Assembly (NCBI GenBank): GCA_032595675.1
Contig: JAVQMD010000001.1
Location: 1,644,640 to 1,708,639, forward strand
Origin: Candidatus Electrothrix rattekaaiensis
GTDB taxonomy: Bacteria; Desulfobacterota; Desulfobulbia; Desulfobulbales; Desulfobulbaceae
DNA length: 64,000 nucleotides
Reading direction: 5' to 3'
Numbering within the stretch: position 1 is the stretch's first letter; each line of letters starts with the position of its first letter. Positions 1-64,000 of the stretch are shown piece after piece. The notes under the pieces were generated by a model. It worked only from the letters and a program-made list of their open reading frames with translations. It had not been told where the DNA came from and did not search any database. The translations under genes were made by a program, and so were the position numbers.

Positions 1-229
1 ATTACTGAGTAAAAGACGCAAGAAAAGAGAAAAACCTTTGGTTGACAAAAAAAATACAAGGCTGATCAGCACCTCTTCTCTCCCGAAAAAACTCCAGACA
101 AAAGACCTTAAAACAAAAATATAACTAAATTCAACAACACAGTGCAGGATGCCTGACAGGTATGCACCGCGCCCTTTGCCCTGCCACATTGTGTCGGGTA
201 AAAAATACCCGTTTCGGCAACGAAAAACG

Positions 230-258
230 TTGACAGACAGCTGAGGGGAACGTATCCT
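230..258 (+). promoter_or_regulatory. Sigma70-like promoter for the riboswitch transcript
   Basis: A perfect -35 box TTGACA (230-235) is separated by exactly 17 bases from TATCCT (253-258), a good -10 box. Transcription would start near 265, about 50 bases before the riboswitch aptamer. Nothing coding is seen between position 1 and this promoter; there is only a small GGGTA/TACCC hairpin near 196-211. Confidence 0.6.
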
Positions 259-317
259 TAGATATATAACATAAGGCGTGCTTATTAATGAGCAGGTTCC
301 TTGCTTTCTGAATGAAT

Positions 318-402
318 CAGGAAGCTGATAAAGCCACAACCGTCGCGAGGCGGTGTCGGAAAGCCACGGATCTCCCACAAAGGAGACCGCCGGGTTACCT
401 GC
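318..402 (+). promoter_or_regulatory. Cyclic di-GMP-I (GEMM) riboswitch
   Basis: The stretch shows the GEMM layout. An ACAACC segment is followed by a hairpin capped by a GCGA tetraloop (CGTC-GCGA-GGCG, 341-352), then GGAAAGCCACGG (358-369), a second stem (ATCTCC / GGAGA) and the closing GCCGGGTTACC (389-399). An outer stem CAGG/CCTG encloses it. In known c-di-GMP-I switches the GNRA loop docks in the second stem, and the AAAGCC and GGGTTACC strands form the ligand pocket. A strong Shine-Dalgarno (AGGAGG, 418-423) follows within 20 bases, which suits translational control. Some junction bases differ from the common consensus, so covariance-model scoring would be needed for certainty. Confidence 0.72.
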
Positions 403-429
403 CTTTCTCTTCATATCAGGAGGTATGTT

Positions 430-654
430 ATGCGAACTACGGAAATAATATCCTACGTAGGTTCAACTATCCTGACAGGATATATTCCTGTCATATTCCC
501 CTTCCCATTTTTTGTACAGGCAAGAAGCCGAACCGTCTGTTACGCAAAATCCTCTGATCCAGCAAGACAATGGTTAGCTGGAGAAGCGGCACCTGTTAAC
601 TCGCAACTTCGAGCGCGGTACCATTTGCATCCCAAATTTCTTCGAGTTCCATAA
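430..654 (+). CDS. Possible small protein under the c-di-GMP riboswitch
   Basis: This 74-codon frame begins with ATG six bases after AGGAGG, just downstream of the riboswitch, so its start is well placed. The first 30 residues are hydrophobic and rich in Ile/Phe/Pro, like a signal or membrane segment. The rest has no recognisable motif and looks like non-selected sequence. It may be a truncated or decayed gene, or a leader ORF in the transcript that continues to the gene at 720. A second ATG at 425 would give only seven codons. Confidence 0.3.
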   Translation: MRTTEIISYVGSTILTGYIPVIFPFPFFVQARSRTVCYAKSSDPARQWLAGEAAPVNSQLRARYHLHPKFLRVP

Positions 655-719
655 ACAGTTGTACTGTTATGGTGACCTACAGTTTTTTACTCGTATGAAA
701 AAATATTCGGGGGCAGATC

Positions 720-1433
720 ATGAAAACGGAAAAAGTATATTCAATTAACTTTGATTTTAGGAAGAGAGAGCAGAAAAGAATCCTTGAATACATGCAGCAG
801 AGAGGGTATAAACTGCTGGGATTTAAAGGTGCTGAAAGTGACGGGCAGGTTGCCGGAATCCCTGTTTGGTTTTCTGTTCCATACATCAGGATGGCCGGTG
901 AGGTGAAAAATATCTACCAATCCCTGTATAAAGTGTATTATGTGGAATCTTCAACCCCGTCAGACAAGTCAATCCGGATGACAGCTCTGTCCGAGGTAGT
1001 GGAACTCGGCTCCAAAGTGACTCTTCAGAAAGACGGAAGCTTTTCAGTGGAACCGGGTGGGCCGGAAAATGCTATACTTTTTGTTAATAACAGGGCTGCC
1101 AGCAGTGAGCCAATTACTGCCGGACTTGCATCTCTTGTTAACGGAAAATATGCACCGTTTTGCGCCTTCAAGGTTGCTCCACAGAAGCCCTTACGAATGG
1201 AGCCCAACGATAAAGTCTGCTTATTTGCAATTCCTACAGTCGAAAGAGCCGGGTCAGTTGCAGCTCAGGTTCTTGCTGAAGGAGCTCTGTTCAAGCTTGA
1301 TGCGCCTTCTAACCGTTTATGCCTAGAGATGAAGCAGGAAGGGGGCGGATTCAGCCCGGTATGCTGGGATATGCCGATAACAGAAGTGCATTCAGGAGAA
1401 CCGCTGACCCAGCTGATGGATTCGCATCATTAA
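720..1433 (+). CDS. Hypothetical protein (237 aa), downstream of the c-di-GMP switch
   Basis: The frame has good codon usage, and a GGGGGC stretch 5-10 bases before the ATG can serve as a ribosome site. There is no signal peptide or membrane segment. The middle (about residues 75-180) alternates short hydrophobic and polar stretches, as in a beta-rich fold. I recognise no family. It is the first substantial gene after the riboswitch and is followed by a good intrinsic terminator, so the promoter, switch, small ORF and this gene may form one c-di-GMP-responsive transcript. The 65-base gap after the small ORF has no evident promoter. Confidence 0.6.
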   Translation: MKTEKVYSINFDFRKREQKRILEYMQQRGYKLLGFKGAESDGQVAGIPVWFSVPYIRMAGEVKNIYQSLYKVYYVESSTPSDKSIRMTALSEVVELGSKVTLQKDGSFSVEPGGPENAILFVNNRAASSEPITAGLASLVNGKYAPFCAFKVAPQKPLRMEPNDKVCLFAIPTVERAGSVAAQVLAEGALFKLDAPSNRLCLEMKQEGGGFSPVCWDMPITEVHSGEPLTQLMDSHH

Positions 1434-1487
1434 CAGATAAAGGAAAAACAGCGTCAGTCTCAATACATCTGCAAGCAACACAGCCAG

Positions 1488-1530
1488 TCGGGCTTTTCCT
1501 GATTTTGGAAAGCCCGATATGCTTTTTTTT
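1488..1530 (+). terminator. Intrinsic terminator after the 237-aa gene
   Basis: A perfect 9-bp stem (TCGGGCTTT / AAAGCCCGA, 1488-1496 and 1509-1517) with a 12-base loop is followed within a few bases by eight T residues. It ends the riboswitch-controlled unit before cutA. Confidence 0.75.
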
Positions 1531-1675
1531 ATCGCTTTTCTATCCTTTTTTATTCTTTTTTACTCTTTTTTACTCTATTGCCCTTGCAAAACAGAGCGTT
1601 TTTTGCCAAATATGCTCTTCATAGAAAAATCAGAAAAAACTTCATCGCCTCATAGCCATCATTTTCAGAATATTA

Positions 1676-1993
1676 ATGGAAGAAAATTACTGCCTTGTTA
1701 TCACCACCTATGCAGACGAGGAAAACGGGAAAAAGATCATTGATGCTCTGCTCACCGAACGTTTAGCTGCCTGCGTCCAAGTTATGCCGATCCAAAGTTA
1801 TTACCATTGGCAGGGGAAAATAACCACCGATGATGAAAAACTCCTCCTGATCAAAACGAAATCTTCTCTCTATACCAAGGTAGAGAAAGCCATTATCACC
1901 CTTCATGATTATGAACTGCCCGAGGTGATTCAATTACCGATCTCAGCAGGATTTTCCGGGTACCTGAATTGGCTTGAAAAAGAGTGCTGTTAA
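1676..1993 (+). CDS. cutA: Divalent-cation tolerance protein CutA
   Basis: At 105 residues it has the usual length of CutA1. It shows the family hallmarks TTYADEENGKKI near the N-terminus, LAACVQ at about residues 30-35, YHWQGKI at about 43-49, and an ELPEVIQLPI segment near the C-terminus. CutA1 forms a very stable cytoplasmic trimer of ferredoxin-like folds and was linked to copper tolerance in E. coli; its real role is still debated. The stop lies 8 bases before the probable ATG of cbiB, so the two are likely co-transcribed. Confidence 0.93.
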   Translation: MEENYCLVITTYADEENGKKIIDALLTERLAACVQVMPIQSYYHWQGKITTDDEKLLLIKTKSSLYTKVEKAIITLHDYELPEVIQLPISAGFSGYLNWLEKECC

Positions 1994-2001
1994 ACCTTCA
2001 C

Positions 2002-3006
2002 ATGTCCTTTTTACTTGTTCTTTTTTCGGCGTACCTCCTTGATCTCCTCTTAGGAGATCCACGTTGGTTGCCCCATCCAGTCCGTATCATCGGGCGAATC
2101 GCCTTACTGGCGGAATCCTGGACCAGAAAGTTTCCTGTGGACGCACATAATAGCGGTAGACTGGCTGTGCTCATAGTCCTGTGCAGCACCGGCGGAGCCT
2201 GTCTTGGCCTTTTTTTTTTCTTATCCCTTACACCGCAGCCTTTTTTTCTTTTGGGTGCTCTCCTTATCCTCTACACTACCATTGCAGCCCACGATCTGAT
2301 TCGCCACGCCCGTCAGGTTCTCACTGCACTTTCTCTTGATCTGGAGACGGCAAGAAAACGAGTGAGTATGATAGTAGGGAGAGATACAGAACAGCTGGAC
2401 GAAGCAGGCATTGTGCGAGCCTGCGTGGAGAGCGTTGCGGAAAACATGTCGGACGGTATTGTCGCGCCGCTCTTCTGGGCAACAACAGGAGCCGCTTGCG
2501 GGCAATACTTCAACGGAAATCCTGCTATCTGGGGAACAACAGCGGCCATGCTGTATAAGGCTGCCAACACTATGGACTCTATGTTCGGGTATAAAAACGA
2601 ACGATATCTCCAATTTGGTTCCTGTGCAGCCCGACTTGATGATGTGATCAATTTTCTTCCTGCCCGGATTTCAGGGCTATCCCTTGTTCTTGCAGCCTTG
2701 CTTTGCCGTCCTGCCTGCCGTTCTGATATGAAAAATAGTTTTCGGGTACTTGTAAGAGATAAGCAGCAGCATAGCAGCCCTAATTCAGGCTGGCCAGAAG
2801 CGGCTATGGCTGGTGCTCTTGGAATTCAGCTTGGCGGCGAGTCATCATATTTTGGCAAACCGGCTGAAAAACCAACCATTGGCGACTCTTTTGTATCGCC
2901 CCAAGCGCACCATATTTTCCAAGCCAACACCTTGGTCTTGACCGCCTCATCACTCTGTCTCTTTTGTTTCGGTGCCGTGTATCTACTGATATTATTTTAT
3001 ATTTAA
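2002..3006 (+). CDS. cbiB: Adenosylcobinamide-phosphate synthase CbiB/CobD
   Basis: This polytopic inner-membrane enzyme attaches the aminopropanol linker to adenosylcobyric acid in cobamide synthesis. Family marks are LLDLLLGDPRWLPHPV at the N-terminus, a central ESVAENMSDGIVAP (about residues 148-161), AANTMDSMFGY, and the C-terminal segment LGGESSYFGK. The length of about 334 residues is normal. I prefer the ATG at 2002, because family members begin just before the LLDLLLGDP segment; a GTG at 1984 overlapping cutA is the alternative. No other cobamide genes are in the window. Confidence 0.93.
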   Translation: MSFLLVLFSAYLLDLLLGDPRWLPHPVRIIGRIALLAESWTRKFPVDAHNSGRLAVLIVLCSTGGACLGLFFFLSLTPQPFFLLGALLILYTTIAAHDLIRHARQVLTALSLDLETARKRVSMIVGRDTEQLDEAGIVRACVESVAENMSDGIVAPLFWATTGAACGQYFNGNPAIWGTTAAMLYKAANTMDSMFGYKNERYLQFGSCAARLDDVINFLPARISGLSLVLAALLCRPACRSDMKNSFRVLVRDKQQHSSPNSGWPEAAMAGALGIQLGGESSYFGKPAEKPTIGDSFVSPQAHHIFQANTLVLTASSLCLFCFGAVYLLILFYI

Positions 3007-3286
3007 TTACAAGATATTGCAAATTCTCCGCAAAAAACAGGAGAACTCTATAAAGATTTTCTCGAATCTCTCCGCATCTTCTTGTAATGAAAATTATTTT
3101 CTGTTATAATCATTTAGTTAAATTACCTTTAGCAATCAAGTGGTTACAGAAAAGATAAAACTTTGTCGTCTTCATAGAACGATCACCAATCCCAACATCT
3201 TAACCAATAAATTTAATTATATATCAAGCACCCGTCAACACGGGCTGATACAATCTACAATCATAAATAATATTGTGGAGGACCGT

Positions 3287-3748
3287 ATGTATTTACACGT
3301 TACCATTTCAGCTGCTGTTCTTCTTTATTTCAGCATGTTGCCTTTTTCAGCGGCTCATGCGCTTGCTGAACATCTTGAGACTCAAATGGCCGGGAACTAT
3401 TGCACTATTCCCTTGCCAGACCCGAAACAACTCTCCGAAGATGAAAAAGAATGGTTTACAACCTTTCAGGAAGGCACTTTCTATGTTCAGGGTTGGAAAG
3501 AGATCACTTCGGAAATTCTTGGGAAAATACAACAAGAAAACAAGAGGGAAGAACTGCAACGTTCCTTGAATTACCTCGGAATACGGATTGGTTGCGAGTG
3601 GAGCAAGAATAACGACGTCAGAAAAATCAATACGGATATGTTGGAGCAATGGGGATCTGAATTACAAAAGGCCGCAGAGGACAACCCAGATAAACTGCCG
3701 ATTGTGATTGCGGATATCCGACAAAAGGTGTTTGAGCTTGTGGAATAG
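3287..3748 (+). CDS. Small secreted hypothetical protein
   Basis: The start at 3287 follows GTGGAGG by five bases and opens directly with a cleavable signal peptide (a hydrophobic stretch ending SAAHALA at about residue 25). A longer reading from 3140 has no ribosome site and no sensible N-terminus. The mature part of about 128 residues is acidic, mostly helical, with two cysteines (about residues 39 and 102) that could pair in the periplasm. I do not recognise the family. The 280 bases before it are AT-rich and show no clear feature. Confidence 0.65.
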   Translation: MYLHVTISAAVLLYFSMLPFSAAHALAEHLETQMAGNYCTIPLPDPKQLSEDEKEWFTTFQEGTFYVQGWKEITSEILGKIQQENKREELQRSLNYLGIRIGCEWSKNNDVRKINTDMLEQWGSELQKAAEDNPDKLPIVIADIRQKVFELVE

Positions 3749-3824
3749 CTGCTGGGCTGCTGGTTTTCTCCACGAAAATCTACAAAAAAAATGAGGGTGC
3801 TTCATCAAACATGGTGCCTATAAT

Positions 3825-4739
3825 TTGACCGAAAAAAACCAAGAAAACAAACTGGTGGACAAAATCGGTGCTCCGCTGATATTGACTGCACACACAGAGC
3901 GGTCAGCGGAAAGAGACCAGGAAGACAGCGAATTTATACCTGTCATTATTAAACGAACCGATGAAGGAGCTAGGCATCCTGATGATATTCTGGAAAAAGC
4001 CATTACAGAAGGCATGGAACAGATTCAGCGGCCTTTTCTCTCCCTGGCCCTTTCCTCTGTAGCGGCAGCTCTTATTCTCAGTTTTTCGGTCATGGCGGTT
4101 GCTGTCATGTCCACCCTGATGATTGACCTGCAACAGCCCCTGCTCGTCCGAGTGGCAATGGCTCTGGTCTACCCGCTGGGCTTCATTATCTGTATTATGA
4201 GCGGGACAGAACTCTTTACCGAGCATACGGCAACAGCAGTCTATCCTGTCCTTGAAGGCAAGGCAGGCTGTCGCCAGCTGCTTCGACTCTGGTCGATTGT
4301 CATTCTGGGAAATATTGTCGGTGCCATTGTCGGCGCACTTCTTCTCACCGGCACAGACCAAGTGATCCAGGCGGAAAAAGGGTATATTCTCATCGCGCAT
4401 CATCTTGTCCAATACGGTAATCTCGCGCTCCTGTTCAGTGCCGTCTTGGCTGGCTGGCTGATGGCCCTGGGAGGATGGCTGGTCCTGGCTACCACACCGG
4501 CCTTGAGCCAGATTGTCTGTATCTACATGGTCACCTTTCTTATCGGACTCGGCGGACTCCACCATTCTATTGCCGGATCTGTTGAAATGTTTACCGCACT
4601 CTTTATTTCCGATCAGTTTTCCCTGTTGCAAGGCATACGTTTTATCGGTCTTGCCATGCTGGGAAACCTCATCGGCGGCAGTTTTTTTGTGGCCACCCTT
4701 AATTACGGCCATATCCGAAAGACGCAGGAAATTTCATAA
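3825..4739 (+). CDS. Formate/nitrite transporter (FNT) family channel
   Basis: A TTG start is used; no in-frame ATG lies before the conserved region. The first 70 residues are soluble and charged. About six membrane helices follow, with FNT marks: the re-entrant region containing the LFTEHTA segment (about residues 127-133), GNIVGAIVGA, and GLGGLHHSIAGSVEMF with the central-pore histidine area (about 243-258). FNT proteins form pentamers that pass formate, nitrite, hydrosulfide or similar monovalent anions. In a sulfur-cycling anaerobe, formate or HS- are reasonable substrates, but the sequence alone does not decide. The gene ends 21 bases before the ferredoxin gene. Confidence 0.85.
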   Translation: MTEKNQENKLVDKIGAPLILTAHTERSAERDQEDSEFIPVIIKRTDEGARHPDDILEKAITEGMEQIQRPFLSLALSSVAAALILSFSVMAVAVMSTLMIDLQQPLLVRVAMALVYPLGFIICIMSGTELFTEHTATAVYPVLEGKAGCRQLLRLWSIVILGNIVGAIVGALLLTGTDQVIQAEKGYILIAHHLVQYGNLALLFSAVLAGWLMALGGWLVLATTPALSQIVCIYMVTFLIGLGGLHHSIAGSVEMFTALFISDQFSLLQGIRFIGLAMLGNLIGGSFFVATLNYGHIRKTQEIS

Positions 4740-4760
4740 CGCAGCAGAACGGAGAAGAAT

Positions 4761-4952
4761 ATGGCTGAAATTATTATTGATACCTATCAGTGCAGTGGCT
4801 GCGAGACTTGCGCGGAAATGTGCCCGGATGTCTTTCGCATAGACGAAGTCACTGAAAAGGCAGCCTTAGTGAGTGTCTCGCCCCAAGTTACCGATGCTGT
4901 TCGTCAGGTAGCGGCTTTTTGCCCGGAAAAATGTATTGAAATTTTGGAATGA
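4761..4952 (+). CDS. Small [4Fe-4S] ferredoxin
   Basis: This 63-residue protein has the CxxCxxC...CP arrangement (Cys11, Cys14, Cys17, with Cys21 before Pro) and a distal FCPEKC near the C-terminus. That fits a single [4Fe-4S] cluster ferredoxin; the extra cysteines could form the disulfide known in archaeal and Desulfovibrio ferredoxins. It acts as a soluble one-electron carrier. A purine-rich GGAGAAGA site precedes the ATG. The 193-base gap after it, before rseP, shows no feature I can name. Confidence 0.9.
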   Translation: MAEIIIDTYQCSGCETCAEMCPDVFRIDEVTEKAALVSVSPQVTDAVRQVAAFCPEKCIEILE

Positions 4953-5145
4953 CTTTTGTCGGCATTTTTGCCTATAATCTGTTCATAATCCTTTTGTACT
5001 CCTTTTCCAGGCAGCTCAGAGGAATGAAGCTTGTCCGACCTTTGGGCCGGAAGAGCACATTGAAGCAAAGCAGGGTATCCGCCCCAGCACCACGCAATAA
5101 CCCGCAATAATCGACAAATAATCCGCAGGAATCCTCTCATCACAT

Positions 5146-6231
5146 ATGAATTCATTACTCTCTTTTATTCTTGTCCTCGGCGTTCTGATCTTTGTTCATG
5201 AACTCGGGCATTTTCTCCTTGCCAAACTCTTCGGAGTCCGAGTGCTGAAATTCTCCCTGGGCTTTGGTAATAAGCTGATCAGCAAAAAATGGGGCGACAC
5301 CGAATACATGATTTCCGCCTTTCCTCTGGGCGGTTATGTAAAGATGTTCGGCGAGCAACCGGATGAAAAGATTGCCGAAGAAGAACAGGCTGTTTCCTTT
5401 ACCCATAAAACCGTGTGGCAACGTTTCGGCATTGTTCTTGCCGGACCTCTCTTTAATCTTTTTTTTGCCGTGTTTCTTTTTTGGCTCATGTTCACCTTTG
5501 CTGGTCTACCGGATTTTGTAGAATCAGGCCTTATCGGTAAAGTCTCCCCTGGCTCGGTTGCTGAAAAAGCAGGTTTGCAAGATGGCGATCTCATCTTATC
5601 CATTGATGATCAAAAGATCACGACCTGGACCCAGGTTTCTGATTCGATCAGGGATTCAGGAGGCAAGGAGGTGCAGATTGTTGTTCAGCGAGAGCAGAAA
5701 ACCCTGACCATCGCGGCAACACCTGCTATGGATAAGGTGAAAAATCTCTTTGGCGAAGAGGTCGGTGAACGCTATCTCTTGGGAATCAGTCGCTCGGAAC
5801 AGCTGGAGTACAAAAAAACCTCTTTTTTTGAAGCGATCAAATACGCGTTTCTTCAGACGTGGAATCTCATCGTGCTGACCCTCTTGGGGATCGTCAAAAT
5901 TATTCAGCAGGTCGTTCCTGCATCTGAGCTGGGCGGACCCATCCGCATTGCGGAACTTGCAGGCGAGCAATGGGAGGCTGGCCTGATGCAGTTGCTTCAT
6001 TTTACCGGCCTGCTTTCTATTAATTTGGGCGTGCTCAATCTTCTTCCGATCCCGGTGCTGGACGGCGGACATCTTGTTTTTCTCAGCATCGAGGCGGTTC
6101 GAGGGAAACCGCTTAGTGAGCAGGCCGTGATCTGGGCCCAAAAAGTCGGCATTGCATTGCTTGGTTCCTTGATGATCTTTGTCTTTTATAATGACATCGC
6201 TCGACTTGTCCGGCAATGGCTGGCCGGTTGA
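5146..6231 (+). CDS. rseP: Site-2 intramembrane metalloprotease RseP
   Basis: The zinc motif HELGH is at residues 18-22 in the first membrane helix, and NLLPIPVLDGGHL (about 300-312) supplies the third ligand, as in M50 proteases. A single PDZ domain spans about residues 115-195 (E. coli RseP has two). About 361 residues and four membrane segments fit the deltaproteobacterial form. RseP cuts anti-sigma factors and remnant signal peptides inside the inner membrane. Many relatives have dxr immediately upstream, but here it is absent and a 193-base non-coding gap precedes the gene. Confidence 0.94.
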   Translation: MNSLLSFILVLGVLIFVHELGHFLLAKLFGVRVLKFSLGFGNKLISKKWGDTEYMISAFPLGGYVKMFGEQPDEKIAEEEQAVSFTHKTVWQRFGIVLAGPLFNLFFAVFLFWLMFTFAGLPDFVESGLIGKVSPGSVAEKAGLQDGDLILSIDDQKITTWTQVSDSIRDSGGKEVQIVVQREQKTLTIAATPAMDKVKNLFGEEVGERYLLGISRSEQLEYKKTSFFEAIKYAFLQTWNLIVLTLLGIVKIIQQVVPASELGGPIRIAELAGEQWEAGLMQLLHFTGLLSINLGVLNLLPIPVLDGGHLVFLSIEAVRGKPLSEQAVIWAQKVGIALLGSLMIFVFYNDIARLVRQWLAG

Positions 6232-6268
6232 GCAGCCCTTTTTTAGCCCATGATAGCGAGTAAGCACT

Positions 6269-6988
6269 GTGCTTAATAATCCCCTTATATTGTCTCTTGA
6301 AACCGCCACCGGCTGCGGCAGTGTAGCCCTGACCAAGGGCGGCCTCAACAAGGGCAAGCTCCTTGCCGAGGCCACAGCCCAACCAGAGGTTACCCATTCC
6401 CGGCGACTCCTCGGTTCAGTCGATTGGGTTATGCAGGCAGCTGGAGTAAGCTGGGATGAGCTGGATGGAATCGCCATCAGTCTCGGCCCCGGCTCCTTTA
6501 CGGGATTGCGGATCGGTATGGCAGCGGCAAAAGGTATTGTCTTTGCCGCTCAAAAACCGCTTATCGGGGTGCAGACCCTGGATGCCATCGCCCTTTCCTG
6601 CCCGGTCATTGATCGCCCGCTCTGGTGCCTACTTGATGCCCGCAAACAGGAAGTTTATGCAGCTTGTTATCAGGCCGGGCCACATGGCCTGCCTGAGCAG
6701 TGCAGCCCGGTTAAAGCCATTCGCCCGGAACAACTGCTTGAGCGCATTAACGGTCCTGCACTCCTTGCCGGACCTGGGCTGAATGAATATCATGCTCTCT
6801 TTGCAGAAAAGGAAGGTCTGCAACTTATTCCGCCTGCCCTGAGCAGCCCGAGTGCGGTACGAATCGGATTCCTGGCTGCCGAACAGTTGCTCCGTGGAGA
6901 AATCCAAGATCCGGCAAGCATTGCTCCCCTGTATATCCGGGCCTCGGAGGCTGAGGTGAATCTGCACAAGAAGAACGCTGCGCAGTAA
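6269..6988 (+). CDS. tsaB: tRNA threonylcarbamoyladenosine protein TsaB
   Basis: TsaB is the inactive ASKHA-fold partner that holds TsaD for t6A37 modification of ANN-reading tRNAs. The N-terminal LSLETATGCGSVAL and SLGPGSFTGLRIGMA (about 70-84) are diagnostic. The 239-residue length is normal. The start is GTG at 6269; no ATG lies nearer the conserved LSLET. It follows rseP by 37 bases and is probably in the same transcript. The stop sits in a CTGCGCAG inverted repeat (6978-7007) that could form a hairpin without a clear U tract. Confidence 0.93.
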   Translation: MLNNPLILSLETATGCGSVALTKGGLNKGKLLAEATAQPEVTHSRRLLGSVDWVMQAAGVSWDELDGIAISLGPGSFTGLRIGMAAAKGIVFAAQKPLIGVQTLDAIALSCPVIDRPLWCLLDARKQEVYAACYQAGPHGLPEQCSPVKAIRPEQLLERINGPALLAGPGLNEYHALFAEKEGLQLIPPALSSPSAVRIGFLAAEQLLRGEIQDPASIAPLYIRASEAEVNLHKKNAAQ

Positions 6989-7053
6989 GTTTTTTCGCTC
7001 TGCGCAGATAACTCGCCTTTTCCTTTGTCACTATGATTTGAGGAGGTTTTCCC

Positions 7054-7662
7054 ATGGCACAACCGGCAACAATCGTCCCTGCTGTTTTTACCTACAAGGA
7101 TTATCTCGGCTGGCCCGAGGAGGAACACTGGGAGTTGATTGACGGGGTTCCCTGGAATATGTCGCCTGCACCGGGAACCACGCATCAGCGCATGGTGCGC
7201 GAACTTGCTGTTGCTCTTTACGCGGCATTGGCAGACAGCCCCTGTGAACTTTTCCTTTTGCCCTTTGATGTTCGCCTGCCAGAGACGACTGGTGATCAGG
7301 CTGAAGACGAAAAAATCCTGACCGTGGTGCAGCCAGACCTAGCTATTGTGTGTGATAAAAAAAACAAGATTGACGCCAAAGGTTGCCTTGGTCCGCCTGA
7401 TGTGATGATTGAGGTGCTCTCGCCTTCCAGTGCCTATCGGGATGAAACAGACAAACTTCATCTCTATGAAGCACAAGGTGTCCGGGAATACTGGATTGTT
7501 AATCCGGATGGCGGATACATAATGGTGTATGCTCTGGTCGGTAAAAAATACAGTAAGCCGGAATATCTTTGGCATGATGACATCTTAATCAGCAAGGTTA
7601 TTGACGGGATTGCTCTTGAACTCGCACCGCTCTTTACCCGCATACAATCATCGCCGTCATAA
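7054..7662 (+). CDS. Uma2-family (DUF820) putative endonuclease
   Basis: A strong AGGAGG precedes the ATG. The 202-residue protein has the DUF820/Uma2 pattern: TYKDYLGWPEE, WELIDGVPWNMSPAPGTTHQ, QPDLAIVCD, and GPPDVMIEVLSPSSAYRDETDKLHLYE, followed by GVREYWIVNPD. These carry the PD-(D/E)xK nuclease-like residues (Asp in QPDL, Glu in IEVLS, Lys in DKLHLYE). Members are common in many copies in Cyanobacteria and other phyla. The biological role is not established, though DNA cleavage is predicted. It sits as a single gene between tsaB and ispG. Confidence 0.88.
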   Translation: MAQPATIVPAVFTYKDYLGWPEEEHWELIDGVPWNMSPAPGTTHQRMVRELAVALYAALADSPCELFLLPFDVRLPETTGDQAEDEKILTVVQPDLAIVCDKKNKIDAKGCLGPPDVMIEVLSPSSAYRDETDKLHLYEAQGVREYWIVNPDGGYIMVYALVGKKYSKPEYLWHDDILISKVIDGIALELAPLFTRIQSSPS

Positions 7663-7726
7663 GGGCAGCTGACAACTGCCGACGAACACGCTTTTTCTCT
7701 TTACTCTCCCATAATAACGATATCCC

Positions 7727-8803
7727 ATGATCCAACGCAAGCAGACCAAAAAAATATGTATTGGTGACACGCCAGTGGGCGGCGATGCCCCGATCACTGT
7801 CCAATCTATGACCAACACCGACACCCGCGATGCGGCAGCCACGGTGCGCCAAATCAAAGGATTGGAAGAGGCAGGCTGCGAGATCATTCGGGTGGCAGTG
7901 CCGGATATGGAAGCTGCGCAGGCAATTCGGACTATCCGGGAGCAGATAACGATTCCCCTGATTGCGGATATTCATTTTGACTCGCGCCTAGCGGTGGCGG
8001 CCTTGGAACACGGAGCACAGGCTATTCGCATCAATCCGGGTAATCTCGGTGGGCCGGAGAAACTGGCTCGGGTGGTGGATGCGGCAAAAAGTCATAAGGC
8101 TCCCATTCGGGTGGGTGTTAATTCCGGATCCATTGAAAAAGATCTGCTGGAAAAATACGGCTATCCAACCCCGGAAAACTGCCGCGCCCTGATTGAAAGC
8201 GCGTTGAATAATGTGGCAGCCATTGAAAAATTGGGTTTTGATGCGATCAAAATATCCATCAAATCTTCAGATACCCTGACCACGGTGGCTGGATATCGTG
8301 AGTTGTCCCGGCGCACGAATTATCCCCTCCATATCGGGGTGACCGAGGCAGGCGGTCTGATTGCCGGGACAGTGAAATCTAGCGTTGCTCTGGGTATTTT
8401 GCTTTTTGAGGGCATCGGCGATACCTTCCGCATCTCCCTGACCCGTGATCCCTTGGAAGAAGTCCGGGTGGGCTATGAATTGCTTCGCTCCCTGCGTATC
8501 CGGGAACGAGGGCCGGAGCTAATTTCCTGCCCCACCTGCGGGCGCACTCGGATTGATCTTTTTTCCTTGGCTGAAGAGGTGGAGCGCGTTCTTCAGACCA
8601 TGCAGTCCAATCTGAAGGTTGCGGTCATGGGTTGCGTGGTCAACGGGCCGGGTGAGGCCAAAGAGGCGGATATCGGCATTGCTGGTGGGCATGGTACCGG
8701 GATTATTTTTAAGAAAGGGGAAATATTCAAAAAGTTGCCCGAAGCGGAGCTGCTGCCTGCGTTTTTGGAAGAGTTGCGAAAGATGGATGCCAAAGCGAAA
8801 TGA
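7727..8803 (+). CDS. ispG: 4-hydroxy-3-methylbut-2-enyl diphosphate synthase IspG
   Basis: IspG (GcpE) carries out the penultimate step of the MEP isoprenoid pathway using a [4Fe-4S] cluster. The family start RKQTKKICIGDTPVGG, the TIM-barrel segment PLIADIHFD, and the C-terminal cluster ligands SCPTCGRT and GCVVNGPGEA are all present. The length of 358 residues is the short bacterial form. Its stop overlaps the ATG of the following membrane-protein gene (ATGA), so the two are translationally coupled. Confidence 0.96.
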   Translation: MIQRKQTKKICIGDTPVGGDAPITVQSMTNTDTRDAAATVRQIKGLEEAGCEIIRVAVPDMEAAQAIRTIREQITIPLIADIHFDSRLAVAALEHGAQAIRINPGNLGGPEKLARVVDAAKSHKAPIRVGVNSGSIEKDLLEKYGYPTPENCRALIESALNNVAAIEKLGFDAIKISIKSSDTLTTVAGYRELSRRTNYPLHIGVTEAGGLIAGTVKSSVALGILLFEGIGDTFRISLTRDPLEEVRVGYELLRSLRIRERGPELISCPTCGRTRIDLFSLAEEVERVLQTMQSNLKVAVMGCVVNGPGEAKEADIGIAGGHGTGIIFKKGEIFKKLPEAELLPAFLEELRKMDAKAK

Positions 8804-9510
8804 ATAATAACGAAGAGGGGAGCAGCGAAAAGAAAAGTTTTTCTATCCGATTAATCGGCCCGGCGATTATTGCTCTTATTCCGGTAGTCGCTTATCTGCT
8901 AGGCATCAGCTTTTATCAAGGCTACTTGAGCACATTTGGTGTTAATTCAGATATTTTTCCTATATCAACCCAATATGTTTACCTCAACGCCTACTATGCT
9001 GTTACGCATATTTTGTTCAAATTTCTTTCCAATATCCTTTCTGCTTTTGAGCTTCTTAAACAGATAGATTTTCCTTTTGTATTTATTATTCTGTTAAATA
9101 TTTTGAGTCTCGCAGCGGGGTTTTGGTGGTTAAAGAAAAAAAATACAACCCGTATAGAAAAGTCTATCACAATAGTCTGCATAGTATTACTTCTTTACCC
9201 GTTCTTACTGTTATTGTTACTGGGTACAGCTATATTTTGGTGGTCCCCCTCTCGCATAGCTTCTCTAGCAGGCCAAAAAATCGCCGAAGAAAAAATTGTT
9301 AAATTTACAAAAAATGGCTGCACTCCCGACCAAAAAACCGAATTGGTCCAGATAGATAACTGTTCTGTCATTCAAGACAAAGATGGTAATGTCCTGCATG
9401 AAGGTTTGCTTATCGCAATAAACGACAAAGACATCGCGATGTTCAAAAAGGATGGAATCTATACTTTTCCCCGTCAAAATGACTGGTTAATCCGAAGAAA
9501 ACTTCACTAA
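8800..9510 (+). CDS. Hypothetical membrane protein coupled to ispG
   Basis: The frame overlaps the ispG stop by four bases. Three hydrophobic helices are visible (about residues 18-42, 80-108 and 123-152), followed by a soluble C-terminal domain of about 85 residues that contains a CTPDQKTELVQIDNC pair of cysteines and an NDKDIAMF segment. The base composition is more AT-rich than ispG, which hints at a recent or less constrained gene. I do not recognise a family and infer no function beyond a membrane location. Confidence 0.65.
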   Translation: MNNNEEGSSEKKSFSIRLIGPAIIALIPVVAYLLGISFYQGYLSTFGVNSDIFPISTQYVYLNAYYAVTHILFKFLSNILSAFELLKQIDFPFVFIILLNILSLAAGFWWLKKKNTTRIEKSITIVCIVLLLYPFLLLLLLGTAIFWWSPSRIASLAGQKIAEEKIVKFTKNGCTPDQKTELVQIDNCSVIQDKDGNVLHEGLLIAINDKDIAMFKKDGIYTFPRQNDWLIRRKLH

Positions 9511-9520
9511 GCTTATCCTC

Positions 9521-10696
9521 ATGATAACCATAGGCATAGAACACCTTATCGCAGAGCCCCCGCCCTCTTTCGCAGGCAAACGCCTCGCCCTACTCTGCAA
9601 TCAGGCCTCCACAGACCGCCATTTTCACCACAGTCGCGACCTGATCATGCAGGCCTTTCCCGGTCAGCTGACCTGCCTGTTTTCCGCGCAACACGGTTTT
9701 TTCAGTGAAAAGCAGGATAACATGATCGAGTCGGATCATACCACCGATGCAGCCAGCGGCTTACCGCTCTTTTCCCTGTACGGCGAAACAAGAAAACCGA
9801 CAAGTGCCATGTTTGACCATTTCGACATCCTGCTCATTGATCTTCAGGATGTAGGCACTCGTGTATACACCTTTATCTGGACCGTGGTCTACTGTCTCCA
9901 GCGGGCTGCGGAAACCGGAAAGAAGGTGGTGGTGCTGGATCGCCCCAATCCAGTGGGTGGGCATCTTGTTGAGGGCAACCTGCTCAAACCGGCATTTCGC
10001 TCCTTTGTCGGTCTGTATGAAATCCCCATGCGGCACGGCCTCACTATGGGTGAGCTGGCCCTGCTCTGCAACCGAGAAATGGGGATCCATGCCGAACTTG
10101 AAGTCATCAGGATGCAAGGTTGGCAGCGGGAGATGTTTTTTACAGATACCGGCTTTCCTTGGGTTTTCCCTTCGCCCAATATGCCCAACCCGCTGACAGC
10201 CCTTGTCTATCCCGGCCAAGTGATCTGGGAAGGCACCAATATCTCAGAAGGACGGGGCACCACCCTGCCCTTTGAGTTAGTAGGTGCCCCGTTTATTGAT
10301 CTGATGCAGGTACAGGAAAGCATGTCCAGACTTCATCTGCCGGGCTGTGTGCTCAGGGATCTTGTCTTTGAACCGACCTCGGGAAAATGGGCCGGACAGC
10401 CCTGCACGGGCTTTCATCTTCATGTTACAGAACCCCATGCCTTTCGTTCCTACCGCCTGAGCTTGGCCCTTTTTCAGACCTTGTTCCGCCTGTATCCTGA
10501 AGAATTCGCCTATAAGCAGCCGCCCTATGAGTATGAGTACGACCTCCTGCCAATGGATCTGATCCTCGGTGACATGGAACTGCGTAAGGCCCTGGAAAAA
10601 GAATCGGATATTATAGAGCTGGAGCGTTCCTGGCAGGAAGAATTGGAGGCCTTTGATGTCCTGCGCAAAGCTGTTTTTCTTTACCCTGCCGACTGA
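9521..10696 (+). CDS. Exo-beta-N-acetylmuramidase NamZ-like (DUF1343)
   Basis: DUF1343 signatures are clear: RLALLCNQASTDRHFHH, FSAQHGFFSEKQDNM, FDILLIDLQDVGTRVYTF, VVVLDRPNPVGG, and VIWEGTNISEGRGTTLPFE. The founding member, NamZ of Bacillus subtilis, releases terminal MurNAc from peptidoglycan fragments. The protein is full length (391 aa) and has no signal peptide, so it would act in the cytoplasm on recycled muropeptides. It starts 10 bases after the membrane-protein gene and precedes lpxD by 50 bases. Confidence 0.87.
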   Translation: MITIGIEHLIAEPPPSFAGKRLALLCNQASTDRHFHHSRDLIMQAFPGQLTCLFSAQHGFFSEKQDNMIESDHTTDAASGLPLFSLYGETRKPTSAMFDHFDILLIDLQDVGTRVYTFIWTVVYCLQRAAETGKKVVVLDRPNPVGGHLVEGNLLKPAFRSFVGLYEIPMRHGLTMGELALLCNREMGIHAELEVIRMQGWQREMFFTDTGFPWVFPSPNMPNPLTALVYPGQVIWEGTNISEGRGTTLPFELVGAPFIDLMQVQESMSRLHLPGCVLRDLVFEPTSGKWAGQPCTGFHLHVTEPHAFRSYRLSLALFQTLFRLYPEEFAYKQPPYEYEYDLLPMDLILGDMELRKALEKESDIIELERSWQEELEAFDVLRKAVFLYPAD

Positions 10697-10746
10697 ATAC
10701 GCTATACTCCTCCGCATAACCTTTTTTACTCCATTTATAAAAAAAC

Positions 10747-11799
10747 ATGAAAACAGTAACCCTTGACGAATTAGCCGCTCTTGTTAACGGAAAAATCATT
10801 GGTGATTCTCAGCTTCGAGTAACCAGCCTGAACAGCCTGGATCTGGCAGAATCAGGACAGCTGACGTTTGTTAATTCGATAAAACTGGCAGATAAATTGC
10901 TCGGAAGCAGGGCCTCGGCCTGTATTGTTCCGAGGAATTATTCAGAGGCGGACATCTCCTTACTTCAAGTTGAGAATGTTGATCTTGCCTCAGCCCGAAT
11001 CCATAATTATTTATTAGAGGAAGACTTTCAGGCCACTGGAATTCATGATCGGGCCGTTATCGGTGCGGACTGTTCCATCAGCGAGCAGGTTTCCATTGCC
11101 GCCCTGGCTTGTATCGGTGATCGGGTTCAGATCGGCGAGCGAGTGCGGATTGCCCCTGGAGTTGTCATTGGCGACGATGTGCAGATCGGTGATGACTGCG
11201 TGCTTCATGCCAATTCCGTGGTCGCTTACGGCTGCACCCTTGGTAACCGGGTCACCCTGCACCACGGAGCTATAATCGGCAGCGACGGTTTCGGTTTTGC
11301 CACAGATCCTAAAACAGGCATCCATGTCAGTAAACCCCAAGTGGGCACGGTTCGTCTTGATGATGATGTACAGATCGGAGCAAATTCTTGCGTGGACCGG
11401 GCAGCCTTTGGCCTTACCCACGTAAAAAGCGGGGTGCGCATAGATAATCAGGTTATGATAGGGCATAATTGTGTTATCGGTGATAATTCAATCCTGGTCG
11501 GCCAGTCGGGCATGGCTGGCAGCTCGACCTTGGGCCGGAATGTTGTGCTGGCAGCACGGGCTGCGGTGGGCGGTCATATCCATCTTGATGACGGAGTTAT
11601 GGTGGCTGCTCTGTCTGGTGTGCATAATGATCAGAAAAAAGGTGCTGTTGTTGGTGGAGTTCCAGCTGTTGACGTTAAAAAATGGGGTCGGGCTGCTGCT
11701 GCCTTTACCCGTCTTCCAGAGATGGTACGAGAAGTGAAGCGACTCCGCAAAGAGCTGGACCGCCTGATAAGCGAGCTGAAATCCTCTGATGAAAAGTAG
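10747..11799 (+). CDS. lpxD: UDP-3-O-acylglucosamine N-acyltransferase LpxD
   Basis: LpxD adds the second acyl chain in lipid A synthesis. The N-terminal uridine-binding domain (MKTVTLDELAALVNG, about 1-100) is followed by a left-handed beta-helix of hexapeptide repeats (about 105-310). The catalytic histidine region (IDNQVMIGHNCVIGDNS) is near residue 240, and the C-terminus is helical. The 350-residue length is standard. It shows that the organism makes an outer membrane with lipid A. The gene stands without the usual bamA-skp-fabZ neighbours. Confidence 0.96.
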   Translation: MKTVTLDELAALVNGKIIGDSQLRVTSLNSLDLAESGQLTFVNSIKLADKLLGSRASACIVPRNYSEADISLLQVENVDLASARIHNYLLEEDFQATGIHDRAVIGADCSISEQVSIAALACIGDRVQIGERVRIAPGVVIGDDVQIGDDCVLHANSVVAYGCTLGNRVTLHHGAIIGSDGFGFATDPKTGIHVSKPQVGTVRLDDDVQIGANSCVDRAAFGLTHVKSGVRIDNQVMIGHNCVIGDNSILVGQSGMAGSSTLGRNVVLAARAAVGGHIHLDDGVMVAALSGVHNDQKKGAVVGGVPAVDVKKWGRAAAAFTRLPEMVREVKRLRKELDRLISELKSSDEK

Positions 11800-11867
11800 A
11801 CCAAGAAAAATAAGTGTCATGCCCTCAAAAACAATGATCTAGTGACTACCATTCTCCTGAACCTCTG

Positions 11868-14093
11868 ATGTTCTCTCATCTCCGAAAAAGATGCAGGATC
11901 AATCCGCTCACTATCACAGGGGTTCTTCTTACACTCTTCTTTATCCTTCTCTCACAGTACGACCCTCCCCTCCTCCATGAATTACGTCTGAAATCCTTTG
12001 ATTTTTTTCTTCAAAATAACCCGGCTCCGCTGTCTGACCCTCGGGTAATTATTGTTGATGTTGATTCAGAAAGTCTGGAAGAGCTCGGGCAATGGCCTTG
12101 GCCCCGCAAGCGTATTGCCGAGTTATTGCAAAAAATCACCTCAGCTGGGCCTGCTGTTGTCGGCCTTGATATGATCTTTGCCGAGCCGGACAGCAGTTCC
12201 CCCCATCTTCTGGGTGCCTTAGACGATATTAAAAATGCCCCTGCAGCTGTGCGAGAATATCTGCAAAGCCTGCCTGATTACGACCGATCTCTGGCCCAAG
12301 CCTTGGAAGAAAGTCCTGCCCCTGTGGTGCTGGGATATGTCTTTACCGGCTCAGCAAAAGATGAAACAAAAGATGAAGCTCAACAGCAGAGAAAGCTCCC
12401 CCGGAAAGGGAACTTCCTTTTTTATGGTCAGGAGCCTTTGCCCTTTCTCTATCCCTTTAGCGGGGTGGATTCAAGTTTAGAAATGTTTGAGCGTACCGCC
12501 CAAGGCATCGGTTTCTTAAATATTATCCCGGATCAGGATTCCATTATTCGCAACATCCCCTTGGTGGTCAATTATAAAAACAAGGTCTATCCCAGCCTGA
12601 TCCTGTCTATGTTGCAGGCTGCTACTGGAAAAAAAACCATTGCGCTGAAAACAGACCAAAACGGTATCCGTACTGTTCAGGCAGGGGGGTACCGCATTCC
12701 CACAAATATGCATGGAGAGCTGATCATCAATTTCAGCGGCCCAGCCCGCACCCTACCCTATGTTTCAGCACATAAAATTTTATCAGGACAATTTGATGCA
12801 GATCTTTTTCAAAATGCCTATGTCCTGATCGGAACCTCTGCCCCTGGTCTTTTTGATCTTCGGGCTGTGCCTACAGACCGAGTTTTTCCCGGCGTTGAGC
12901 TCCACGGACATGCCCTGAACACCATTCTGAGTAAGAATTTCCTTCATCGTCCCGAATGGGCCAAAGGAGCTGAACTGCTCTATATCTGCTGCATAAGCCT
13001 CCTCTTAATCCTCGTCTTGTCGCGAATGGATGCAGCCAAAGGTGCTTTGCTCGTCCTTCTCCTTTCTCTTGGGGTATCTGCCTTTTCTTTCTGGTGCATG
13101 CGTTACTACCATCTTCAAATTGACATGGTTTACCCTTTGATTGCCACGTGGCTGCTGTTTACGGTGCTTACCTTTTATAGCTTTATCACCGGAGAAAAAA
13201 AAATACGCCGACTGCGCTCCACTTTTTCTCATTATCTCTCCCCGGAAGTAGTCAAAGAGTTGCTCAAAAAACAGGACGATCTTGTCCTGGACGGCGAAGA
13301 ACGAGAGCTGAGTATCCTTTTCTCCGACATCCGCCGCTTTACCGCAATGGCGGAAATGATGTCACCAGACGACCTCTGCGCCTTTCTTAATGAGTATCTC
13401 ACGCCTATGACAGAGGCTATTATGGAACGGCGGGGCACTGTGGATAAATTTATCGGCGATGCCATCATGGCCTTTTGGAATGCACCTCTGGATACGCCCA
13501 ACCATGTTTTTAATACCTGCGAATGTGCCCTGGCTATGCTCAATAACCTGGAAGAGCTCAATACATCATGGAGACAAAGGCAACTCCCAGAAATCCGGAT
13601 AGGCGTGGGGATTCATTGTGGAGTGGCCCGGGTGGGTAATATGGGGTCGCAGCAACGGTTTGATTACACGATTATGGGTGATGCCGTCAACCTCGCCTCT
13701 CGCCTTGAAGGGTTGACCAGACTCTATGGCACTGATATCCTGGTTAGTGATGCGGTATATGCTATACTCAAAGAAACCGACTTCTTTTTCCGCCGGATTG
13801 ATACGGTTCGGGCCGTTGGCAAAACAACCCCGGTGACCTTGTATCAGTTGGCGGGATTGCGCAAGGATCAGACATCTGAGACTCTTCAGGAGATGCATGC
13901 GTATTATGCGGCCCTTGATCTCTATAATGCAGGTGCGTTTGCCCAAGCAGATCAAGCCTTCCAGGCCTTGAAAAAGATATCTCCCTATGAACGCCTCTAT
14001 CAGGTCTATAGCGAACGATGCGCCCGTATGAAAAACAATCCTCCAAAGGAATGGAGCGGGATTACGGACATCCAGATGAAGAGAAGCCTTTGA
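11868..14093 (+). CDS. CHASE2-domain adenylate/guanylate cyclase
   Basis: The order is a short cytoplasmic N-terminus, a first membrane helix (about residues 18-34), a large periplasmic CHASE2 sensor (about 40-345), three closely spaced helices (about 355-440) and a class III cyclase domain (about 465-640). The cyclase has the metal aspartates in LFSDIRRFT and DKFIGDAIMAFW, and YTIMGDAVNLASRLEGL. After it come about 100 residues of helical, TPR-like sequence. It should sense an unknown periplasmic signal and make cAMP; cGMP is not excluded. The gene is 68 bases after lpxD and 19 before the next. Confidence 0.92.
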   Translation: MFSHLRKRCRINPLTITGVLLTLFFILLSQYDPPLLHELRLKSFDFFLQNNPAPLSDPRVIIVDVDSESLEELGQWPWPRKRIAELLQKITSAGPAVVGLDMIFAEPDSSSPHLLGALDDIKNAPAAVREYLQSLPDYDRSLAQALEESPAPVVLGYVFTGSAKDETKDEAQQQRKLPRKGNFLFYGQEPLPFLYPFSGVDSSLEMFERTAQGIGFLNIIPDQDSIIRNIPLVVNYKNKVYPSLILSMLQAATGKKTIALKTDQNGIRTVQAGGYRIPTNMHGELIINFSGPARTLPYVSAHKILSGQFDADLFQNAYVLIGTSAPGLFDLRAVPTDRVFPGVELHGHALNTILSKNFLHRPEWAKGAELLYICCISLLLILVLSRMDAAKGALLVLLLSLGVSAFSFWCMRYYHLQIDMVYPLIATWLLFTVLTFYSFITGEKKIRRLRSTFSHYLSPEVVKELLKKQDDLVLDGEERELSILFSDIRRFTAMAEMMSPDDLCAFLNEYLTPMTEAIMERRGTVDKFIGDAIMAFWNAPLDTPNHVFNTCECALAMLNNLEELNTSWRQRQLPEIRIGVGIHCGVARVGNMGSQQRFDYTIMGDAVNLASRLEGLTRLYGTDILVSDAVYAILKETDFFFRRIDTVRAVGKTTPVTLYQLAGLRKDQTSETLQEMHAYYAALDLYNAGAFAQADQAFQALKKISPYERLYQVYSERCARMKNNPPKEWSGITDIQMKRSL

Positions 14094-14112
14094 GCTGCAA
14101 AGGAGATCAGGC

Positions 14113-14718
14113 ATGACGCTCCTGATTTTTGGCTGGATACTCTGGTGTACCCTGCACAGTCTGCTCATCACCGGTGGGATCAATGAACGGATCCGCAAAA
14201 AAGGTGGTATGCTGCTCGGAGCCTATCGGTTGATCTACAGCCTGTTTTCCGCCCTCAGCCTGCTTCCCCTGCTTTGGTACCAATACAGCTTGCCCCAGCA
14301 GGTGATCTTTTCCTGGGCTGGTTGGTTACGCCTTCCCCAGGGGATCCTGCTGATCTATGCGTTGGCCATGCTCTATGGCGGCAAGAAGGTCTATGATGTT
14401 GAATACCTTGTTGGAATCAGGCAGTGGCGGAATTATCGCCGGGGAGAGGAAAGCCCCTCCCTGCCCTTTACCTGTCAAGGGGCCTTGGCCTATGTGCGCC
14501 ATCCCTGGTACAGCAGTGGCCTGCCCATTCTCTGGACTGTAGGACCGATCACTGATGCCAATCTAGCACCCCGGATTATCCTGACCCTTTATCTCATCAT
14601 TGGCACCCTGCTGGAAGAGCGCAAGCTGGTTAAAGAATTAGGCGAGCCGTATCTGCGCTATCAGAAGCAGGTGCCTATGCTTATTCCTTGGCGGGGCCGG
14701 GTGAGATTATCCGATTGA
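14113..14718 (+). CDS. Membrane methyltransferase-like protein (NnrU/ICMT/PEMT type)
   Basis: Five or six hydrophobic helices are followed by the signature of membrane methyltransferases: YVRHPWYSSG (about residues 125-134) and, near the end, LLEERKLVKELGEPYLRYQKQVPMLIP. These bind S-adenosylmethionine in isoprenylcysteine and phospholipid methyltransferases. The substrate cannot be named. It follows the cyclase by 19 bases with AAGGAGAT before the ATG, so the two genes share a transcript. Confidence 0.72.
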   Translation: MTLLIFGWILWCTLHSLLITGGINERIRKKGGMLLGAYRLIYSLFSALSLLPLLWYQYSLPQQVIFSWAGWLRLPQGILLIYALAMLYGGKKVYDVEYLVGIRQWRNYRRGEESPSLPFTCQGALAYVRHPWYSSGLPILWTVGPITDANLAPRIILTLYLIIGTLLEERKLVKELGEPYLRYQKQVPMLIPWRGRVRLSD

Positions 14719-14843
14719 TTTTATTTGGGCGACCGATTTATCGACCGACACGTCGGGCACCCGCAATATGTCGATTTGTCGTGTAGAAATTTGTAATCAC
14801 GGAGATTTTATAAAAATGATTCGGCATTGTCCCTGTAACGACT

Positions 14844-15027
14844 GATTCATGATAGGTATCACGGCAGATTCATGATAGGTATCACGGCAGATTCATGATG
14901 GGTATCACGGCAGATTCATGATGAGTATCACGGCAGATTCATGATGAGTATCACGGCAGATTCATGATGAGTATCACGACAGATTCATGATACGTATCAC
15001 GACTGATTCGCGTCGGGTATCACGACA
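14844..15027. repeat. Minisatellite, eight 23-bp units
   Basis: Eight head-to-tail copies of a 23-base unit beginning GATTCATGATAGGTATCACG run from 14844. The first six are nearly identical, the seventh and eighth diverge. Each unit contains the palindrome TGATA-nn-TATCA. The array ends 25 bases before the leader-distal end of the CRISPR array. The other bases between 14719 and 15052 show nothing I can name. Confidence 0.9.
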
Positions 15028-15052
15028 AAGCAATTGCATTTGGACAGGGTTT

Positions 15053-17280
15053 ATTTCAATCCACGCCCCCGTGAGGGGGCGACCAACAAGATTCAATAAT
15101 CCACCAATACCTGTCAAGTTTCAATCCACGCCCCCGTGAGGGGGCGACATGGTCCCTTGGTACGGGACATGCACGGTCTCGTTTCAATCCACGCCCCCGT
15201 GAGGGGGCGACAACCGACCCGCTTTTATTCTCCGCGCTTGCGCGGGTTTCAATCCACGCCCCCGTGAGGGGGCGACCGACCATGCCCCAAGCACGGGGCA
15301 TATGGTGGGTTTCAATCCACGCCCCCGTGAGGGGGCGACCTCCAACGCAATCAGCCGTTCCCGATCAAAAGCTGTTTCAATCCACGCCCCCGTGAGGGGG
15401 CGACAAACGTCGGCCTCTGCTTAACCTTACTCCTTTTAGTTTCAATCCACGCCCCCGTGAGGGGGCGACGGGAAAAAGAAATTTATCGACGAATCCACAG
15501 GAGAGGTTTCAATCCACGCCCCCGTGAGGGGGCGACAAATTAAAAGGTTTGCTTTCCATGAGGATTACTCTGTTTCAATCCACGCCCCCGTGAGGGGGCG
15601 ACCCCAAGTGCAAAATATCCAAGGCTATATATCAAGTGTTTCAATCCACGCCCCCGTGAGGGGGCGACAGGCACCCTGTTGCTGATTACCCTATACCGCC
15701 TGTTTCAATCCACGCCCCCGTGAGGGGGCGACGTGTTAAAGGGCTATCTGCGACATAACTGGGATGTGTTTCAATCCACGCCCCCGTGAGGGGGCGACGA
15801 CGTAAAAGGAGTCGCTGATAACTCAGAGTTTCGTTTCAATCCACGCCCCCGTGAGGGGGCGACGGGAAAAAGAAATTTATCGACGAATCCACAGGAGAGG
15901 TTTCAATCCACGCCCCCGTGAGGGGGCGACAAATTAAAAGGTTTGCTTTCCATGAGGATTACTCTGTTTCAATCCACGCCCCCGTGAGGGGCGACCCCAG
16001 TGCAAAATATCCAAGGCTATATATCAAGTGTTTCAATCCACGCCCCCGTGAGGGGGCGACAGGCACCCTGTTGCTGATTACCCTATACCGCCTGTTTCAA
16101 TCCACGCCCCCGTGAGGGGGCGACGTGTTAAAGGGCTATCTGCGACATAACTGGGATGTGTTTCAATCCACGCCCCCGTGAGGGGCGACGACGTAAAGGA
16201 GTCGCTGATAACTCAGAGTTTCGTTTCAATCCACGCCCCCGTGAGGGGCGACGGGAAAAGAAATTTATCGACGAATCCACAGGAGAGGTTTCAATCCACG
16301 CCCCCGTGAGGGGGCGACAAATTAAAAGGTTTGCTTTCCATGAGGATTACTCTGTTTCAATCCACGCCCCCGTGAGGGGGCGACCCCAAGTGCAAAATAT
16401 CCAAGGCTATATATCAAGTGTTTCAATCCACGCCCCCGTGAGGGGGCGACAGGCACCCTGTTGCTGATTACCCTATACCGCCTGTTTCAATCCACGCCCC
16501 CGTGAGGGCGACGTGTTAAAGGGCTATCTGCGACATAACTGGGATGTGTACCACGCCGTGCGCGATACGGTTCTTCAATCCACGCCCCCGTGAGGGGCGA
16601 CAATTTAACACCTAGACCGGACGTAAAAGGAGTCGCTGATAACTCAGAGTTTCGTTTCAATCCACGCCCCCGTGAGGGGGCGACAAGATTTTTATACCCA
16701 CCGTTGAGACCGGGAACGTTTCGTTTCAATCCACGCCCCCGTGAGGGGGCGACATCAAAGATTATCAAACTGATATCGGAGTGTCCGTTTCAATCCACGC
16801 CCCCGTGAGGGGGCGACCTCGGCACGGGATCAGTGACTTACTCAGACTGGATCGTTTCAATCCACGCCCCCGTGAGGGGGCGACATCCTCGCTCGATCTA
16901 CGCAACCTCACCCCCACGGATCGTTTCAATCCACGCCCCCGTGAGGGGGCGACCTAGGAGACGGGAGATTTGTTACCTTTTTCCGGGGTTTCAATCCACG
17001 CCCCCGTGAGGGGGCGACGTGGAGAATCGGAGACACGTAAGCATAGGCGGCTGTTTCAATCCACGCCCCCGTGAGGGGGCGACAACCTTTGCGAGCTTAT
17101 CCCACGCGACAACACGGACGTTTCAATCCACGCCCCCGTGAGGGGGCGACCTGTCGATTCTCTGGTGGCTGCTTCTGTTTCCGGGTTTCAATCCACGCCC
17201 CCGTGAGGGGGCGACCTAGGAGACGGGAGATTTGTTACCTTTTTCCGGGGTTTCAATCCACGCCCCCGTGAGGGGGCGAC
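15053..17280 (-). CRISPR. Type I-C CRISPR array 1 (about 34 repeats)
   Basis: About 34 copies of a 31-bp repeat (GTTTCAATCCACGCCCCCGT... ending GCGAC on the + strand) are separated by 32-37 base spacers. The sequence class is that of type I-C repeats, which are transcribed in the opposite sense (ending GGATTGAAAC), so the array should be read from the minus strand with its leader on the right. The distal first repeat begins with A rather than G. A block of six spacers occurs three times in tandem (from about 15470, 15864 and 16254). Several repeats in the second and third copies lack one or two G residues. An aberrant join lies at 16544-16622. The spacers at 16954-16987 and 17216-17249 are identical. 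Confidence 0.97.
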
Positions 17281-17452
17281 TGTCAAGCTGCAACCGACTG
17301 TTACCGCTCGACGAATTACTGCATTTGCGCGAACCGCATTTTTCGGACGCGATCGCAAAGAGCAAAAGATGCTCTTTTTCGTAAAAACCTCCTGATTTCA
17401 ATATGTGCGAACCTCCCGTATTTTTCTGTCTACTAGAGGTTCGCGCAACCAT
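17281..17452 (-). promoter_or_regulatory. CRISPR leader of array 1
   Basis: The roughly 170 bases to the right of the last repeat are nearly the same as those to the right of array 2 (39681-39851), including TTTTTCGGACGCG, GATGCTCTTTTTCGTAAAAA and an inverted repeat GCGAACCTC / GAGGTTCGC around a T-rich centre. This shared flank identifies the leader and fixes the array direction. It would hold the crRNA promoter and the adaptation anchoring sites. Confidence 0.85.
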
Positions 17453-17456
17453 TTTG

Positions 17457-17483
17457 GTAGGAGCGAGCGACGGGGTCGCCCAG
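17457..17483. repeat. GTAGGGGC-type palindromic element (variant)
   Basis: A short inverted repeat beginning GTAGGAGCGA and ending GGTCGCCCAG lies at the outer edge of leader 1. A closer consensus copy stands in the same place beside the relic leader at 40244-40268, so the leader and this element were probably duplicated together. Confidence 0.55.
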
Positions 17484-17748
17484 CGAAAAGGGAAGCAGGT
17501 TAACAAACTGACAAAAACAAAGATAACCGATGCCTTGCAAGAGAGCAACCGATTATGAAATATAATCAGATGAGTATTTATTACACATATCAACCAGAAC
17601 TTCAGAGAGATAAAACACGCACACCTGACAACATCTGCTTGACTCAGCTGCTTTTTCATGTCATTACATCTGAGAAAAACCATGCGGCAGCAACGTCGCC
17701 AATCGCTCCCTGCTGCTGAACCGACCAACTACTCAGGTAGAGATCATA

Positions 17749-18813
17749 ATGCCAATACATATTTCTTTGACAATAAAGGCCATCATGATAGGGATGATGC
17801 TCCTTGTTGCAATAAGCAGCTTTGCCGTTGAAAACACGACCAGCACTTTACTTCAATTTTTAAACACAGAACATAGTCCTGTCTTCCCCTTATTACCAGG
17901 ATCTCTTCCCATTACAGACAACTTTAGGCCAAGTACAGCCGCCTATGCCGGAACAGTTGCCCAGCTGCAAGGGACAGCCTATGTCTACCATAAAGACGGA
18001 ACAACAGCCTATAAACTCAAAAAAGATCTGCCCATCTTCAGCGGTGACACCTTGGTCACCGCTGAGAAAAGCAGCGTCACCTTACAGATGACCGATGCCA
18101 CTGCCCTAACCCTTGCGGCCCAAACCAAACTGATCATAGAGAAATCCCTCCCCATAATGAAGGGTCGTGATACCGTCCTACAACTTTTTTTCGGTAGGCT
18201 CCGAGCTCAGGTGAAGAAACTTGCTGGGGAATATATAATCAGAACAATGACCGCCACCCTCAGTGTGCAAGAAAGCGATTTTGCGGTGGCAGTAGCACCT
18301 GCTCCAAAGAAGAGAGGACAGAAGGAAAGAGTGTCGTCAGGATTGCTGACAGCGGTGCTTACAGGAGGGGATCAGTCAACGGTGGAGATGGCGGGTTTTT
18401 TCGGCCCTTCAATGACGGTCAAGCCCTTGTCAGTGGCCGGAATACGCACAGGAAACCGTGCCGAGCAGGCCCTGTATGTTGGACCCACTGCTCTTCCTTT
18501 GCTCCGGAAAATCGGCCTGCACCCTGAGGCCCAACTTCTTCTGCCGAAAAACGTTTTGTCGAAGAATACTCTACCGAAGAATCTTCTTCCAAAGAACTTT
18601 CTGCCGAAGAACTTTCCTGAGAAACCTCTGCAAACACTTCCTCGGGAACCTATTGCGGCCACTGATCCCTGCTGGAACCTTTTCATCAAAACTCCCGGCA
18701 CAGAAAAAAAGCAATCTTTCAAGGTATGCGGACCGGAGGCAAAAACACCTGTCACGCCGTCTTTCAAGCCGTCTGTCAAGCTGCCTGTCAACCTATGGCC
18801 CAGACAGCAATAA
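17749..18813 (+). CDS. FecR-domain exported protein with LPKN repeats
   Basis: A signal anchor (about residues 8-26) precedes a FecR-type domain (about 65-200), marked by VAQLQGTAYVYHKDG, PIFSGDTLVTAEKSSVTLQM and LTLAAQTKLIIEK. FecR-like domains in envelope proteins are common in Desulfobacterota and probably fold as beta-jellyroll modules, sensing or scaffolding. Residues about 264-285 hold five short repeats of the form LPKNx (15-bp units in DNA), then a proline-rich tail with one cysteine pair. It lies alone, converging on the yejE-like gene with a 5-base gap to its minus-strand start-side neighbour. The 265 bases upstream show no clear promoter. Confidence 0.75.
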   Translation: MPIHISLTIKAIMIGMMLLVAISSFAVENTTSTLLQFLNTEHSPVFPLLPGSLPITDNFRPSTAAYAGTVAQLQGTAYVYHKDGTTAYKLKKDLPIFSGDTLVTAEKSSVTLQMTDATALTLAAQTKLIIEKSLPIMKGRDTVLQLFFGRLRAQVKKLAGEYIIRTMTATLSVQESDFAVAVAPAPKKRGQKERVSSGLLTAVLTGGDQSTVEMAGFFGPSMTVKPLSVAGIRTGNRAEQALYVGPTALPLLRKIGLHPEAQLLLPKNVLSKNTLPKNLLPKNFLPKNFPEKPLQTLPREPIAATDPCWNLFIKTPGTEKKQSFKVCGPEAKTPVTPSFKPSVKLPVNLWPRQQ

Positions 18814-18821
18814 TCTGCACC

Positions 18822-19850
18822 CTACTGCCTGCGCGGATCAAAGGCCTCTCGCAGGGCTTCACCGATAAAAATAAGGAGAACTAAGGTTCCGACCAAGACG
18901 ATAAAAGTAGACAGAGACAGCCACCATGCCTCGATATTGCCCTTGCCCTGATTCAGCAGTTCGCCCAAGCTCGGGGTGGGTGGCGGTACACCAAGGCCGA
19001 GAAAATCCAGACTGGTCAGCCCAAGGATGGCCCCGGACATTCTAAAAGGCAAAAAGGTGATCACCGGGGTCATGCCGTTGGGCAGGAGATGACGGTACAT
19101 AATGGTCAGATTGCCCACCCCCAAGGCCTTGGCCGCCTTAACATATTCCATATTACGACCTTTAAGGAATTCCGCCCGCACATAATCGGATAAGCCCATC
19201 CAGCCGAACAAAGAAAAGAGTAACAAGAGAAGAAGAACACTCGGCTTGAAAATCGAAAAAAAGATGATCAGGAGATAGAGCTCCGGCATAGCACTCCAGA
19301 TTTCGATAAAGCGCTGGAAAAAAAGATCCGTTTTGCCGCCGAAATACCCCTGGACTGCTCCGGTTATTATGCCCAGAAAGGTTCCGATCAGGGTCAGGGC
19401 AAACCCAAAGAGGACTGACAGACGAAACCCGTACAGTAAACGGGCCAGAACATCCCTGCCCCGGTCGTCAGTCCCGAGGATATTGTCTTTTGACGGCGAA
19501 GACGGAACAGGTCGGCCAATATCAAGATTGATAGAGGTGTAGCTGTACGGATTCAAGGGGAAAATAACTTTATTTCCGTCCGTGGTCAGTTTTTCCAGAA
19601 TATAGGGATCCTGATAATCAGTCTCGGTTTCAAAATCCCCCCCAAACACGGTCTCTGGATAGGCCTTGAGCAAGGGGAAATAATACTCGCCCTGATACTT
19701 GACCAGTAAGGGTTTGTCATTGCTCAAGACCTCCGCAAAAAGGGAAATCCCGAACAAAAGGCTGAAGATCAGCAGGCTGTAGAAGCCTCTTCTATTTTTC
19801 CGAAAGCCCCGCCATCTGCGGGCCGCAAGTGTTTGTTTTTTTTCAGCCAC
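18822..19850 (-). CDS. yejE: Oligopeptide/microcin C-type ABC permease YejE
   Basis: The protein aligns with E. coli YejE from the N-terminus (ARRWRGFRKNRRGFYSLLIF) through the periplasmic insertion (NDKPLLVKYQGEYYFPL) to the permease core with the EAA loop (AKALGVGNLTIMYRHLLPNGM) and the end GEALREAFDPRRQ. It is the second transmembrane subunit of the YejABEF importer, which takes up peptides and, in E. coli, microcin C. I choose GTG at 19850, since this matches the YejE N-terminus. A longer reading from 19961 would overlap yejB and translate the GGGAAAA-type simple repeat. Confidence 0.9.
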   Translation of the reverse strand: MAEKKQTLAARRWRGFRKNRRGFYSLLIFSLLFGISLFAEVLSNDKPLLVKYQGEYYFPLLKAYPETVFGGDFETETDYQDPYILEKLTTDGNKVIFPLNPYSYTSINLDIGRPVPSSPSKDNILGTDDRGRDVLARLLYGFRLSVLFGFALTLIGTFLGIITGAVQGYFGGKTDLFFQRFIEIWSAMPELYLLIIFFSIFKPSVLLLLLLFSLFGWMGLSDYVRAEFLKGRNMEYVKAAKALGVGNLTIMYRHLLPNGMTPVITFLPFRMSGAILGLTSLDFLGLGVPPPTPSLGELLNQGKGNIEAWWLSLSTFIVLVGTLVLLIFIGEALREAFDPRRQ

Positions 19851-19890
19851 CTTCTTTCCCTTTTCCCTTTTCCCTTTTCCCCTTTCCTTG

Positions 19891-20940
19891 TCACTGCATC
19901 TTTTCAAAACTGATTCTTGGATCAACCCAGACATAACTGAGATCGGAAAGCAGTCTGGCAATCAGCCCGATCAGGGTGAAAAAATACAGGGTACCCAGCA
20001 CCACCGGATAGTCCCGGTTCAGGACGGAATTATAGGCCAGCAGGCCCATGCCGTCCAAGGAGAAAATCGTTTCGATAAGCAGAGCACCGGTAAAAAAGGC
20101 AGTGATAAAGGAACCGGGAAAGCCGGTAATGATCGGGATAATGGCATTACGGAACACATGTCGGTACAGGACCTGATTATCGCTCAGCCCCTTGGCCCGT
20201 GCCGTCATGACATACTGCTTGCGAATTTCTTCCAAAAAAGAGTTCTTGGTTAGCATGGTCATGACAGCCAAACTGCCAACAGAGGTCGAAATAATCGGCA
20301 AAACCATATGCCAGAAATAATCCAGCACCTTTCCTGTCCAGCTCAACTCAGCCCAATTGTCCGAGACCAGACCGCGCAGAGGGAAAATATTCCAAAAGCT
20401 GCCCCCGCCGAACAGAACAATGAGCAGGATGCCTAGGACAAAGCCGGGTATGGCATAGCCGATGAGAATGACCGTACTGGTGATTACATCAAACCGGGAT
20501 CCGTCCCGAATAGCCTTGCGGATCCCCAGGGGAATACAAACCGAGTACACAATGAGAAAGGTCCACAGCCCTAGGGACATGGAAACTGGCATTTTTGAAA
20601 TAACCAGTTCTGCTACCCCCTTCTGATGATAATAAGATTCCCCAAAATCGAAGACAAGGTAAGACCCCATCATGGAAAAAAAACGCTGCATGGGCGGCTT
20701 ATCAAAACCATATATTTTTTTTAGCTGGTCAATGCGCTCCTGATCAAGACCCTGTTTCCCCTGATAAAAACCTGATCGCCCACCGCCTGCCTCTCCTCCT
20801 GCACCACGGCCTTCAATCTGGGCCATCATCTTCTCAATCGGCCCTCCAGGCACAAACTGGGTGATGACAAAGGTGATAAACATGACCCCGAACAGGGTGG
20901 GGATCATGAGGAGAAATCGTTTGAGAATGTACAGACTCAC
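19891..20940 (-). CDS. yejB: Oligopeptide/microcin C-type ABC permease YejB
   Basis: The first permease subunit of the YejABEF-type importer. It has the YILKRFLLMIPTLFGVMFI first helix, the FVPGGP motif, an Ala/Gly-rich insertion (about residues 48-60), and the EAA loop ARAKGLSDNQVLYRHVFRNA. It ends LSYVWVDPRISF as in E. coli YejB. GTG at 20940 matches the family start; the ATG-less extension to 21009 overlaps the preceding gene. The binding protein (YejA) and ATPase (YejF) are not in the window. The gene lies 10 bases after the gamma-glutamyltransferase gene. Confidence 0.9.
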   Translation of the reverse strand: MSLYILKRFLLMIPTLFGVMFITFVITQFVPGGPIEKMMAQIEGRGAGGEAGGGRSGFYQGKQGLDQERIDQLKKIYGFDKPPMQRFFSMMGSYLVFDFGESYYHQKGVAELVISKMPVSMSLGLWTFLIVYSVCIPLGIRKAIRDGSRFDVITSTVILIGYAIPGFVLGILLIVLFGGGSFWNIFPLRGLVSDNWAELSWTGKVLDYFWHMVLPIISTSVGSLAVMTMLTKNSFLEEIRKQYVMTARAKGLSDNQVLYRHVFRNAIIPIITGFPGSFITAFFTGALLIETIFSLDGMGLLAYNSVLNRDYPVVLGTLYFFTLIGLIARLLSDLSYVWVDPRISFEKMQ

Positions 20941-20950
20941 CGTTCCACCC

Positions 20951-22489
20951 TCACAGTTCCACCACGGCCACTGATCCACCTCTTCTGGGATCGCCAACGC
21001 CACCAACACCGGGTATTACCGCATGCACCCCACCGAAGTAGAGATCCGGTGCTTCCCATAAATTGACTTTTACCTGCTCTTGCAGGGCCTGCATTGCCTC
21101 CGCGCTGAAGCCGGGTTCAACCTGAAGAATTTCTTCATCCCCGTCCCAGTACATCCTCGGGGCAAGGACTGCTTCAGAGAGGTCTCTCTTAAAATCAACC
21201 ACCTGGGTCAGTACCTGAGACAGGGCCGTTCGGATGCGCTTGGAGCCTCCGCTGCCGAAAACCAATTTGACCTCATTATCATAGAGCAGGACGGACGGCG
21301 ACATCATGGACCCGACCCGTTGCCCCGGTGGCTCAGCATGAAAACCGCCCGGATGCAGATCATCCTCGCCCATCATATTATTGAGCATAATGCCGGTTTC
21401 CAGCACAAAATAACCAGATCCTTCCCCGTTGGAGCAGGTCATGGAGGCGACATTGCCCATGCTGTCTGCAACGGAGACATGGGTGGTGCCACGACTGAAT
21501 CGACGAATTCGTTCCGCACTAGCTTTAACTTCCTGACCAACGATAAAATCCGCCAAGGCCTGGGGGCTGGAGATGCCCAGTTTTCGTAGCCGCTCTATCT
21601 CGCGCATAAGCCCTAAGTTCCTCAGCAGATGCTCAGGGCTACCCCACTCCTGAACAGGCCCAGCAACATCCCCTGCTTTCTCCTGCAAGAACAGAGACAA
21701 ACCAATCAAGGAACCGCCGAAATCCGGTGCTGTTAACAGAGCATGATCATGGTACTGTACCCGTAGCGGCTTGCGCTCGATCACCTTATAGGCAGCAAGA
21801 TCTTGGGCCGTGAGAAGACCGCCGCCCTTACGCATGTCCTGGTCAATACGAGCTGCGAGATCACCAGCATACAAATCCTTGCCCTTTTCCTCGGGCAAAT
21901 GGCGGAGAAAGTTGGCAAGCTCAGGGTTGACCAAGGTCTCGCCGACCTGAATAAGACGTCCACCGGGCTCATACAGTTCGGCCCCGGTCTGGCTTATTTC
22001 CAGAATCGGGCGAAGAATCTTGATAAAATAAGCCTGCACCTGGTTCAGCTCATGGCCCTGCGCCAACTTGATTGCAGGCTCCACCACCTCTTGCAAGGGC
22101 ATACGGCCTAACCGTTCGTGAATATGCAGCAAGCCCTTCAAGGTGCCGGGAACCGCCGCAGAACCGAGCCCGATGTTAAACTCCTGGCTTGATCCTGAAA
22201 AATCAACATCAATGGGATAAAAATGCGGCTCCAGCTTGGAGGTCTCCAGACCGAGGCCCGGGGTATCCACAAAGAAGTCAAAAAATATTTCCTGATGGTC
22301 CGCAGTACGAGCTAAGGCAAATCCGCCCCCGCCCAGACTGGTCAGCATCGGCTCGGCAACAGCACCGGCAAAACCGGCGGCAACCACTGCGTCAAAGGCA
22401 TTGCCGTCCGCCTCCAGGATGAGAGCTGCTGCTTCGGCCACGGCCTCATGACCGGCGGCAACAACCGCTTTGTTCTTCTTCATCTTCAT
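20951..22489 (-). CDS. Gamma-glutamyltransferase family protein
   Basis: This Ntn-hydrolase fold protein has the family start AVVAAGHEAVAEAAALILEADGNAFDAVVAA and SLGGGGFAL. The autocleavage and nucleophile region is TTHVSVADSMGNVASMT, where the second Thr would become the N-terminal nucleophile, followed by EGSGYFVLETGIMLNNMM. About 512 residues is normal for gamma-glutamyltranspeptidase, but no signal peptide is seen, so it would act in the cytoplasm, unlike E. coli Ggt. The ATG at 22489 lies just after the ybdK stop; a TTG at 22513 would overlap it. The context suggests gamma-glutamyl or other peptide breakdown. Confidence 0.85.
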   Translation of the reverse strand: MKMKKNKAVVAAGHEAVAEAAALILEADGNAFDAVVAAGFAGAVAEPMLTSLGGGGFALARTADHQEIFFDFFVDTPGLGLETSKLEPHFYPIDVDFSGSSQEFNIGLGSAAVPGTLKGLLHIHERLGRMPLQEVVEPAIKLAQGHELNQVQAYFIKILRPILEISQTGAELYEPGGRLIQVGETLVNPELANFLRHLPEEKGKDLYAGDLAARIDQDMRKGGGLLTAQDLAAYKVIERKPLRVQYHDHALLTAPDFGGSLIGLSLFLQEKAGDVAGPVQEWGSPEHLLRNLGLMREIERLRKLGISSPQALADFIVGQEVKASAERIRRFSRGTTHVSVADSMGNVASMTCSNGEGSGYFVLETGIMLNNMMGEDDLHPGGFHAEPPGQRVGSMMSPSVLLYDNEVKLVFGSGGSKRIRTALSQVLTQVVDFKRDLSEAVLAPRMYWDGDEEILQVEPGFSAEAMQALQEQVKVNLWEAPDLYFGGVHAVIPGVGGVGDPRRGGSVAVVEL

Positions 22490-22494
22490 ATTTA

Positions 22495-23634
22495 TTACTG
22501 CTCTCTCAGCCAATAATCATTTCTCAGGCTGATGATCATCTCTTTAAATTTTTTCTTTTCGCCTCCAGCCAACCGGCGTTGTCGATCTGCTCCTGTGCCC
22601 TGTTTCAAAATTTTGTAGAGCTCACGGATATAGCCAGTGGTATGCAATCGATCAGTGACCGGACGAAGAAGTTGAAATAATTTATCTGCCGCCTGCCGCA
22701 AGGTGAGATCAGAGCCGCCCAATAATCCGTAGATATCGACAAAACGTCCGTCAAGCCCGTGCCGGGCTGCCTGCCATTTATTATACTTCAGCAGCTGCAA
22801 GCTGATCGGTCGAGAAGAAAGATTGGTTTCAGCAAGATAGGCTGCAAAAGCCTGAATAGCGGTTGTCAAACCCAGGATGGAATAAAACTGACACGGCAGG
22901 TCGCAGATGCGAACCTCCACAGTGCCGAATCCTGGACTTGGTCGGACATCCCACCAAAGATCCTTGAGCCGCTCAATAGCCTGATGTGCATGCAGATTGG
23001 TCACCTCTTCCGTAAAGCCCTGCCAATCTCCGAGATAGCCGACAATACCTGCTAGGGGAAGAACTTCAAACAGCTTGGTCCTGTAGGACTGGAATCCGGT
23101 ATCTTGACCGCGAAAAAAGGGCGAGGAACTGCTCAGGGCCAGGAGAATGGGGAGATAGGGCTGCATAATATCACAGACCTTGATCGCGGTGTCGCCATCA
23201 GGCATGCCCACATGAACATGCATCCCTTGCGTAATAAACTGACGCCCGACCAGTTGCAGTTCATCCATAATTCGCTGATACCGCTCTCCCTTACTCAACA
23301 CTTGGGCGGACGGATCAGCAAAGGGGTGGAGACTTGTCGAGTAGAGATAGCAATCCTCGTTCACCGCCACATCTTCAACCAGATGAATGAATCGGCTGAG
23401 ATCAGCAGCCACATCATGAACAGTATCGCAGACACCGGTTTGCAGCTCTATAATAGATTGGAGAAACTCAGGAGCAATCCTGTCGCTCCCCTCAGGAACA
23501 AGGGCTTCCAAAATGCTATTGACCCGTGGCACCAAATCCAGGGTACTGCGGTCAACAAGCTGAAATTCCAACTCAACACCGAGGGTAAACGCCCGGCTGC
23601 CGTTAAATGTCTGTGTGAATCTGCTCTGTTCCAT
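22495..23634 (-). CDS. ybdK: YbdK-type carboxylate-amine ligase (GCS2 family)
   Basis: Glutamate-cysteine ligase family 2 marks are plain: FTLGVELEFQLVD near the N-terminus, QGMHVHVGMPD (about 137-147), SSPFFRGQDTGFQSYR (about 168-183) and the C-terminal EMIISLRNDYW. E. coli YbdK has weak gamma-glutamylcysteine ligase activity; the physiological substrate is unknown. The length (379) is normal. The gene is 18 bases from the M20 peptidase gene and effectively abuts the gamma-glutamyltransferase gene, so making and breaking gamma-glutamyl bonds may be linked here. Confidence 0.88.
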   Translation of the reverse strand: MEQSRFTQTFNGSRAFTLGVELEFQLVDRSTLDLVPRVNSILEALVPEGSDRIAPEFLQSIIELQTGVCDTVHDVAADLSRFIHLVEDVAVNEDCYLYSTSLHPFADPSAQVLSKGERYQRIMDELQLVGRQFITQGMHVHVGMPDGDTAIKVCDIMQPYLPILLALSSSSPFFRGQDTGFQSYRTKLFEVLPLAGIVGYLGDWQGFTEEVTNLHAHQAIERLKDLWWDVRPSPGFGTVEVRICDLPCQFYSILGLTTAIQAFAAYLAETNLSSRPISLQLLKYNKWQAARHGLDGRFVDIYGLLGGSDLTLRQAADKLFQLLRPVTDRLHTTGYIRELYKILKQGTGADRQRRLAGGEKKKFKEMIISLRNDYWLREQ

Positions 23635-23651
23635 CTATTGAATTTTCTTAT

Positions 23652-24827
23652 CTACGATTTTTGCAGGTATCGCAAAGCATGAACAGCAACAGTGGCCAGC
23701 CATCGGCTTCCGCAGGATAAAACTTTTTCATCAAAATCAAAAGCACCAGAATGGGAAGGTCTGTTATCCTGGTTTGTTGCAGCACCGAAGCGAATCATGG
23801 TTCCGGGAATTTTCTCCTGATAAAAAGAAAAATCTTCTCCCCCGAGGCTGGGAAACCCTTGAGAAATTACCCGATCAATACCCACGACCTCTTGGGCAGC
23901 CTCTCGGGCAAGAGCGCAAGAAATCGGGTCATTCACCACAGCAGGCAAGCCCTGGTGGAGGGTAAAACTGATCTCGGCCTTGCTCATTTCCTCAAGCCCG
24001 CGTACTACGTCCTGCATCCTCCTGATGATCTGGGTTCTTGTATCTGGATGGGTGCTGCGAATCGTTCCTTCAAGTACAGCCTTACCAGCAATGACGTTAT
24101 GCACCGATCCAGCTGTAATCCGACCGACAGTAATCACTCCGGGATGGGCCGGATTAATCATTCGAGACACCATCGTCTGGATATTCAGCACCAAACTCGC
24201 ACCAACCACAACAGCATCAATAGCTTCGTGAGGCCTTGCAGCATGTCCGCCCTTGCCGCAGATGTCAATAATGAAAGGGTCTGCCAAGGAGCAGATAAGC
24301 CCTTGATCGACACAAAGATAACCGACCGGATGATGGGTATCAATATGACCACAAAAGATCATATCAACATCTTGCAGGCAGTTGTCGGCAATCATAGCCG
24401 TAGCCCCATTACCTGCCTCTTCCGCTGGCTGAAAAAGAAGGACCACCCTGCCCCCGATCTCATCAAGGACAGTACTCTGGACCAGTAATTCCGCTGCACC
24501 GAGCAGCATGGCCGTGTGCCCGTCATGACCGCAGGCATGCATCACACCGGAATGCTGCGAAGCAAAATCAAGCCCGGTTTCTTCATGAATTGGCAAAGCA
24601 TCCATATCAGCCCGCAGAGCCACACAAAGGCCAGTACCTTTTCCCAGTTCAGCCCTGATGCCGGTGCCTCCGGCTAATCCTGCTGTATAAGGTATCCCTA
24701 ATCTCTCCAGCTCTTTTGCGATCAGGGCGGATGTCTTTTTCTCTTGATAGGACAGCTCCGGGTAGCGATGCAAGGCCCGGCGGATCTCCCGAATTCTCTG
24801 CTCCTGTTTCTCATGTACAGTAAACAA
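23652..24827 (-). CDS. M20-family amidohydrolase (N-acyl-amino-acid/hippurate type)
   Basis: The M20D family pattern is complete: IRRALHRYPELSYQEKKT, LRADMDALPIHEETGLDF, MHACGHDGHTAMLLGAAELL (metal ligands), QPAEEAGNGATAMI with the catalytic glutamates, and LGGEDFSFYQEKIPG. Enzymes of this type hydrolyse N-acyl amino acids, hippurate or small dipeptides with two divalent metals in the cytoplasm. A TTG start with AGGA five bases upstream is used, because no in-frame ATG precedes the conserved region. The neighbours are peptide-handling genes on the same strand, spaced 2 to 18 bases. Confidence 0.92.
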   Translation of the reverse strand: MFTVHEKQEQRIREIRRALHRYPELSYQEKKTSALIAKELERLGIPYTAGLAGGTGIRAELGKGTGLCVALRADMDALPIHEETGLDFASQHSGVMHACGHDGHTAMLLGAAELLVQSTVLDEIGGRVVLLFQPAEEAGNGATAMIADNCLQDVDMIFCGHIDTHHPVGYLCVDQGLICSLADPFIIDICGKGGHAARPHEAIDAVVVGASLVLNIQTMVSRMINPAHPGVITVGRITAGSVHNVIAGKAVLEGTIRSTHPDTRTQIIRRMQDVVRGLEEMSKAEISFTLHQGLPAVVNDPISCALAREAAQEVVGIDRVISQGFPSLGGEDFSFYQEKIPGTMIRFGAATNQDNRPSHSGAFDFDEKVLSCGSRWLATVAVHALRYLQKS

Positions 24828-24829
24828 AG

Positions 24830-26908
24830 TTATTCCTGTTCAACCAATTCATCATTTTTAAAGATCCCATGCACAACACGACCATCGGCATACTTTATTG
24901 TTCCTGCGCCATTCCTGCGACCGGATTTAAACATCCCTTCGTACACAGTACCGTCGGCTGAGGTCAACTTTCCATGCCCATGCGGCAGATCGTTTTTAAA
25001 TGCCCCTTTGTATTTTTTACCATTTTTATAGATCAATTCCCCTTTTCCAGAAAAGAAACCATCGGAAAATTCTCCTTTATAATAGCTGCCGTCTGGAAAA
25101 ATATAGGTTCCCTTGCCCTCAAAGACCCCGTTGACAAAATCCCCTTCATAGGATGAACCGTCAAGATAGGTAAAAATGCCATTTCCTTCGCGTTCTCCTT
25201 TTTTAAAGGTGCCGCTATACTGACGACCATCTGCAAAGACATAGGTTCCCTGACCGTGAAATTTACCTGCGGAGAACTCGCCTTCATATCTTTCTCCGTC
25301 TGCCAGCTGCATGGTGCCCCAGCCTTCCATTTTTCCGTCTTTGAACTCTCCCTGATAATGAGAAGAATCAGGCAACTCAATCTCACGCACCCCGGTGAAT
25401 GAATTTTTTCCTTTCTCTTTTTCTCCCTGAAAGGAATAAGGGATTTCATTGATCAGAACAAGCTGTCCCTCTTCCTTCAGTTTTTCCTCTTTCTTCTCTT
25501 TTCTCACCTCAGCAAGATGAGTGGGCAACTTGTCTTCACTGATCGCAAACTCAACTGGTTTGGTCTGTGGCACAGACTCAGCAGCTTTTTGTACAGAGGC
25601 TACAGGAACCTGAATGCGTATTTCTGTCTCCTGCCCCCTTACCTCTTTTTTAGTATTTTCAATATCTGTGATCTTTTCTGACACCTTTGCAACCTGTTCT
25701 TCAAGGTACTCAACAGGAGGCTCAGCTGTATCCGTCACCAAGGTATCCGTCACCAAGGTATCTGTTACCAGCTCTTCTTCAATCAGGCTGCCCACTTCTT
25801 CCATCTCAGCGTTCTGGACAGGTTCAACGGACTCATGTGTCTTTTTAGTGTGTACCTTCTCTGGCTGAGTGACAATGACCGTTTTTTCCTTCTTCGCCTT
25901 CTTTGTATTCTTCTTCGTATTCTTCACCGTGTCGGTGCGGGCAACTGCTGTTTGAGCTCGTTCCGTGCGAGGAACCGGGCCAGCCGGTTCATTCTTGGAA
26001 AAAAGCCCTTCATAGACCCGTCCATCAGCATATTTCAATTTCCCTATACCGACCCTGACACCCTTTTCCCACTGGCCCACATAGCGGGAACCGTCTCCGT
26101 AGATCATGGTCCCTTCACCGTGTGGTAACCCGTTCAGCAAATCGCCCTGATACCGCTGACCAACGTCAGGCCAGTTCACCGTTCCTTGACCAGTAATTGC
26201 TCCGTCAAGAAAGGTTCCGATATAGGTCCGACCATTTTTTTCCTTTAAGGTGCCACGTCCGTTATACAGATCATTTTCAAAATAGCCTTCATAGCGGGTA
26301 CCGTCAGACATTTGCAGGATTCCGTAGCCCTGACGCACCTTGTCAACATAGCTACCAATATAGACAGTACCGTCAGCATAACGACGAACCCCCTTACCGT
26401 TTGGATGACCGTCACGGAATTCTCCTTCAAAACTGCTGCCGTCGGCCATGATCATTTCGCCTTTCCCGTGCAGGAAATTGCTTCGGAAATCGCCGACGTA
26501 TTTTCGGCCATCTGGATACATCAAGACGCCTTTGCCATGAAACTTACCGAGCTCAAATTCTCCCTGATAGCGCCGCCCGTCAGCTTCCTTCAAGATACCT
26601 TCTCCGTTAATAACACCGTTTTTAAAGGTACCCTTATAGGAACGGCCATCCAGTGTCTTTAATATCCCAAAACCGTGGAACTTACCTCGGACAAACTCGC
26701 CATCATACTGCATCCCGTCTGGGGAGACCAGACGTCCACGTCCCCAGAGAAAACCATTTTTAAATTCACCCTCGTATACCCGTCCATTGGTACTTTGTAA
26801 CTTTCCTACACCGTTCTTACAGTCTCCAGAAAGACAACCGGCATAACAGGTCAGGGCTGTTGCGCATTGAATAACTAAGGCAGCAATCAGTATTTTGGTC
26901 CTTCGCAT
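24830..26908 (-). CDS. Exported MORN-repeat protein (692 aa)
   Basis: After a signal peptide (ending TCYAG at about residue 23) come about 12 MORN repeats of 23 residues (pattern GxxYEGEFxxGxxxGxGxxxxxDG, residues about 40-310). A charged low-complexity linker (about 310-480) contains VTDTL direct repeats, and about 8 more MORN repeats run to the C-terminus. MORN arrays form long beta-ladder rods that bind lipid or protein in eukaryotes; bacterial roles are mostly unknown. The ATG at 26908 has GGGAG upstream. It begins the minus-strand run that continues with the M20, ligase, transferase and Yej genes. Confidence 0.88.
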   Translation of the reverse strand: MRRTKILIAALVIQCATALTCYAGCLSGDCKNGVGKLQSTNGRVYEGEFKNGFLWGRGRLVSPDGMQYDGEFVRGKFHGFGILKTLDGRSYKGTFKNGVINGEGILKEADGRRYQGEFELGKFHGKGVLMYPDGRKYVGDFRSNFLHGKGEMIMADGSSFEGEFRDGHPNGKGVRRYADGTVYIGSYVDKVRQGYGILQMSDGTRYEGYFENDLYNGRGTLKEKNGRTYIGTFLDGAITGQGTVNWPDVGQRYQGDLLNGLPHGEGTMIYGDGSRYVGQWEKGVRVGIGKLKYADGRVYEGLFSKNEPAGPVPRTERAQTAVARTDTVKNTKKNTKKAKKEKTVIVTQPEKVHTKKTHESVEPVQNAEMEEVGSLIEEELVTDTLVTDTLVTDTAEPPVEYLEEQVAKVSEKITDIENTKKEVRGQETEIRIQVPVASVQKAAESVPQTKPVEFAISEDKLPTHLAEVRKEKKEEKLKEEGQLVLINEIPYSFQGEKEKGKNSFTGVREIELPDSSHYQGEFKDGKMEGWGTMQLADGERYEGEFSAGKFHGQGTYVFADGRQYSGTFKKGEREGNGIFTYLDGSSYEGDFVNGVFEGKGTYIFPDGSYYKGEFSDGFFSGKGELIYKNGKKYKGAFKNDLPHGHGKLTSADGTVYEGMFKSGRRNGAGTIKYADGRVVHGIFKNDELVEQE

Positions 26909-27084
26909 CAAAACTCCCTGTGTTACTTAACGTTGCGTCTCACGCGGTTCAGGAATCTTCCTGATTAAGTTTTCTTCAGTGAACCCACCTTTGCCGAAGG
27001 CGGTGAGGAGGAGGTCAAAATAATATCTTCCCCTCATTTACCCTTACAATCAAGCATCTACAAAAAAAGGGAGGGTGTCTGTGC

Positions 27085-27333
27085 TTAACATTTTTTCTCA
27101 ACTCTACTGATAAACTCTTGAGCTGTCTCAGGATCGCCGATTTCTTCCACCAAGGCTGTGGTCAGTTCAACTATGCGGGCGGCCACAACCGGGCCGTTTC
27201 CTTGCCATTGCTCAATATAATCATGAAGGATCATGCCAGCTGCAGGCCCGATTGCACCGGCAAGAGCCTGTTCAATCTCTTGAAAAATTTCCTGCATCTC
27301 ATGAGAATACTCGCCTCCGGCATAATCAGTCAT
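27085..27333 (-). CDS. Small helical hypothetical protein
   Basis: The ATG at 27333 is preceded by a full AGGAGG at the right distance, which I prefer over the longer reading from 27366. The 82-residue product is acidic and mostly helical, with DYAGGEYSHEMQEIF at the start and a single C-terminal cysteine as the last residue. There is no recognised domain. It lies 71 bases after the start of the convergent argJ stop region and 174 bases before the MORN gene, and probably forms its own short unit. Confidence 0.6.
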   Translation of the reverse strand: MTDYAGGEYSHEMQEIFQEIEQALAGAIGPAAGMILHDYIEQWQGNGPVVAARIVELTTALVEEIGDPETAQEFISRVEKKC

Positions 27334-27404
27334 CTTTTCCTCCTGTTCTTCGCCGAAGCCTTCCAAAAATCAGCAGGTCAGCATTTTACGTGCATTGTTT
27401 CGAT

Positions 27405-28604
27405 TCAGGATCGATAATCGGCATTAATATTCACATAATCACAAGTTAAATCTGTAGTAAATACTTCCGCGCTTTCACTTCCGTCCCTAAGGTCGACAGT
27501 AACGGTAAATTCTTTTTGCTGCAACACCTTAGAGGCCTTTTTTTCTGCCTCCTTTCCGCACCCAAGGCCATTTTCAACCATTACCGCATCATCAAAGGCT
27601 ATAGAAACACGATCCGGCTGAAATTGACATCCGGATCGACCGAGCGCAGCAATAATCCGGCCCCAGTTTGCATCTTCACCGAAAAATGCTGTCTTAACCA
27701 AGGAGGAGTTGGCAATGGTTTGGGCACCGGTCTTGGCCTGTTCCTTACTGCTTGCACCGACCACCCGAATAGTTACCACCTTGGTTGTTCCTTCGCCGTC
27801 TGAAACGATTTGTAAAGCAAGATCCTTGAATATCTTGTGCAACGCTTCTGTAAAAGCCCCTATGCTCTCTTGATTCTCTTCATCAATCTTCTCTTCATCA
27901 ATCCAAGGGTTTTCCGCAGCACCGTTCGCCATAACCAACACTGTATCATTGGTCGAGGTATCCCCGTCCACAGTAATCAGATTAAAGGACTGTTCCACCC
28001 CTGACTTGACAATTTCATGCAGAACGCGAAAAGGTATCTGCGCATCCGTCACAACAAAGCAAAGCATGGTTGCCATATCCGGCATGATCATACCGGAGCC
28101 TTTGGCAACGCCCAGCAAATTCACAGCAACTCCGTTAATCTCCACAGTGGCAGAAGAGGTCTTAGGCACTGTATCCGTGGTCATGATTGCCTGGGCCAGA
28201 TCATCAAAACCGTCTTCCTTTAAAGAAGCGACAAGTCTCGGCACAGCCTGCACAAAAGGCTCTATATTCAATTGCTCGCCAATGACCCCTGTAGACGCAA
28301 TCTGCACCAATTCTTCATCAATCCCTAAGGCGTTAGCGACTAAGGAGCCTGTGTACAATGTCGCCTTCATGCCCTGTTCACCTGTACAGGCATTGGCATT
28401 CCCGCTGTTTACCAACACAGCCTGTGCCTTGCCGTTCAGCAGACGTTTTTTGCCCAGCACAACAGGAGCAGCCTGAACAATATTTGTTGTAAACATGCCG
28501 ACCGTCACGGCCGGAATCTCGGAATAAATCAGGCCGAGATCAAGTCTATCCTGATAACGAATACCTGCCTGGACAGCGGCAGCAGTAAACCCTTTAACCT
28601 TCAT
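27405..28604 (-). CDS. argJ: Glutamate N-acetyltransferase / amino-acid acetyltransferase ArgJ
   Basis: ArgJ recycles acetyl groups from N-acetylornithine to glutamate in arginine synthesis. The self-cleavage site KGSGMIMPDMATML, with the nucleophilic Thr near residue 178, is present. So are VNSGNANACTGEQG (about 66-79), and the C-terminal FFGEDANWGRIIAALGRSG and CDYVNINADYRS. The length (399) matches the monocistronic bifunctional form. The 252 bases upstream (28605-28856) have no clear feature. Confidence 0.96.
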   Translation of the reverse strand: MKVKGFTAAAVQAGIRYQDRLDLGLIYSEIPAVTVGMFTTNIVQAAPVVLGKKRLLNGKAQAVLVNSGNANACTGEQGMKATLYTGSLVANALGIDEELVQIASTGVIGEQLNIEPFVQAVPRLVASLKEDGFDDLAQAIMTTDTVPKTSSATVEINGVAVNLLGVAKGSGMIMPDMATMLCFVVTDAQIPFRVLHEIVKSGVEQSFNLITVDGDTSTNDTVLVMANGAAENPWIDEEKIDEENQESIGAFTEALHKIFKDLALQIVSDGEGTTKVVTIRVVGASSKEQAKTGAQTIANSSLVKTAFFGEDANWGRIIAALGRSGCQFQPDRVSIAFDDAVMVENGLGCGKEAEKKASKVLQQKEFTVTVDLRDGSESAEVFTTDLTCDYVNINADYRS

Positions 28605-28856
28605 TAAGCACTCAATTTAATTTTTCCCGGTTCACCCAACCGTTCCAGGGCCAACAATCTGTCGCCCTGCGAAACTTTGAGGAATTACCTCGACAGAACA
28701 AGATGTTGTAAGGCCTTAAACAGCCTTTCCTTCTTACAATAATTCAATATAACAAATATAATATCACAGAGCGTGACCTGTGTATAGTACGTTATCGTAC
28801 CTCTCCATTATATACTTTTCTTTTTCTAGCGAGCAGGGAACAAAAACGACAAAGAT

Positions 28857-29633
28857 TTACGGCATCAGTCGCTTGATAACATTCCAAGCCTGAGCTGCCC
28901 ATTCATAGATCATCTGCTGTGAAAGGCCCAAATTTTGACAGGTGGGCACAAAGGACGATGCAGAGAGCTGATTATTTTTTTTGATAAGAAAATCCGTTGG
29001 TGCGGCGATGGGGTGCGTACCTGCCTCCTGGAACAACTTCATAGCTCGTTCCATATGCGCGGCAGAGGTCACCAAAATAAAAGGCATATCTTTGAGCATG
29101 GGTTGCAGCATTTCCGCCTCTTCTGCGGTGTCGCGAGGCCGCTCTTCAGTGACCAGTCGTCCGCTGTCCACTCCCAGTGATTCAGCGACCCTACGCGCTA
29201 CTGCGGCATTGGCTCGGGGATCCTGATTTATTCCTCCGCTGAGAATCAGAAAGGTCCGTGGAAGTTGCCGTTGGATACGGATACCCTCGACCAATCGGTA
29301 TAAGGAGGCCGTATTCAGTTGATTACTTTCCGGGATAGCAGGGTCAGTGGTGTTTGCACTCCCGAGCACAACAACAAAGCGTATCTCACGCTGCTCCTTT
29401 TCTGAAATTTTTTCGATATCTAACGAAGTATATTTTCTCTCCAATTTTTCTACCTGCTGTCGTGCAGGCAGGCCGTATCCAAAGGCAAGAAAAAGACAAA
29501 GGGTCATCAACAAAGAGAGGAACGCTATCTTACGCAAACCAAAAAGTAAACAAAACAGCGTCACCAAAATACAGAACACGCCTATGGGCAGAGGCGCGAG
29601 AAAAGGCACCAGAAAGCGAACAAATTCAATCAT
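28857..29633 (-). CDS. YdcF/ElyC/SanA-family (DUF218) envelope protein
   Basis: Two membrane helices at the N-terminus (about residues 10-60) are followed by a DUF218 domain: FVVVLGSA, LNTASLYRLVEGIRI, ILSGG, ESLGVDSGRLVTEERPRDTAEEA, ILVTSAAHMERAMKLFQEAG. This matches ElyC of E. coli (about 259 aa), which is linked to cell-wall and enterobacterial-antigen carrier homeostasis. The C-terminal segment (YEWAAQAWNVIKRL) is also typical. The gene stands alone between argJ and the divergent KamA-family gene. Confidence 0.88.
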   Translation of the reverse strand: MIEFVRFLVPFLAPLPIGVFCILVTLFCLLFGLRKIAFLSLLMTLCLFLAFGYGLPARQQVEKLERKYTSLDIEKISEKEQREIRFVVVLGSANTTDPAIPESNQLNTASLYRLVEGIRIQRQLPRTFLILSGGINQDPRANAAVARRVAESLGVDSGRLVTEERPRDTAEEAEMLQPMLKDMPFILVTSAAHMERAMKLFQEAGTHPIAAPTDFLIKKNNQLSASSFVPTCQNLGLSQQMIYEWAAQAWNVIKRLMP

Positions 29634-29880
29634 ATTTTTTCACCTAATTTTATTGCGTTGTAGAAATCCACCCTCTCTGGGGGATTGTTTACTTGCCTCT
29701 TCGATTCCGCTGTTACAATTGAGTACTTGAGATATTTTCGTTGAGGCATTTTCGTTGAGGTATTTCACTTGAAGTATCATCACCGTATCAGTAAAGTGCC
29801 CCAAACACAGAGCAGCGAGATCAACATAACAAAGATATGCAGCCTCATCCTTAAAATAATTTCCTTCATCACAACCCCCC

Positions 29881-30921
29881 ATGACAGCCTGGAAAAATCA
29901 GCTCAAAAATTCTCTCACCAGCCCAGAAGAACTCTCACAGATCCTCAACTGTGATCCGACCGAGGTAGCAGCGGTGAACTCGCGCTATCCTCTGCGTATT
30001 TCCCCGTATTACCTTGAGTTGATCAAACGAGTCGGAGAACCGCTTTTTCGTCAGGCAGTACCGGATATCCGGGAATTGGAAGATCCTCAGGGAATGCTTG
30101 ATCCTTTAGGTGAAGAATCTCTGAGCCCTGCGCCTAACTTGGTGCATAAATATCCTGACCGTGCCCTCTTCCTCGTGAGCAGTCAATGCGCCATGTACTG
30201 TCGTTTTTGCACTCGCAAGCGCAAGGTGGGCAAGGCATCTATGCAGATCAGTCAAGAGACGCTTACTGCTGGCCTGAAATATTTGCGCAATACCCCTCAA
30301 ATTCGGGAAGTCCTGATATCAGGCGGGGATCCCCTCTTACTTTCTGATCAACATATTGAAAAAATCTTGCAGAGGCTCCGGGAGATCAGACATATCAAGG
30401 TGATCCGCATCGGCACGAGAACGCCGTGTACCCTGCCTATGCGGATTACGCCAGAACTGGTCAACATGCTACGGAAATATCATCCTCTCTATATCAATAC
30501 CCATTTCAACCATCCAGCAGAAATTACCCCACAAGCACAACAGGCCTGTACCTTATTAGCAGACGCAGGCATCCCCCTGGGCTGTCAAACAGTGCTTCTG
30601 AAAGGAATCAATGATTCTCTACCGGTGATCCAGGAATTATTGTACAAGCTGTTAGAAATCAGGGTCAGGCCTTATTATCTCATGCAGGCAGACCTGACTG
30701 AAGGCACTGCTCATTTTCGTACCGATATCAAGACAGGGCTCGCTCTTATGCGCGGCCTTATAGGCACTATCTCTGGAATGGCTGTACCGACCTATATCCT
30801 TGATGCCCCTGATGGCAAAGGAAAAATACCGCTTACGCCGGATTATATTCTCTCGCATCAGGAAGATAAACTCGAATTCCATAACTATCAGGGAATTCCA
30901 TGCTCCTATCCCTTTCTCTGA
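29881..30921 (+). CDS. epmB: KamA/EpmB-type radical SAM aminomutase
   Basis: The radical SAM cluster motif [15 protein letters not shown] (about residues 101-115), LISGGDPLLLSD, RIGTRTP and [12 protein letters not shown] are those of lysine-2,3-aminomutase relatives. The compact length (346) and the start (WKNQLKNSLTSPEELSQIL) resemble EpmB, which converts L-lysine to beta-lysine for elongation factor P. Neither efp nor epmA is in the window, so the EpmB assignment is provisional. A second longer paralog lies at 49092-50417 with its own acetyltransferase. Confidence 0.82.
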   Translation: MTAWKNQLKNSLTSPEELSQILNCDPTEVAAVNSRYPLRISPYYLELIKRVGEPLFRQAVPDIRELEDPQGMLDPLGEESLSPAPNLVHKYPDRALFLVSSQCAMYCRFCTRKRKVGKASMQISQETLTAGLKYLRNTPQIREVLISGGDPLLLSDQHIEKILQRLREIRHIKVIRIGTRTPCTLPMRITPELVNMLRKYHPLYINTHFNHPAEITPQAQQACTLLADAGIPLGCQTVLLKGINDSLPVIQELLYKLLEIRVRPYYLMQADLTEGTAHFRTDIKTGLALMRGLIGTISGMAVPTYILDAPDGKGKIPLTPDYILSHQEDKLEFHNYQGIPCSYPFL

Positions 30922-30958
30922 TACGACCTCCTCTTCACTTTATCCTTCATTTTATCCT

Positions 30959-32050
30959 TCATTTTATCCCCTTACTGTTTTCTTCAGCAATGCGGGCAAA
31001 CTCATGCTCTATAGAAAGAAGAGCATCGTACACATCTGGATCAAAATGTCTGCCGCGCCCCTCTTCTGTTTCCATAATATACATAGTCTCTTCATGGCTA
31101 AAGGCTTTTTTGTAGGATCTCCTTGTCCTTAAAGCATCATAGACATCTGCTACAGCCATAATCCGGCCTGCTAAAGGAATATTCACACCCACCAGCCCTC
31201 TGGGATAACCGCTGCCGTCATACTTTTCATGATGGCTGCCCACCATATCTCTGGCGCATTCCAAAAAAGCCATAGGCTCTCCGGCCATTTTTGACAGCTT
31301 ATCAATGACTTCTTCTCCGTAAATGGTATGCTTTTTCATTTCTGTAAACTCTTCAGCTGTGAGACGACCTTCCTTGAGCAGAATTGAATCTCGAATTGCC
31401 ACCTTACCTATGTCATGAAGCGGTGCTGTTTTATAGAGAAGAACAATATATTCCCGAGTAAGAATATCGCGGAACTTTCGCTTTTTAAACAGGGCTTCGG
31501 CTAATGTCTTAACAAAAAAACGGGTACGGTTGATATGGCCGCCTGTATTGGCATCCCGATGTTCAGCCAATTCACCCATAGCCAATATTGTGATATCTTT
31601 AAGAAGCGTTGCCTCTCTGGTTCGAGCAAGAACCTTTTGTTCTAAACTGACCCTGTAGCTGTGCAGTTCAAGATGGTTGCGCACTCTGGAACGCAATTCA
31701 ACCCCGTGAAAAGGCTTGGTGATATAATCTACTCCACCGAGCTCAAAACCCATTGCCACATCTTCCGGTTCGGATCTCGCCGTCAAAAAAATGACAGGGG
31801 TCGAGAGGGTCTCCGGTGATTTACGCAATTCCTGTATGGTTGCAAAACCGTTCATACCCGGCATCATAACATCCATCAGAATGAGATCAGGTATCCTCTG
31901 CCTAATTCTGGCTAAAGCCTGTTCACCGGAAGTGGCATAAGCAAATTCAAGATCCATATCCAGGCCTTTTAAATGAGAAAGAGCTATCTGGATATTCTCA
32001 CGAACATCATCAACAACAAAAACCAAAGGTTTGTTCGGTTGAGACCTCAT
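30959..32050 (-). CDS. Response regulator with HD-GYP c-di-GMP phosphodiesterase
   Basis: A receiver domain (about 1-125, phospho-acceptor Asp in LILMDVMMPGMNG, and the KPF lysine) is joined to an HD-GYP domain (about 150-345). The HD pair is in PLHDIGKVAIRD and the GYP-type motif in HHEKYDGSGYPRG. HD-GYP enzymes degrade c-di-GMP to pGpG or GMP. The ATG overlaps the stop of the hybrid kinase gene by four bases, so kinase and regulator form a cognate pair. It shares its ligand with the riboswitch at the left end of the window. Confidence 0.94.
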   Translation of the reverse strand: MRSQPNKPLVFVVDDVRENIQIALSHLKGLDMDLEFAYATSGEQALARIRQRIPDLILMDVMMPGMNGFATIQELRKSPETLSTPVIFLTARSEPEDVAMGFELGGVDYITKPFHGVELRSRVRNHLELHSYRVSLEQKVLARTREATLLKDITILAMGELAEHRDANTGGHINRTRFFVKTLAEALFKKRKFRDILTREYIVLLYKTAPLHDIGKVAIRDSILLKEGRLTAEEFTEMKKHTIYGEEVIDKLSKMAGEPMAFLECARDMVGSHHEKYDGSGYPRGLVGVNIPLAGRIMAVADVYDALRTRRSYKKAFSHEETMYIMETEEGRGRHFDPDVYDALLSIEHEFARIAEENSKGIK

Positions 32051-33882
32051 CTGTCTTTCCTTGCTATAGTCTCTAGGACTGCCAAGAGATGATCCACTCC
32101 TTGAATATCAAGATCAAGAGCAAATTGTCGCATTTTTTTGCCCATTTCAAGTAAGTCCGGTGAGTGGGCACTAAGCCCCTGCTCCTGCATTTTTTGTCCA
32201 AGCTCCGAGGCAATATCCAGACTGCCACTCATCTCAGCCTGCCTATACAGCTCGTCAAGTCCTTCGGTCCATAATGGTCTTATATTTTTGATATTTACAG
32301 ACTTTACAGGCTTTGCAGGCTTTACAGACAATTCATCTTCTGGCTCGTCAACGGCACAAACAGTAGTATCCAAGGTCATTGGAATATACTTATCCACTAT
32401 GGAACGTAATTCGTGGAGGTGAAAGGGTTTGGCGAGAAAATCATCAAAAAGTGGCTTGTATGTTTTTTTTTCCAGCATCATGCCGGTCATGGCAATAACG
32501 GGAATCTGCTTTGTTCTCGGATCATCTCGCAGCTGCCGGGTTATATCGCGACCATCGGTACCGGCCAGATTAAGATCCATGAGGATCAGATCTGGACTAT
32601 TATTAAAGGCATGCTCCAGGCACTTTTCACGATTGCTCGCTTCAAGAACCCTGATTGCGGTGCCAGTGAAGTATATTTTAACGAGATGGGACATTTCTGG
32701 CATATCATCGACCACAAGGATAACAGGAAGTTTTTTCCTTTTTTCCTTTTTTCTCTGACGTTGTTTCGACCCAACACCCTGAAAAGTAGGTTCATCGGTA
32801 ACCGACGCCAACAGAGTAAAGCTGAAGGTAGTGCCTTTGCCTTTGGCACTTTCCAGGAAGATGTCTCCCCCCATGATGCGGGCAAGACGGGCACTGAGGG
32901 TCAGGCCCAGACATTTTCCGTCATGAATGGTGACACTTTCTTTCTGCTGAGCAATCAGGTCAAGAATATTATTCTGTTCCTGAACAGTCATCCCCCTCCC
33001 GGTGTCAAGCACAGAGAAGGTTAACATATACCATGCTGCTTTTTTCTTTTCACCACTGACAGACAGGGTAATCTTCCCTGCGTCTGTATACTTTACAGCA
33101 TTGCTGATAAGGTTGGTCAGGATCTGGCGGCAATGATTGACATCAATTATATAGTATTTCGGGAGATCAGGATCGACCTGACAGATAAATTCAAGATTTT
33201 TCCCCTTGGCCTGATCAGCAAAGACATCGCAGACCTGCTCCGTGATACTATGCAGGTTGACTGTGGATTTGAGAAGCCGTACGTTACCGGTCTCCAGCTT
33301 AGAAAGCTCCATGATATCATTGATAATAGCAATAAGGTGAGCACTATTTTTTCTAATAGTCTCCACATAATGCCGCTGCTGGGTGCCCATATCTAATTCA
33401 GCGAGCATCTCCGCATAGCCCACAATGGCATTCATCGGGGTGCGGATCTCATGATTAATATTAGCGACAAACTGACGTTTTCGCTGGTTAGCCGCTTCAA
33501 TTTTTTTCTCGGCCTCACGTCGTTCCTCGCCAATGGTCCTCCCCTCAATCTTATAACTTATGCTGGCAACAATTTCCCTTTCTGTTTCAGCAATATGCAT
33601 AAAAGTATGCTCGACAGGAACACGTGTTCCATCATTTTTGACCAGAAAACCACGAACCGTACGGACACCATGCGCTTCCAGTTCTGTGAGATGTTTTTTG
33701 AGATCAACATAATAGGGTTCCAGCTCCTCTGCTGACATACCTATTATCTCTTTTTCCCGCAGTCCGATGGCATTGAGAAATGTCTTGTTCGCTGTTATGA
33801 CCGTACCGTCATGATCAAACAGTATCCCGTAGAGGGGCAAAACATCAAATATCTTAAATGAGAACTGTAAATTTTGAGTCAC
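32047..33882 (-). CDS. PAS hybrid histidine kinase
   Basis: The order is PAS domain (about residues 15-125), HisKA with the phospho-acceptor in ANINHEIRTPMNAIVGYAEML, HATPase with the N box (NLISNAVKYTDAG) and G box (DTGRGMT), then a receiver domain (about 380-505) with LILMDLNLAGTDG and AKPFH, and a helical tail of about 110 residues. No membrane helix is seen, so it is cytoplasmic. The start is uncertain: GTG at 33882 or TTG at 33900. Its stop overlaps the HD-GYP regulator gene, making c-di-GMP degradation the likely output. Confidence 0.9.
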   Translation of the reverse strand: MTQNLQFSFKIFDVLPLYGILFDHDGTVITANKTFLNAIGLREKEIIGMSAEELEPYYVDLKKHLTELEAHGVRTVRGFLVKNDGTRVPVEHTFMHIAETEREIVASISYKIEGRTIGEERREAEKKIEAANQRKRQFVANINHEIRTPMNAIVGYAEMLAELDMGTQQRHYVETIRKNSAHLIAIINDIMELSKLETGNVRLLKSTVNLHSITEQVCDVFADQAKGKNLEFICQVDPDLPKYYIIDVNHCRQILTNLISNAVKYTDAGKITLSVSGEKKKAAWYMLTFSVLDTGRGMTVQEQNNILDLIAQQKESVTIHDGKCLGLTLSARLARIMGGDIFLESAKGKGTTFSFTLLASVTDEPTFQGVGSKQRQRKKEKRKKLPVILVVDDMPEMSHLVKIYFTGTAIRVLEASNREKCLEHAFNNSPDLILMDLNLAGTDGRDITRQLRDDPRTKQIPVIAMTGMMLEKKTYKPLFDDFLAKPFHLHELRSIVDKYIPMTLDTTVCAVDEPEDELSVKPAKPVKSVNIKNIRPLWTEGLDELYRQAEMSGSLDIASELGQKMQEQGLSAHSPDLLEMGKKMRQFALDLDIQGVDHLLAVLETIARKDR

Positions 33883-33987
33883 TCTTTTTCCAGCTTGCAA
33901 TGAATACCCGGTTAGTCAAAAAAAATGATGCGTACGGAGAAGGTCAAGATCCTGTCGAGATACTGTCGAAGTCATTGAATAAAAAGG

Positions 33988-34509
33988 TTACTCGCGTAAA
34001 TAACCGGCTATTTCTTCGGCGCGCTCCAAACTTGTTTTTCCGTTAACCGCAATCTCTATATCAGCTCGTTGACGATACTGTGGTAGGCGTTCCTGGAATA
34101 ATTTTTCAGCCTGTTTCAAATCTGTAAGCAAGGGGCGTTTTTTTATTTTCTTTTTCGCATTTGGGTGATTACAGATGGAATGATAAATATCTTCCACTGT
34201 AGAGTGCAGATAAACAATCTTTCCTAATCTGTTGAGATTCCGGACGTTAAAAAAACCACCACCCGTGGACACGACCGTTCCGCTGACATGATATTCCAGC
34301 CAGTCTGCTGCCTTCTGTTCGAGTCGACGAAATTCTGCCTCACCCTGTTCAGCGAAGATATTCCTTATCTTCAGATTGACCATGCTTTCGATCAGGTCAT
34401 CAGTATCCACAGTAAAACGACTGGTTTGTTCGGCAAGAGCACGTGCTGTTCTCCCCTTGCCAACGCCCATAAAACCTATCAGAATAATATTATCAGCCAT
34501 ATTGTTCAT
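33988..34509 (-). CDS. aroK: Shikimate kinase
   Basis: AroK phosphorylates shikimate in aromatic amino-acid synthesis. The substrate-binding DTDDLIE, the STGGG loop and the RPLL lid region are in place, and the length (173) is normal. The Walker A loop reads GFMGVGKGRTA, so Gly-Arg-Thr stands where most shikimate kinases have Gly-Lys-Ser/Thr directly after the lysine. The remaining fold looks intact, so I expect activity with the Thr two residues later, or a lineage-specific loop. Confidence 0.9.
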   Translation of the reverse strand: MNNMADNIILIGFMGVGKGRTARALAEQTSRFTVDTDDLIESMVNLKIRNIFAEQGEAEFRRLEQKAADWLEYHVSGTVVSTGGGFFNVRNLNRLGKIVYLHSTVEDIYHSICNHPNAKKKIKKRPLLTDLKQAEKLFQERLPQYRQRADIEIAVNGKTSLERAEEIAGYLRE

Positions 34510-34758
34510 TCAGTTTCGCCTATACATATCTCTACATATCTATCATATCTATACATATTAGAGGAGTAAAGGCATGGTTAAAATAAGAGATAGTGGTAAG
34601 ATTTCCAGCTCGACACAAAGAGCCTGTAAGATGTATTCTACAATAATTTTTAAAAAATAATTGTAAAACGTAAAGAGTGATCTGTAAAATGAATTTTAGG
34701 GTAAAAAATACCCACCTCTTCCGCGCCGTCAATTTAACAAGTCGTTATCCACAAGTCA

Positions 34759-35931
34759 TCATTCACAAACCCTCATCCTCTTAAAGCCCAGCCATTTCTG
34801 GTACCTTGGTCCAAGTATTGGCCAACTATGCGCTTCTGTCAACTTCCTTGCCTCGTCCTTTGTTAAGGAACGAGGTGTTGCGAATAATTGTCGAAGATGC
34901 TCTTCAAGTTCACCTTCCGAATACCTGTATTCTTTCGGAAAGAGTTCTCTATAAGAAAGGCGATCTGGGACCACAGGACGACACCCGGCCCGCACCCCCT
35001 CTAACACTGAGATCCCGAAAAACTCATGGCGGGCTGTGGACACAATAAAGTCACCTCGCGTAAGCAGGCGAGCATATTCTTCCCGACTTTTCACATAACC
35101 TAAGTGGATCAACCTTTTACCAAGAACCGTCTTGGCTTGCGCAAAAATCTCCGGCTGGTGACGGAAATGCTGCCCAAGTACAATAACCTGAAAAGAAGTG
35201 TCCTGAGCCAGCGCAAACAGCGTATGAAAAAAGGTATCTGGATCTTTATCATGTTCCCAACGATGATTCCAGACAATGATGGGTTCTTTCTTTTCACCCT
35301 CCCCCATCTTATCTTCCAGCTGGGCATCAATCTGCTGAAAATCAATACCAGGATACAGTATAACGGACTTTGCCCGAATCTGCTCTTCAAGATGGCATAA
35401 CTCCATATCTGCTGACTTTTTTAAATAGAAACGAATCCCGGTCAGAAACGTCTCCAGGTTGTAGCGGCTATTAAAGGCTAGACGATCCGCGCACAGGGCA
35501 GAGGTAAAATTAATAGAGGCGAACTGAAATATACCAGGATCATGCTGCTGGCCGGGATAACTGAACTGGTTTTCATGAAAATACATGACCACGGGAATAT
35601 GTATCCCTTGCGCGGCTAAGAGGCTGCGGAGTACAGCCACATCAAGAAAGGTGGAGGTCAGTATCCCATCGAAGCAATTACCATTATCTTGAGTATTATC
35701 CTGAGCATTACTCTGAGCATTACTCTGGGTATTACTCTGGGCAATCATTTCGACAATCCGCTGGGCAAACCACGGCGCAGCCAACTGCATCCGCATCTTC
35801 CATTTTCGCGCAGGAAGAGAAAGCAGCGTGAAGCGGTCATCAAGCTGCTGCTGCAATCCAAGAAGAAAGGCCTTATGAGAGCCTCCATAATACGGTTCCA
35901 GCAGGAGGATATGCTGTGGATCATTACACAT
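34759..35931 (-). CDS. DUF3524-type glycosyltransferase, tRNA-queuosine mannosyltransferase-like
   Basis: The N-terminal DUF3524 signature is clear: LLLEPYYGGSHKAFLLGL and LPARKWKMRMQLAAPWFA, followed by YFHENQFSYPGQ and a C-terminal GT4-like half (NHRWEHDKDPDTFF, STARHEFFGISVLEGVRAGC). The animal homolog GTDC1 (QTMAN) transfers mannose to queuosine in tRNA-Asp; bacterial members are widespread and assumed similar. Residues about 67-83 are a Gln/Asn-rich insertion coded by 12-bp tandem repeats (GAGTATTACTCTG-like on the + strand), which is not part of the fold. Confidence 0.85.
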   Translation of the reverse strand: MCNDPQHILLLEPYYGGSHKAFLLGLQQQLDDRFTLLSLPARKWKMRMQLAAPWFAQRIVEMIAQSNTQSNAQSNAQDNTQDNGNCFDGILTSTFLDVAVLRSLLAAQGIHIPVVMYFHENQFSYPGQQHDPGIFQFASINFTSALCADRLAFNSRYNLETFLTGIRFYLKKSADMELCHLEEQIRAKSVILYPGIDFQQIDAQLEDKMGEGEKKEPIIVWNHRWEHDKDPDTFFHTLFALAQDTSFQVIVLGQHFRHQPEIFAQAKTVLGKRLIHLGYVKSREEYARLLTRGDFIVSTARHEFFGISVLEGVRAGCRPVVPDRLSYRELFPKEYRYSEGELEEHLRQLFATPRSLTKDEARKLTEAHSWPILGPRYQKWLGFKRMRVCE

Positions 35932-36182
35932 GGTGCTTTTGCCTAAAATAACTATCTTTTTAAATATAAATTAACATGTTACACACAGAAGCGCAAGTTT
36001 TTGCTTGTATCTCATCGACAGAGAGAAAAAAGTGAAGGTTTTCCTCATGGAATTTTCCTGCTATTGTTCAAGAGAGATACTTTAGGAAAAAGACAAAAAA
36101 AATTCTCCAAAGGCAACCCCATCATCCAGTCCCTGAACAACAGATCTTGCAACCTACCTCCATTTCATGAACAGGCGAAACC

Positions 36183-39095
36183 ATGAAAAACCCAGAGCAC
36201 GATCCCCATTTTAAGATTTTCCATGAGCTGATGCGTTTCAGGGTCCAAGAAATCCTCTTGGTCTCCAGTCCCTATGATGCCTATATATTGGAAGAAGACG
36301 GCTCTATGGCCTCCCGGATCATCAATGAATATCACGGGTTGAATCTTTCGCGACCGCCGCGTATCACTCGTACTGCTGATGCGGAGCAGGCATTAGAACT
36401 CCTCAAAAAACAACATTTTGACTTAGTGGTCACCATGGCCCATCTCAACGGCATGGAGGGGTGCGAATTCGGGATGAAAATCAGAAAGCTGTACCCGGAT
36501 ATTCCGGTTATCCTGCTCACCCATTCGGTCCGAGACGCTGTTAATCAGACCGGCTTTTTCGAGGAGCCCTGTTTCGACAACAGCTATACCTGGTGCTGTG
36601 ACTCTTCCATCATGCTAGCCCTGGTCAAAAATGCCGAGGATCAGCGTAATGTGGATCATGACACGGAAAAGGCCATGGTTCGGGTGATCCTACTGGTGGA
36701 AGACTCGCCGCTTCATCGGTCCATCCTGCTGCCCATGCTCTACGAAGAACTGGTTCAACAGACACTGGCTGTGCTGGACGAGGGACTGAACGAACAACAT
36801 CGGCTGCTCAAGATGCGGGCTCGACCAAAAATCCTGACCGCTGCAAGCTATGAAGAGGCATTCGCTCTTTTCAGACGCTACCGTCCCTATATCTTTTCTG
36901 TCATGTCCGATGGTCGTTTCCCGAAAAACGGTGAAGAATCAGCATCAGCTGGCTACGAATTGCTCAGCGCAATCCGTTCACAGGTACCAGACCTCCCTCT
37001 CCTCATGCTCAGCTCTGAAGGGGATAATAAAAAATCGGCGCACCGAATCCCGGCGGTCTTTATCCGAAAAACAAACCGTTGCATGGCAGAGAAACTGCAT
37101 GAATTTTTCATCCACCATCTCGGTTTTGGAGATTTTATCTTTCGCACCCCAGAAGGAGTGGAAGTCAGCAGGGCATCCACCCTCTATGAGTTTGAACAAC
37201 GGCTGGGGACCATTCCAGAAGAATCCTTGCTCTATCATGCCCGCTGCAATCATTTTTCCAACTGGGTCATGGCCCGGACCGAGGTCTCGCTTGCGGCCCG
37301 CCTTCATAAAGATCAGGTCGGTGGCATAGATGATTCCTCTGTCCTGCGGAAAGATCTTGTGGCAAAGGTACATGCTCTCCGAGAATCCAGACAACAGGGG
37401 GTCATGACCCGTTTTTCCACCCGTGACTATGATCCCGAGGTTACTGAATTCACCCGTATCGGCCAGGGATCTGTGGGCGGAAAGGCCCGGGGGGTAGCCT
37501 TTATGGCTTCAGAGTTGCATCAAATGCGCTATCAGCACCCACTTTTCAAGGCGAACAGGATCAAAATCCCCCAAACCTGTGTGATTGCTTCCTCGGGTTT
37601 TAAAGATTTTATCCATCTTAACAAATTTTATCCAGATGAACATCTTACAGACCATGAGATTGAGCAGCAGTTTCTTCACGGGGACCTCCCGAATTGGTTA
37701 TTGAACGACCTCAAGGCCTATCTCAAAAATATTCACCACCCCCTCTCTGTCCGCTCCTCCAGCCTGCTTGAAGATGCCCGTTACCGCCCCTATGCTGGGC
37801 TCTATCGCACCTGTATGTTGACAAATCAGGCACCTGATTTCAACGAGCGACTGGATCAACTTGTCCGGGCTGTGAAACAGGTCTATGCTTCAACCTGGTT
37901 TGAAGGACCAAGGGCATATTCCCGTTCCATCGGACAGACCAGGGACGATGCCATGGCGGTCATCATCCAGCAAACCGTGGGCAGGCAATACGGTGATTTT
38001 TTCTACCCCGCCATATCCGGAGTGGCGCAATCCTATAATTATTATCCTATGGGCCCCATGCAGGCCGAGGATGGGGTTGTCCATCTCGCAACGGGTTTCG
38101 GAAAAACAGTGGTGGAGGGCGAACAAAGCCTGCGCTTCTGCCCGGCTTATCCCCGGCACATGCCCCAATTTTCTACAGTGGAGGACATACTCAATAATGC
38201 CCAGCGTCATTTTTACTGCCTCAGCTGCGCCACAGGAGTAGAGGCGGTCCACGGTATGACCCTTCGTCAACTTGAAGAGGCAGTGGACGAAGAAGCGATC
38301 CAGTTTCTCAGTTCTACCTATATCCCAGAGGAACATCGGATTCGTGACAGCCGTATTCCCGGCCCCAAGGTTCTGACCTTTGCTCCTCTCCTCAAGTATG
38401 ATGTTTTTCCCCTGGCAGCCTTACTCAAAGAGGTCTTGGCCTTGGGGCGTACAGGAATGGGCTGCGAGGTGGAGGTGGAATTTGCTGTGGATCTGGCAGA
38501 AAATCCGGCTGAATCTGTTTTTTATTTCCTTCAGATCCGCCCTATTGTGGTTGGCAATGAGATGGAGCAGCTGCATATTACAGAGGAAGAAAAGGCTGAG
38601 GCCCTTCTTTTTTCAAGCGATGCCCTTGGCTATGGGCGGCATTTGATGCAGGACATTCTTTTTGTTCGTCCAGAAAGCTTTGATCGGGCAAAGACGCAGA
38701 ACTATGCCCAGGCAATTGGCAAGATCAACAGGATGCTGCATCAGCAGGAACGCCCCTTCCTCCTCATAGGGCCTGGACGCTGGGGCACTGCTGATCCCTG
38801 GCTCGGGATCCCGGTACAGTGGCGGGATATCTCCGGGGTGGGTGCTATTGTGGAGCTTCAGGACGGAACAGTGCGAGCCGAGGCTTCCCAGGGATCACAT
38901 TTCTTTCAAAATATCACTTCGCTGGGAATTCCATATCTCATGGTCCGAGGACAAGGCAGCGGTGATAGCATTGATTGGGAGTGGCTTCTTTCTCTGGAAA
39001 CAGAAAGTGAGCAGGAAGGGGTCTGTCATGTGCGGCTTGCCAGTCCCTTTACCCTGAAGGTGGATGGGGAGAACAAGGAGGCTATATTTTTATAG
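36183..39095 (+). CDS. Pseudo-receiver + pyruvate/phosphate-dikinase ATP-grasp protein (970 aa)
   Basis: Two receiver-like regions fill the first 330 residues. In the first, the Asp acceptor position is replaced (LVVTMAHLNGMEG); the second begins ILLVEDSP but lacks a clear acceptor. From about residue 420 to 810 there is a PPDK/PEP-synthase nucleotide-binding domain: GQGSVGGKARG, PLSVRSSSLLEDAR, HLATGFGKTVVEGE and VFYFLQIRPI. The swivelling phosphohistidine domain and the PEP/pyruvate barrel of true dikinases are absent. The last 160 residues (FLLIGPGRWGTADPWLGIP) are a separate conserved module. It may transfer phosphate to a partner protein in a signalling chain. The gene ends 25 bases before CRISPR array 2. 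Confidence 0.85.
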   Translation: MKNPEHDPHFKIFHELMRFRVQEILLVSSPYDAYILEEDGSMASRIINEYHGLNLSRPPRITRTADAEQALELLKKQHFDLVVTMAHLNGMEGCEFGMKIRKLYPDIPVILLTHSVRDAVNQTGFFEEPCFDNSYTWCCDSSIMLALVKNAEDQRNVDHDTEKAMVRVILLVEDSPLHRSILLPMLYEELVQQTLAVLDEGLNEQHRLLKMRARPKILTAASYEEAFALFRRYRPYIFSVMSDGRFPKNGEESASAGYELLSAIRSQVPDLPLLMLSSEGDNKKSAHRIPAVFIRKTNRCMAEKLHEFFIHHLGFGDFIFRTPEGVEVSRASTLYEFEQRLGTIPEESLLYHARCNHFSNWVMARTEVSLAARLHKDQVGGIDDSSVLRKDLVAKVHALRESRQQGVMTRFSTRDYDPEVTEFTRIGQGSVGGKARGVAFMASELHQMRYQHPLFKANRIKIPQTCVIASSGFKDFIHLNKFYPDEHLTDHEIEQQFLHGDLPNWLLNDLKAYLKNIHHPLSVRSSSLLEDARYRPYAGLYRTCMLTNQAPDFNERLDQLVRAVKQVYASTWFEGPRAYSRSIGQTRDDAMAVIIQQTVGRQYGDFFYPAISGVAQSYNYYPMGPMQAEDGVVHLATGFGKTVVEGEQSLRFCPAYPRHMPQFSTVEDILNNAQRHFYCLSCATGVEAVHGMTLRQLEEAVDEEAIQFLSSTYIPEEHRIRDSRIPGPKVLTFAPLLKYDVFPLAALLKEVLALGRTGMGCEVEVEFAVDLAENPAESVFYFLQIRPIVVGNEMEQLHITEEEKAEALLFSSDALGYGRHLMQDILFVRPESFDRAKTQNYAQAIGKINRMLHQQERPFLLIGPGRWGTADPWLGIPVQWRDISGVGAIVELQDGTVRAEASQGSHFFQNITSLGIPYLMVRGQGSGDSIDWEWLLSLETESEQEGVCHVRLASPFTLKVDGENKEAIFL

Positions 39096-39120
39096 GGTGG
39101 GACTATCGCGCAGCTCATCA

Positions 39121-39680
39121 GTTTCAATCCACGCCCCCGTGAAGGGGGCGACGGGATGGGGTTACAAAATACGGTACAAACCCGGAAGTTTCAATCCACG
39201 CCCCCGTGAAGGGGGCGACGTCAGGGGCGTGGTGAATATCGAATCTGCGGTTGTTTCAATCCACGCCCCCGTGAAGGGGGCGACGTATAACAATCAGGTG
39301 TCTCAAGTTTCGGCACCGGTTTCAATCCACGCCCCCGTGAAGGGGGCGACAAATTGTTATATCATAACCTTTTGGTATAACGTGTTTCAATCCACGCCCC
39401 CGTGAAGGGGGCGACATTCACGCCACCGGTAGGGGGTTCAGGGGGTGAGTTTCAATCCACGCCCCCGTGAAGGGGGCGACTTTTTTTATGGAGCAAACAG
39501 ATGAGAGGTTTTGTTGTTTCAATCCACGCCCCCGTGAAGGGGGCGACATTTCAGGAAACATCATTCCTGAGCCTGAGTATGTTTCAATCCACGCCCCCGT
39601 GAAGGGGGCGACACAAGATTCTTCTAAGACAATTCCAGCATAGTTTTTGTTTCAATCCACGCCCCCGTGAAGGGGGCGAC
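39121..39680 (-). CRISPR. Type I-C CRISPR array 2 (9 repeats, 8 spacers)
   Basis: Nine repeats of 32 bp are identical to the array 1 repeat except for one extra A in the loop (GTGAAGGGGG instead of GTGAGGGGG). Spacers are 33-36 bases, all different from one another and from array 1. The leader is to the right and almost the same as that of array 1, so transcription runs on the minus strand, away from cas2. Starts are at 39121, 39188, 39253, 39319, 39384, 39449, 39516, 39581 and 39649. Confidence 0.97.
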
Positions 39681-39851
39681 TGTCGAACTGCAACGTACTG
39701 TTACGGCTCGACGAAATACTACATTTGCGCGAACCGCATTTTTCGGACGCGGTCGCAAAGAACAAAACATGCTCTTTTTCGTAAAAACCTCCTGATTTCA
39801 ATATGTGCGAACCTCCCGTGTTTTTCTGTCTGTTAGGGGTTCGCGCAAGCG
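39681..39851 (-). promoter_or_regulatory. CRISPR leader of array 2
   Basis: This flank matches the one of array 1 over about 170 bases with few changes. It ends abruptly after GCGCAAGCG (39851), where array 1 continues into the palindromic element; the continuation is found instead at 40237 beside the relic leader. Confidence 0.85.
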
Positions 39852-39949
39852 TTTTCGGGTAATATTTCGTAGCAATCGGATAACAGGTACTGTATTTCCA
39901 CAATATCATGTATCCTTTTCCCTGACAACCGTTACCCGCAGGTGCAACA

Positions 39950-39975
39950 GTTTCAATCCACGCCCCGGTGAAGGG
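39950..39975 (-). repeat. Degenerate orphan CRISPR repeat
   Basis: The 26 bases match the array 2 repeat from GTTTCAATCCACGCCCC to GTGAAGGG with one C-to-G change, and lack the last GGCGAC. It stands alone, 99 bases outside leader 2, and appears to be what is left of an older array. Confidence 0.8.
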
Positions 39976-39990
39976 AACGGCGGCGATGAA

Positions 39991-40128
39991 ACGAATGCAT
40001 GTATTTGACAGGCACGAATGCATGTATTTGACAGGCACGAATGCATGCATTTGACAGGCACGAATGCATGCATTTGATCGGCACGAATGCATGCAATCGT
40101 TCGGACCGCAAGCACGCAATCGATCAGA
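39991..40128. repeat. Minisatellite, about five to six 23-bp units
   Basis: Units start ACGAATGCATGTATTTGACA at 39991, 40014, 40037, 40060 and 40083, with a sixth decayed unit to 40128. Each contains the palindrome ATGCAT. The period is the same 23 bases as the minisatellite beside array 1, but the sequence differs. It occupies the place where spacers of a relic array would be. Confidence 0.87.
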
Positions 40129-40180
40129 TCGAAACCATGCAGTTCAACAACCGGACATATCTGATGACAGATTCATCGGC

Positions 40181-40237
40181 GTTTCAATATGTGCGAACCT
40201 CCCGTGTTTTTCTGTCTGTTAGGGGTTCGCGCAAGCG
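40181..40237 (-). promoter_or_regulatory. Relic CRISPR leader fragment
   Basis: The 56 bases 40182-40237 are identical to 39796-39851 at the outer end of leader 2 (TTTCAATATGTGCGAACCTC ... GCGCAAGCG). They are followed by the GTAGGGGC palindrome as in leader 1. The relic leader, decayed repeat and minisatellite form a disrupted leader-array unit between cas2 and the working array. Confidence 0.8.
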
Positions 40238-40243
40238 GTTCTG

Positions 40244-40268
40244 GTAGGGGCGACCGGCGGTCGCCCAG
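40244..40268. repeat. GTAGGGGC-type palindromic element
   Basis: GTAGGGGCGACCGG followed by CGGTCGCCC makes a short hairpin of the kind scattered in deltaproteobacterial intergenic DNA. It flanks the relic leader. Confidence 0.6.
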
Positions 40269-40321
40269 CTAACACAGCATCATAATATCTCCATAATGCC
40301 ACTTCCTTCCTGGACCGTCAA

Positions 40322-40612
40322 TCAGACAATCAAGGTACCCTCCTGATCAATGCCCTCCTTGGCCCCGATATGCTCGACCCGGTGCTTCCAGTTGGACCCG
40401 AGAAAGTAAAAACGGAGGCTGTCCACATCCTTATCAATCTCCCTGATGAGCCGATCCCGCATCACCACCCATTTATCCGGCGGCACAATGCATTCAAACA
40501 CGGAATATTGGACCCGCTGACCGTAATTTTTACAGACCTTGGCAACCCGGCGCAGGCGTTTCGGTCCGGTTCTATCGCTTGTTTTCACATCGTAACTGAC
40601 CAGGACAAACAT
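40322..40612 (-). CDS. cas2: CRISPR-associated Cas2, type I-C
   Basis: A 96-residue ferredoxin-fold protein with the Cas2 start FVLVSYDVKT (the conserved Asp), RLRRVAKVCKNYGQRVQYSVFEC and the C-terminal basic/IG segment typical of I-C systems. Cas2 dimers bridge two Cas1 dimers in the spacer-integration complex. It is the last gene of the cas4-cas1-cas2 run and faces the leader of array 2. Unlike most I-C operons, it is separated from cas1 by 110 bases that contain two palindromic elements. Confidence 0.96.
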   Translation of the reverse strand: MFVLVSYDVKTSDRTGPKRLRRVAKVCKNYGQRVQYSVFECIVPPDKWVVMRDRLIREIDKDVDSLRFYFLGSNWKHRVEHIGAKEGIDQEGTLIV

Positions 40613-40636
40613 AATTCCCTCCTTGCAGTGATTGTC

Positions 40637-40724
40637 GTAGGGGCGAACCCCTGTGTTCGCCCATGTCCTGTTGGGTAGGGTCTTGCCCTTACTAACCGGG
40701 CAGGCACAGGGGCCTGCCCCTACT
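40637..40724. repeat. Two GTAGGGGC-type palindromes between cas2 and cas1
   Basis: One hairpin (GTAGGGGCGAACCCC / GTGTTCGCCC, 40637-40662) and a second in inverse orientation (GGGCAGGCACAGGGGCCTGC, 40698-40724) fill the cas1-cas2 gap. The second touches the cas1 stop codon. They are probably mobile palindromic repeats inserted into the operon. Confidence 0.65.
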
Positions 40725-41751
40725 AACGCCAGATTGCTGGCGGGTAGCCGTCCAGATCTCCCCGAAGAAAACGGGCCAGCAACAGGGCCTGGGTATGGAA
40801 AAACAGACCCAGCGGCATTTTCTCTTCCAAAAAAGGATGCAGGAGCACATCCTGTTTCCGCTCCTGATAGGCGGTCAGCAGAACTTTTCTCGCCTTATCC
40901 TTCATCCGCACTCCGCCGCTGTCACTGACCACAAAATCCTTGGCCTGCAACTGGCCCCGATTGATCAGGGAAAGGGCCATGCGATCAGCCATAGGGCGAA
41001 ATTCCTCCATCATATCCAGGGCCAGACTTGCCCGGCCCGGTCGATCCCGATGAAGAAACCCCACAGCCGGATCAAGGCCGGTGCATTCCAGGGCAGAGCG
41101 CACATCGTGCATAACCAGGGTGTAGAGAAAGGAGAGCAGGCAGTTGACCAGATCCAGGGGCGGTCTTCGGCTGCGTCGGTGAAAGAAAAAATCCTCTTTA
41201 TGCCGGATAATAAGATGATCGAAGACCCCGAAATAAACATGGGCACCATCGCCTTCCGTGCCCCGCACCTCATCCAGGGGCAGATCCCGGCCCAGGGATT
41301 TGAGCAGACCAGTGAGATGATTGGCCGCATTGCTCACCGCATCAGTATCCATTTTTTCCGGGTGATCCCGCATAGCCCGGTTCAGCAGAGCGCGGCAGTT
41401 GGCGATCTTGCCGTTGATAAAGGCCCGGGCCATGAGTGCGGAAAAATCCAGATCATCGGCCCGGCGATACTGCTCCCGTCGCAGCAGGACATTGCCGGAA
41501 ACCGGTCCCTGCACCCGTGCGAGAAAACGCCCGTATTCGGTCAGAAAACTGATCGTCACGTCCCGTTCCGCACAAAATCCCAGGAGAAACGGGCTGCATC
41601 CCACATTGCCGAAGCAGACAACCCCGTCCAGAGTATGGATGGGCAGGCGCAACCGGATCTTTTTTTCCACCCGCACAGCAACGGTTTCTCCTTCCTTGGC
41701 CAGATAGGCCCCTTGGGTGGTGACAAAGAGCGTGTTCAGATGTTTTTTCAT
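40723..41751 (-). CDS. cas1: CRISPR-associated Cas1 integrase, type I-C
   Basis: Cas1 integrates new spacers. The N-terminal beta domain (about 1-85) is followed by the helical catalytic domain with the metal ligands Glu166 (RGTEGDGAH), His234 (VGFLHRDRPGR) and an acidic residue in ALDMMEEFRP. The length of 342 is normal for subtype I-C. Its ATG overlaps the cas4 stop by four bases. All three catalytic residues are kept, so spacer acquisition should be possible. Confidence 0.97.
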   Translation of the reverse strand: MKKHLNTLFVTTQGAYLAKEGETVAVRVEKKIRLRLPIHTLDGVVCFGNVGCSPFLLGFCAERDVTISFLTEYGRFLARVQGPVSGNVLLRREQYRRADDLDFSALMARAFINGKIANCRALLNRAMRDHPEKMDTDAVSNAANHLTGLLKSLGRDLPLDEVRGTEGDGAHVYFGVFDHLIIRHKEDFFFHRRSRRPPLDLVNCLLSFLYTLVMHDVRSALECTGLDPAVGFLHRDRPGRASLALDMMEEFRPMADRMALSLINRGQLQAKDFVVSDSGGVRMKDKARKVLLTAYQERKQDVLLHPFLEEKMPLGLFFHTQALLLARFLRGDLDGYPPAIWR

Positions 41752-42377
41752 GATTCCGTCATCCTGATCATATAGTTCCGCACCTGTCCCTTTTTCCCCA
41801 GGGTCTTGGGCAGGCAGGTGTCGATAAAAGAACAGCTTTCACAACGGCGGCTGTATTGCGGGGGCGGGGTGCTGGTGGAGGAAAGGAGGTCGTGCAGGCG
41901 AGCCGCAGTTTCCTCGGTGATCCGGCGGAGGCGATCATCAAACAGCACCGGAGTACGGCGTTTTTTCTGGCCGTAGTAGAGTGCGCCTTCCGGGACGGTG
42001 CAGTCCAGCATTTCTTCCAGGCACAGGGCCTGAGCGCAGAGCTGAACCCGGTCGGAATCATCCTTTTTCGGGCGACCCCGTTTATACTCCACCGGAAAGG
42101 GTTGCCAAGCCTTGTTGTCCTGAAGATGCATCTCCACGATATCAGCCCTGCCGGAAAGCCCCAAGCGCAGGGAGCGGAGGGGCATATCATACTCCACCCG
42201 GATGGTGGTACGGGAGTCTGTGGCTGCGGTATGCACCCGCTCGTGCAGAACCCGGCCTTCAGCAGTGAAGCGATTTTCCGTCCAGGCCTGCTCAATATGA
42301 ATCAGGGCGCATTGGCGGGGACAGAAGAGCAGATGTTGGAGCGCGGACAGCATGAGGAGGTCGTCTTCCGTGTACAT
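41748..42377 (-). CDS. cas4: CRISPR-associated Cas4 nuclease, type I-C
   Basis: Cas4 trims and orients prespacers by PAM. A RecB-like core is visible (Asp79, then Glu97-x-Lys99 in VEYKRG). The iron-sulfur cysteines are Cys19/Cys23 near the N-terminus and Cys179, Cys182, Cys188 in RRCESCSFIDTC. The length of 209 is typical. In complete I-C loci cas7, cas8c, cas5 and cas3 lie upstream; here the upstream side is occupied at once by a divergent antitoxin gene and an insertion sequence. Confidence 0.95.
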   Translation of the reverse strand: MYTEDDLLMLSALQHLLFCPRQCALIHIEQAWTENRFTAEGRVLHERVHTAATDSRTTIRVEYDMPLRSLRLGLSGRADIVEMHLQDNKAWQPFPVEYKRGRPKKDDSDRVQLCAQALCLEEMLDCTVPEGALYYGQKKRRTPVLFDDRLRRITEETAARLHDLLSSTSTPPPQYSRRCESCSFIDTCLPKTLGKKGQVRNYMIRMTES

Positions 42378-42395
42378 GGTGTGTTCTCCGGTTGG

Positions 42396-42424
42396 TTGAC
42401 ATGGTCTGGTTTATGCCGTATTTT
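42396..42424 (+). promoter_or_regulatory. Promoter of the antitoxin gene
   Basis: TTGACA (42396-42401) and TATTTT (42419-42424) are 17 bases apart, 30 bases before the AGGAGG of the antitoxin gene. The site lies between the divergent cas4 and antitoxin genes. Confidence 0.55.
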
Positions 42425-42457
42425 ATATGCGATCTGACTCTTTCAGGAGGTACAAGT

Positions 42458-42619
42458 ATGTTTCGATGCGATATTGAAGAGCTTGAAGCTGATTTTTCCG
42501 CTATCATCGCCAAGGTGGAAGCAGGCGCGACCGTAACTGTTTATAAGGATGATGAACCGTTTGCCGAAATCAGACCCATTCAAACTCACATTGAGCGGGT
42601 TGTCTTTTTTGAAAAATAG
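42458..42619 (+). pseudogene. Phd/YefM-type antitoxin gene interrupted by the IS element
   Basis: The start is fixed by AGGAGG seven bases upstream. The first 40 residues (CDIEELEADFSAIIAKVEAGATVTVYKDDEPFAEIRPI) have the Phd/YefM DNA-binding layout. The following codons, up to the stop at 42619, run into the left inverted repeat of the IS and are foreign. A likely C-terminal continuation (ending ADDYLEEKVI) is found at 44323-44412, just after the right end of the IS. No toxin gene follows, so the module is dead or an orphan. Confidence 0.75.
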
Positions 42620-44322
42620 ATTAAAATTCACCATAATTCCATACTGTTCGCTGTAAACATCTTACAATACTGTAATAATGGAAAAATACTCGATTGAACG
42701 ACTTGATCATTTAGGCATAGTAGCCGGAACAATTAAAGATCTCGGGCTGGTAGAATTTATTGACTCCCACTTGGGCCATTATGAAAATGAAACTTTGTCC
42801 GCTGGGGAAACCGTAGCTGGAATGATATTGAACGGATTAGGTTTTTCCAATAAGCCCCTGTCATTGACCCCTTTATTTTTTCAAAACTGTCCTCTTTCTT
42901 TGCTGTTTAGGGACGGAGTGAATGCCGATGATTTTAATCGTTTCAAACTCGGGCGCGTCCTCGACCGTCTGCACAATTTTGGAACCGAAGCACTTTTCAG
43001 TCACATAGCTGTCGATGTCTGTGAAAAAGAAAACATTGACTTTCGTTTCAATCATTTGGATACAAGTGCTTTCAGTCTGACGGGTGAATATCTTCCAGAT
43101 GTTGATGAGCAGGCGATTTCTATCACCCACGGACATTCTAAAGACCATCGCCCTGATTTAAAACAGGTCATGCTTGAAATGATGGTTACTCAGGATGGCG
43201 GAATTCCAATTTTATTTAAAAGCTTAGACGGTAACAGTTCAGACAACACTGTCTTTAAGGATCGTGCGGCAGCTCTGATCAAAGAGTTTGAACAGTCTGA
43301 AACCCCTCGGTATATTGTAGCCGACTGCAAGATGTATACTCGGAAGAATGCCCCAAATTTAAGTAAACTGCTTTTTGTCACCCGTATTCCTCAAAATATA
43401 AAAGAAGTTGAAGAAGTTATCACTCAGGCCTTGGACAACACAGATGACTGGCTGGAATTCGATGGCGGACCTAACGTCAAGATGTTCAATGTGGAACATT
43501 ATGGAATCAGGCAGAGGTGGCATGTTGTTTCTTCTGAAGCTTCTCGTCAAAAATCCGTCAAAAAAATCGAAAAAAAGGCAAAAAAAGAAAGAGTTAAGAT
43601 CCAGAAAGCAATTTTTCACCTGCAAGCGGATCGCTTTCACTGCGTAGAAGATGCAATCAAAGCGGGCGAGAAATTAGCCGGCAGATGGAAGACCCACAGC
43701 CTATCATCGTATGAAATCATAGAACATAAACAGTACAAAGGGAAAGGACGTCCGAAAAAAGGTGAACAACCTGTCGCAATTGATTATCAGATAGTTTTAG
43801 CAGCACAGCTTGACAGCGACAAAGTGGATCGACTGCAAAAAGTAGCTGCATGTTATATCATAGGCACTAATATCCATGAAGAACATCTGTCTGTACAGGA
43901 AGTTCTCTATGCCTATAAGGAACAAAACCATGCGGAACAAGGGTTCCGTTTTCTGAAGGATCCTTTATTTTTTGCTTCCTCCTTATTTTTAAAAAAACCG
44001 TCTCGAATTTCTGCATTACTTATGGTCATGGTGCTTTCACTGTTAGTTTACGGGATAGCAGAAAGACGAATGCGTAATCGGTTAGCTGAACAGCAGGAAA
44101 CCGTTCCTAATCAAATTAACCAGCCTACTCAGACACCTACTTTGCGCTGGATTTTTCAGTTAATGGGCGGAATCAGTCGTATCAAAATCACTGTTGGAAA
44201 CCGGGTTAAATATGTTTTTGACGGTATTACCAAGCTGAAACAACGAATACTGTTACTCTTTGGTGATGGTGTGGCTAATATATATCAAATTTCATAAAAC
44301 TGCACCCGCTCAATGTGAGTTT
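42582..44322 (+). mobile_element. IS1634-family insertion sequence
   Basis: Perfect 19-bp inverted repeats (AAACTCACATTGAGCGGGT at 42582-42600 and its complement at 44304-44322) enclose a single intact transposase gene. The total length of about 1741 bp fits the family. The flanks TTCAAA and TTTAAA/TTAAAA are similar but not identical, so a target duplication is probable but not clean. The element splits an antitoxin gene, and no second copy is seen in the window. Confidence 0.9.
42678..44297 (+). CDS. IS1634-family DDE transposase
   Basis: The N-terminal DUF4277-like part (EKYSIERLDHLGIVAGTIKDLGL) is followed by a DDE core: DTSAFSLTGEY (first Asp, about residue 128), YIVADCKMYT (second Asp), and EQNHAEQGFRFLKDP (Glu region, about 420), with the hydrophobic SALLMVMVLSLLVYGIAE helix typical of IS1634/IS1549. 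The 539-residue frame is uninterrupted, so the enzyme may be active. It ends 25 bases before the right inverted repeat. Confidence 0.93.
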   Translation: MEKYSIERLDHLGIVAGTIKDLGLVEFIDSHLGHYENETLSAGETVAGMILNGLGFSNKPLSLTPLFFQNCPLSLLFRDGVNADDFNRFKLGRVLDRLHNFGTEALFSHIAVDVCEKENIDFRFNHLDTSAFSLTGEYLPDVDEQAISITHGHSKDHRPDLKQVMLEMMVTQDGGIPILFKSLDGNSSDNTVFKDRAAALIKEFEQSETPRYIVADCKMYTRKNAPNLSKLLFVTRIPQNIKEVEEVITQALDNTDDWLEFDGGPNVKMFNVEHYGIRQRWHVVSSEASRQKSVKKIEKKAKKERVKIQKAIFHLQADRFHCVEDAIKAGEKLAGRWKTHSLSSYEIIEHKQYKGKGRPKKGEQPVAIDYQIVLAAQLDSDKVDRLQKVAACYIIGTNIHEEHLSVQEVLYAYKEQNHAEQGFRFLKDPLFFASSLFLKKPSRISALLMVMVLSLLVYGIAERRMRNRLAEQQETVPNQINQPTQTPTLRWIFQLMGGISRIKITVGNRVKYVFDGITKLKQRILLLFGDGVANIYQIS

Positions 44323-44412
44323 AAAAGGCAGAAAGAGCATGAACGGCTTTACAATTATAAAGCTACCGACCAGGGATATGCAGATGATTATCTGGAAGAG
44401 AAAGTGATATGA
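44323..44412 (+). pseudogene. C-terminal remnant of the split antitoxin gene
   Basis: The frame starting AAA AGG CAG just after the IS right end codes a hydrophilic 29-residue tail ending ADDYLEEKVI and a TGA stop. Its position and coding character fit the missing end of the antitoxin. No toxin frame follows on this strand up to the convergent gene at 44531. Confidence 0.5.
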
Positions 44413-44530
44413 GGTAGCTCTCATACAGAAAGGGTACACTCTTATCATATTTTCTTGTCGTTATACCAGCCGATAACAGCTTATTTTTCAACACGTAAGA
44501 AGTATCGTCCTCCTTAAACCTTAAACAACA

Positions 44531-45169
44531 TCACCAAAGCTTGAGTTGTCGTCCATTTTTTTGGGCCTGTTCTTCTTCCTTTTTCTTCCTCTTCTTTTCA
44601 GCAATCTCTCGGTTTATTTCAGCCCGACGTTCTTTTTTGGCCTGAGCAGCTGCTTCTTCCTGCTTCTTCTTTTCAGCCATGAACTGCTCAATTTCCCTGG
44701 CCTCCTCCTCATCTGCCATTTCATAAATGACTTCGTCAACCAAGGACTCAATCTTGCTCTCTACTACTTTTTTCGGAAGAATAAAGCCACCCTTGGTCAC
44801 GACAAAAGACAGGGAGTCTGTAATCTCGTTGGTACAGAATCTCTTATCGACAAGAGAAATACTCAGCGTTTTTTCAATAACAGTGGCCTTATTAGCTGTC
44901 GTTGTTTTGTTGGTACCGAAAAAATCACATATCACATCAGCGGCCAGGAAGTTTTCATTTTCCTTATCAAAAAGAAAATTCGCTCGGGCTATCACATACA
45001 CAATTGAAGCAGCCCAAATCTCTTTTTTCCCACGAGAGATTGTCAGTTTACGATTCTGACCTAATGCAATGCATAATCGTATTGTGCAGGCTATTAGTTC
45101 CTCGTTGAGATAACGGGTACCAAAGGACCGGACGAGTTCAATTATTTCTTTTGTTCTTTCTTCGTTCAT
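44531..45169 (-). CDS. DUF6398-domain protein
   Basis: Residues about 1-110 match the DUF6398 layout: FGTRYLNEELIACTIRLCIALGQ, KKEIWAASIVYVIARANFLFDKE and DVICDFFGTNKTTTANKATVIEKTL. The last part resembles a helix-turn-helix, so DNA binding is possible. The C-terminal 60 residues are a highly charged Glu/Lys coiled-coil tail ending LKLW. Function is unknown; such genes are often found in accessory regions beside toxin-antitoxin modules, as here. Confidence 0.7.
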   Translation of the reverse strand: MNEERTKEIIELVRSFGTRYLNEELIACTIRLCIALGQNRKLTISRGKKEIWAASIVYVIARANFLFDKENENFLAADVICDFFGTNKTTTANKATVIEKTLSISLVDKRFCTNEITDSLSFVVTKGGFILPKKVVESKIESLVDEVIYEMADEEEAREIEQFMAEKKKQEEAAAQAKKERRAEINREIAEKKRKKKEEEQAQKNGRQLKLW

Positions 45170-45242
45170 TGAAGCATGAAGCTGTTATATGAAAATATGA
45201 CCTGATTCTTTGGAGCTAGGCAATCAACTTGTATGTTGAGTT

Positions 45243-45265
45243 ATCCCTCCCCGAAGAGGAGGGAT
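45243..45265 (-). terminator. Hairpin behind the lysS 3' relic
   Basis: ATCCCTCC / GGAGGGAT around a 7-base loop forms a stable hairpin 24 bases beyond the duplicated lysS end. It lacks a clear U tract and may be the original lysS terminator, displaced by the inserted cassette. Confidence 0.4.
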
Positions 45266-45288
45266 TTGACATCAGATGAAAATAATTC

Positions 45289-45327
45289 TCACTTCTTCTT
45301 TTTCTTCTTAGGCTCCGCAACCACCTC
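45289..45327 (-). pseudogene. Duplicated 3' end of lysS (13 codons)
   Basis: On the minus strand this reads EVVAEPKKKKKK-stop, the same as the end of lysS (EVVAEPKKKKKG-stop, 46057-46095), starting at the same codon and ending at the stop. The first 24 bases are identical. It lies 12 bases beyond the MNT stop, so the HEPN/MNT pair is bracketed by the real and the copied lysS end. Confidence 0.8.
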
Positions 45328-45339
45328 GGACTATCAATG

Positions 45340-45651
45340 CTATACCGATACACCTTTTTTAGCATAATCAAAAAGTAATGATTTTTCTGATCTCCATTCA
45401 TCGGGAGTAAATGCCGATGCTTCAATAGGTGCAACTACCTGATAAATAGCATCGGTCAGTATATCAATCCGTTCCCAATAATTTTTATCCGAAAAACTGG
45501 AGGAAATAACCACTAAATCAATATCGCTGTCCTTACGAGCTGTACCGCTGGCATGAGAACCGAACAGAATCAACTGGTCAACTCGGATATTGACGGATTC
45601 CAATGCTTTTTTGAACCGCCTGACGGCAACTAAAACTGTTTCGTGACCCAT
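45340..45651 (-). CDS. MNT nucleotidyltransferase antitoxin
   Basis: The nucleotidyltransferase signature LILFGSHASGTARKDSDIDLVV (Gly-Ser and Asp-x-Asp, about residues 28-49) identifies a minimal nucleotidyltransferase. In the HEPN/MNT toxin-antitoxin family the MNT partner neutralises the HEPN RNase, in studied cases by AMPylating it. The length is 103 residues. Its ATG overlaps the HEPN stop region by 22 bases, so the two are translationally coupled. Confidence 0.87.
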   Translation of the reverse strand: MGHETVLVAVRRFKKALESVNIRVDQLILFGSHASGTARKDSDIDLVVISSSFSDKNYWERIDILTDAIYQVVAPIEASAFTPDEWRSEKSLLFDYAKKGVSV

Positions 45652-46010
45652 TGCAGCACTTCCTTGCTTTTCTTTATCATTTCTTTCGTGATCTCTTTAG
45701 TGTACGCCGCCTGTATTTTCGCCAACTCATCCGGATACCGAGTGGCGACGCTGGCTGTGTTCAGCCTTGTGATAAACTTTTCCAACTCCTGTTCAGGCTT
45801 CCTGTTAATTTTTTCCAGAAGAAAAAGAAGATTATGGCTTCTCGGCGGTACTTCATCCAATATTTTCGAGTGCAAACCTTTCAACGATTTTTCGATGGAG
45901 AGATGGCACATGAAAACAGCATAAAAATAACGTCCGCTGGCGAACATTGCATCGGCGGTATCCATGTCGTACTCCGCCTGTCTTAACCATTCTTTATACT
46001 TATCATTCAT
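45630..46010 (-). CDS. HEPN-domain toxin partner
   Basis: A 126-residue all-helical HEPN protein: EWLRQAEYDMDTADAMFASGRYFYAVFMCHLSIEKSLKGL and the HEPN motif region PPRSHNLLFL (about 68-77). In typical toxins an R-x4-6-H motif forms the RNase centre; here Arg and His lie close together (RSH), the layout of the SHNL subgroup. It is upstream of and overlaps the MNT gene. The pair sits directly behind lysS on the same strand. Confidence 0.87.
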   Translation of the reverse strand: MNDKYKEWLRQAEYDMDTADAMFASGRYFYAVFMCHLSIEKSLKGLHSKILDEVPPRSHNLLFLLEKINRKPEQELEKFITRLNTASVATRYPDELAKIQAAYTKEITKEMIKKSKEVLQWVTKQF

Positions 46011-46056
46011 AATCTACATTCTCTTTAGGGACAATAACAACAAGCTGACAGAGCCG

Positions 46057-47562
46057 TCAGCCTTTCTTCTTTTTCTTAGGCTCCGCAACCACCTCAGCCT
46101 TCAGATGAGGAAAGAGAATCACGTCGCGGATGGACGGTGAATCCGTAAGCAGCATCACCAGCCGATCAATCCCAATGCCCTCCCCTGCCGCCGCAGGCAT
46201 CCCATATTCCAAGGCCCGTACATAATCCGCATCCAGCTCAGGATGGACCTCTTCATCATCGCCGCGCTCGTCAATCTGCTTGGCAAAGCGCTCATGCTGA
46301 TCAATGGGATCATTCAGCTCGGAAAAGGCATTTGCCAGCTCTCGACCGGTGATGAACAGCTCAAAGCGATCAGTCACGCTGGGATCTTCCTCGTTGCGGC
46401 GGGCCAGCGGCGAGACTTCAGCCGGATAGGCCGTGATAAAGGTGGGATCAATGAGCTTCTCTTCCACCAGCAACTCGAACAACTCGGTCTTGGCCTTGCC
46501 CGGCCCCGCATCAGGCTGGAGCTTAATACCCTTTTTCTTGGCCAGACCAATGACGGTGTCATCCTTGAGCAGCTCAGCATCAACCCCGCCCACTTCAACC
46601 AAGGCCTCGTCCATAGTGTAACGTTTCCAAGGCGGAGCCAAATTCACCGGAATGCCCTGGTAAACAATCTCTGCGGAACCGCAGACCTGGGTCGCGATGG
46701 AGGAAATCATTTCCTCGGTCAGGTCCATCAGATCCTCATAAGTAGCATAGGCCTGATAGAACTCCAGCATGGTGAATTCTGGATTATGGCGGGTAGAGAG
46801 CCCCTCGTTGCGGAAGTTACGGTTGATCTCAAAGACCCGCTCAAAACCGCCCACCACCAGCCGTTTGAGGTAGAGTTCCGGGGCAATGCGCAGGAAGAGA
46901 TCCATATCCAAGGCATTATGATGGGTCTTAAAGGGCTTGGCTGTGGCCCCGCCCGGCACCGGCTGCATCATCGGGGTTTCCACCTCCATAAAGCCACGTT
47001 CGGTGAGAAAATCTCGGATCAGACGGATAATCTCCACCCGTTTACGAAAGGTGTCCCGCACCTCCGGATTGACGATCAGATCCACATAACGCTGGCGGTA
47101 GCGAGTCTCCACATCGGTTAGGCCGTGAAATTTCTCTGGCAAAGGACGCAAGGACTTGGTGATCATGTACAAGCGGGAGGCATCCAAGGAGGGCTCACCG
47201 GTCTTGGTCTTAAAGAGCCTGCCTTCCACCCCGACAATATCGCCCACATCCCATTTCTTAAAGAGCTGAAACTCCTCGCCCAGCTCATCCCGGCGGGCAT
47301 AGACCTGCATCCGGCCAGTTTCGTCCTGGACGTGAAAAAAGGCGGCCTTACCGAATTTACGCAACGACATGACGCGACCGGCAACCCGGTACACCGCGTT
47401 ATCCGGGGCATGGGTCTCCGGTTCCAGGCTGTCAGCCAGCGGCAGAATATCCTTAACCGGCTGAGGATTCTTAAAATCATTACTAAAAAGATTCACCCCG
47501 GCATCGGCTAAGGTTTGGGCTTTTTCACGTCGCTGTTTGAGGAGTTGATTCTGATTATCCAT
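46057..47562 (-). CDS. lysS: Lysyl-tRNA synthetase, class II
   Basis: All class II motifs are present: the OB-fold anticodon domain (about 55-150), TRYRQRYVDLI with motif 1, FRNEGLSTRHNPEFTMLEFYQAYATYEDLM (motif 2) and GEGIGIDRLVMLLTDSPSIRDVILFP (motif 3). The 501-residue length is normal. The extreme C-terminus is a lysine run (EPKKKKKG), and these last 13 codons are copied 730 bases downstream. It lies on the same strand as the HEPN/MNT pair, 46 bases before it. Confidence 0.97.
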   Translation of the reverse strand: MDNQNQLLKQRREKAQTLADAGVNLFSNDFKNPQPVKDILPLADSLEPETHAPDNAVYRVAGRVMSLRKFGKAAFFHVQDETGRMQVYARRDELGEEFQLFKKWDVGDIVGVEGRLFKTKTGEPSLDASRLYMITKSLRPLPEKFHGLTDVETRYRQRYVDLIVNPEVRDTFRKRVEIIRLIRDFLTERGFMEVETPMMQPVPGGATAKPFKTHHNALDMDLFLRIAPELYLKRLVVGGFERVFEINRNFRNEGLSTRHNPEFTMLEFYQAYATYEDLMDLTEEMISSIATQVCGSAEIVYQGIPVNLAPPWKRYTMDEALVEVGGVDAELLKDDTVIGLAKKKGIKLQPDAGPGKAKTELFELLVEEKLIDPTFITAYPAEVSPLARRNEEDPSVTDRFELFITGRELANAFSELNDPIDQHERFAKQIDERGDDEEVHPELDADYVRALEYGMPAAAGEGIGIDRLVMLLTDSPSIRDVILFPHLKAEVVAEPKKKKKG

Positions 47563-47726
47563 GTATTTTGTGTTCTTCTACTGTTTAAGGTTGGATTCCC
47601 CTGCCGTGACAAAGGGTTTTTAAAGGGCTTTTATCTTATCTGCATGAAGAAGAGATGATCGTCAGTTCATTTTTTCAATAAGAAGAGGTTACGTGTGAGC
47701 TGTTCGGTTGCGGGTGCGTCCTGAGC

Positions 47727-48218
47727 TTATTCCTTTTCCACGAAAACCTTCTCCTTTTCCGCTTTCTCTATAACGACACTTAATTTCTGATATATCCCTA
47801 ACGAGATAATAAGAAAGGCGGATACCATAATCAGAACAGACGGATACACCAAGAGAGATAAATCTTTTATTCCGGCCTTGAAAATATACACCAGTCCTTC
47901 AATGCTGACGGCGATTGAGATGATAACAAGTATTTTTGTTATTGTTTTCCTTGCCTCTTCAGGATCACGGAGTTCTTTACTCATCAGGACTTCTTCCTCG
48001 ACCATATATTGTGCAACATCAAGTATTGCCGCTGATATTATTATCGTACCAACGGTGTGAAGCATCAGACTGATGAAGCCGCTGTCCTTATTGAAATTAA
48101 TAAAAACCTCATGAATAGAAAACCCCATAATAGCAACAGACAGACAAATAAGAACAAAAGCCACGACCAAATAGACAACCGTAAAAAGGGCTTCTATTGC
48201 TTTTTTTATCTCTATCAT
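47727..48218 (-). CDS. Four-helix hypothetical membrane protein
   Basis: The 163-residue protein from ATG 48218 has four hydrophobic stretches (about residues 12-35, 48-70, 95-112 and 122-145) with a short acidic loop (EEEVLMSKELRDPEEARK) between the second and third. No catalytic motif is seen, and I do not assign a family. It is flanked by GC-rich palindrome CCGGGGCCCCGG (48240-48252) on the ablB side and by 164 non-coding bases on the lysS side. Confidence 0.65.
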   Translation of the reverse strand: MIEIKKAIEALFTVVYLVVAFVLICLSVAIMGFSIHEVFINFNKDSGFISLMLHTVGTIIISAAILDVAQYMVEEEVLMSKELRDPEEARKTITKILVIISIAVSIEGLVYIFKAGIKDLSLLVYPSVLIMVSAFLIISLGIYQKLSVVIEKAEKEKVFVEKE

Positions 48219-48259
48219 GTTTATCAATTGGTACCGGGGCCGGGGCCCCGGTTTTCGAG

Positions 48260-49111
48260 TTAACAGATCGTCTTAATCGTCTTATACCATACATTCATGC
48301 TCTCGATCCTGCCGGATATATTGGTGTTGTTTTTCAAACGCCCGGCAAAGATGTACCCGGCCCGGGCAAAGGTGATATTCATGGCCGGGGACGCAGCACG
48401 GGCAATGGTATAGGCGGTGCGGATGTCCAGCTCCTGCATGGCCTTCTCCATTCGATGAAGAAGATGCAGGGAGAGATTATTGCCTGCCTGCTCAGGCAGA
48501 GTAGCAAAATCGGTCATCTCCACATTGGCGGCCTCCCGGTCCATCTCAGCCGAGGCCAAGGCCGCAAGCCCGCCATCAATTTCCGCACCGAAATAGGTTA
48601 CATGGGTCTGCATGGTCTCCAGCAGATAATCAGCCTCATGGATGGGAAAGGGATAAGAGGCAAAGGTTTGACCATAGATTGCCGCCATTTCCGGGACATC
48701 ATCCCGGAGACATTGGCGTAGCCGAAACCTTGCATCAGGAGACGGCACCGCTGTTTCCCCCTTGTCTTGGGCAAGATGCAGGATATTTTTCAGTTGCGCA
48801 AGATCATTTTCCTGTTTACGGGCATTCTTCAGATAATACCCCAGAAACAGGGCACTCGTTCGCCCGAAAAAAAAGCCTGGAATCTCAGCCTCTTTTTCAA
48901 AGCCTACCTGTATGAAATCAGCAGACGCATCTTTTGGCACTTTGGCGAAGATCTTGGAATATCCCTTTGTTTCTGCCAGCCTGATGAGCTGCTGCGGAAA
49001 ATCTGCCGAGGCATGATCAGCAAGCCGCATAAGATAAATGCGATCATTATACGGCCCGTGCTGAATCGTACTTCCTTGAAATTCCTCTATCTTATCCTTC
49101 TTCGGCAGCAT
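48260..49111 (-). CDS. ablB: Beta-lysine N6-acetyltransferase AblB
   Basis: AblB acetylates beta-lysine to N-epsilon-acetyl-beta-lysine, a compatible solute of methanogens and some anaerobic bacteria. The protein starts at ATG 49111 (GGGAGGA upstream) and has an N-terminal domain (about 1-120) and a C-terminal GNAT domain ([54 protein letters not shown]). It overlaps the ablA stop by 20 bases. This pairing with an aminomutase gene is the known abl operon and gives the assignment its strength. Confidence 0.9.
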
Positions 49112-50417
49112 GCTCCTCCCTCTTCCCCATCCGTTCGTTACCTGTAGGCACCAAGGAGACCGCATCATCATAATCAGCCAGCAATTTCTTAATGCCCACA
49201 GCACGATACTCTGCCGCCTCGTCTAGGGAAAGCTGGAGATCGCATTTATCACATTTTCGATCACAGAAAACAGGCTCGTAGGAATCCGGCTCCTTATACG
49301 TAGTAATCACGCCCTCGTAATTGCGCAGAACCACCTTATTGGTGGACCAGGAGATAAGATAATTCGGCATGATGGGAATTTTGCCGCCGCCGTTGGGTGC
49401 GTCAATAACATAGGTCGGCACGCTGAAGCCGCTGGTATGACCTATCAGGCTTTCAATGATCTCCATGCCCTTGCCCACCGGAGTCCGAAAATGACTCAAT
49501 CCTTCGGAGAGATCACATTGATAGAGGTAATAGGGTCGTACCCGATTAGCCACCAGCTTATGCACCAGAGTCCGCATAATCCTGGGACAGTCGTTCACCC
49601 CGGACAGGAGCACGGACTGATTGCCCAGCGGGATGCCTGCGTCAGCCAGCTTAGCCAAGGCTGTGCGGGCAGATTCGGTCAGCTCTCTGGGATGATTAAA
49701 ATGCGTATTGATCCATACCGGATGATGCTTTTTCAGCATGCTAACCAGTTCATCCGTAATCCGATAAGGCAGGACAACCGGGGTGCGAGTGCCGATGCGT
49801 ACCACTTCCACATGCTCAATTTTACCCAGCTCGGTAAGAATATAATCCAGATACTCATCCGGCAGCAGGAAGGGGTCACCTCCGCTCAGAAGAACGTCAC
49901 GGATAACAGGGGTATTGCGGATATATTCCAGCCCCTGTTCAATGGCTTTTTTTGACGGGATATTATCCTGATCCCCGACTTTTCGTTTTCTGGTGCAATG
50001 ACGGCAGTACATAGCACAGACATTGCTGACCAGAAAGAGTATCCGATCCGGATAGCGATGGGTGATACCCGGTACCGGGCTGTCTTCATCCTCGTGCAGA
50101 GGATCGGACATATCCTCATCCGACATATCCAGTTCCCGGATGGACGGAACCGCCTGCCGGAACACAGGATCGTTCTCAAAATTTTCCGTGTCAATCAGAG
50201 AAAGATAATATGGGGTAATGGATAAGGGAAATTTTTCGATTGTTTGTTGAATATTTTTCCTCTTTTCTTCTCCAAGATCAAGGTCCAGAAAATCTTCCAG
50301 CTGAGGTAGCGAACGGATACGATTTTTCACTTGCCATTTCCAATCCTTCCAGAGAATTTCGGAAACATCTTCATCTATCCGCTCTGCGATTTCCTGCTGG
50401 TTTTCTGTATAAATCAT
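49092..50417 (-). CDS. ablA: Lysine 2,3-aminomutase AblA (KamA family)
   Basis: A PLP- and [4Fe-4S]-dependent radical SAM enzyme making L-beta-lysine. The cluster motif [48 protein letters not shown] and [11 protein letters not shown] are present. The C-terminal [11 protein letters not shown] cysteines (about 385-395) fit the zinc site of full-length KamA. At 441 residues it is the long form, unlike the paralog at 29881. It is coupled to ablB, so osmoprotection is the likely role. Confidence 0.93.
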
Positions 50418-50570
50418 CGTACTCCTTATGGTTGAATAACGGATAAGCGAACAGCCGCTGGATATTTTTTCCGAATATCTTTCCAGATACTCTTCCGGCC
50501 CGCTGTTCGCCGTTTCTCAATAACTCCTATCCCACCCCATTGGGGAGGGACAACAAAACATAAAATATTG

Positions 50571-50597
50571 CCGAGTGCCCCCAAAGGAGCCACTCGG
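50571..50597 (-). terminator. Terminator after the MetE-like gene
   Basis: CCGAGTG / CACTCGG with a 13-base loop begins 23 bases after the stop on the minus strand and is followed by AT-rich TATTTTATGTTTTG. A second hairpin (CCCACCCC / GGGGAGGG) lies at 50530-50550. Confidence 0.6.
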
Positions 50598-50620
50598 AAT
50601 TCCAATATAACCCTCTGCTG

Positions 50621-51727
50621 TTACGCGAGATATTTTGCTCGCAGTTTGGCTGACACATCCTTGGTAAGCCGCAACACCTTTTCCGCATGCTCCAAACGAA
50701 GGGAACCGGTACCGCAACTGGGGGTTATCAGGGTCTGGCGGAGCAGATCTGTCTGATCACGACCAGACCGAACAAGTTTTTTTATTTGATGCTCCCAGAG
50801 CTTGGTCAGAGACTCAGCGTTTTCCTTTTCGATATCATAGAGCTTACCGGTGGGGACACCGCCCCAAGCGAGGATGCCGCCCCGATCTAGATAGCTATCT
50901 ACCTGCTCGGTCAGGGCTACCAGCTTGTCAAAGAAACTGTAGGCATCAAAGCTGAGGATGTCAATTTCCGAACCTAAAAGGATTTCCCATTCCGTGTTGG
51001 CACAGACATGGATTCCGGCCAGCCCACCAGCCTGATGGATCGCCCCGGCCACTTCGTTGATCATCTCCTGAATTTCCGCATTACTCACCGAAATAAAGGC
51101 GGAAGATCCTAAACCAGCCAAGGCGGGCTCGTCGATAAACATAATCACCGGCTTGTTATTACAGCAGGCCAGAAAACGGGTCTGCCAGGCCACCTTCATG
51201 GCCATTCCTTTGATAACCATTTCCCGGACAGTTTCATCGTAATACCCGGCCCGTCCCTGGGAATCCTTGATGCCGGTTAGCATGGTAAAGGGGCCAGTGA
51301 CCTGCCCTTTAAGTGCCTTCAGAGCATCATTATGCTGTCCGCTCTGTAATGCCTCGGCAAAGCTGTACAGCCCCTCGGCCCGCTCCCGACTGACCCTGAA
51401 TCTGGCTCCTGCCGGTGCTTCCGGGTTTTCCAGCACAGCCATGTAGTCCTCGTAAAAGGCGAGCATCTGCTCTTCAAAATCAGGTCCGCCTGTATCGTAG
51501 AGGATACGTCCTTCTGGATCACGCAGGTTTTCCTCCCGGATACAAGGAATGCCCTCGGCGAACTGCGGCATCATGCCTTCAAAGGGATCGCCGGGCAGCT
51601 GCGGCCAGAGCGGAATTTCCGGGGTTGCGGTAAATATTCGTTCAAGGGCATCCTTGTGATCACTCAGGGGCAGCGAGCCTATAAGGACGGGGAGGCCGTT
51701 TGGGGTGAAGTTTAGTGGTAGTGTCAT
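50621..51727 (-). CDS. Short cobalamin-independent methionine synthase-like protein
   Basis: The 368-residue TIM-barrel protein resembles the C-terminal catalytic half of MetE. Zinc ligands appear conserved: His and Cys in GIHVCANTEW (about 239-248) and Cys in TPSCGTGSL near the C-terminus. MFIDEPALA and LAWGGVPTG are further family marks. It lacks the N-terminal folate-binding half of full MetE. Short core-MetE proteins of anaerobes take methyl groups from a methyl-corrinoid protein rather than methyltetrahydrofolate; that role here is inference. Confidence 0.78.
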   Translation of the reverse strand: MTLPLNFTPNGLPVLIGSLPLSDHKDALERIFTATPEIPLWPQLPGDPFEGMMPQFAEGIPCIREENLRDPEGRILYDTGGPDFEEQMLAFYEDYMAVLENPEAPAGARFRVSRERAEGLYSFAEALQSGQHNDALKALKGQVTGPFTMLTGIKDSQGRAGYYDETVREMVIKGMAMKVAWQTRFLACCNNKPVIMFIDEPALAGLGSSAFISVSNAEIQEMINEVAGAIHQAGGLAGIHVCANTEWEILLGSEIDILSFDAYSFFDKLVALTEQVDSYLDRGGILAWGGVPTGKLYDIEKENAESLTKLWEHQIKKLVRSGRDQTDLLRQTLITPSCGTGSLRLEHAEKVLRLTKDVSAKLRAKYLA

Positions 51728-51789
51728 TATTTTTCAACCTTAACTATATCAAAATATTATCGTTTTATCCAGCCTCAGTTCAACGGGAT

Positions 51790-52698
51790 TCAATCACACA
51801 AGGTGTTCATATGATGAGTAAGACGTTCAATCTGAGAATGGAGTATTCTTAATTCTTCCAAGCAGGAGACCGATTGTTCAAATTCAGAACCGTCGCTGTA
51901 GGTGACCTGATAGATATAGCTTTCAAGAGGAGAGGTCATTTCAAATGTAGGATCCTGTAAAAAGGCAGTTGCTGAGGCCACGGATTCAAAGCAGACAGGC
52001 ATGGAGTCCTGCCGCAACACCAATCGTATTTCCTGTGGCAATGCACTGAGAGTTGCTTTTACCCTGTCAACGTAAGATATTATCGTTGCCTTTCCCAGCA
52101 ACCGATGAAGTCTTTTCTGAACTTCTCCCTTTTTGTCGACAGTAAAAGACGAAATAAATGTTTCCACAAGATCTGCTTTTTCATTTTCCGCAAGTTTGTC
52201 TGGGTAGTCCATTATCAACCCACACTCGGAAAAGGCCGTGACAATCTTTTCTTTCGGCACATAAAACAGGTCAATATTTCTGCTTCTGACTAATGCCCGT
52301 GCAGGTTGAGTAAAATCTCCGGCTGCAACAATTCCCAGGAATCTTGCTGTCGGATATGTCTCACGCATCGGCATCAGTTTGCCGCTGTCATCCCGTGCTT
52401 TATCTTTTGAATGCCGTGTCCCGCGCCGCCAGAAGCATTCAACAAAGCCAACCGGACTTCCAACCTTTTCTTCAGAACCTCCCAGTTCCAACACATAATC
52501 GTAATCAACCGAATTTCCATCCAGATCCTCCCAGACGACTCTGCCGTTACGTGCTGTTCTTGTTACAAAACGCGAATCGACAAACAGCTTGAGTTTCTTT
52601 CCCACTTCCTGAAGCAGTGGAAAAACAAAGTATTCCTCATACCAGTCGCCGATAAGCTGGCCGAGTTTATGCCCTGAAGATGCGTTACGGTTTATCAT
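51790..52698 (-). CDS. Putative type II restriction endonuclease
   Basis: The gene follows the methyltransferase gene by four bases on the same strand. ATG 52698 has AAGGA upstream; the TTG at 52713 would overlap. Residues about 35-100 (LFVDSRFVTRTARNGRVVWEDLDGN, VDYDYVLELGG, VGFVECFWRRG, RHSKDKARDD) look like a nuclease core with acidic residues and Lys/Arg downstream, but the Lys of a standard ExK motif is replaced (ECFWRR). The identity rests mostly on context. It could instead be a DNA-recognition accessory. Confidence 0.65.
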   Translation of the reverse strand: MINRNASSGHKLGQLIGDWYEEYFVFPLLQEVGKKLKLFVDSRFVTRTARNGRVVWEDLDGNSVDYDYVLELGGSEEKVGSPVGFVECFWRRGTRHSKDKARDDSGKLMPMRETYPTARFLGIVAAGDFTQPARALVRSRNIDLFYVPKEKIVTAFSECGLIMDYPDKLAENEKADLVETFISSFTVDKKGEVQKRLHRLLGKATIISYVDRVKATLSALPQEIRLVLRQDSMPVCFESVASATAFLQDPTFEMTSPLESYIYQVTYSDGSEFEQSVSCLEELRILHSQIERLTHHMNTLCD

Positions 52699-52702
52699 TA
52701 TC

Positions 52703-54034
52703 TTATCCTTCAATCCACAATCGACCTTCCTGAAGAGGAACTCTGTGCTTTCTATTTTTCCATTTTATATTTCGGTCCCTCAGTTTCTCAAAGGAGTACG
52801 AGGTAAATCCTGCTGCCAGAGCCAGCTCGCCAAGCCATTTATCAACGGCAAGATAGATACCGTATGGTGCCGAGTCGCCGATAACAAAACACATTCGCCC
52901 ATCTTTCTTACATAGCGGGCGAAGCGCATGAAAAACATTTCCCAAATCCGTAAAATACGCAGCAGCCATAGTATGGTATGTTTTCTTTCCACCTTTTGTT
53001 AATCGTATTTGTTCCAATTCTCTGCACGCCTTGGTCAGTTCATCTGCAATTGGCGATAAAACATCATCTTCAAGAAGAATATCCAATTGCAGCCTTTCCT
53101 TGGCTGAATGCTGCGAGCAGGATCGTAACAAATATTGCCTGACAGATGAATGCAGTTCGCTCCATCCTGTTATTTCTCCCCAGAATGTCATTTCCAAGCG
53201 GGTGGCATCGGCATAGTCATAGTTGTTCGGGTACGGCGGAGAGGTAATAACAAGATCAAAGGAATCTTCGGCGGTATATTGCGGATCACGGGCATCGGTG
53301 CGCAAAATTTGCGCACCGGAAAGCCATCCTTGTCTCCCGACGATTCCGATATCATCAATCAGCTGATTCATTTTCAGAGAAAAGGCTGAAAACGGATCAG
53401 AAACTTTTGCTTTTTTCTTATTTGGCAACACATACTGCCATTGGGCTGTACCTGCCGTACTGCACGGACGCAGTATGCTCGTAATACACAGCCAGAGGAG
53501 TTCATGTTCCGCTGTCCCGTTATCAAAATCAGCCAGAAAAACGTCTTTTAATGCATCCAGCTTGTTCAATGAATCATCTGTAAAACATTTCTTTAGCAAA
53601 GGCGCATCCAATGCATTTGGTCTCTCTCCCTCAGTATTTCTTTCCTGTGCCTTTTTGAGGATCTCTTCAGCCATTTTCTGAAGCTGATATGTATCTGTAT
53701 TACCCCAGCCAAGCTTAGCCTGGGCAACCCGGTGGATAAAGGGATGTGGCTCAAAACCCACAGCTTTTGCCTGCACAGCTTCAGCTGCTAATAAGGTCGT
53801 ACCTGACCCGGAAAACGGATCCAGCACGTTGATTTTTTCTTTTCCGTCACGACAATGGCGCTGTATTTCCTGTTCTACCCATTTGGCTGAAAATCCCGCT
53901 GAATAACGAAACCATCTATGGACAGGCAATTTCATATTATCGGTAAAAGTACCTGACCGAGAATGCTGCTTTTCAGCGGAAGTGTTTGACATACTACATT
54001 CCGGGAAAAGAGACTGCTGTTTATATAATTGCAA
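52703..54034 (-). CDS. DNA methyltransferase (SPPY type), type II R-M
   Basis: Motif I (VLDPFSGSGTTLLAAEA, about residues 68-84) precedes motif IV (TSPPYPNNYDYA, about 270), which with SPPY is typical of N4-cytosine or related amino-methyltransferases. The N-terminal MKLPVHRWFRYSAGFSAKWVE precedes motif I as in known DNA methylases. The 443-residue length is complete. Start is uncertain: TTG 54034 keeps a QQSLFP stretch common in such enzymes, ATG 53992 is the alternative. It pairs with the next gene as a restriction-modification module. Confidence 0.88.
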   Translation of the reverse strand: MQLYKQQSLFPECSMSNTSAEKQHSRSGTFTDNMKLPVHRWFRYSAGFSAKWVEQEIQRHCRDGKEKINVLDPFSGSGTTLLAAEAVQAKAVGFEPHPFIHRVAQAKLGWGNTDTYQLQKMAEEILKKAQERNTEGERPNALDAPLLKKCFTDDSLNKLDALKDVFLADFDNGTAEHELLWLCITSILRPCSTAGTAQWQYVLPNKKKAKVSDPFSAFSLKMNQLIDDIGIVGRQGWLSGAQILRTDARDPQYTAEDSFDLVITSPPYPNNYDYADATRLEMTFWGEITGWSELHSSVRQYLLRSCSQHSAKERLQLDILLEDDVLSPIADELTKACRELEQIRLTKGGKKTYHTMAAAYFTDLGNVFHALRPLCKKDGRMCFVIGDSAPYGIYLAVDKWLGELALAAGFTSYSFEKLRDRNIKWKNRKHRVPLQEGRLWIEG

Positions 54035-54108
54035 ATTATTAACTGATTATTTATTTTTCGAGGTCAGGCTGCTCAATAATGCTATGGTTCCTGACCAGAG
54101 TCGATTTC

Positions 54109-54241
54109 TTAAAGCATTTTTCGTGCCGCTCCAAAACCGTCTTCAAGAGACCTAGAAAACGCCACCTTGCCAATTCGCTTCCGTATCCCGGCACGCCTGA
54201 GTTTCAATATCATACGGGGGCTGCAAGTCATTTATGATTAA
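54109..54241 (-). pseudogene. Duplicated 3' end of the SulP transporter gene
   Basis: These 133 bases are a copy of 56335-56466, the last 43 codons plus stop of the SulP gene. The first 96 are identical; the rest differ at a few positions including a one-base insertion. The copy cannot be translated as part of any gene. Together with the intact end it brackets the ATPase/DUF4276 cassette. The rest of 54035-54370 holds a GGTCAGG/CCTGACC inverted repeat (54063-54097) and an AGGGAT...ATCCCT hairpin (about 54302-54344). Confidence 0.92.
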
Positions 54242-54370
54242 GGGAACTCATAAAAAATAATTTACCCATTATGCCGTGTGCCATATAAATGGGCTGGCAA
54301 AGGGATCTCTCCGTAAGGGTATTTTATTTTTTGGAGAATCCCTAAGCCCACATTCCTTGCTACCAAACCA

Positions 54371-55048
54371 TTAACGGGTTTCATACTTGTTCCCGTTTTT
54401 TCTCTCAATATAGCCGATCAATCTTCTTGCTTCGTCGAAGCACTCCATCAAACTGCTTAATTTAAGCAAACCGATCAACCTGGGGCCGTCTTTCGTCTTT
54501 GAATATCGTTTACCCCGTTTTCGTTCTTTATTTCCTCTGATTTTTACAACGTCAAAATATTGCCTGAATATCGTGTCGAGTTTTTCACTCGGTTTCCTGA
54601 TCTGCTCCGGGTTCTTTTCTTTCAATAACGGATTATCGTTGATATCCTGATCACCTTTTTTTCTTATCAGCCCTTCGCTCTTCCCAAATTCTTCAATTTT
54701 ATCAATCTGGGAAAGTATCCAAGCCTCCATCTCTTGAATCATAAAGAAAATCTTTTTCGTATCAAATGGCTCATAATATTGCCGCCTTTCTTCTCTTTTT
54801 CCTTTCGGAGCATCTAAGTCGATCAAAAGAACAGCATTAATCCCCTGATTTTCTATATATTCCAACCTCTTTTTTGCCTGTGTTACCGTCCCGAACGGTC
54901 TGATCATGAGGTTAAATTCCAGAGGAGAGAGTTGCTGAGAAAACAGTTTATGAAAATTTTCACGGAAAATAACACTGTTATCCACGGTCAGCGCGGTAGG
55001 ATCATTTATTTTTCCTGCTCCTTCCACATAGATCGTAATATCTACCAT
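54371..55048 (-). CDS. DUF4276 (TOPRIM/RloB-like) protein, partner of the ATPase
   Basis: From ATG 55048 the protein opens with ITIYVEGAGK, the TOPRIM-like glutamate strand, and continues with VLLIDLDAP (Asp-x-Asp) and FFMIQEMEAWILSQ, the DUF4276 hallmark. The fold resembles the nuclease part of OLD-type defence proteins. The length is 225 residues; the C-terminal third is basic. The start overlaps the ATPase stop by seven bases. Two-gene ATPase plus TOPRIM systems (PARIS, AbiL) act in abortive phage defence; the same role is inferred here. Confidence 0.8.
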   Translation of the reverse strand: MVDITIYVEGAGKINDPTALTVDNSVIFRENFHKLFSQQLSPLEFNLMIRPFGTVTQAKKRLEYIENQGINAVLLIDLDAPKGKREERRQYYEPFDTKKIFFMIQEMEAWILSQIDKIEEFGKSEGLIRKKGDQDINDNPLLKEKNPEQIRKPSEKLDTIFRQYFDVVKIRGNKERKRGKRYSKTKDGPRLIGLLKLSSLMECFDEARRLIGYIERKNGNKYETR

Positions 55049-56268
55049 CTCTTGCCGCCTATTAACCCCTGCAACCACGCTTGACCGACGAGAAAGTCTT
55101 CGATCCATCCGTCAAAATCGTCCAGATTTTTACCAGTTACTTCAGTTTCATTATGCATATTTTTCTCAAATACTAAAATATCCTCCAGATCAAATGAATT
55201 AAGCAGCAAAGGGGAATGGGTCGCAATGATCAGTTGTGTTTTTTTTGAAGCATGTTTTATCGCATCTGCTACGGTGTTTATCATATCTGGATGAAGACCT
55301 GTTTCAGGTTCATCAATACAGACAAGACTGCCCCGCTTCGGATTGTACAAAATAGACAGAAGAAGCAGGTAACGAAGAGTTCCGTCAGAGACATGCTCAA
55401 TGGAAACAGATCGTGCAAGATGCTCTTCGCGAAGCACCAAATACGACTTGGAACCGAGAAAAGCAAAATTGATGCCTTTAAAACAGGGATTATTTTTTTT
55501 TACAGCTTCTTCGATTTTATCATAATGAAAGGATTGTTCATTTTTAATATTATTAAGAAGCGTGACAAGATTCTGACCGTCCGGCAGTAATTTTGTTTCA
55601 GTGCCGTAACCGGAAGGCTGCCTGACAGGGCTGTTTTGCGTCGTATCAAAACAATAATATGAAGAGAGTTCTTCCAAGGCTTTTTTCAGAGTAAATAGCG
55701 GGTAAAATCTGTCGGGATCAGAAATCTGTCGCAACACAGGCTCTGTCTGCTTGAAATGCAGCTGTTTATTCTCCTGCGGATACTGTTGGAACCCTACTTT
55801 TCCTTGTTCGCGAGTAGATATCACGCCCCGAGCATTATTCATGTCCATATATATAAAATCCTTTTCATCAGGATTCATATTTATGGAATACAATTTTTCT
55901 TTTAAATAGTATCCGGTTGCACCTGATTTAAATATGGATATCTCGTAAACCGGATTATTGTAAAACTGATATCCTTCTTGCTGAATGATATTTTGGAGAG
56001 CATTTTTATCAAACTCGAATGAAAGCCTAATATACTCTTTTTCTTCACTATTAAAATTTGCTACAGAATCAAAGCCGCTCCACTCTTTTAAAAAAACTTT
56101 TTCTAAGCCGCCCCCGATAATACTTTCATGAAGAAGCCGGATCGCTTTGAGGAAATTTGATTTTCCACTGCCATTTATCCCTAAAAGAATATTGATGTCA
56201 GGATTAAGCTCTATGGTTGTCGGATGCCTGAAACTGAAAAAATTTTCCAAGGTGATCTTTACAATCAT
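55042..56268 (-). CDS. AAA (SMC/RecF-like) ATPase of a defence pair
   Basis: The ABC-type ATPase starts IVKITLENFFSFRHPTTIEL and has Walker A GINGSGKSN (about 33-41), a signature VSDGTLRYLLLLS, Walker B SLVCIDEPETGLHP (about 316-329) and H-loop IATHSPLLL. The middle part has no long coiled coil. At 408 residues it is like AAA_21-type ATPases of OLD, PARIS and AbiL systems, and is coupled to the DUF4276 gene. AT-rich composition relative to neighbours suggests transfer. Confidence 0.88.
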   Translation of the reverse strand: MIVKITLENFFSFRHPTTIELNPDINILLGINGSGKSNFLKAIRLLHESIIGGGLEKVFLKEWSGFDSVANFNSEEKEYIRLSFEFDKNALQNIIQQEGYQFYNNPVYEISIFKSGATGYYLKEKLYSINMNPDEKDFIYMDMNNARGVISTREQGKVGFQQYPQENKQLHFKQTEPVLRQISDPDRFYPLFTLKKALEELSSYYCFDTTQNSPVRQPSGYGTETKLLPDGQNLVTLLNNIKNEQSFHYDKIEEAVKKNNPCFKGINFAFLGSKSYLVLREEHLARSVSIEHVSDGTLRYLLLLSILYNPKRGSLVCIDEPETGLHPDMINTVADAIKHASKKTQLIIATHSPLLLNSFDLEDILVFEKNMHNETEVTGKNLDDFDGWIEDFLVGQAWLQGLIGGKRW

Positions 56269-56334
56269 AATTTTCTTATCCGAAGATATAATAATAAATC
56301 TTGTTAGTCATAGAGATAACAGCTTACTGTACTG

Positions 56335-58023
56335 TTAAAGCATTTTTCGTGCCGCTCCAAAACCGTCTTCAAGAGACCTAGAAAACGCCACCTTGCCAAT
56401 TCGCTTCCGTATCCCGGCACGCCTGAGTTTTAATATCATGCGAGGCTGCAAATTATTTATGATTAACCCTATATTTCTCGCTGATAAATCATTGGCTATC
56501 GATTCCATAGCAACAATGGCACTCATATCCAGCATGGTGACTTCCGACATATCCAGTATCACGATCCGCACATCAGGTTGTACGGTGGAAATTGTATTCA
56601 GGGCTTTCTGGGCAGAGCCGAAGAACAACGGGCCGTTGATATCATAAACAACCGTATTATCAGGGAGTTCATAGTTGGAATGACTGCTTTCAATCGTGGA
56701 AGTATGGGTCAGGCTGATCGTTCTTCGGATAAATAAGACTGCTGCCAATCCCATGCCCACGGCAACGGCAACGGTCATATCAAAAAGCACTGTCAGAAGA
56801 AAGCAGATAATAAGGACAAAAACATCCTCTCGGGGTGCGATCCTGACCGTGCGAATAAAATGCCGGGCCTCGCTCATATTCCAAGCAACTATCAACAGCA
56901 ACGCAGCCATTGAAGACATGGGAATATAGGACAAGAGAGGAGCAAGCAGCAAAATCCCGATCAGGATAAATAACCCGTGGATAACCGAAGAAAAGGGCAT
57001 AGTTCCGCCCGCTTTGATGTTCGCAGCTGTTCGGGCGATTGCAGCCGTCGCCGGAATCCCCCCGAAAAGCGGCACAAGCAGATTTCCAATTCCTTGGCCG
57101 ATGAGTTCATCGTTGGGATTATGCTTTTTACCGGACATCCCGTCGGCAACCACAGCACATAATAAGGATTCCAACGCGCCTAATATGGCTATGGTAATTG
57201 CTGACGGGAAAAGCAATCTAACGAGTTTAAAATTCAAACCTATGGGATTTCCGTCAGCACCGGGCAGATTCCACGGCCATTCAAAGGATGGGAGGATGGG
57301 AGGTATTCCATTGCCTGTTATCCCGTTTATTTCAAAATGAAAGCGACTGCCGATGGTCGCAACCGAGAAGTCGGAAACAATGCGACTGAGCAGCCAAGCC
57401 GCCAAACTTCCCAGCAGCAGGGCAACAAGATGCCCCGGGACTTTTGAACGGAATCGCGGCCAGATCAACAGGACGGCCAGTGTCGAAGCACCGATGAGCG
57501 TTTCCTGCCAGTTCAGAGACGGCAAGGCCAGCACAAGAGCTGATAGCTTATCAAGATAATGGCCGCTCATTGACTCTATGTTCAGTCCTAAAAAATCCTT
57601 TATCTGAAAGGTACCGATCACCACACCAATGCCTGCGGTAAACCCTACGGTTACAGGATAAGGAACAATTTCAATCAGCCTGCCGAGTTTTCCCACCCCC
57701 ATCAGGATCAGGATCAGCCCGGCCATCATACCACTGACAAGCAGCCCGCCTATGCCGAATTTTTGGACAATGGGCAGCAGGATAACCACAAAGGCCGCAG
57801 TCGGGCCGGAGATGTTCACCTTGGAACCGCCTGTGAGGGCAATAACAATACCGGCAACCATTGCCGTGTACAGACCGTGCTGGGGGGGCACACCGCTGGC
57901 AATCGCTAGGGCCATGGAAAGCGGGAGTGCAATAACACCGACCGTCAAACCTGCCAGCACATTGGCCTGCATCTCAGGGCGGGACGGTTTCTTATGTAAT
58001 GATTTTTTCAATACGGAAAACAT
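56335..58023 (-). CDS. SulP-family anion transporter with STAS domain
   Basis: About 12 membrane helices begin with QANVLAGLTVGVIALPLSMALAIASGVPPQHGLYTA, the SulP signature. A cytoplasmic STAS domain (about residues 430-550, LDMSEVTMLDMSAIVAMESIA) ends the protein. Such carriers take up sulfate, bicarbonate or other anions; here the substrate is not clear. ATG 58023 follows GAGGAAG; the TTG at 58035 overlaps the previous gene. The last 43 codons are duplicated at 54109-54241. Confidence 0.92.
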   Translation of the reverse strand: MFSVLKKSLHKKPSRPEMQANVLAGLTVGVIALPLSMALAIASGVPPQHGLYTAMVAGIVIALTGGSKVNISGPTAAFVVILLPIVQKFGIGGLLVSGMMAGLILILMGVGKLGRLIEIVPYPVTVGFTAGIGVVIGTFQIKDFLGLNIESMSGHYLDKLSALVLALPSLNWQETLIGASTLAVLLIWPRFRSKVPGHLVALLLGSLAAWLLSRIVSDFSVATIGSRFHFEINGITGNGIPPILPSFEWPWNLPGADGNPIGLNFKLVRLLFPSAITIAILGALESLLCAVVADGMSGKKHNPNDELIGQGIGNLLVPLFGGIPATAAIARTAANIKAGGTMPFSSVIHGLFILIGILLLAPLLSYIPMSSMAALLLIVAWNMSEARHFIRTVRIAPREDVFVLIICFLLTVLFDMTVAVAVGMGLAAVLFIRRTISLTHTSTIESSHSNYELPDNTVVYDINGPLFFGSAQKALNTISTVQPDVRIVILDMSEVTMLDMSAIVAMESIANDLSARNIGLIINNLQPRMILKLRRAGIRKRIGKVAFSRSLEDGFGAARKML

Positions 58024-58031
58024 ATTCTTCC

Positions 58032-58472
58032 TCAAGCTCTCGGACGATTACCGGCCTTTTTCTTCCGCTGAAGGCAGGCAAGGCAGGTCTGCACCAACCC
58101 GACAATCATCAGAGTTAAATTAATCCCGAAGGCAAATCCGGTCAGCGTGGTTTTGGTCAGGATCTCCGCCTTCACCGAAGGCCAGTTATTCACCCGCACT
58201 GTCACATCTTTGGCGGAAACAGGGTATGGTACCAATTCCCCGTCCGCAGCAAAAAATGTTTTGCCGTTCAGATGATCCTGTAAGGGCTTTTCTCCGACAT
58301 AGACTTTAAAGCTGTTGCCGGTTTTTTCAAGGGGCAGCGGCATGTCCTTATGCGTCCAATAGATATCATGGTCTCCGTAAAACACCAGCATCAGATCGGC
58401 ATAAAGACCGCTTCCCAGCGTCACGACACCGATTATACCGATAAAAAACAGGAGTGGGTTGATAAATCTCAT
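58032..58472 (-). CDS. Hypothetical membrane protein upstream of SulP
   Basis: The 146-residue protein has a membrane helix at each end (about residues 5-30 and 108-132) enclosing a periplasmic segment of about 75 residues rich in beta-type sequence (LPLEKTGNSFKVYVGEKPL). The C-terminus is basic and carries a CLACLQRKKK segment. It ends 9 bases before the SulP ATG, so the two are probably co-expressed, and it may be an accessory subunit of the transporter. No family is recognised. Confidence 0.65.
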   Translation of the reverse strand: MRFINPLLFFIGIIGVVTLGSGLYADLMLVFYGDHDIYWTHKDMPLPLEKTGNSFKVYVGEKPLQDHLNGKTFFAADGELVPYPVSAKDVTVRVNNWPSVKAEILTKTTLTGFAFGINLTLMIVGLVQTCLACLQRKKKAGNRPRA

Positions 58473-59306
58473 ACTGTTCTCTTTGCTCCCTTGCTGTATA
58501 ACACCGTTTTTAAATAATCCTCCGTAACAATAAATTCCGGTTCTGTCTGATTAATTTTTCTCATCAAAGGCAAGACCTTTGTCCGGATTCCCATGCCTCT
58601 GTAATCCACATACTTATAATCCCGCAGGACTTCCATAATAATCGTGTTTCTCGGTGACCGCTGACCGGCAATCATCTTGTCCACAGTCATGGAATTGGGC
58701 AGAGCGGCCGGGACTGATAACCTCCAGCCTGTCAGAATAGATGCCTATTTCTATATCCACAAAGCGCGTCCAATCACGATGGGCCAAGGCATTGACAATA
58801 ACTTCCCGAACAGCCTCAAGCGGATATTTGCGAAAGGTCTCCCGACGAAGCTGTTCCGTGACCTCGCTTCCCTCCTCGGTGATAAACGGGGTAATCAAAG
58901 GAATAACCCGGTCAAGCAGTCCCGGATCAATAAGCTCCGGTGAGCCGTCCCGGTTGATCCAGCGGCCCGTAAGCGGCCCGTCCATAATTTCATCCAGCAG
59001 GGCTTTGTATTCCTTATCTTCTCCGGCAAAGGTAAAGACCCGGATACCGGCCTGTTTCAGATACCTTCGGGGACGGAAACCGAATAAAACCAAGCCAGCA
59101 ACAGTACAGCAGAGGACCTCGCCTGCCTGAGTAAGAAAGCCCAGCCGGGTTAAACGAGTCTCCCAGTCCTCCTGGGTTGCAGGTATCTCCGGGTCATTCA
59201 TGATGTCACGGAGGTAACTCTCCAGCCGCACCAGATCCAAACAGGAAATATCCGTGCGCGGAACAGGTAGCAGTTCCTTGATTTCCTGCAATTCTTTTTT
59301 CAGCAT
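58469..59306 (-). pseudogene. RecG/AlbA-type ATP-binding protein, truncated and frameshifted
   Basis: Two frames belong to one gene. Frame one (59306-58614) carries VAGLVLFGFRPRRYL, YPLEAVREVIVNALAHRDW and SDRLEVISPG; frame two (ending 58469) continues NSMTVDKMIAGQRSPRNTIIMEVLRDYKYVDYRGMGI. An extra C after CCCGGC near 58707 shifts the frame. Relatives carry an N-terminal AlbA_2 domain of about 150 residues, which is missing here. The gene is therefore doubly damaged, unless the shift is a sequencing error. Intact members bind ATP with a GHKL-like domain and act in regulation or defence. Confidence 0.78.
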
Positions 59307-59353
59307 GACTCAGTAAATAATATTTCTATGATAGAGTAGAAGATGTCCATCCC

Positions 59354-59794
59354 TCAACTCTCAGTCGGAGCGGATATTTCCCTGATCATCTCCGGCGTGA
59401 TTTCTTTCAAACTGGTCAGCCCCTCAAGCACCCTCTCCATTTTTCGAATATTATCCTTAATAATCCCGGTAAGATCATCGCCGAATTCTTTCTGCACAGA
59501 TTCCGATGCCGATAAGATAATCATACTGTTCATTAAATCTCGCATAAGCTGATTTGCCGCTCGCATGGTTGCATTATATGCAGCCACCTTCTCCCGTTCC
59601 TTTTTCTGCTTGATGTGGATAATATAATCAATCACCAGACCGGTCACGCCAAAAATAACGACGGAAACACATCGATCCACCATGACACTATGCACCATAT
59701 TGATAAACTTTATCAAATCGCAGTCAAGGACAACCTCGCCTATAAACATCAGACTGGATAAGAGAAAAAACAGAAAAGTAAATCTGAATTTCAT
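59354..59794 (-). CDS. Hypothetical membrane protein with coiled-coil
   Basis: From ATG 59794 two hydrophobic helices (about residues 4-22 and 38-58) are followed by a charged helical region (KQKKEREKVAAYNATMRAANQLM) and a C-terminal soluble part. A longer reading to 59836 adds 14 residues without a ribosome site. No family is recognised. It is one of several small accessory genes in this AT-richer stretch. Confidence 0.55.
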   Translation of the reverse strand: MKFRFTFLFFLLSSLMFIGEVVLDCDLIKFINMVHSVMVDRCVSVVIFGVTGLVIDYIIHIKQKKEREKVAAYNATMRAANQLMRDLMNSMIILSASESVQKEFGDDLTGIIKDNIRKMERVLEGLTSLKEITPEMIREISAPTES

Positions 59795-59963
59795 TTTTTC
59801 GCACCGAGGATAATTGAAAATTGCCGATTTGTTCAAAAATAGTTAACCGAGACGTGCATCATAGACAAAACCGCCGCTGGCTGAGAACTCTTGAAACCCC
59901 TCAACCGCTTCGTGCCGCAGAATTTTTTCCCATCACCCTCCCTTCCCTGAGCCATCGGTTCCA

Positions 59964-61247
59964 TCAATCGGTTTCATCACGATCCTTGAGAATCACAAAG
60001 GCTTTACCTAATTTCGGAGAAACAGACCATCTCTTTCCTGAATCTTCCAAAGGAGTAATAAGATCCTCCTGACGAAAAACCCCTGCCTGAATAAGAATCT
60101 GAAGGAGCTGTCCCTGTTGCCCCCCTGTATTGATGCAACCGTGGGTGGGGCTGAACTGCGTCTGCGAAAAGGCTATCGACTTTGTTTGATGTTGTTCCGC
60201 AGTAAAATCACCGGGCGCGATACGCAACGCAATGCGCCCCAAGCTGTAGGCCAGCGGCCATTCATTGGCCCAGTAATCATCCAAGGCCTCTACCGGGATA
60301 ATACGGGAAAGGAGGAAGGAGTTGACAGGATATGGCTGCGCATTTATCGGGGGCAAGGCCGCATCAAGATCAATCCGGGCCGTCCGAAACCAGGGAGAAT
60401 CGCCTCCCCCGGTCACGGCTCCCCAGATGGTATAAATTCCCTGGGGCGTATCATTATTGATATGGATCCTACGGCTTATTTTGCTCGATTTGTCATTTTG
60501 CTTGCCATCTCGTTTTTCACTTCTTTGAGAACGGGCTAAGACGGGTAGATGAAATTGTTTGCCAGTTTTCTTATCAAGCAGCCACGCACCGTTTTGTTTC
60601 ACTGTAAGGTCGCAGGGGCTGTTCCGATCAGGGGGGCAGAGTATGTAGATCAAGACCAGATCAGGGTCGGTCTCGGCATTGACAATCATCTCTGTCGCGG
60701 TCTCGCGCACCTTTTTGACCGGACGCAGACGACGAAGGGTCTTCTCAGCAATCAACCCGTAATGCTTGGCTTTGCTTTTCTTCACAAAGAAAACAGCAGG
60801 GAGAAAGTTTGCCCGTTCTTCCGGATTCGAAACAGCAGGCCCCTGATGCTCAGAGGCCGCAACAGCCTGGAGCTGCATACCTTCCTGAATATTCACCAGC
60901 ACACAATCTCCCGAAGCTATCCGGGTTGTATAAAAAAGGGCATCCTCTTCCCTTGTGCTGAACAGCATTGTTCCTTCCTGAAGAGTGCTGTTTCGCTGAA
61001 GGGCTGCCTGCTGTGAACCAATGTGAGAGGCAAGAAAGAGTCGGAGCGGTTGAGGCGAGGAGCTTTGCGGGGCACAGAATTTCCTGATATCCGTGCCTGC
61101 GGCAAAGCCGACCTGAGCCGAAACAAAAAGCAGGCAGAGGAGCAAAACAACCGTCACGATTTTATTTGCATAAATACGGGCACGGCATGGCGTGCCCGTC
61201 GCGAAATCACAATTTTTTTGGGCAATAACCCTTACGGAACCCGGCAT
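59964..61247 (-). CDS. L,D-transpeptidase (YkuD)-like exported protein
   Basis: The catalytic signature THGCIN (about residue 370) is that of YkuD L,D-transpeptidases, with the preceding segment ALRIAPGDF in place of the usual IHG. The N-terminal part (about 60-200) is an uncharacterised domain. A hydrophobic signal (VTVVLLLCLLFVSAQVGFAAG) sits about 30 residues after the ATG at 61247. The intervening region contains a palindrome (61177-61201), so the real start may be GTG 61157. Substrate and role in cross-linking are unproven. Confidence 0.7.
   Translation of the reverse strand: MPGSVRVIAQKNCDFATGTPCRARIYANKIVTVVLLLCLLFVSAQVGFAAGTDIRKFCAPQSSSPQPLRLFLASHIGSQQAALQRNSTLQEGTMLFSTREEDALFYTTRIASGDCVLVNIQEGMQLQAVAASEHQGPAVSNPEERANFLPAVFFVKKSKAKHYGLIAEKTLRRLRPVKKVRETATEMIVNAETDPDLVLIYILCPPDRNSPCDLTVKQNGAWLLDKKTGKQFHLPVLARSQRSEKRDGKQNDKSSKISRRIHINNDTPQGIYTIWGAVTGGGDSPWFRTARIDLDAALPPINAQPYPVNSFLLSRIIPVEALDDYWANEWPLAYSLGRIALRIAPGDFTAEQHQTKSIAFSQTQFSPTHGCINTGGQQGQLLQILIQAGVFRQEDLITPLEDSGKRWSVSPKLGKAFVILKDRDETD
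61177..61201. repeat. GGCACG-type palindromic element
   Basis: ACGGGCACGGCATGGCGTGCCCGT forms a near-perfect hairpin. It overlaps the uncertain 5' part of the L,D-transpeptidase-like gene and argues that this part is intergenic. Confidence 0.55.
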
Positions 61248-61262
61248 AAAGAGACAAAACAA

Positions 61263-62462
61263 TTAAAGCGCGGCAGCCTTGGCTAGGGCAGCCAGCATGG
61301 TTTCCCGCTGGGTATCGCTCAGGTTAACCGGAACCTGATACACTAGGGTGCGGCTCATCAGCTCGCAGGAAGCAGGCAGGGCCACCGGATCATAGATAAA
61401 GCGACGTTTGCCATGGGCCTCAAAGGGCCAACCGTTATGGGCCTGGGTCTTGCCGCCGAGCAGGTGTTCCCAGGAGGGATAAAAATGCCAGGAATTTTCC
61501 CCAAAGTTGATCGCGCCTGCCTTATTGTCGCGCAGTACCTGATTAACCTTGGCAGCCTGCTCCTTATCCGGCAGCATAAAGGCGAAAAAGGTGGCCGAGT
61601 CACCGGCCTCATCCAGGATATACCGAAAGCTGACCCCGGCGATTTTTGAAGCCGCCTCTTTCAGAATAGCCTTGTTTTTTTGCTGGGAAGCGATCATGCT
61701 GTCCAGCTTGGCCAGCTGCGCCAACCCGATAGCCCCTTGCAACTCCATCATCCTATAATTAAAACCGATAAAGCGTCGGCCTTCACCGCCGCGCCCGCCC
61801 GGATTAACCGCATGGTCATGGCCGTGATCATGATACTCGGAACAATTGCGCCAGAGTTCCTCGTCATTGGTGATCACCATCCCGCCTTCACCGGTGGTCA
61901 TGGTCTTGACCGAATCAAAGGAAAAAGTGCCAAAATGACCAAAGGTACCAAGATGCTGGCCGTTGAGCCGCGCCCCGGTGGCCTGGGCCGTATCCTCCAG
62001 AATATGGATACCGTATTTATCAGCAATCTCCTTAATCTCTTTCATCCTAGCCGGAGCACCCAACATGTGAACTGGAATAATCGCCCGTGTTTTCGAGGTG
62101 ATCTTCTTTTCCAAATCTGTCGGGTCCATATTCAGGGTCTGATCCACTTCGGTGAACACGGGCACGGCACCAACATCAAGAATGGCTTCCCAGGTGGCGA
62201 CAAAGGTGAATCCCTGGGTGATGACCTCGTCACCGATGCCGATGCCCAAGGCAGTCAGAGCGACTTTCAACGCTGCGGTTCCCGAGGTCACGGCCTGAGC
62301 ATGGGCGGCTCCTGTGTATTTGGCAAAGGCCTGCTCAAACTCACGTACCTTGTACACGCCCTTGCGCTGCTCACCGAACTCATAGCGAAACAGGACTCCG
62401 GTGTCAAAGACTTCCAGGGCCTGTTGTTTTTCCTCTTCTCCGAACACTTCAAAACCCGGCAT
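61263..62462 (-). CDS. DegT/DnrJ/EryC1-family aminotransferase
   Basis: A PLP-dependent sugar aminotransferase. The Schiff-base lysine lies in FSFDSVKTMTTGEGGM (about residue 190); VTSGTAALKVALTALGIGIGDEVI and EDTAQATG bind the cofactor. The N-terminus (MPGFEVFGEEEKQQALEVFDTGVLFRYEF) resembles KdnA, which makes 8-amino-3,8-dideoxy-octulosonate for lipopolysaccharide. That specific role is possible but unproven. GAGGAAC precedes the ATG. The length (399) is complete. Confidence 0.9.
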   Translation of the reverse strand: MPGFEVFGEEEKQQALEVFDTGVLFRYEFGEQRKGVYKVREFEQAFAKYTGAAHAQAVTSGTAALKVALTALGIGIGDEVITQGFTFVATWEAILDVGAVPVFTEVDQTLNMDPTDLEKKITSKTRAIIPVHMLGAPARMKEIKEIADKYGIHILEDTAQATGARLNGQHLGTFGHFGTFSFDSVKTMTTGEGGMVITNDEELWRNCSEYHDHGHDHAVNPGGRGGEGRRFIGFNYRMMELQGAIGLAQLAKLDSMIASQQKNKAILKEAASKIAGVSFRYILDEAGDSATFFAFMLPDKEQAAKVNQVLRDNKAGAINFGENSWHFYPSWEHLLGGKTQAHNGWPFEAHGKRRFIYDPVALPASCELMSRTLVYQVPVNLSDTQRETMLAALAKAAAL

Positions 62463-62579
62463 GATTGTTCCTCATATTATCTGTTATTATCCCGTTGTCG
62501 GACTGTTCTGTCTTCCGCCGTTTTTCTGCACCGACGACTGTCCGGCTCTCATTCCCGATGTGCAATGCCCTGCTGCATA

Positions 62580-62810
62580 ACTTCACGCGCCTCGCTGCAC
62601 GCTTGCAACGTCACGTTGTAAACTTCAAATGCCTCGTTTGAAGTGTAAAACGCCTCATTCGAAACATCAAATGCCTCATTGCAAGCTTCAAACGTCACGT
62701 TTTAAGCTTCGAATGCCTCACTTGAAGTGTAAAATGTCTCATTTGAAACATCAAATGCCTCATTGTAAGCTTCATATGCCCCGTTTCAAGCTTCAAACGC
62801 CTCGTTGGAA
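62580..62810. repeat. Minisatellite, eleven 21-bp units with 84-bp super-period
   Basis: Units of 21 bases start at 62580, 62601, 62622 and so on to 62790. A common form is GCTTCAAATGCCTCGTTTGAA, which carries the inverted repeat TTCAAA...TTTGAA. Units beginning GTGTAAAA and ACATCAAA recur four units apart (62643/62727 and 62664/62748), giving a higher-order period of 84 bases. A reading frame with a 7-residue repeat across it has no ribosome site and is not called. It fills most of the gap between the DegT gene and panD. Confidence 0.9.
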
Positions 62811-62864
62811 ACAGCAAACAACCCGTTTTCAGCAGACATCAGGTCACATCCCCTTTCCTTCGCG

Positions 62865-63227
62865 CTACTTATCAATCAGCTTGCGTATCCCATTCTTTTC
62901 ATCGCAAAGAATAATCTTCGGTGCAAAATCAACCAGCTCGCTGTCATCGTACTGACCATAGGTGACAATGATAATCAGGTCGCCCACATGCCCTTTACGG
63001 GCAGCGGCTCCATTCAGGCCGATAACGCCGGAACCGCGCTCGCCTGTGATAGCATAGGTCTCAAAGCGTTCCCCGTTATTGATATTATAAACATTGACCT
63101 GCTCAAAAGGGATGATCCCGGCGGCATCCAGAAGGTCTTGGTCAATGGTCAAACTGCCGTCGTAATTGAGATCCGCCTCGGTGATGGTTGCGCGGTGGAT
63201 CTTAGATGTAAGCATTGTTCGCTGCAT
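62865..63227 (-). CDS. panD: Aspartate 1-decarboxylase
   Basis: PanD makes beta-alanine for pantothenate. The self-processing site YDGSLTID (cleaved between Gly and Ser to form the pyruvoyl group, about residues 23-30) follows MLTSKIHRATITEADL, the family start. NGAAARKGHVGDLIIIVTYG is typical of the C-terminal half. ATG 63227 gives 120 residues, the normal size; the longer reading to 63308 is not needed. Confidence 0.95.
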   Translation of the reverse strand: MQRTMLTSKIHRATITEADLNYDGSLTIDQDLLDAAGIIPFEQVNVYNINNGERFETYAITGERGSGVIGLNGAAARKGHVGDLIIIVTYGQYDDSELVDFAPKIILCDEKNGIRKLIDK

Positions 63228-63330
63228 AATACTCTGCTGATATAAAGTAATTTTTCTCCTGTGCAGAAGAAAAAGATGTGAATATTTCCGGCTCAATCGA
63301 CCCGTCAAGGAGAACCGACCTGCTATCCGC

Positions 63331-63537
63331 TCATCCTTTGAAAAAATACGGAACAGCCATCAGAATAAAACCGACAAGAAGCATCAGGTATATATTGGTG
63401 ATGAGATACGGAAGAACACACAGAACCATCCCTGTGCCGAGAGGGACAAAGGCGTTCTGTTTTTTTCCGTAAATGAAAAAGCCGGAACCGATTGCTCCAA
63501 ACATGAGTCCCCAAAAGAGTTGCGCCGGTGTGCCCAT
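63331..63537 (-). CDS. Small hypothetical membrane protein
   Basis: A 68-residue protein with two helices (about residues 8-25 and 30-62, the second possibly two) and the segment LCVLPYLITNIYLM. Small proteins of this type occur in many Gram-negative genomes without an assigned role. It is encoded between panD and the cupin gene on the same strand; an ATG at 63537 with GGAAAGAAT upstream fits. Confidence 0.6.
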   Translation of the reverse strand: MGTPAQLFWGLMFGAIGSGFFIYGKKQNAFVPLGTGMVLCVLPYLITNIYLMLLVGFILMAVPYFFKG

Positions 63538-63592
63538 TGTATATTCTTTCCTTGTTGCACTGTTTATTCACTGCCTGCGAAGACCACATCTT

Positions 63593-63952
63593 TTACTCAT
63601 ATGCCATGATATCTTCAACTGAATAATGCACTGCCAACCAGACCGTAAGCTCTTTGGGTTCCGTCCACACAACCTTGTGCTTTGTATGCGCCGGAATATG
63701 GAGATAATCGCCTTTTCGTAAGGTCACCCGTTGAATATCCTCTGCAAACAGAATGGTCCCGGCACCTTCCAGCACCAGCACCCACTCGTTCTCTTCCTGA
63801 TCGTACCAGCCTGTTTCCGGCGAGGTATGGCCCTTGGAGACAATGCGCTCAATGCGGAGAGTTCGGGCATTTCCCGCTTGGCCAGCCCGGAGCAGTTCGT
63901 CAAAAACTTCGTGCTTGGGATCGGACGGTAAAGAGGAAAAAATATTATTCAT
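63593..63952 (-). CDS. Cupin-domain protein
   Basis: A single cupin barrel of 119 residues: GWYDQEENEWVLVLEGAGTILF and GDYLHIPAHTKHKVVWTEP. The first motif lacks the usual HxH pair (the glutamate in EENEW stands there) but the second histidine pair is present, so metal binding is uncertain. Such small cupins are enzymes or sensors of unknown substrate. Confidence 0.8.
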   Translation of the reverse strand: MNNIFSSLPSDPKHEVFDELLRAGQAGNARTLRIERIVSKGHTSPETGWYDQEENEWVLVLEGAGTILFAEDIQRVTLRKGDYLHIPAHTKHKVVWTEPKELTVWLAVHYSVEDIMAYE

Positions 63953-63959
63953 CAGTCAA

Positions 63960-64000
63960 TCACTTCGAGGGCAAGCCGATAAGTTCCTCAATAATCCCTT
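63960..64000 (-). CDS. 3' end of a gene cut by the window edge
   Basis: On the minus strand the last bases read GIIEELIGLPSK and a TGA stop. The sequence is too short to identify; it would belong to a gene upstream of the cupin gene. Confidence 0.3.
   Translation of the reverse strand, partial: GIIEELIGLPSK

What the first reader, a model, noticed from the sequence alone, without database searches (positions are those of the whole stretch)
15439..16653. Six-spacer block tandemly triplicated in CRISPR array 1
The six spacers after the repeats at 15439-15768 recur in the same order after the repeats at 15833-16160 and again from 16223, with a period of 390-394 bases. Later copies differ only by single-base losses, mainly in G runs. 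Either a real segmental duplication by recombination between repeats, which raises crRNA dosage, or an assembly artefact.
Basis: seen in the sequence. Interest (0 to 1): 0.65.

Follow-up and report, generated by a model that had tools for sequence, protein, structure and literature searches.

The report
Repeated spacer block with assembly errors
A stretch of six CRISPR spacers appears three times in a row in this bacterial genome assembly; repeats of this kind are known, and the small differences between the copies look like sequencing errors, so the number of copies and any effect on immunity should not be trusted without the raw reads.

Summary

The nine lost bases are all in homopolymer runs, with no substitutions, and all lie in copies 2 and 3. 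Five of their 12 repeats lost G's, against 0 of 31 elsewhere in the window's two arrays. About 37 kb of multi-copy transposon sequence in the same genome shows no indels. This is the pattern of an uncorrected long-read consensus, not of evolution.

Block duplication by exchange between CRISPR repeats is well documented, and a related closed genome has a clean three-spacer block duplicate. I favour a real but unstable block duplication whose copies 2-3 had little clean read support; a wholly false expansion is the main rival. No reads were available, so copy number is unresolved.

The system is type I-C (cas4-cas1 in the window, cas3-cas5c-cas8c-cas7 about 385 kb away). Nothing tested here supports a crRNA dosage effect, and no target was found for the six spacers. 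Ordinary; low interest.

The parts
15053..17280 (-). CRISPR array 1, type I-C-like 31-nt repeat, transcribed leftwards
   Evidence: repeat search and parsing; direction inferred from the repeat ending ATTGAAAC on the minus strand and from the leader shared with array 2
15439..15832 (-). six-spacer block, copy 1 (394 bp), all repeats and runs intact
15833..16222 (-). six-spacer block, copy 2 (390 bp), four single-base losses in runs
16223..16653 (-). six-spacer block, copy 3 (431 bp), five base losses in runs plus two insertions
16550..16573 (.). 24-bp insertion in copy 3, inside the start of the sixth repeat; probably spurious
   Evidence: its 18-bp core has no other match in the genome with up to 3 mismatches; no exact viral match for its first 20 bases
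16602..16619 (.). 18-bp insertion in copy 3, after the sixth repeat; probably spurious
   Evidence: only one 3-mismatch match elsewhere in the genome; no exact viral match
17281..17459 (-). probable leader of array 1
   Evidence: 163/181 identical to 39681-39861 beside array 2
39121..39680 (-). CRISPR array 2, nine 32-nt repeats (one base longer in the loop), all runs intact; control for array 1
40322..40612 (-). probable cas2 (96 aa)
   Evidence: position next to cas1 and length; not tested by HMM
40723..41751 (-). cas1, type I-C
   Evidence: TIGR03640, 503 bits; the only cas1 in the genome
41748..42377 (-). cas4
   Evidence: TIGR00372, 147.7 bits

Best explanation
A six-spacer block in the interior (older) part of a type I-C array was tandemly duplicated by unequal exchange or replication slippage between identical CRISPR repeats. 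The resulting 394-bp direct copies are themselves prone to further exchange, so copy number probably varies between cells of the sequenced population. The assembly shows three copies, but copies 2 and 3 rest on few cleanly aligned reads: their consensus kept nanopore-type homopolymer deletions and, in copy 3, 42 bp of spurious inserted sequence. Shown: the three copies, the error pattern, and its restriction to copies 2 and 3. Inferred: the exchange event, the mixed copy number, and the read technology.
For: Copies are in register with repeat boundaries and in the same order. Nine of nine changes are deletions in homopolymer runs with no substitutions; shortened G-runs in 5 of 12 repeats of copies 2-3 versus 0 of 31 elsewhere, p=8e-4. 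Multi-copy transposons of the same assembly show no gaps, so the damage is special to copies 2-3 and points to low effective read support there. The repeat between the two insertions keeps GGGG although the insertions make it unique, so accurate reads containing them probably do not exist (inference). A clean three-spacer block duplicate with a six-unit period exists in the array of a related closed genome (G014/L028). Block duplications and recombination or slippage between repeats are documented (PMC8047081; PMC11472070). A tandem duplication present in only part of a sequenced culture, giving conflicting assemblies, is documented for an rRNA locus of Streptococcus iniae (PMC9176272).
Against: No read data were available, so mixed copy number is not shown. 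No independent assembly of the strain was found. The two insertions are not explained in detail.
Confidence: 0.48

Rival explanations
1. The expansion is wholly an assembly artefact: the real genome has one block, and chimeric or misjoined long reads produced copies 2 and 3.
For: Copies 2-3 are the only damaged sequence found among the array repeats and multi-copy transposons examined; copy 3 contains inserted sequence without counterpart in the genome.
Against: A false overlap shifted by exactly six units, twice, is hard to obtain from reads whose spacers differ; loops in an assembly graph usually need at least one real tandem junction (general knowledge). Clean block duplicates occur in relatives.
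Confidence: 0.3
2. The triplication is real and fixed at full read depth; the errors are residual long-read homopolymer errors that short-read polishing could not reach because reads went to the error-free copy.
For: This polishing failure is described for repeats in general (PMC8812927). Its prediction that every damaged position has an intact copy is met. The relative G012 shows shortened G/C runs in 11 of 41 repeats of one array.
Against: Dispersed multi-copy transposons in the same assembly are free of indels, including 762 A/T runs of four or more, although they hold only 8 G/C runs of five or more. It does not explain the 24- and 18-bp insertions or the uncorrected G-run between them, 92 bp from the next unique spacer.
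Confidence: 0.17
3. Old duplicated copies are truly decaying by slippage in G and A runs.
For: Redundant copies could tolerate decay, and slippage can shorten runs (general knowledge).
Against: No substitution in any copy, copy 1 and all other repeats untouched; only 45 of 1751 repeats vary in any way in related arrays.
Confidence: 0.03

Closest known systems
Spacer-block duplications in CRISPR arrays (reviewed in PMC8047081; quantified in PMC11472070, about 3% of spacers are duplication candidates)
   Same: Blocks of consecutive spacer-repeat units repeated in the same order, with boundaries at repeats, in the interior of the array
   Different: Here three copies of six spacers, with errors confined to two copies; base-level copies 2-3 not reliable
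Tandem duplications and triplications of single spacer units in Xanthomonas citri (PMC9504256)
   Same: Two to four tandem copies of repeat-spacer units
   Different: Single units there, a six-unit block here
Three-spacer direct block duplicate in closed relative G014 (L028 10029-10616)
   Same: Direct block duplicate with a six-unit period in an array of the same bacterial family
   Different: Two copies, three shared spacers with three others between, no errors
Residual homopolymer errors in repeats of polished nanopore assemblies (PMC8812927)
   Same: Deletions in runs, each with an intact copy elsewhere
   Different: Other multi-copy sequences of this assembly are clean; inserted sequence is also present

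Membership tests
Type I-C CRISPR-Cas system | cas8c, cas5c, cas7 and cas3 present | tested here: met
   TIGR01863 378.8 bits, TIGR01876 262.6 bits, TIGR02589 317.5 bits, TIGR01587 125.2 bits, all above cut-off, at C1:1294374-1301430
Type I-C CRISPR-Cas system | cas4 and cas1c next to an array with a repeat ending ATTGAAAC | tested here: met
   TIGR03640 and TIGR00372 above cut-off; array 2 at 39121-39680
Type I-C CRISPR-Cas system | Array 1 transcribed and processed by this system | not testable with these tools
   needs small-RNA data
Segmental duplication by exchange between CRISPR repeats | Copies in the same order and orientation, boundaries at repeats | tested here: met
Segmental duplication by exchange between CRISPR repeats | Reads spanning the copies | not testable with these tools
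Long-read consensus error | Deletions in homopolymer runs without substitutions | tested here: met
   9 of 9
Long-read consensus error | Restricted to part of the array rather than a property of the repeat | tested here: met
   5 of 12 versus 0 of 31, p=8e-4
Polishing failure in multi-copy sequence | Other multi-copy sequences of the assembly carry similar errors | tested here: not met
   17 pairwise comparisons of six transposon families without a gap; caveat, few G/C runs of five or more in them

The most novel reading that the evidence does not exclude
A genuinely fixed triplication of six spacers, kept because extra copies of these crRNAs are advantageous against a recurrent invader, with the differing third copy recording a further rearrangement (remnants of other spacers on both sides of a repeat).
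Probability: 0.07. Interest if true: 0.4.

Novelty: already known. Interest (0 to 1): 0.13.

Why it matters
It mainly matters as a caution: spacer counts and apparent repeat variants in long-read CRISPR arrays can come from a low-support consensus. If the duplication is real and variable in copy number, it would be a natural case for measuring rates of array exchange in an uncultured bacterium.

Tried and rejected
Insertions as copies of sequence elsewhere in the genome: none, apart from one 3-mismatch match. Insertions as viral sequence: no exact match; nothing beyond the CRISPR repeat in plasmids. Targets of the six spacers: only low-identity pieces in phage records; the 17-nt matches in viral contigs extend to only 22-23 of 34-35 bases (one cut off by a contig end), which is chance. 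Own genome and 56 relatives: no protospacer stood out from array matches (list truncated). Another assembly of the strain: none found. True mutational decay was rejected for lack of any substitution.

Full report
What is there. Array 1 runs from 15053 to 17280 with 31-nt repeats. Read on the minus strand the repeat ends in ATTGAAAC, as in type I-C. The leader lies on the right at 17281-17459 and is 163/181 identical to that of array 2. The leftmost repeat is altered, as terminal repeats often are. New spacers should therefore enter at the right, and the repeated block lies in the interior, older part.

The block. Six units at 15439-15832 recur at 15833-16222 and 16223-16653. The copies are 394, 390 and 431 bp. 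Without them the third copy is 389 bp.

The differences. Relative to copy 1, copies 2 and 3 lack nine bases: six G's in five repeats and three A's in spacers. There is no substitution. Three times a G loss is followed 11-13 bases later by an A loss. Five of the 12 repeats in copies 2-3 have shortened G-runs, against none of 31 repeats in copy 1, the unique parts of array 1 and array 2 (Fisher p=8e-4).

Controls. Six transposon families in the same genome, with 2-8 copies each, compared over 1.4-1.9 kb, differ by no gap at all. Over 36.7 kb and 860 runs of four or more bases none is shortened, against 7 of 34 such runs in copies 2-3 (p=6e-11). Those transposons hold only 8 G/C runs of five or more, so for G-runs the array repeats are the better control. 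In about 50 related I-C arrays 45 of 1751 repeats vary in any way. One closed relative, G012, shows shortened G/C runs in 11 of 41 repeats of one array, plus an embedded partial repeat, so such length variants do occur in other assembled arrays; that G012 is a long-read assembly is inferred from its single contig.

Reading. The differences are consensus errors, not evolution (confidence about 0.93). Whether the block is truly repeated is a separate question. For: the boundaries are exact, block duplicates are documented, and relative G014 has a clean one. Against: copies 2-3 are the only damaged sequence among the array repeats and transposons examined, and the repeat between the two insertions kept GGGG although the insertions make it unique, so accurate reads containing the insertions probably do not exist. 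Low effective read support over copies 2-3 explains both. That follows if copy number varies between cells, as seen for an rRNA tandem duplication in Streptococcus iniae (PMC9176272), or if the expansion is false. I favour the former (0.48 versus 0.30), because a false overlap shifted by exactly six units is hard to obtain from reads whose spacers differ. The third possibility, a fixed triplication left uncorrected by multi-mapping short reads (mechanism in PMC8812927), is weakened by the clean transposons and does not explain the insertions.

Function. The interference genes cas3, cas5c, cas8c and cas7 have open frames at C1:1294374-1301430, and cas4, cas1 and a probable cas2 are in the window, so the system could be active. 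No target of the six spacers was found. A dosage effect is possible but untested.

Source. The genome (4,477,327 bp, 5 contigs) is probably a cable bacterium of Candidatus Electrothrix. Contig 31 of G026, a genome of the same family, has the length and sequence of the Candidatus Electronema aureum record NQJD01000031.1. The same-genus genome G007 (5,089,909 bp) is close in size to Candidatus Electrothrix scaldis (5,089,971 bp, PMC10926707). This is inference. Published closed cable-bacterium genomes were made from nanopore reads polished with Illumina reads, which fits the error type.

Noticed in passing
window 42585-44320 and G000:C1:1302483-1304218 (L156:10484-12219): The I-C cas operon is split: cas3-cas5c-cas8c-cas7 lies about 385 kb from cas4-cas1, and each half borders an identical IS1634 copy, the two in opposite orientation. 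One pair of target duplications is swapped exactly (TTTAAA) and the other nearly (ATTCAA, one base offset), as expected from inversion between the two elements, or from an assembly misjoin at them.
   Followed up: partly
window 16954-16987 and 17216-17249: One spacer occurs twice, exactly, four units apart near the leader end, without errors.
   Followed up: no
window 14844-15009 and 39991-40095: A 23-bp minisatellite lies beside each array, with different unit sequences.
   Followed up: no
window 40182-40265 and 39949-39980: A partial third copy of the leader (63/66 to that of array 2) and a degenerate repeat near 39949, perhaps remnants of another array.
   Followed up: no
L029 (G012:C1:3188000-3200000) 2826-5512: Array in a closed relative with shortened G/C runs in 11 of 41 repeats, an embedded partial repeat and a two-spacer block occurring twice; probably similar assembly damage.
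   Followed up: partly
L025 and L026 (Candidatus Electronema aureum NQJD01000031.1): A very long I-C array of about 395 repeats fills most of a 28.9-kb contig beside cas1, with almost no repeat variants.
   Followed up: no

What the first reader, a model, noticed from the sequence alone, without database searches (positions are those of the whole stretch)
39796..40268. Relic leader-array unit between cas2 and array 2
A 56-bp segment of the leader is repeated exactly at 40182-40237, with the GTAGGGGC palindrome outside it. Between the two copies lie one decayed CRISPR repeat (39950-39975) and a 23-bp minisatellite. This reads as an older leader and array whose spacers were lost and replaced by a tandem repeat, leaving a second leader to take over.
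Basis: partly seen in the sequence, partly recalled or inferred. Interest (0 to 1): 0.6.

Follow-up and report, generated by a model that had tools for sequence, protein, structure and literature searches.

The report
Leftover second head of CRISPR leader
Between a bacterium's CRISPR adaptation genes and its spacer array sits a leftover, cut-short copy of the DNA "landing strip" for new spacers, and sister species show the same junction in two simpler forms, so the site records how such junctions are remodelled; the site itself is a modest, mostly ordinary evolutionary scar.

Summary
A 56-bp leader segment is repeated exactly (39796-39851, 40182-40237). Between the copies lie one decayed type I-C repeat (25 of 26 bases) and a 23-bp minisatellite.

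The 56-bp segment is the upstream docking-type module of I-C leaders: GCGAACC-N26/27-GGTTCGC, just after the cas2 stop, found in strict form in 44 of 68 related leaders. Copy A heads a complete leader with the standard phasing (158/131/53 bp to the first repeat) and its own promoter-like site. Copy B has a second promoter-like site but lacks the repeat-proximal half, so it is a truncated, presumably dead, leader head.

Relatives split the junction. G006 and G003 have one leader with copy B's flank. G004 and G007 have one leader with copy A's flank plus a 23-bp minisatellite. The window has both. "Relic leader" is therefore supported. "Spacers replaced by a tandem repeat" is not: the minisatellite is a dispersed genus-wide family and occurs at this place without a detectable relic repeat.

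Side results: the same leader architecture, in exact register, precedes a Cas6-associated array with a different repeat in this single-Cas1 genome; and the I-C operon is split between two inverted, 99.8% identical IS1634 copies.

The parts
39121..39680 (-). Array 2: 9 type I-C repeats (32 nt), 8 spacers; leader side is the right end
39681..39795 (-). Repeat-proximal half of leader A; third half-site (TTCGC on the minus strand) at 39729-39733, 53 bp from the repeat
   Evidence: 53-bp phasing shared with related leaders
39796..39851 (-). Copy A of the 56-bp leader head; inverted repeat 39807-39844
39852..39949 (.). Right flank of copy A, homologous to the cas2-leader spacer of G007/G004
   Evidence: z 7.3 and 7.6, 0 of 1000 shuffles reach it
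39900..39928 (-). Promoter-like site P_A, TTGTCA-17-TATTGT with TG, counterpart in G007/G004
39950..39975 (-). Decayed CRISPR repeat, 25 of 26 bases
39991..40095 (.). 23-bp minisatellite; further degenerate units to about 40174
40182..40237 (-). Copy B of the leader head, without a repeat-proximal half; inverted repeat 40193-40230
40244..40266 (.). GTAGGGGC..GCCC palindrome, also outside the leader of array 1 (variant) and in G006/G003/G001
40293..40321 (-). Promoter-like site P_B, TTGACG-17-CATTAT with TG, conserved in G006, G003, G001
40322..40612 (-). cas2
40723..41751 (-). cas1 (type I-C), the only Cas1 found in the genome
41748..42377 (-). cas4
42582..44332 (+). IS1634 copy next to cas4; an inverted 99.8% identical copy follows the separated cas3-5-8-7 locus
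17281..17455 (-). Leader of array 1, same module and phasing

Best explanation
The cas2-array junction carries two leader heads in tandem. Copy A belongs to a complete, standard type I-C leader with its own promoter-like site and serves array 2. Copy B is the truncated head of a cas2-adjacent leader: it keeps promoter and inverted repeat but has lost the repeat-proximal half, so by the phasing rule it cannot direct spacer integration. The solo decayed repeat is a scrap of array left between them. The minisatellite is a member of a dispersed family that settled in the cas2-leader gap before or independently of any array loss. The two identical 56-bp heads are a ready substrate for recombination, and deletion between them gives exactly the one-leader junction of G006 and G003. 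Shown: anatomy, homology of each half to a different relative, single-copy form in relatives, standard phasing of A and its absence for B. Inferred: the order of events, the inactivity of B, and the function of the inverted repeat as an adaptation docking site.
For: Copy A's outer flank aligns to G007 and G004 (0 of 1000 shuffles) and not clearly to the seven other leader flanks compared. Copy B's outer flank aligns to G006 and G003 at z about 25 and to array 1 at z 5. The window with the A-B interval left out matches G006 and G003 at 267 of 279 positions each, ungapped. Leader A, array 1, G006, G003 and G007 all have half-sites at 158, 131 and 53 bp before the repeat; copy B has none near 53 bp and sits 211-243 bp before the relic repeat. 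The strict inverted repeat is in 44 of 68 related leaders (shuffle mean 0.015), and the third half-site lies 52-54 bp from the repeat in 30 of the 31 that have one downstream. Both heads have a promoter-like site with relatives' counterparts. The leader-proximal part of A is closest to G006/G003 (95-96%; G007/G004 91-92%), as expected if those genomes are collapse products.
Against: A and B are identical over 56 bp, which is odd for a long-dead relic unless conversion or recent exchange keeps them alike. The relic repeat is not detectable in G007 or G004, so an old array there is not shown. The placement of G001 in the cas tree is unresolved (support 47), so the order of gain and loss is not fixed. 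G001 is cut by foreign sequence inside the element and cannot arbitrate. Promoter sites are consensus matches (4 found, 1.3 expected). No expression or acquisition data exist.
Confidence: 0.55

Rival explanations
1. Recent recombination: the window's ancestor had the G006-type single leader and took up a G007-type piece (minisatellite, P_A, leader head) by crossover in the leader head, making the duplicate in this lineage only.
For: Explains the two kinds of flank and the identity of A and B; the sister genomes G006 and G003 (tree support 90) have only the single form.
Against: Needs a donor and an illegitimate right-hand join. The interval is far more diverged from G007 than the leader is, so a close donor is not among the genomes searched.
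Confidence: 0.3
2. The solo repeat makes a crRNA-like regulatory RNA (CreTA-like ectopic repeat), transcribed from P_B.
For: A decayed repeat with an intact 3' end stands next to cas genes, downstream of a promoter-like site.
Against: Only one repeat, not present in any of the relatives' junctions read; TTC plus the first bases after the repeat (pattern TTCTGTTGNACCTG) has no match in the genome and no excess of near matches in the window (6 against 5.67 expected).
Confidence: 0.04
3. A mobile element inserted in the leader and made a 56-bp target duplication.
For: Direct repeats flank the interval; a single copy is seen in G006 and G003.
Against: The interval is homologous to the native cas2-leader spacer of G007/G004, the only open reading frame of 90 aa or more that overlaps the interval reads through the minisatellite and leader and looks non-coding, and the repeated unit coincides with a conserved leader module.
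Confidence: 0.04
4. The older unit was a full leader and spacer array whose spacers were replaced by the minisatellite.
For: A leader head and one repeat remain.
Against: The minisatellite family is dispersed and stands at this junction in G007/G004 without a detectable repeat; no old spacer is identifiable.
Confidence: 0.07

Closest known systems
Type I-C CRISPR-Cas leader with phased upstream motifs
   Same: cas2-adjacent inverted repeat and a fixed third half-site before the first repeat, as in the related leaders tested
   Different: Here the head occurs twice and the outer copy lacks the proximal half. The survey of leader motifs by Santiago-Frangos et al. 2021 is known to me only from recall and citations; the paper is not held, so I cannot say whether this motif is in it
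Type I-F leader inverted-repeat motifs contacted by Cas2 (PMC12259127, passages seen)
   Same: Inverted-repeat motifs in the leader read during integration
   Different: Another subtype; no structure or binding data for the I-C motif here
Decayed CRISPR arrays and orphan repeats (general knowledge, recalled)
   Same: A single degenerate repeat without neighbours
   Different: Lies upstream of an intact leader, between two leader heads
CreTA ectopic repeats (PMC9458426, abstract, section list and passages seen)
   Same: Degenerate repeat outside an array, near cas genes
   Different: One repeat only, no seed match found, not conserved in the relatives read

Membership tests
Type I-C leader-array unit (copy A) | I-C Cas1 and I-C repeat next to it | tested here: met
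   TIGR03640 over cut-off; 9 repeats ending ATTGAAAC
Type I-C leader-array unit (copy A) | Inverted repeat and third half-site at the standard distances from the first repeat | tested here: met
   158/131/53 bp, same as array 1, G006, G003, G007
Type I-C leader-array unit (copy A) | Standard distance to the cas2 stop | tested here: not met
   641 bp against a median of 184 (range 170-421) in 68 related loci
Type I-C leader-array unit (copy B) | Repeat-proximal half and third half-site | tested here: not met
   No TTCGC near 53 bp before the relic repeat; the nearest is at 216
Type I-C leader-array unit (copy B) | Array of two or more repeats | tested here: not met
   One repeat at 39950-39975
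CreTA | Spacer-like stretch with complementarity to a nearby promoter | tested here: inconclusive
   No genome match to TTCTGTTGNACCTG, no excess in the window; other pairing not tested
CreTA | Toxic RNA repressed by Cascade | not testable with these tools
   No expression data
Transposon insertion | Element found at other sites with its own ends | tested here: not met
   Only the minisatellite part recurs elsewhere in the genome, besides CRISPR-repeat hits and short weak matches

The most novel reading that the evidence does not exclude
One Cas4-Cas1-Cas2 set integrates spacers into two kinds of array with unrelated repeats, chosen by a shared leader whose three half-sites keep the same distances (158/131/53) to the first repeat. 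Leader heads then behave as exchangeable modules that recombine between loci, and the double head in this window is a trapped intermediate of such an exchange.
Probability: 0.3. Interest if true: 0.6.

Novelty: new member of a known kind. Interest (0 to 1): 0.38.

Why it matters
The junction gives a natural deletion series of one leader across sister species (single head with flank B, single head with flank A, both), which lets the minimal parts of a type I-C leader be read from evolution. The phasing rule offers a way to tell a live leader from a dead head before experiments. If the shared leader of the I-C and Cas6-associated arrays really means shared adaptation, it shows the leader, rather than the repeat, deciding where one Cas1-Cas2 works.

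Tried and rejected
Relic repeat in G007/G004: not detectable (score 14 against shuffle mean 14.4; 333 and 316 of 500 shuffles reach it). An eye reading that G007 keeps a more decayed copy was dropped. Shared spacers between array 2, array 1 and seven array stretches of G006, G003, G007, G004 and G001: none found. Viral origin of the stretch after the relic repeat: 0 exact matches of a 21-mer in viral contigs. Target duplication of the IS1634 copies as proof of an inversion: the flanks show none, so the inversion stays an inference. A leader-proximal hairpin as a general feature: 17 of 70 leaders against 5.4 in shuffles, not general. Alignment of only the inner part of the copy-A flank with G007 was not beyond shuffles (score 29, maximum 35 of 300), because that slice of G007 had left out the bases next to the head; the full flank anchored at the head was. 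An offset for G006 was a script slip, corrected. Cmr2: none found in the own genome, 4 of 8 genus genomes have it over the cut-off, so the type of the Cas6-associated array stays open. Literature; cable-bacterium genome papers were searched once without a useful hit.

Limits: the 68 leaders come from 80 loci picked for similarity to this Cas1; 12 were dropped (5 without a cas2 hit, 7 without a repeat within 600 bp). Shuffles keep base content only. Of the 44 strict matches one lies off the standard place (48 bp from the repeat).

Full report
What is there. Array 2 (39121-39680) has nine type I-C repeats and its leader lies to the right, towards cas2-cas1-cas4 on the minus strand. The relic repeat is the only one of 44 repeat matches in the window that lies outside the two arrays.

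What the 56-bp segment is. I compared the stretch between cas2 and the first repeat in loci that encode relatives of this Cas1. Of 80 loci, 68 gave a leader. A strict inverted repeat GCGAA[CT]-N14..34-[AG]TTCGC is in 44 of 68 (shuffle mean 0.015), with 26 or 27 bases between the arms in 43 of the 44. It begins a median 9 bp after the cas2 stop. Its end lies 126-128 or 134-138 bp from the repeat in 43 of 44. In 31 of 44 there is a further TTCGC downstream, at 52-54 bp from the repeat in 30 of those 31. A looser form is in 58 of 68. The 56-bp segment is thus the head of the leader. Leader A, array 1, G006, G003 and G007 have sites at 158, 131 and 53 bp. Copy B has no such partner: its arms stand 243 and 211 bp before the relic repeat and no half-site lies near 53 bp.

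What relatives show. A search of 37 genomes with the whole junction, followed by reading the regions, gave three forms. In G006 and G003 one leader stands next to cas2 (in G003 most of cas4-cas1-cas2 is missing at this locus), and the query's left and right parts overlap there by the 56-59 bp element. In G004 and G007 one leader is followed by about 280 bp that holds 23-bp units before cas2. G001 has cas2, palindrome and the first part of the element, then unrelated sequence near a contig end. Copy A's flank aligns with G007 and G004 (z 7.3 and 7.6, 0 of 1000 shuffles); none of the other seven flanks compared comes near (z from -0.7 to 2.1). Copy B's flank aligns with G006 and G003 (z 25.0 and 24.5), with array 1 (z 5.1) and more weakly with the array-1 counterpart in G003 (z 3.9). 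The window sequence with the interval left out agrees with G006 and G003 at 267 of 279 positions each. The window is therefore the form that contains both halves. On lysS plus argJ the window's genome groups with G006 and G003 (G006+G003 at 90), apart from G007+G004 and G001+G002. G001's place in the cas tree is unresolved (47). So either the double head is old and was collapsed in G006/G003 and lost in G004/G007, or it was made recently by recombination. I prefer the first, not strongly.

Minisatellite. Similar 23-bp units lie elsewhere in the own genome and in several genus members; the nine places read are not next to I-C arrays. A different 23-bp unit lies beyond the distal end of array 1 and is also dispersed in the genus. 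The unit at the junction is thus not what is left of spacers.

Function. Two promoter-like sites on the minus strand, one upstream of each leader head, fit a unit of promoter, inverted repeat, proximal leader, repeat. P_B is kept in G006, G003 and G001; P_A has a counterpart in G007 and G004. I infer that A is transcribed and accepts spacers, and that B is read through but cannot guide integration. Nothing here measures either.

Wider result. The same module stands before an array with another repeat (GTTGTCTATTGACCGGATTTGGAACGGGGTTACGAC) in G000, G004 and G003, with half-sites at the same distances from the first repeat. Leader A and the G000 leader of that array agree at 97 of 165 ungapped positions against a shuffle maximum of 60 in 2000. 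A Cas6 gene lies about 11 kb away beside another copy of the module. The genome has one Cas1 by a family search. Shared adaptation is a natural inference, not shown. Trans acquisition is usually discussed in terms of matching repeats (PMC12814883, passages seen).

Split operon. cas3-cas5-cas8c-cas7 lie about 385 kb away and are followed by an IS1634 copy, 99.8% identical over 1752 bp and inverted relative to the copy next to cas4. In G006, G004 and G001 these genes stand together with cas4-cas1-cas2 (the cas3 matches in G006 and G004 are cut by the ends of the stretches fetched). An IS-mediated inversion would explain this; no target duplication was seen.

Verdict. The finding is real and partly as read: a relic leader head, yes; spacers replaced by a minisatellite, not supported. 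It is a modest variant of known leader-array evolution, with a more interesting lead in the shared leader.

Noticed in passing
L219:15604-16431; L004, L076, L078: Array with a different repeat preceded by a leader homologous to the I-C leader in exact register (97 of 165 positions), in a genome with a single Cas1; a Cas6 gene (L219:4035-5021) sits near a further copy of the module.
   Followed up: partly
42582-44332 and L218:12472-14222: Two inverted, 99.8% identical IS1634 copies bound the two separated halves of the I-C operon (cas4-1-2 here, cas3-5-8-7 about 385 kb away), which suggests an IS-mediated inversion.
   Followed up: partly
14838-15027: Another 23-bp minisatellite of different sequence beyond the distal end of array 1; it too is dispersed in the genus. 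In L050 two different 23-bp unit types run into each other.
   Followed up: partly
15373-16549: Array 1 contains a block of about 394 bp in three tandem copies, that is, a run of spacers triplicated with their repeats.
   Followed up: no
L061:9596-9911: In G003 the leader and the cas2 end jump to the cas4 start side (window 40402 to 42328): most of cas4-cas1-cas2 is missing while a neighbouring cas3/cas7 set of low similarity is present.
   Followed up: no
40240-40330: The stretch between copy B and cas2 is about 98% identical to G001 and G006 although the cas genes are 86-92% identical; unusually conserved for a spacer region.
   Followed up: no
Leaders in L107, L108, L113, L115, L126: A short inverted repeat of changing sequence ends 1-3 bp before the first repeat in these leaders; 17 of 70 leaders overall have arms of 6 or more ending within 8 nt of the repeat, against 5.4 in shuffles.
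   Followed up: partly
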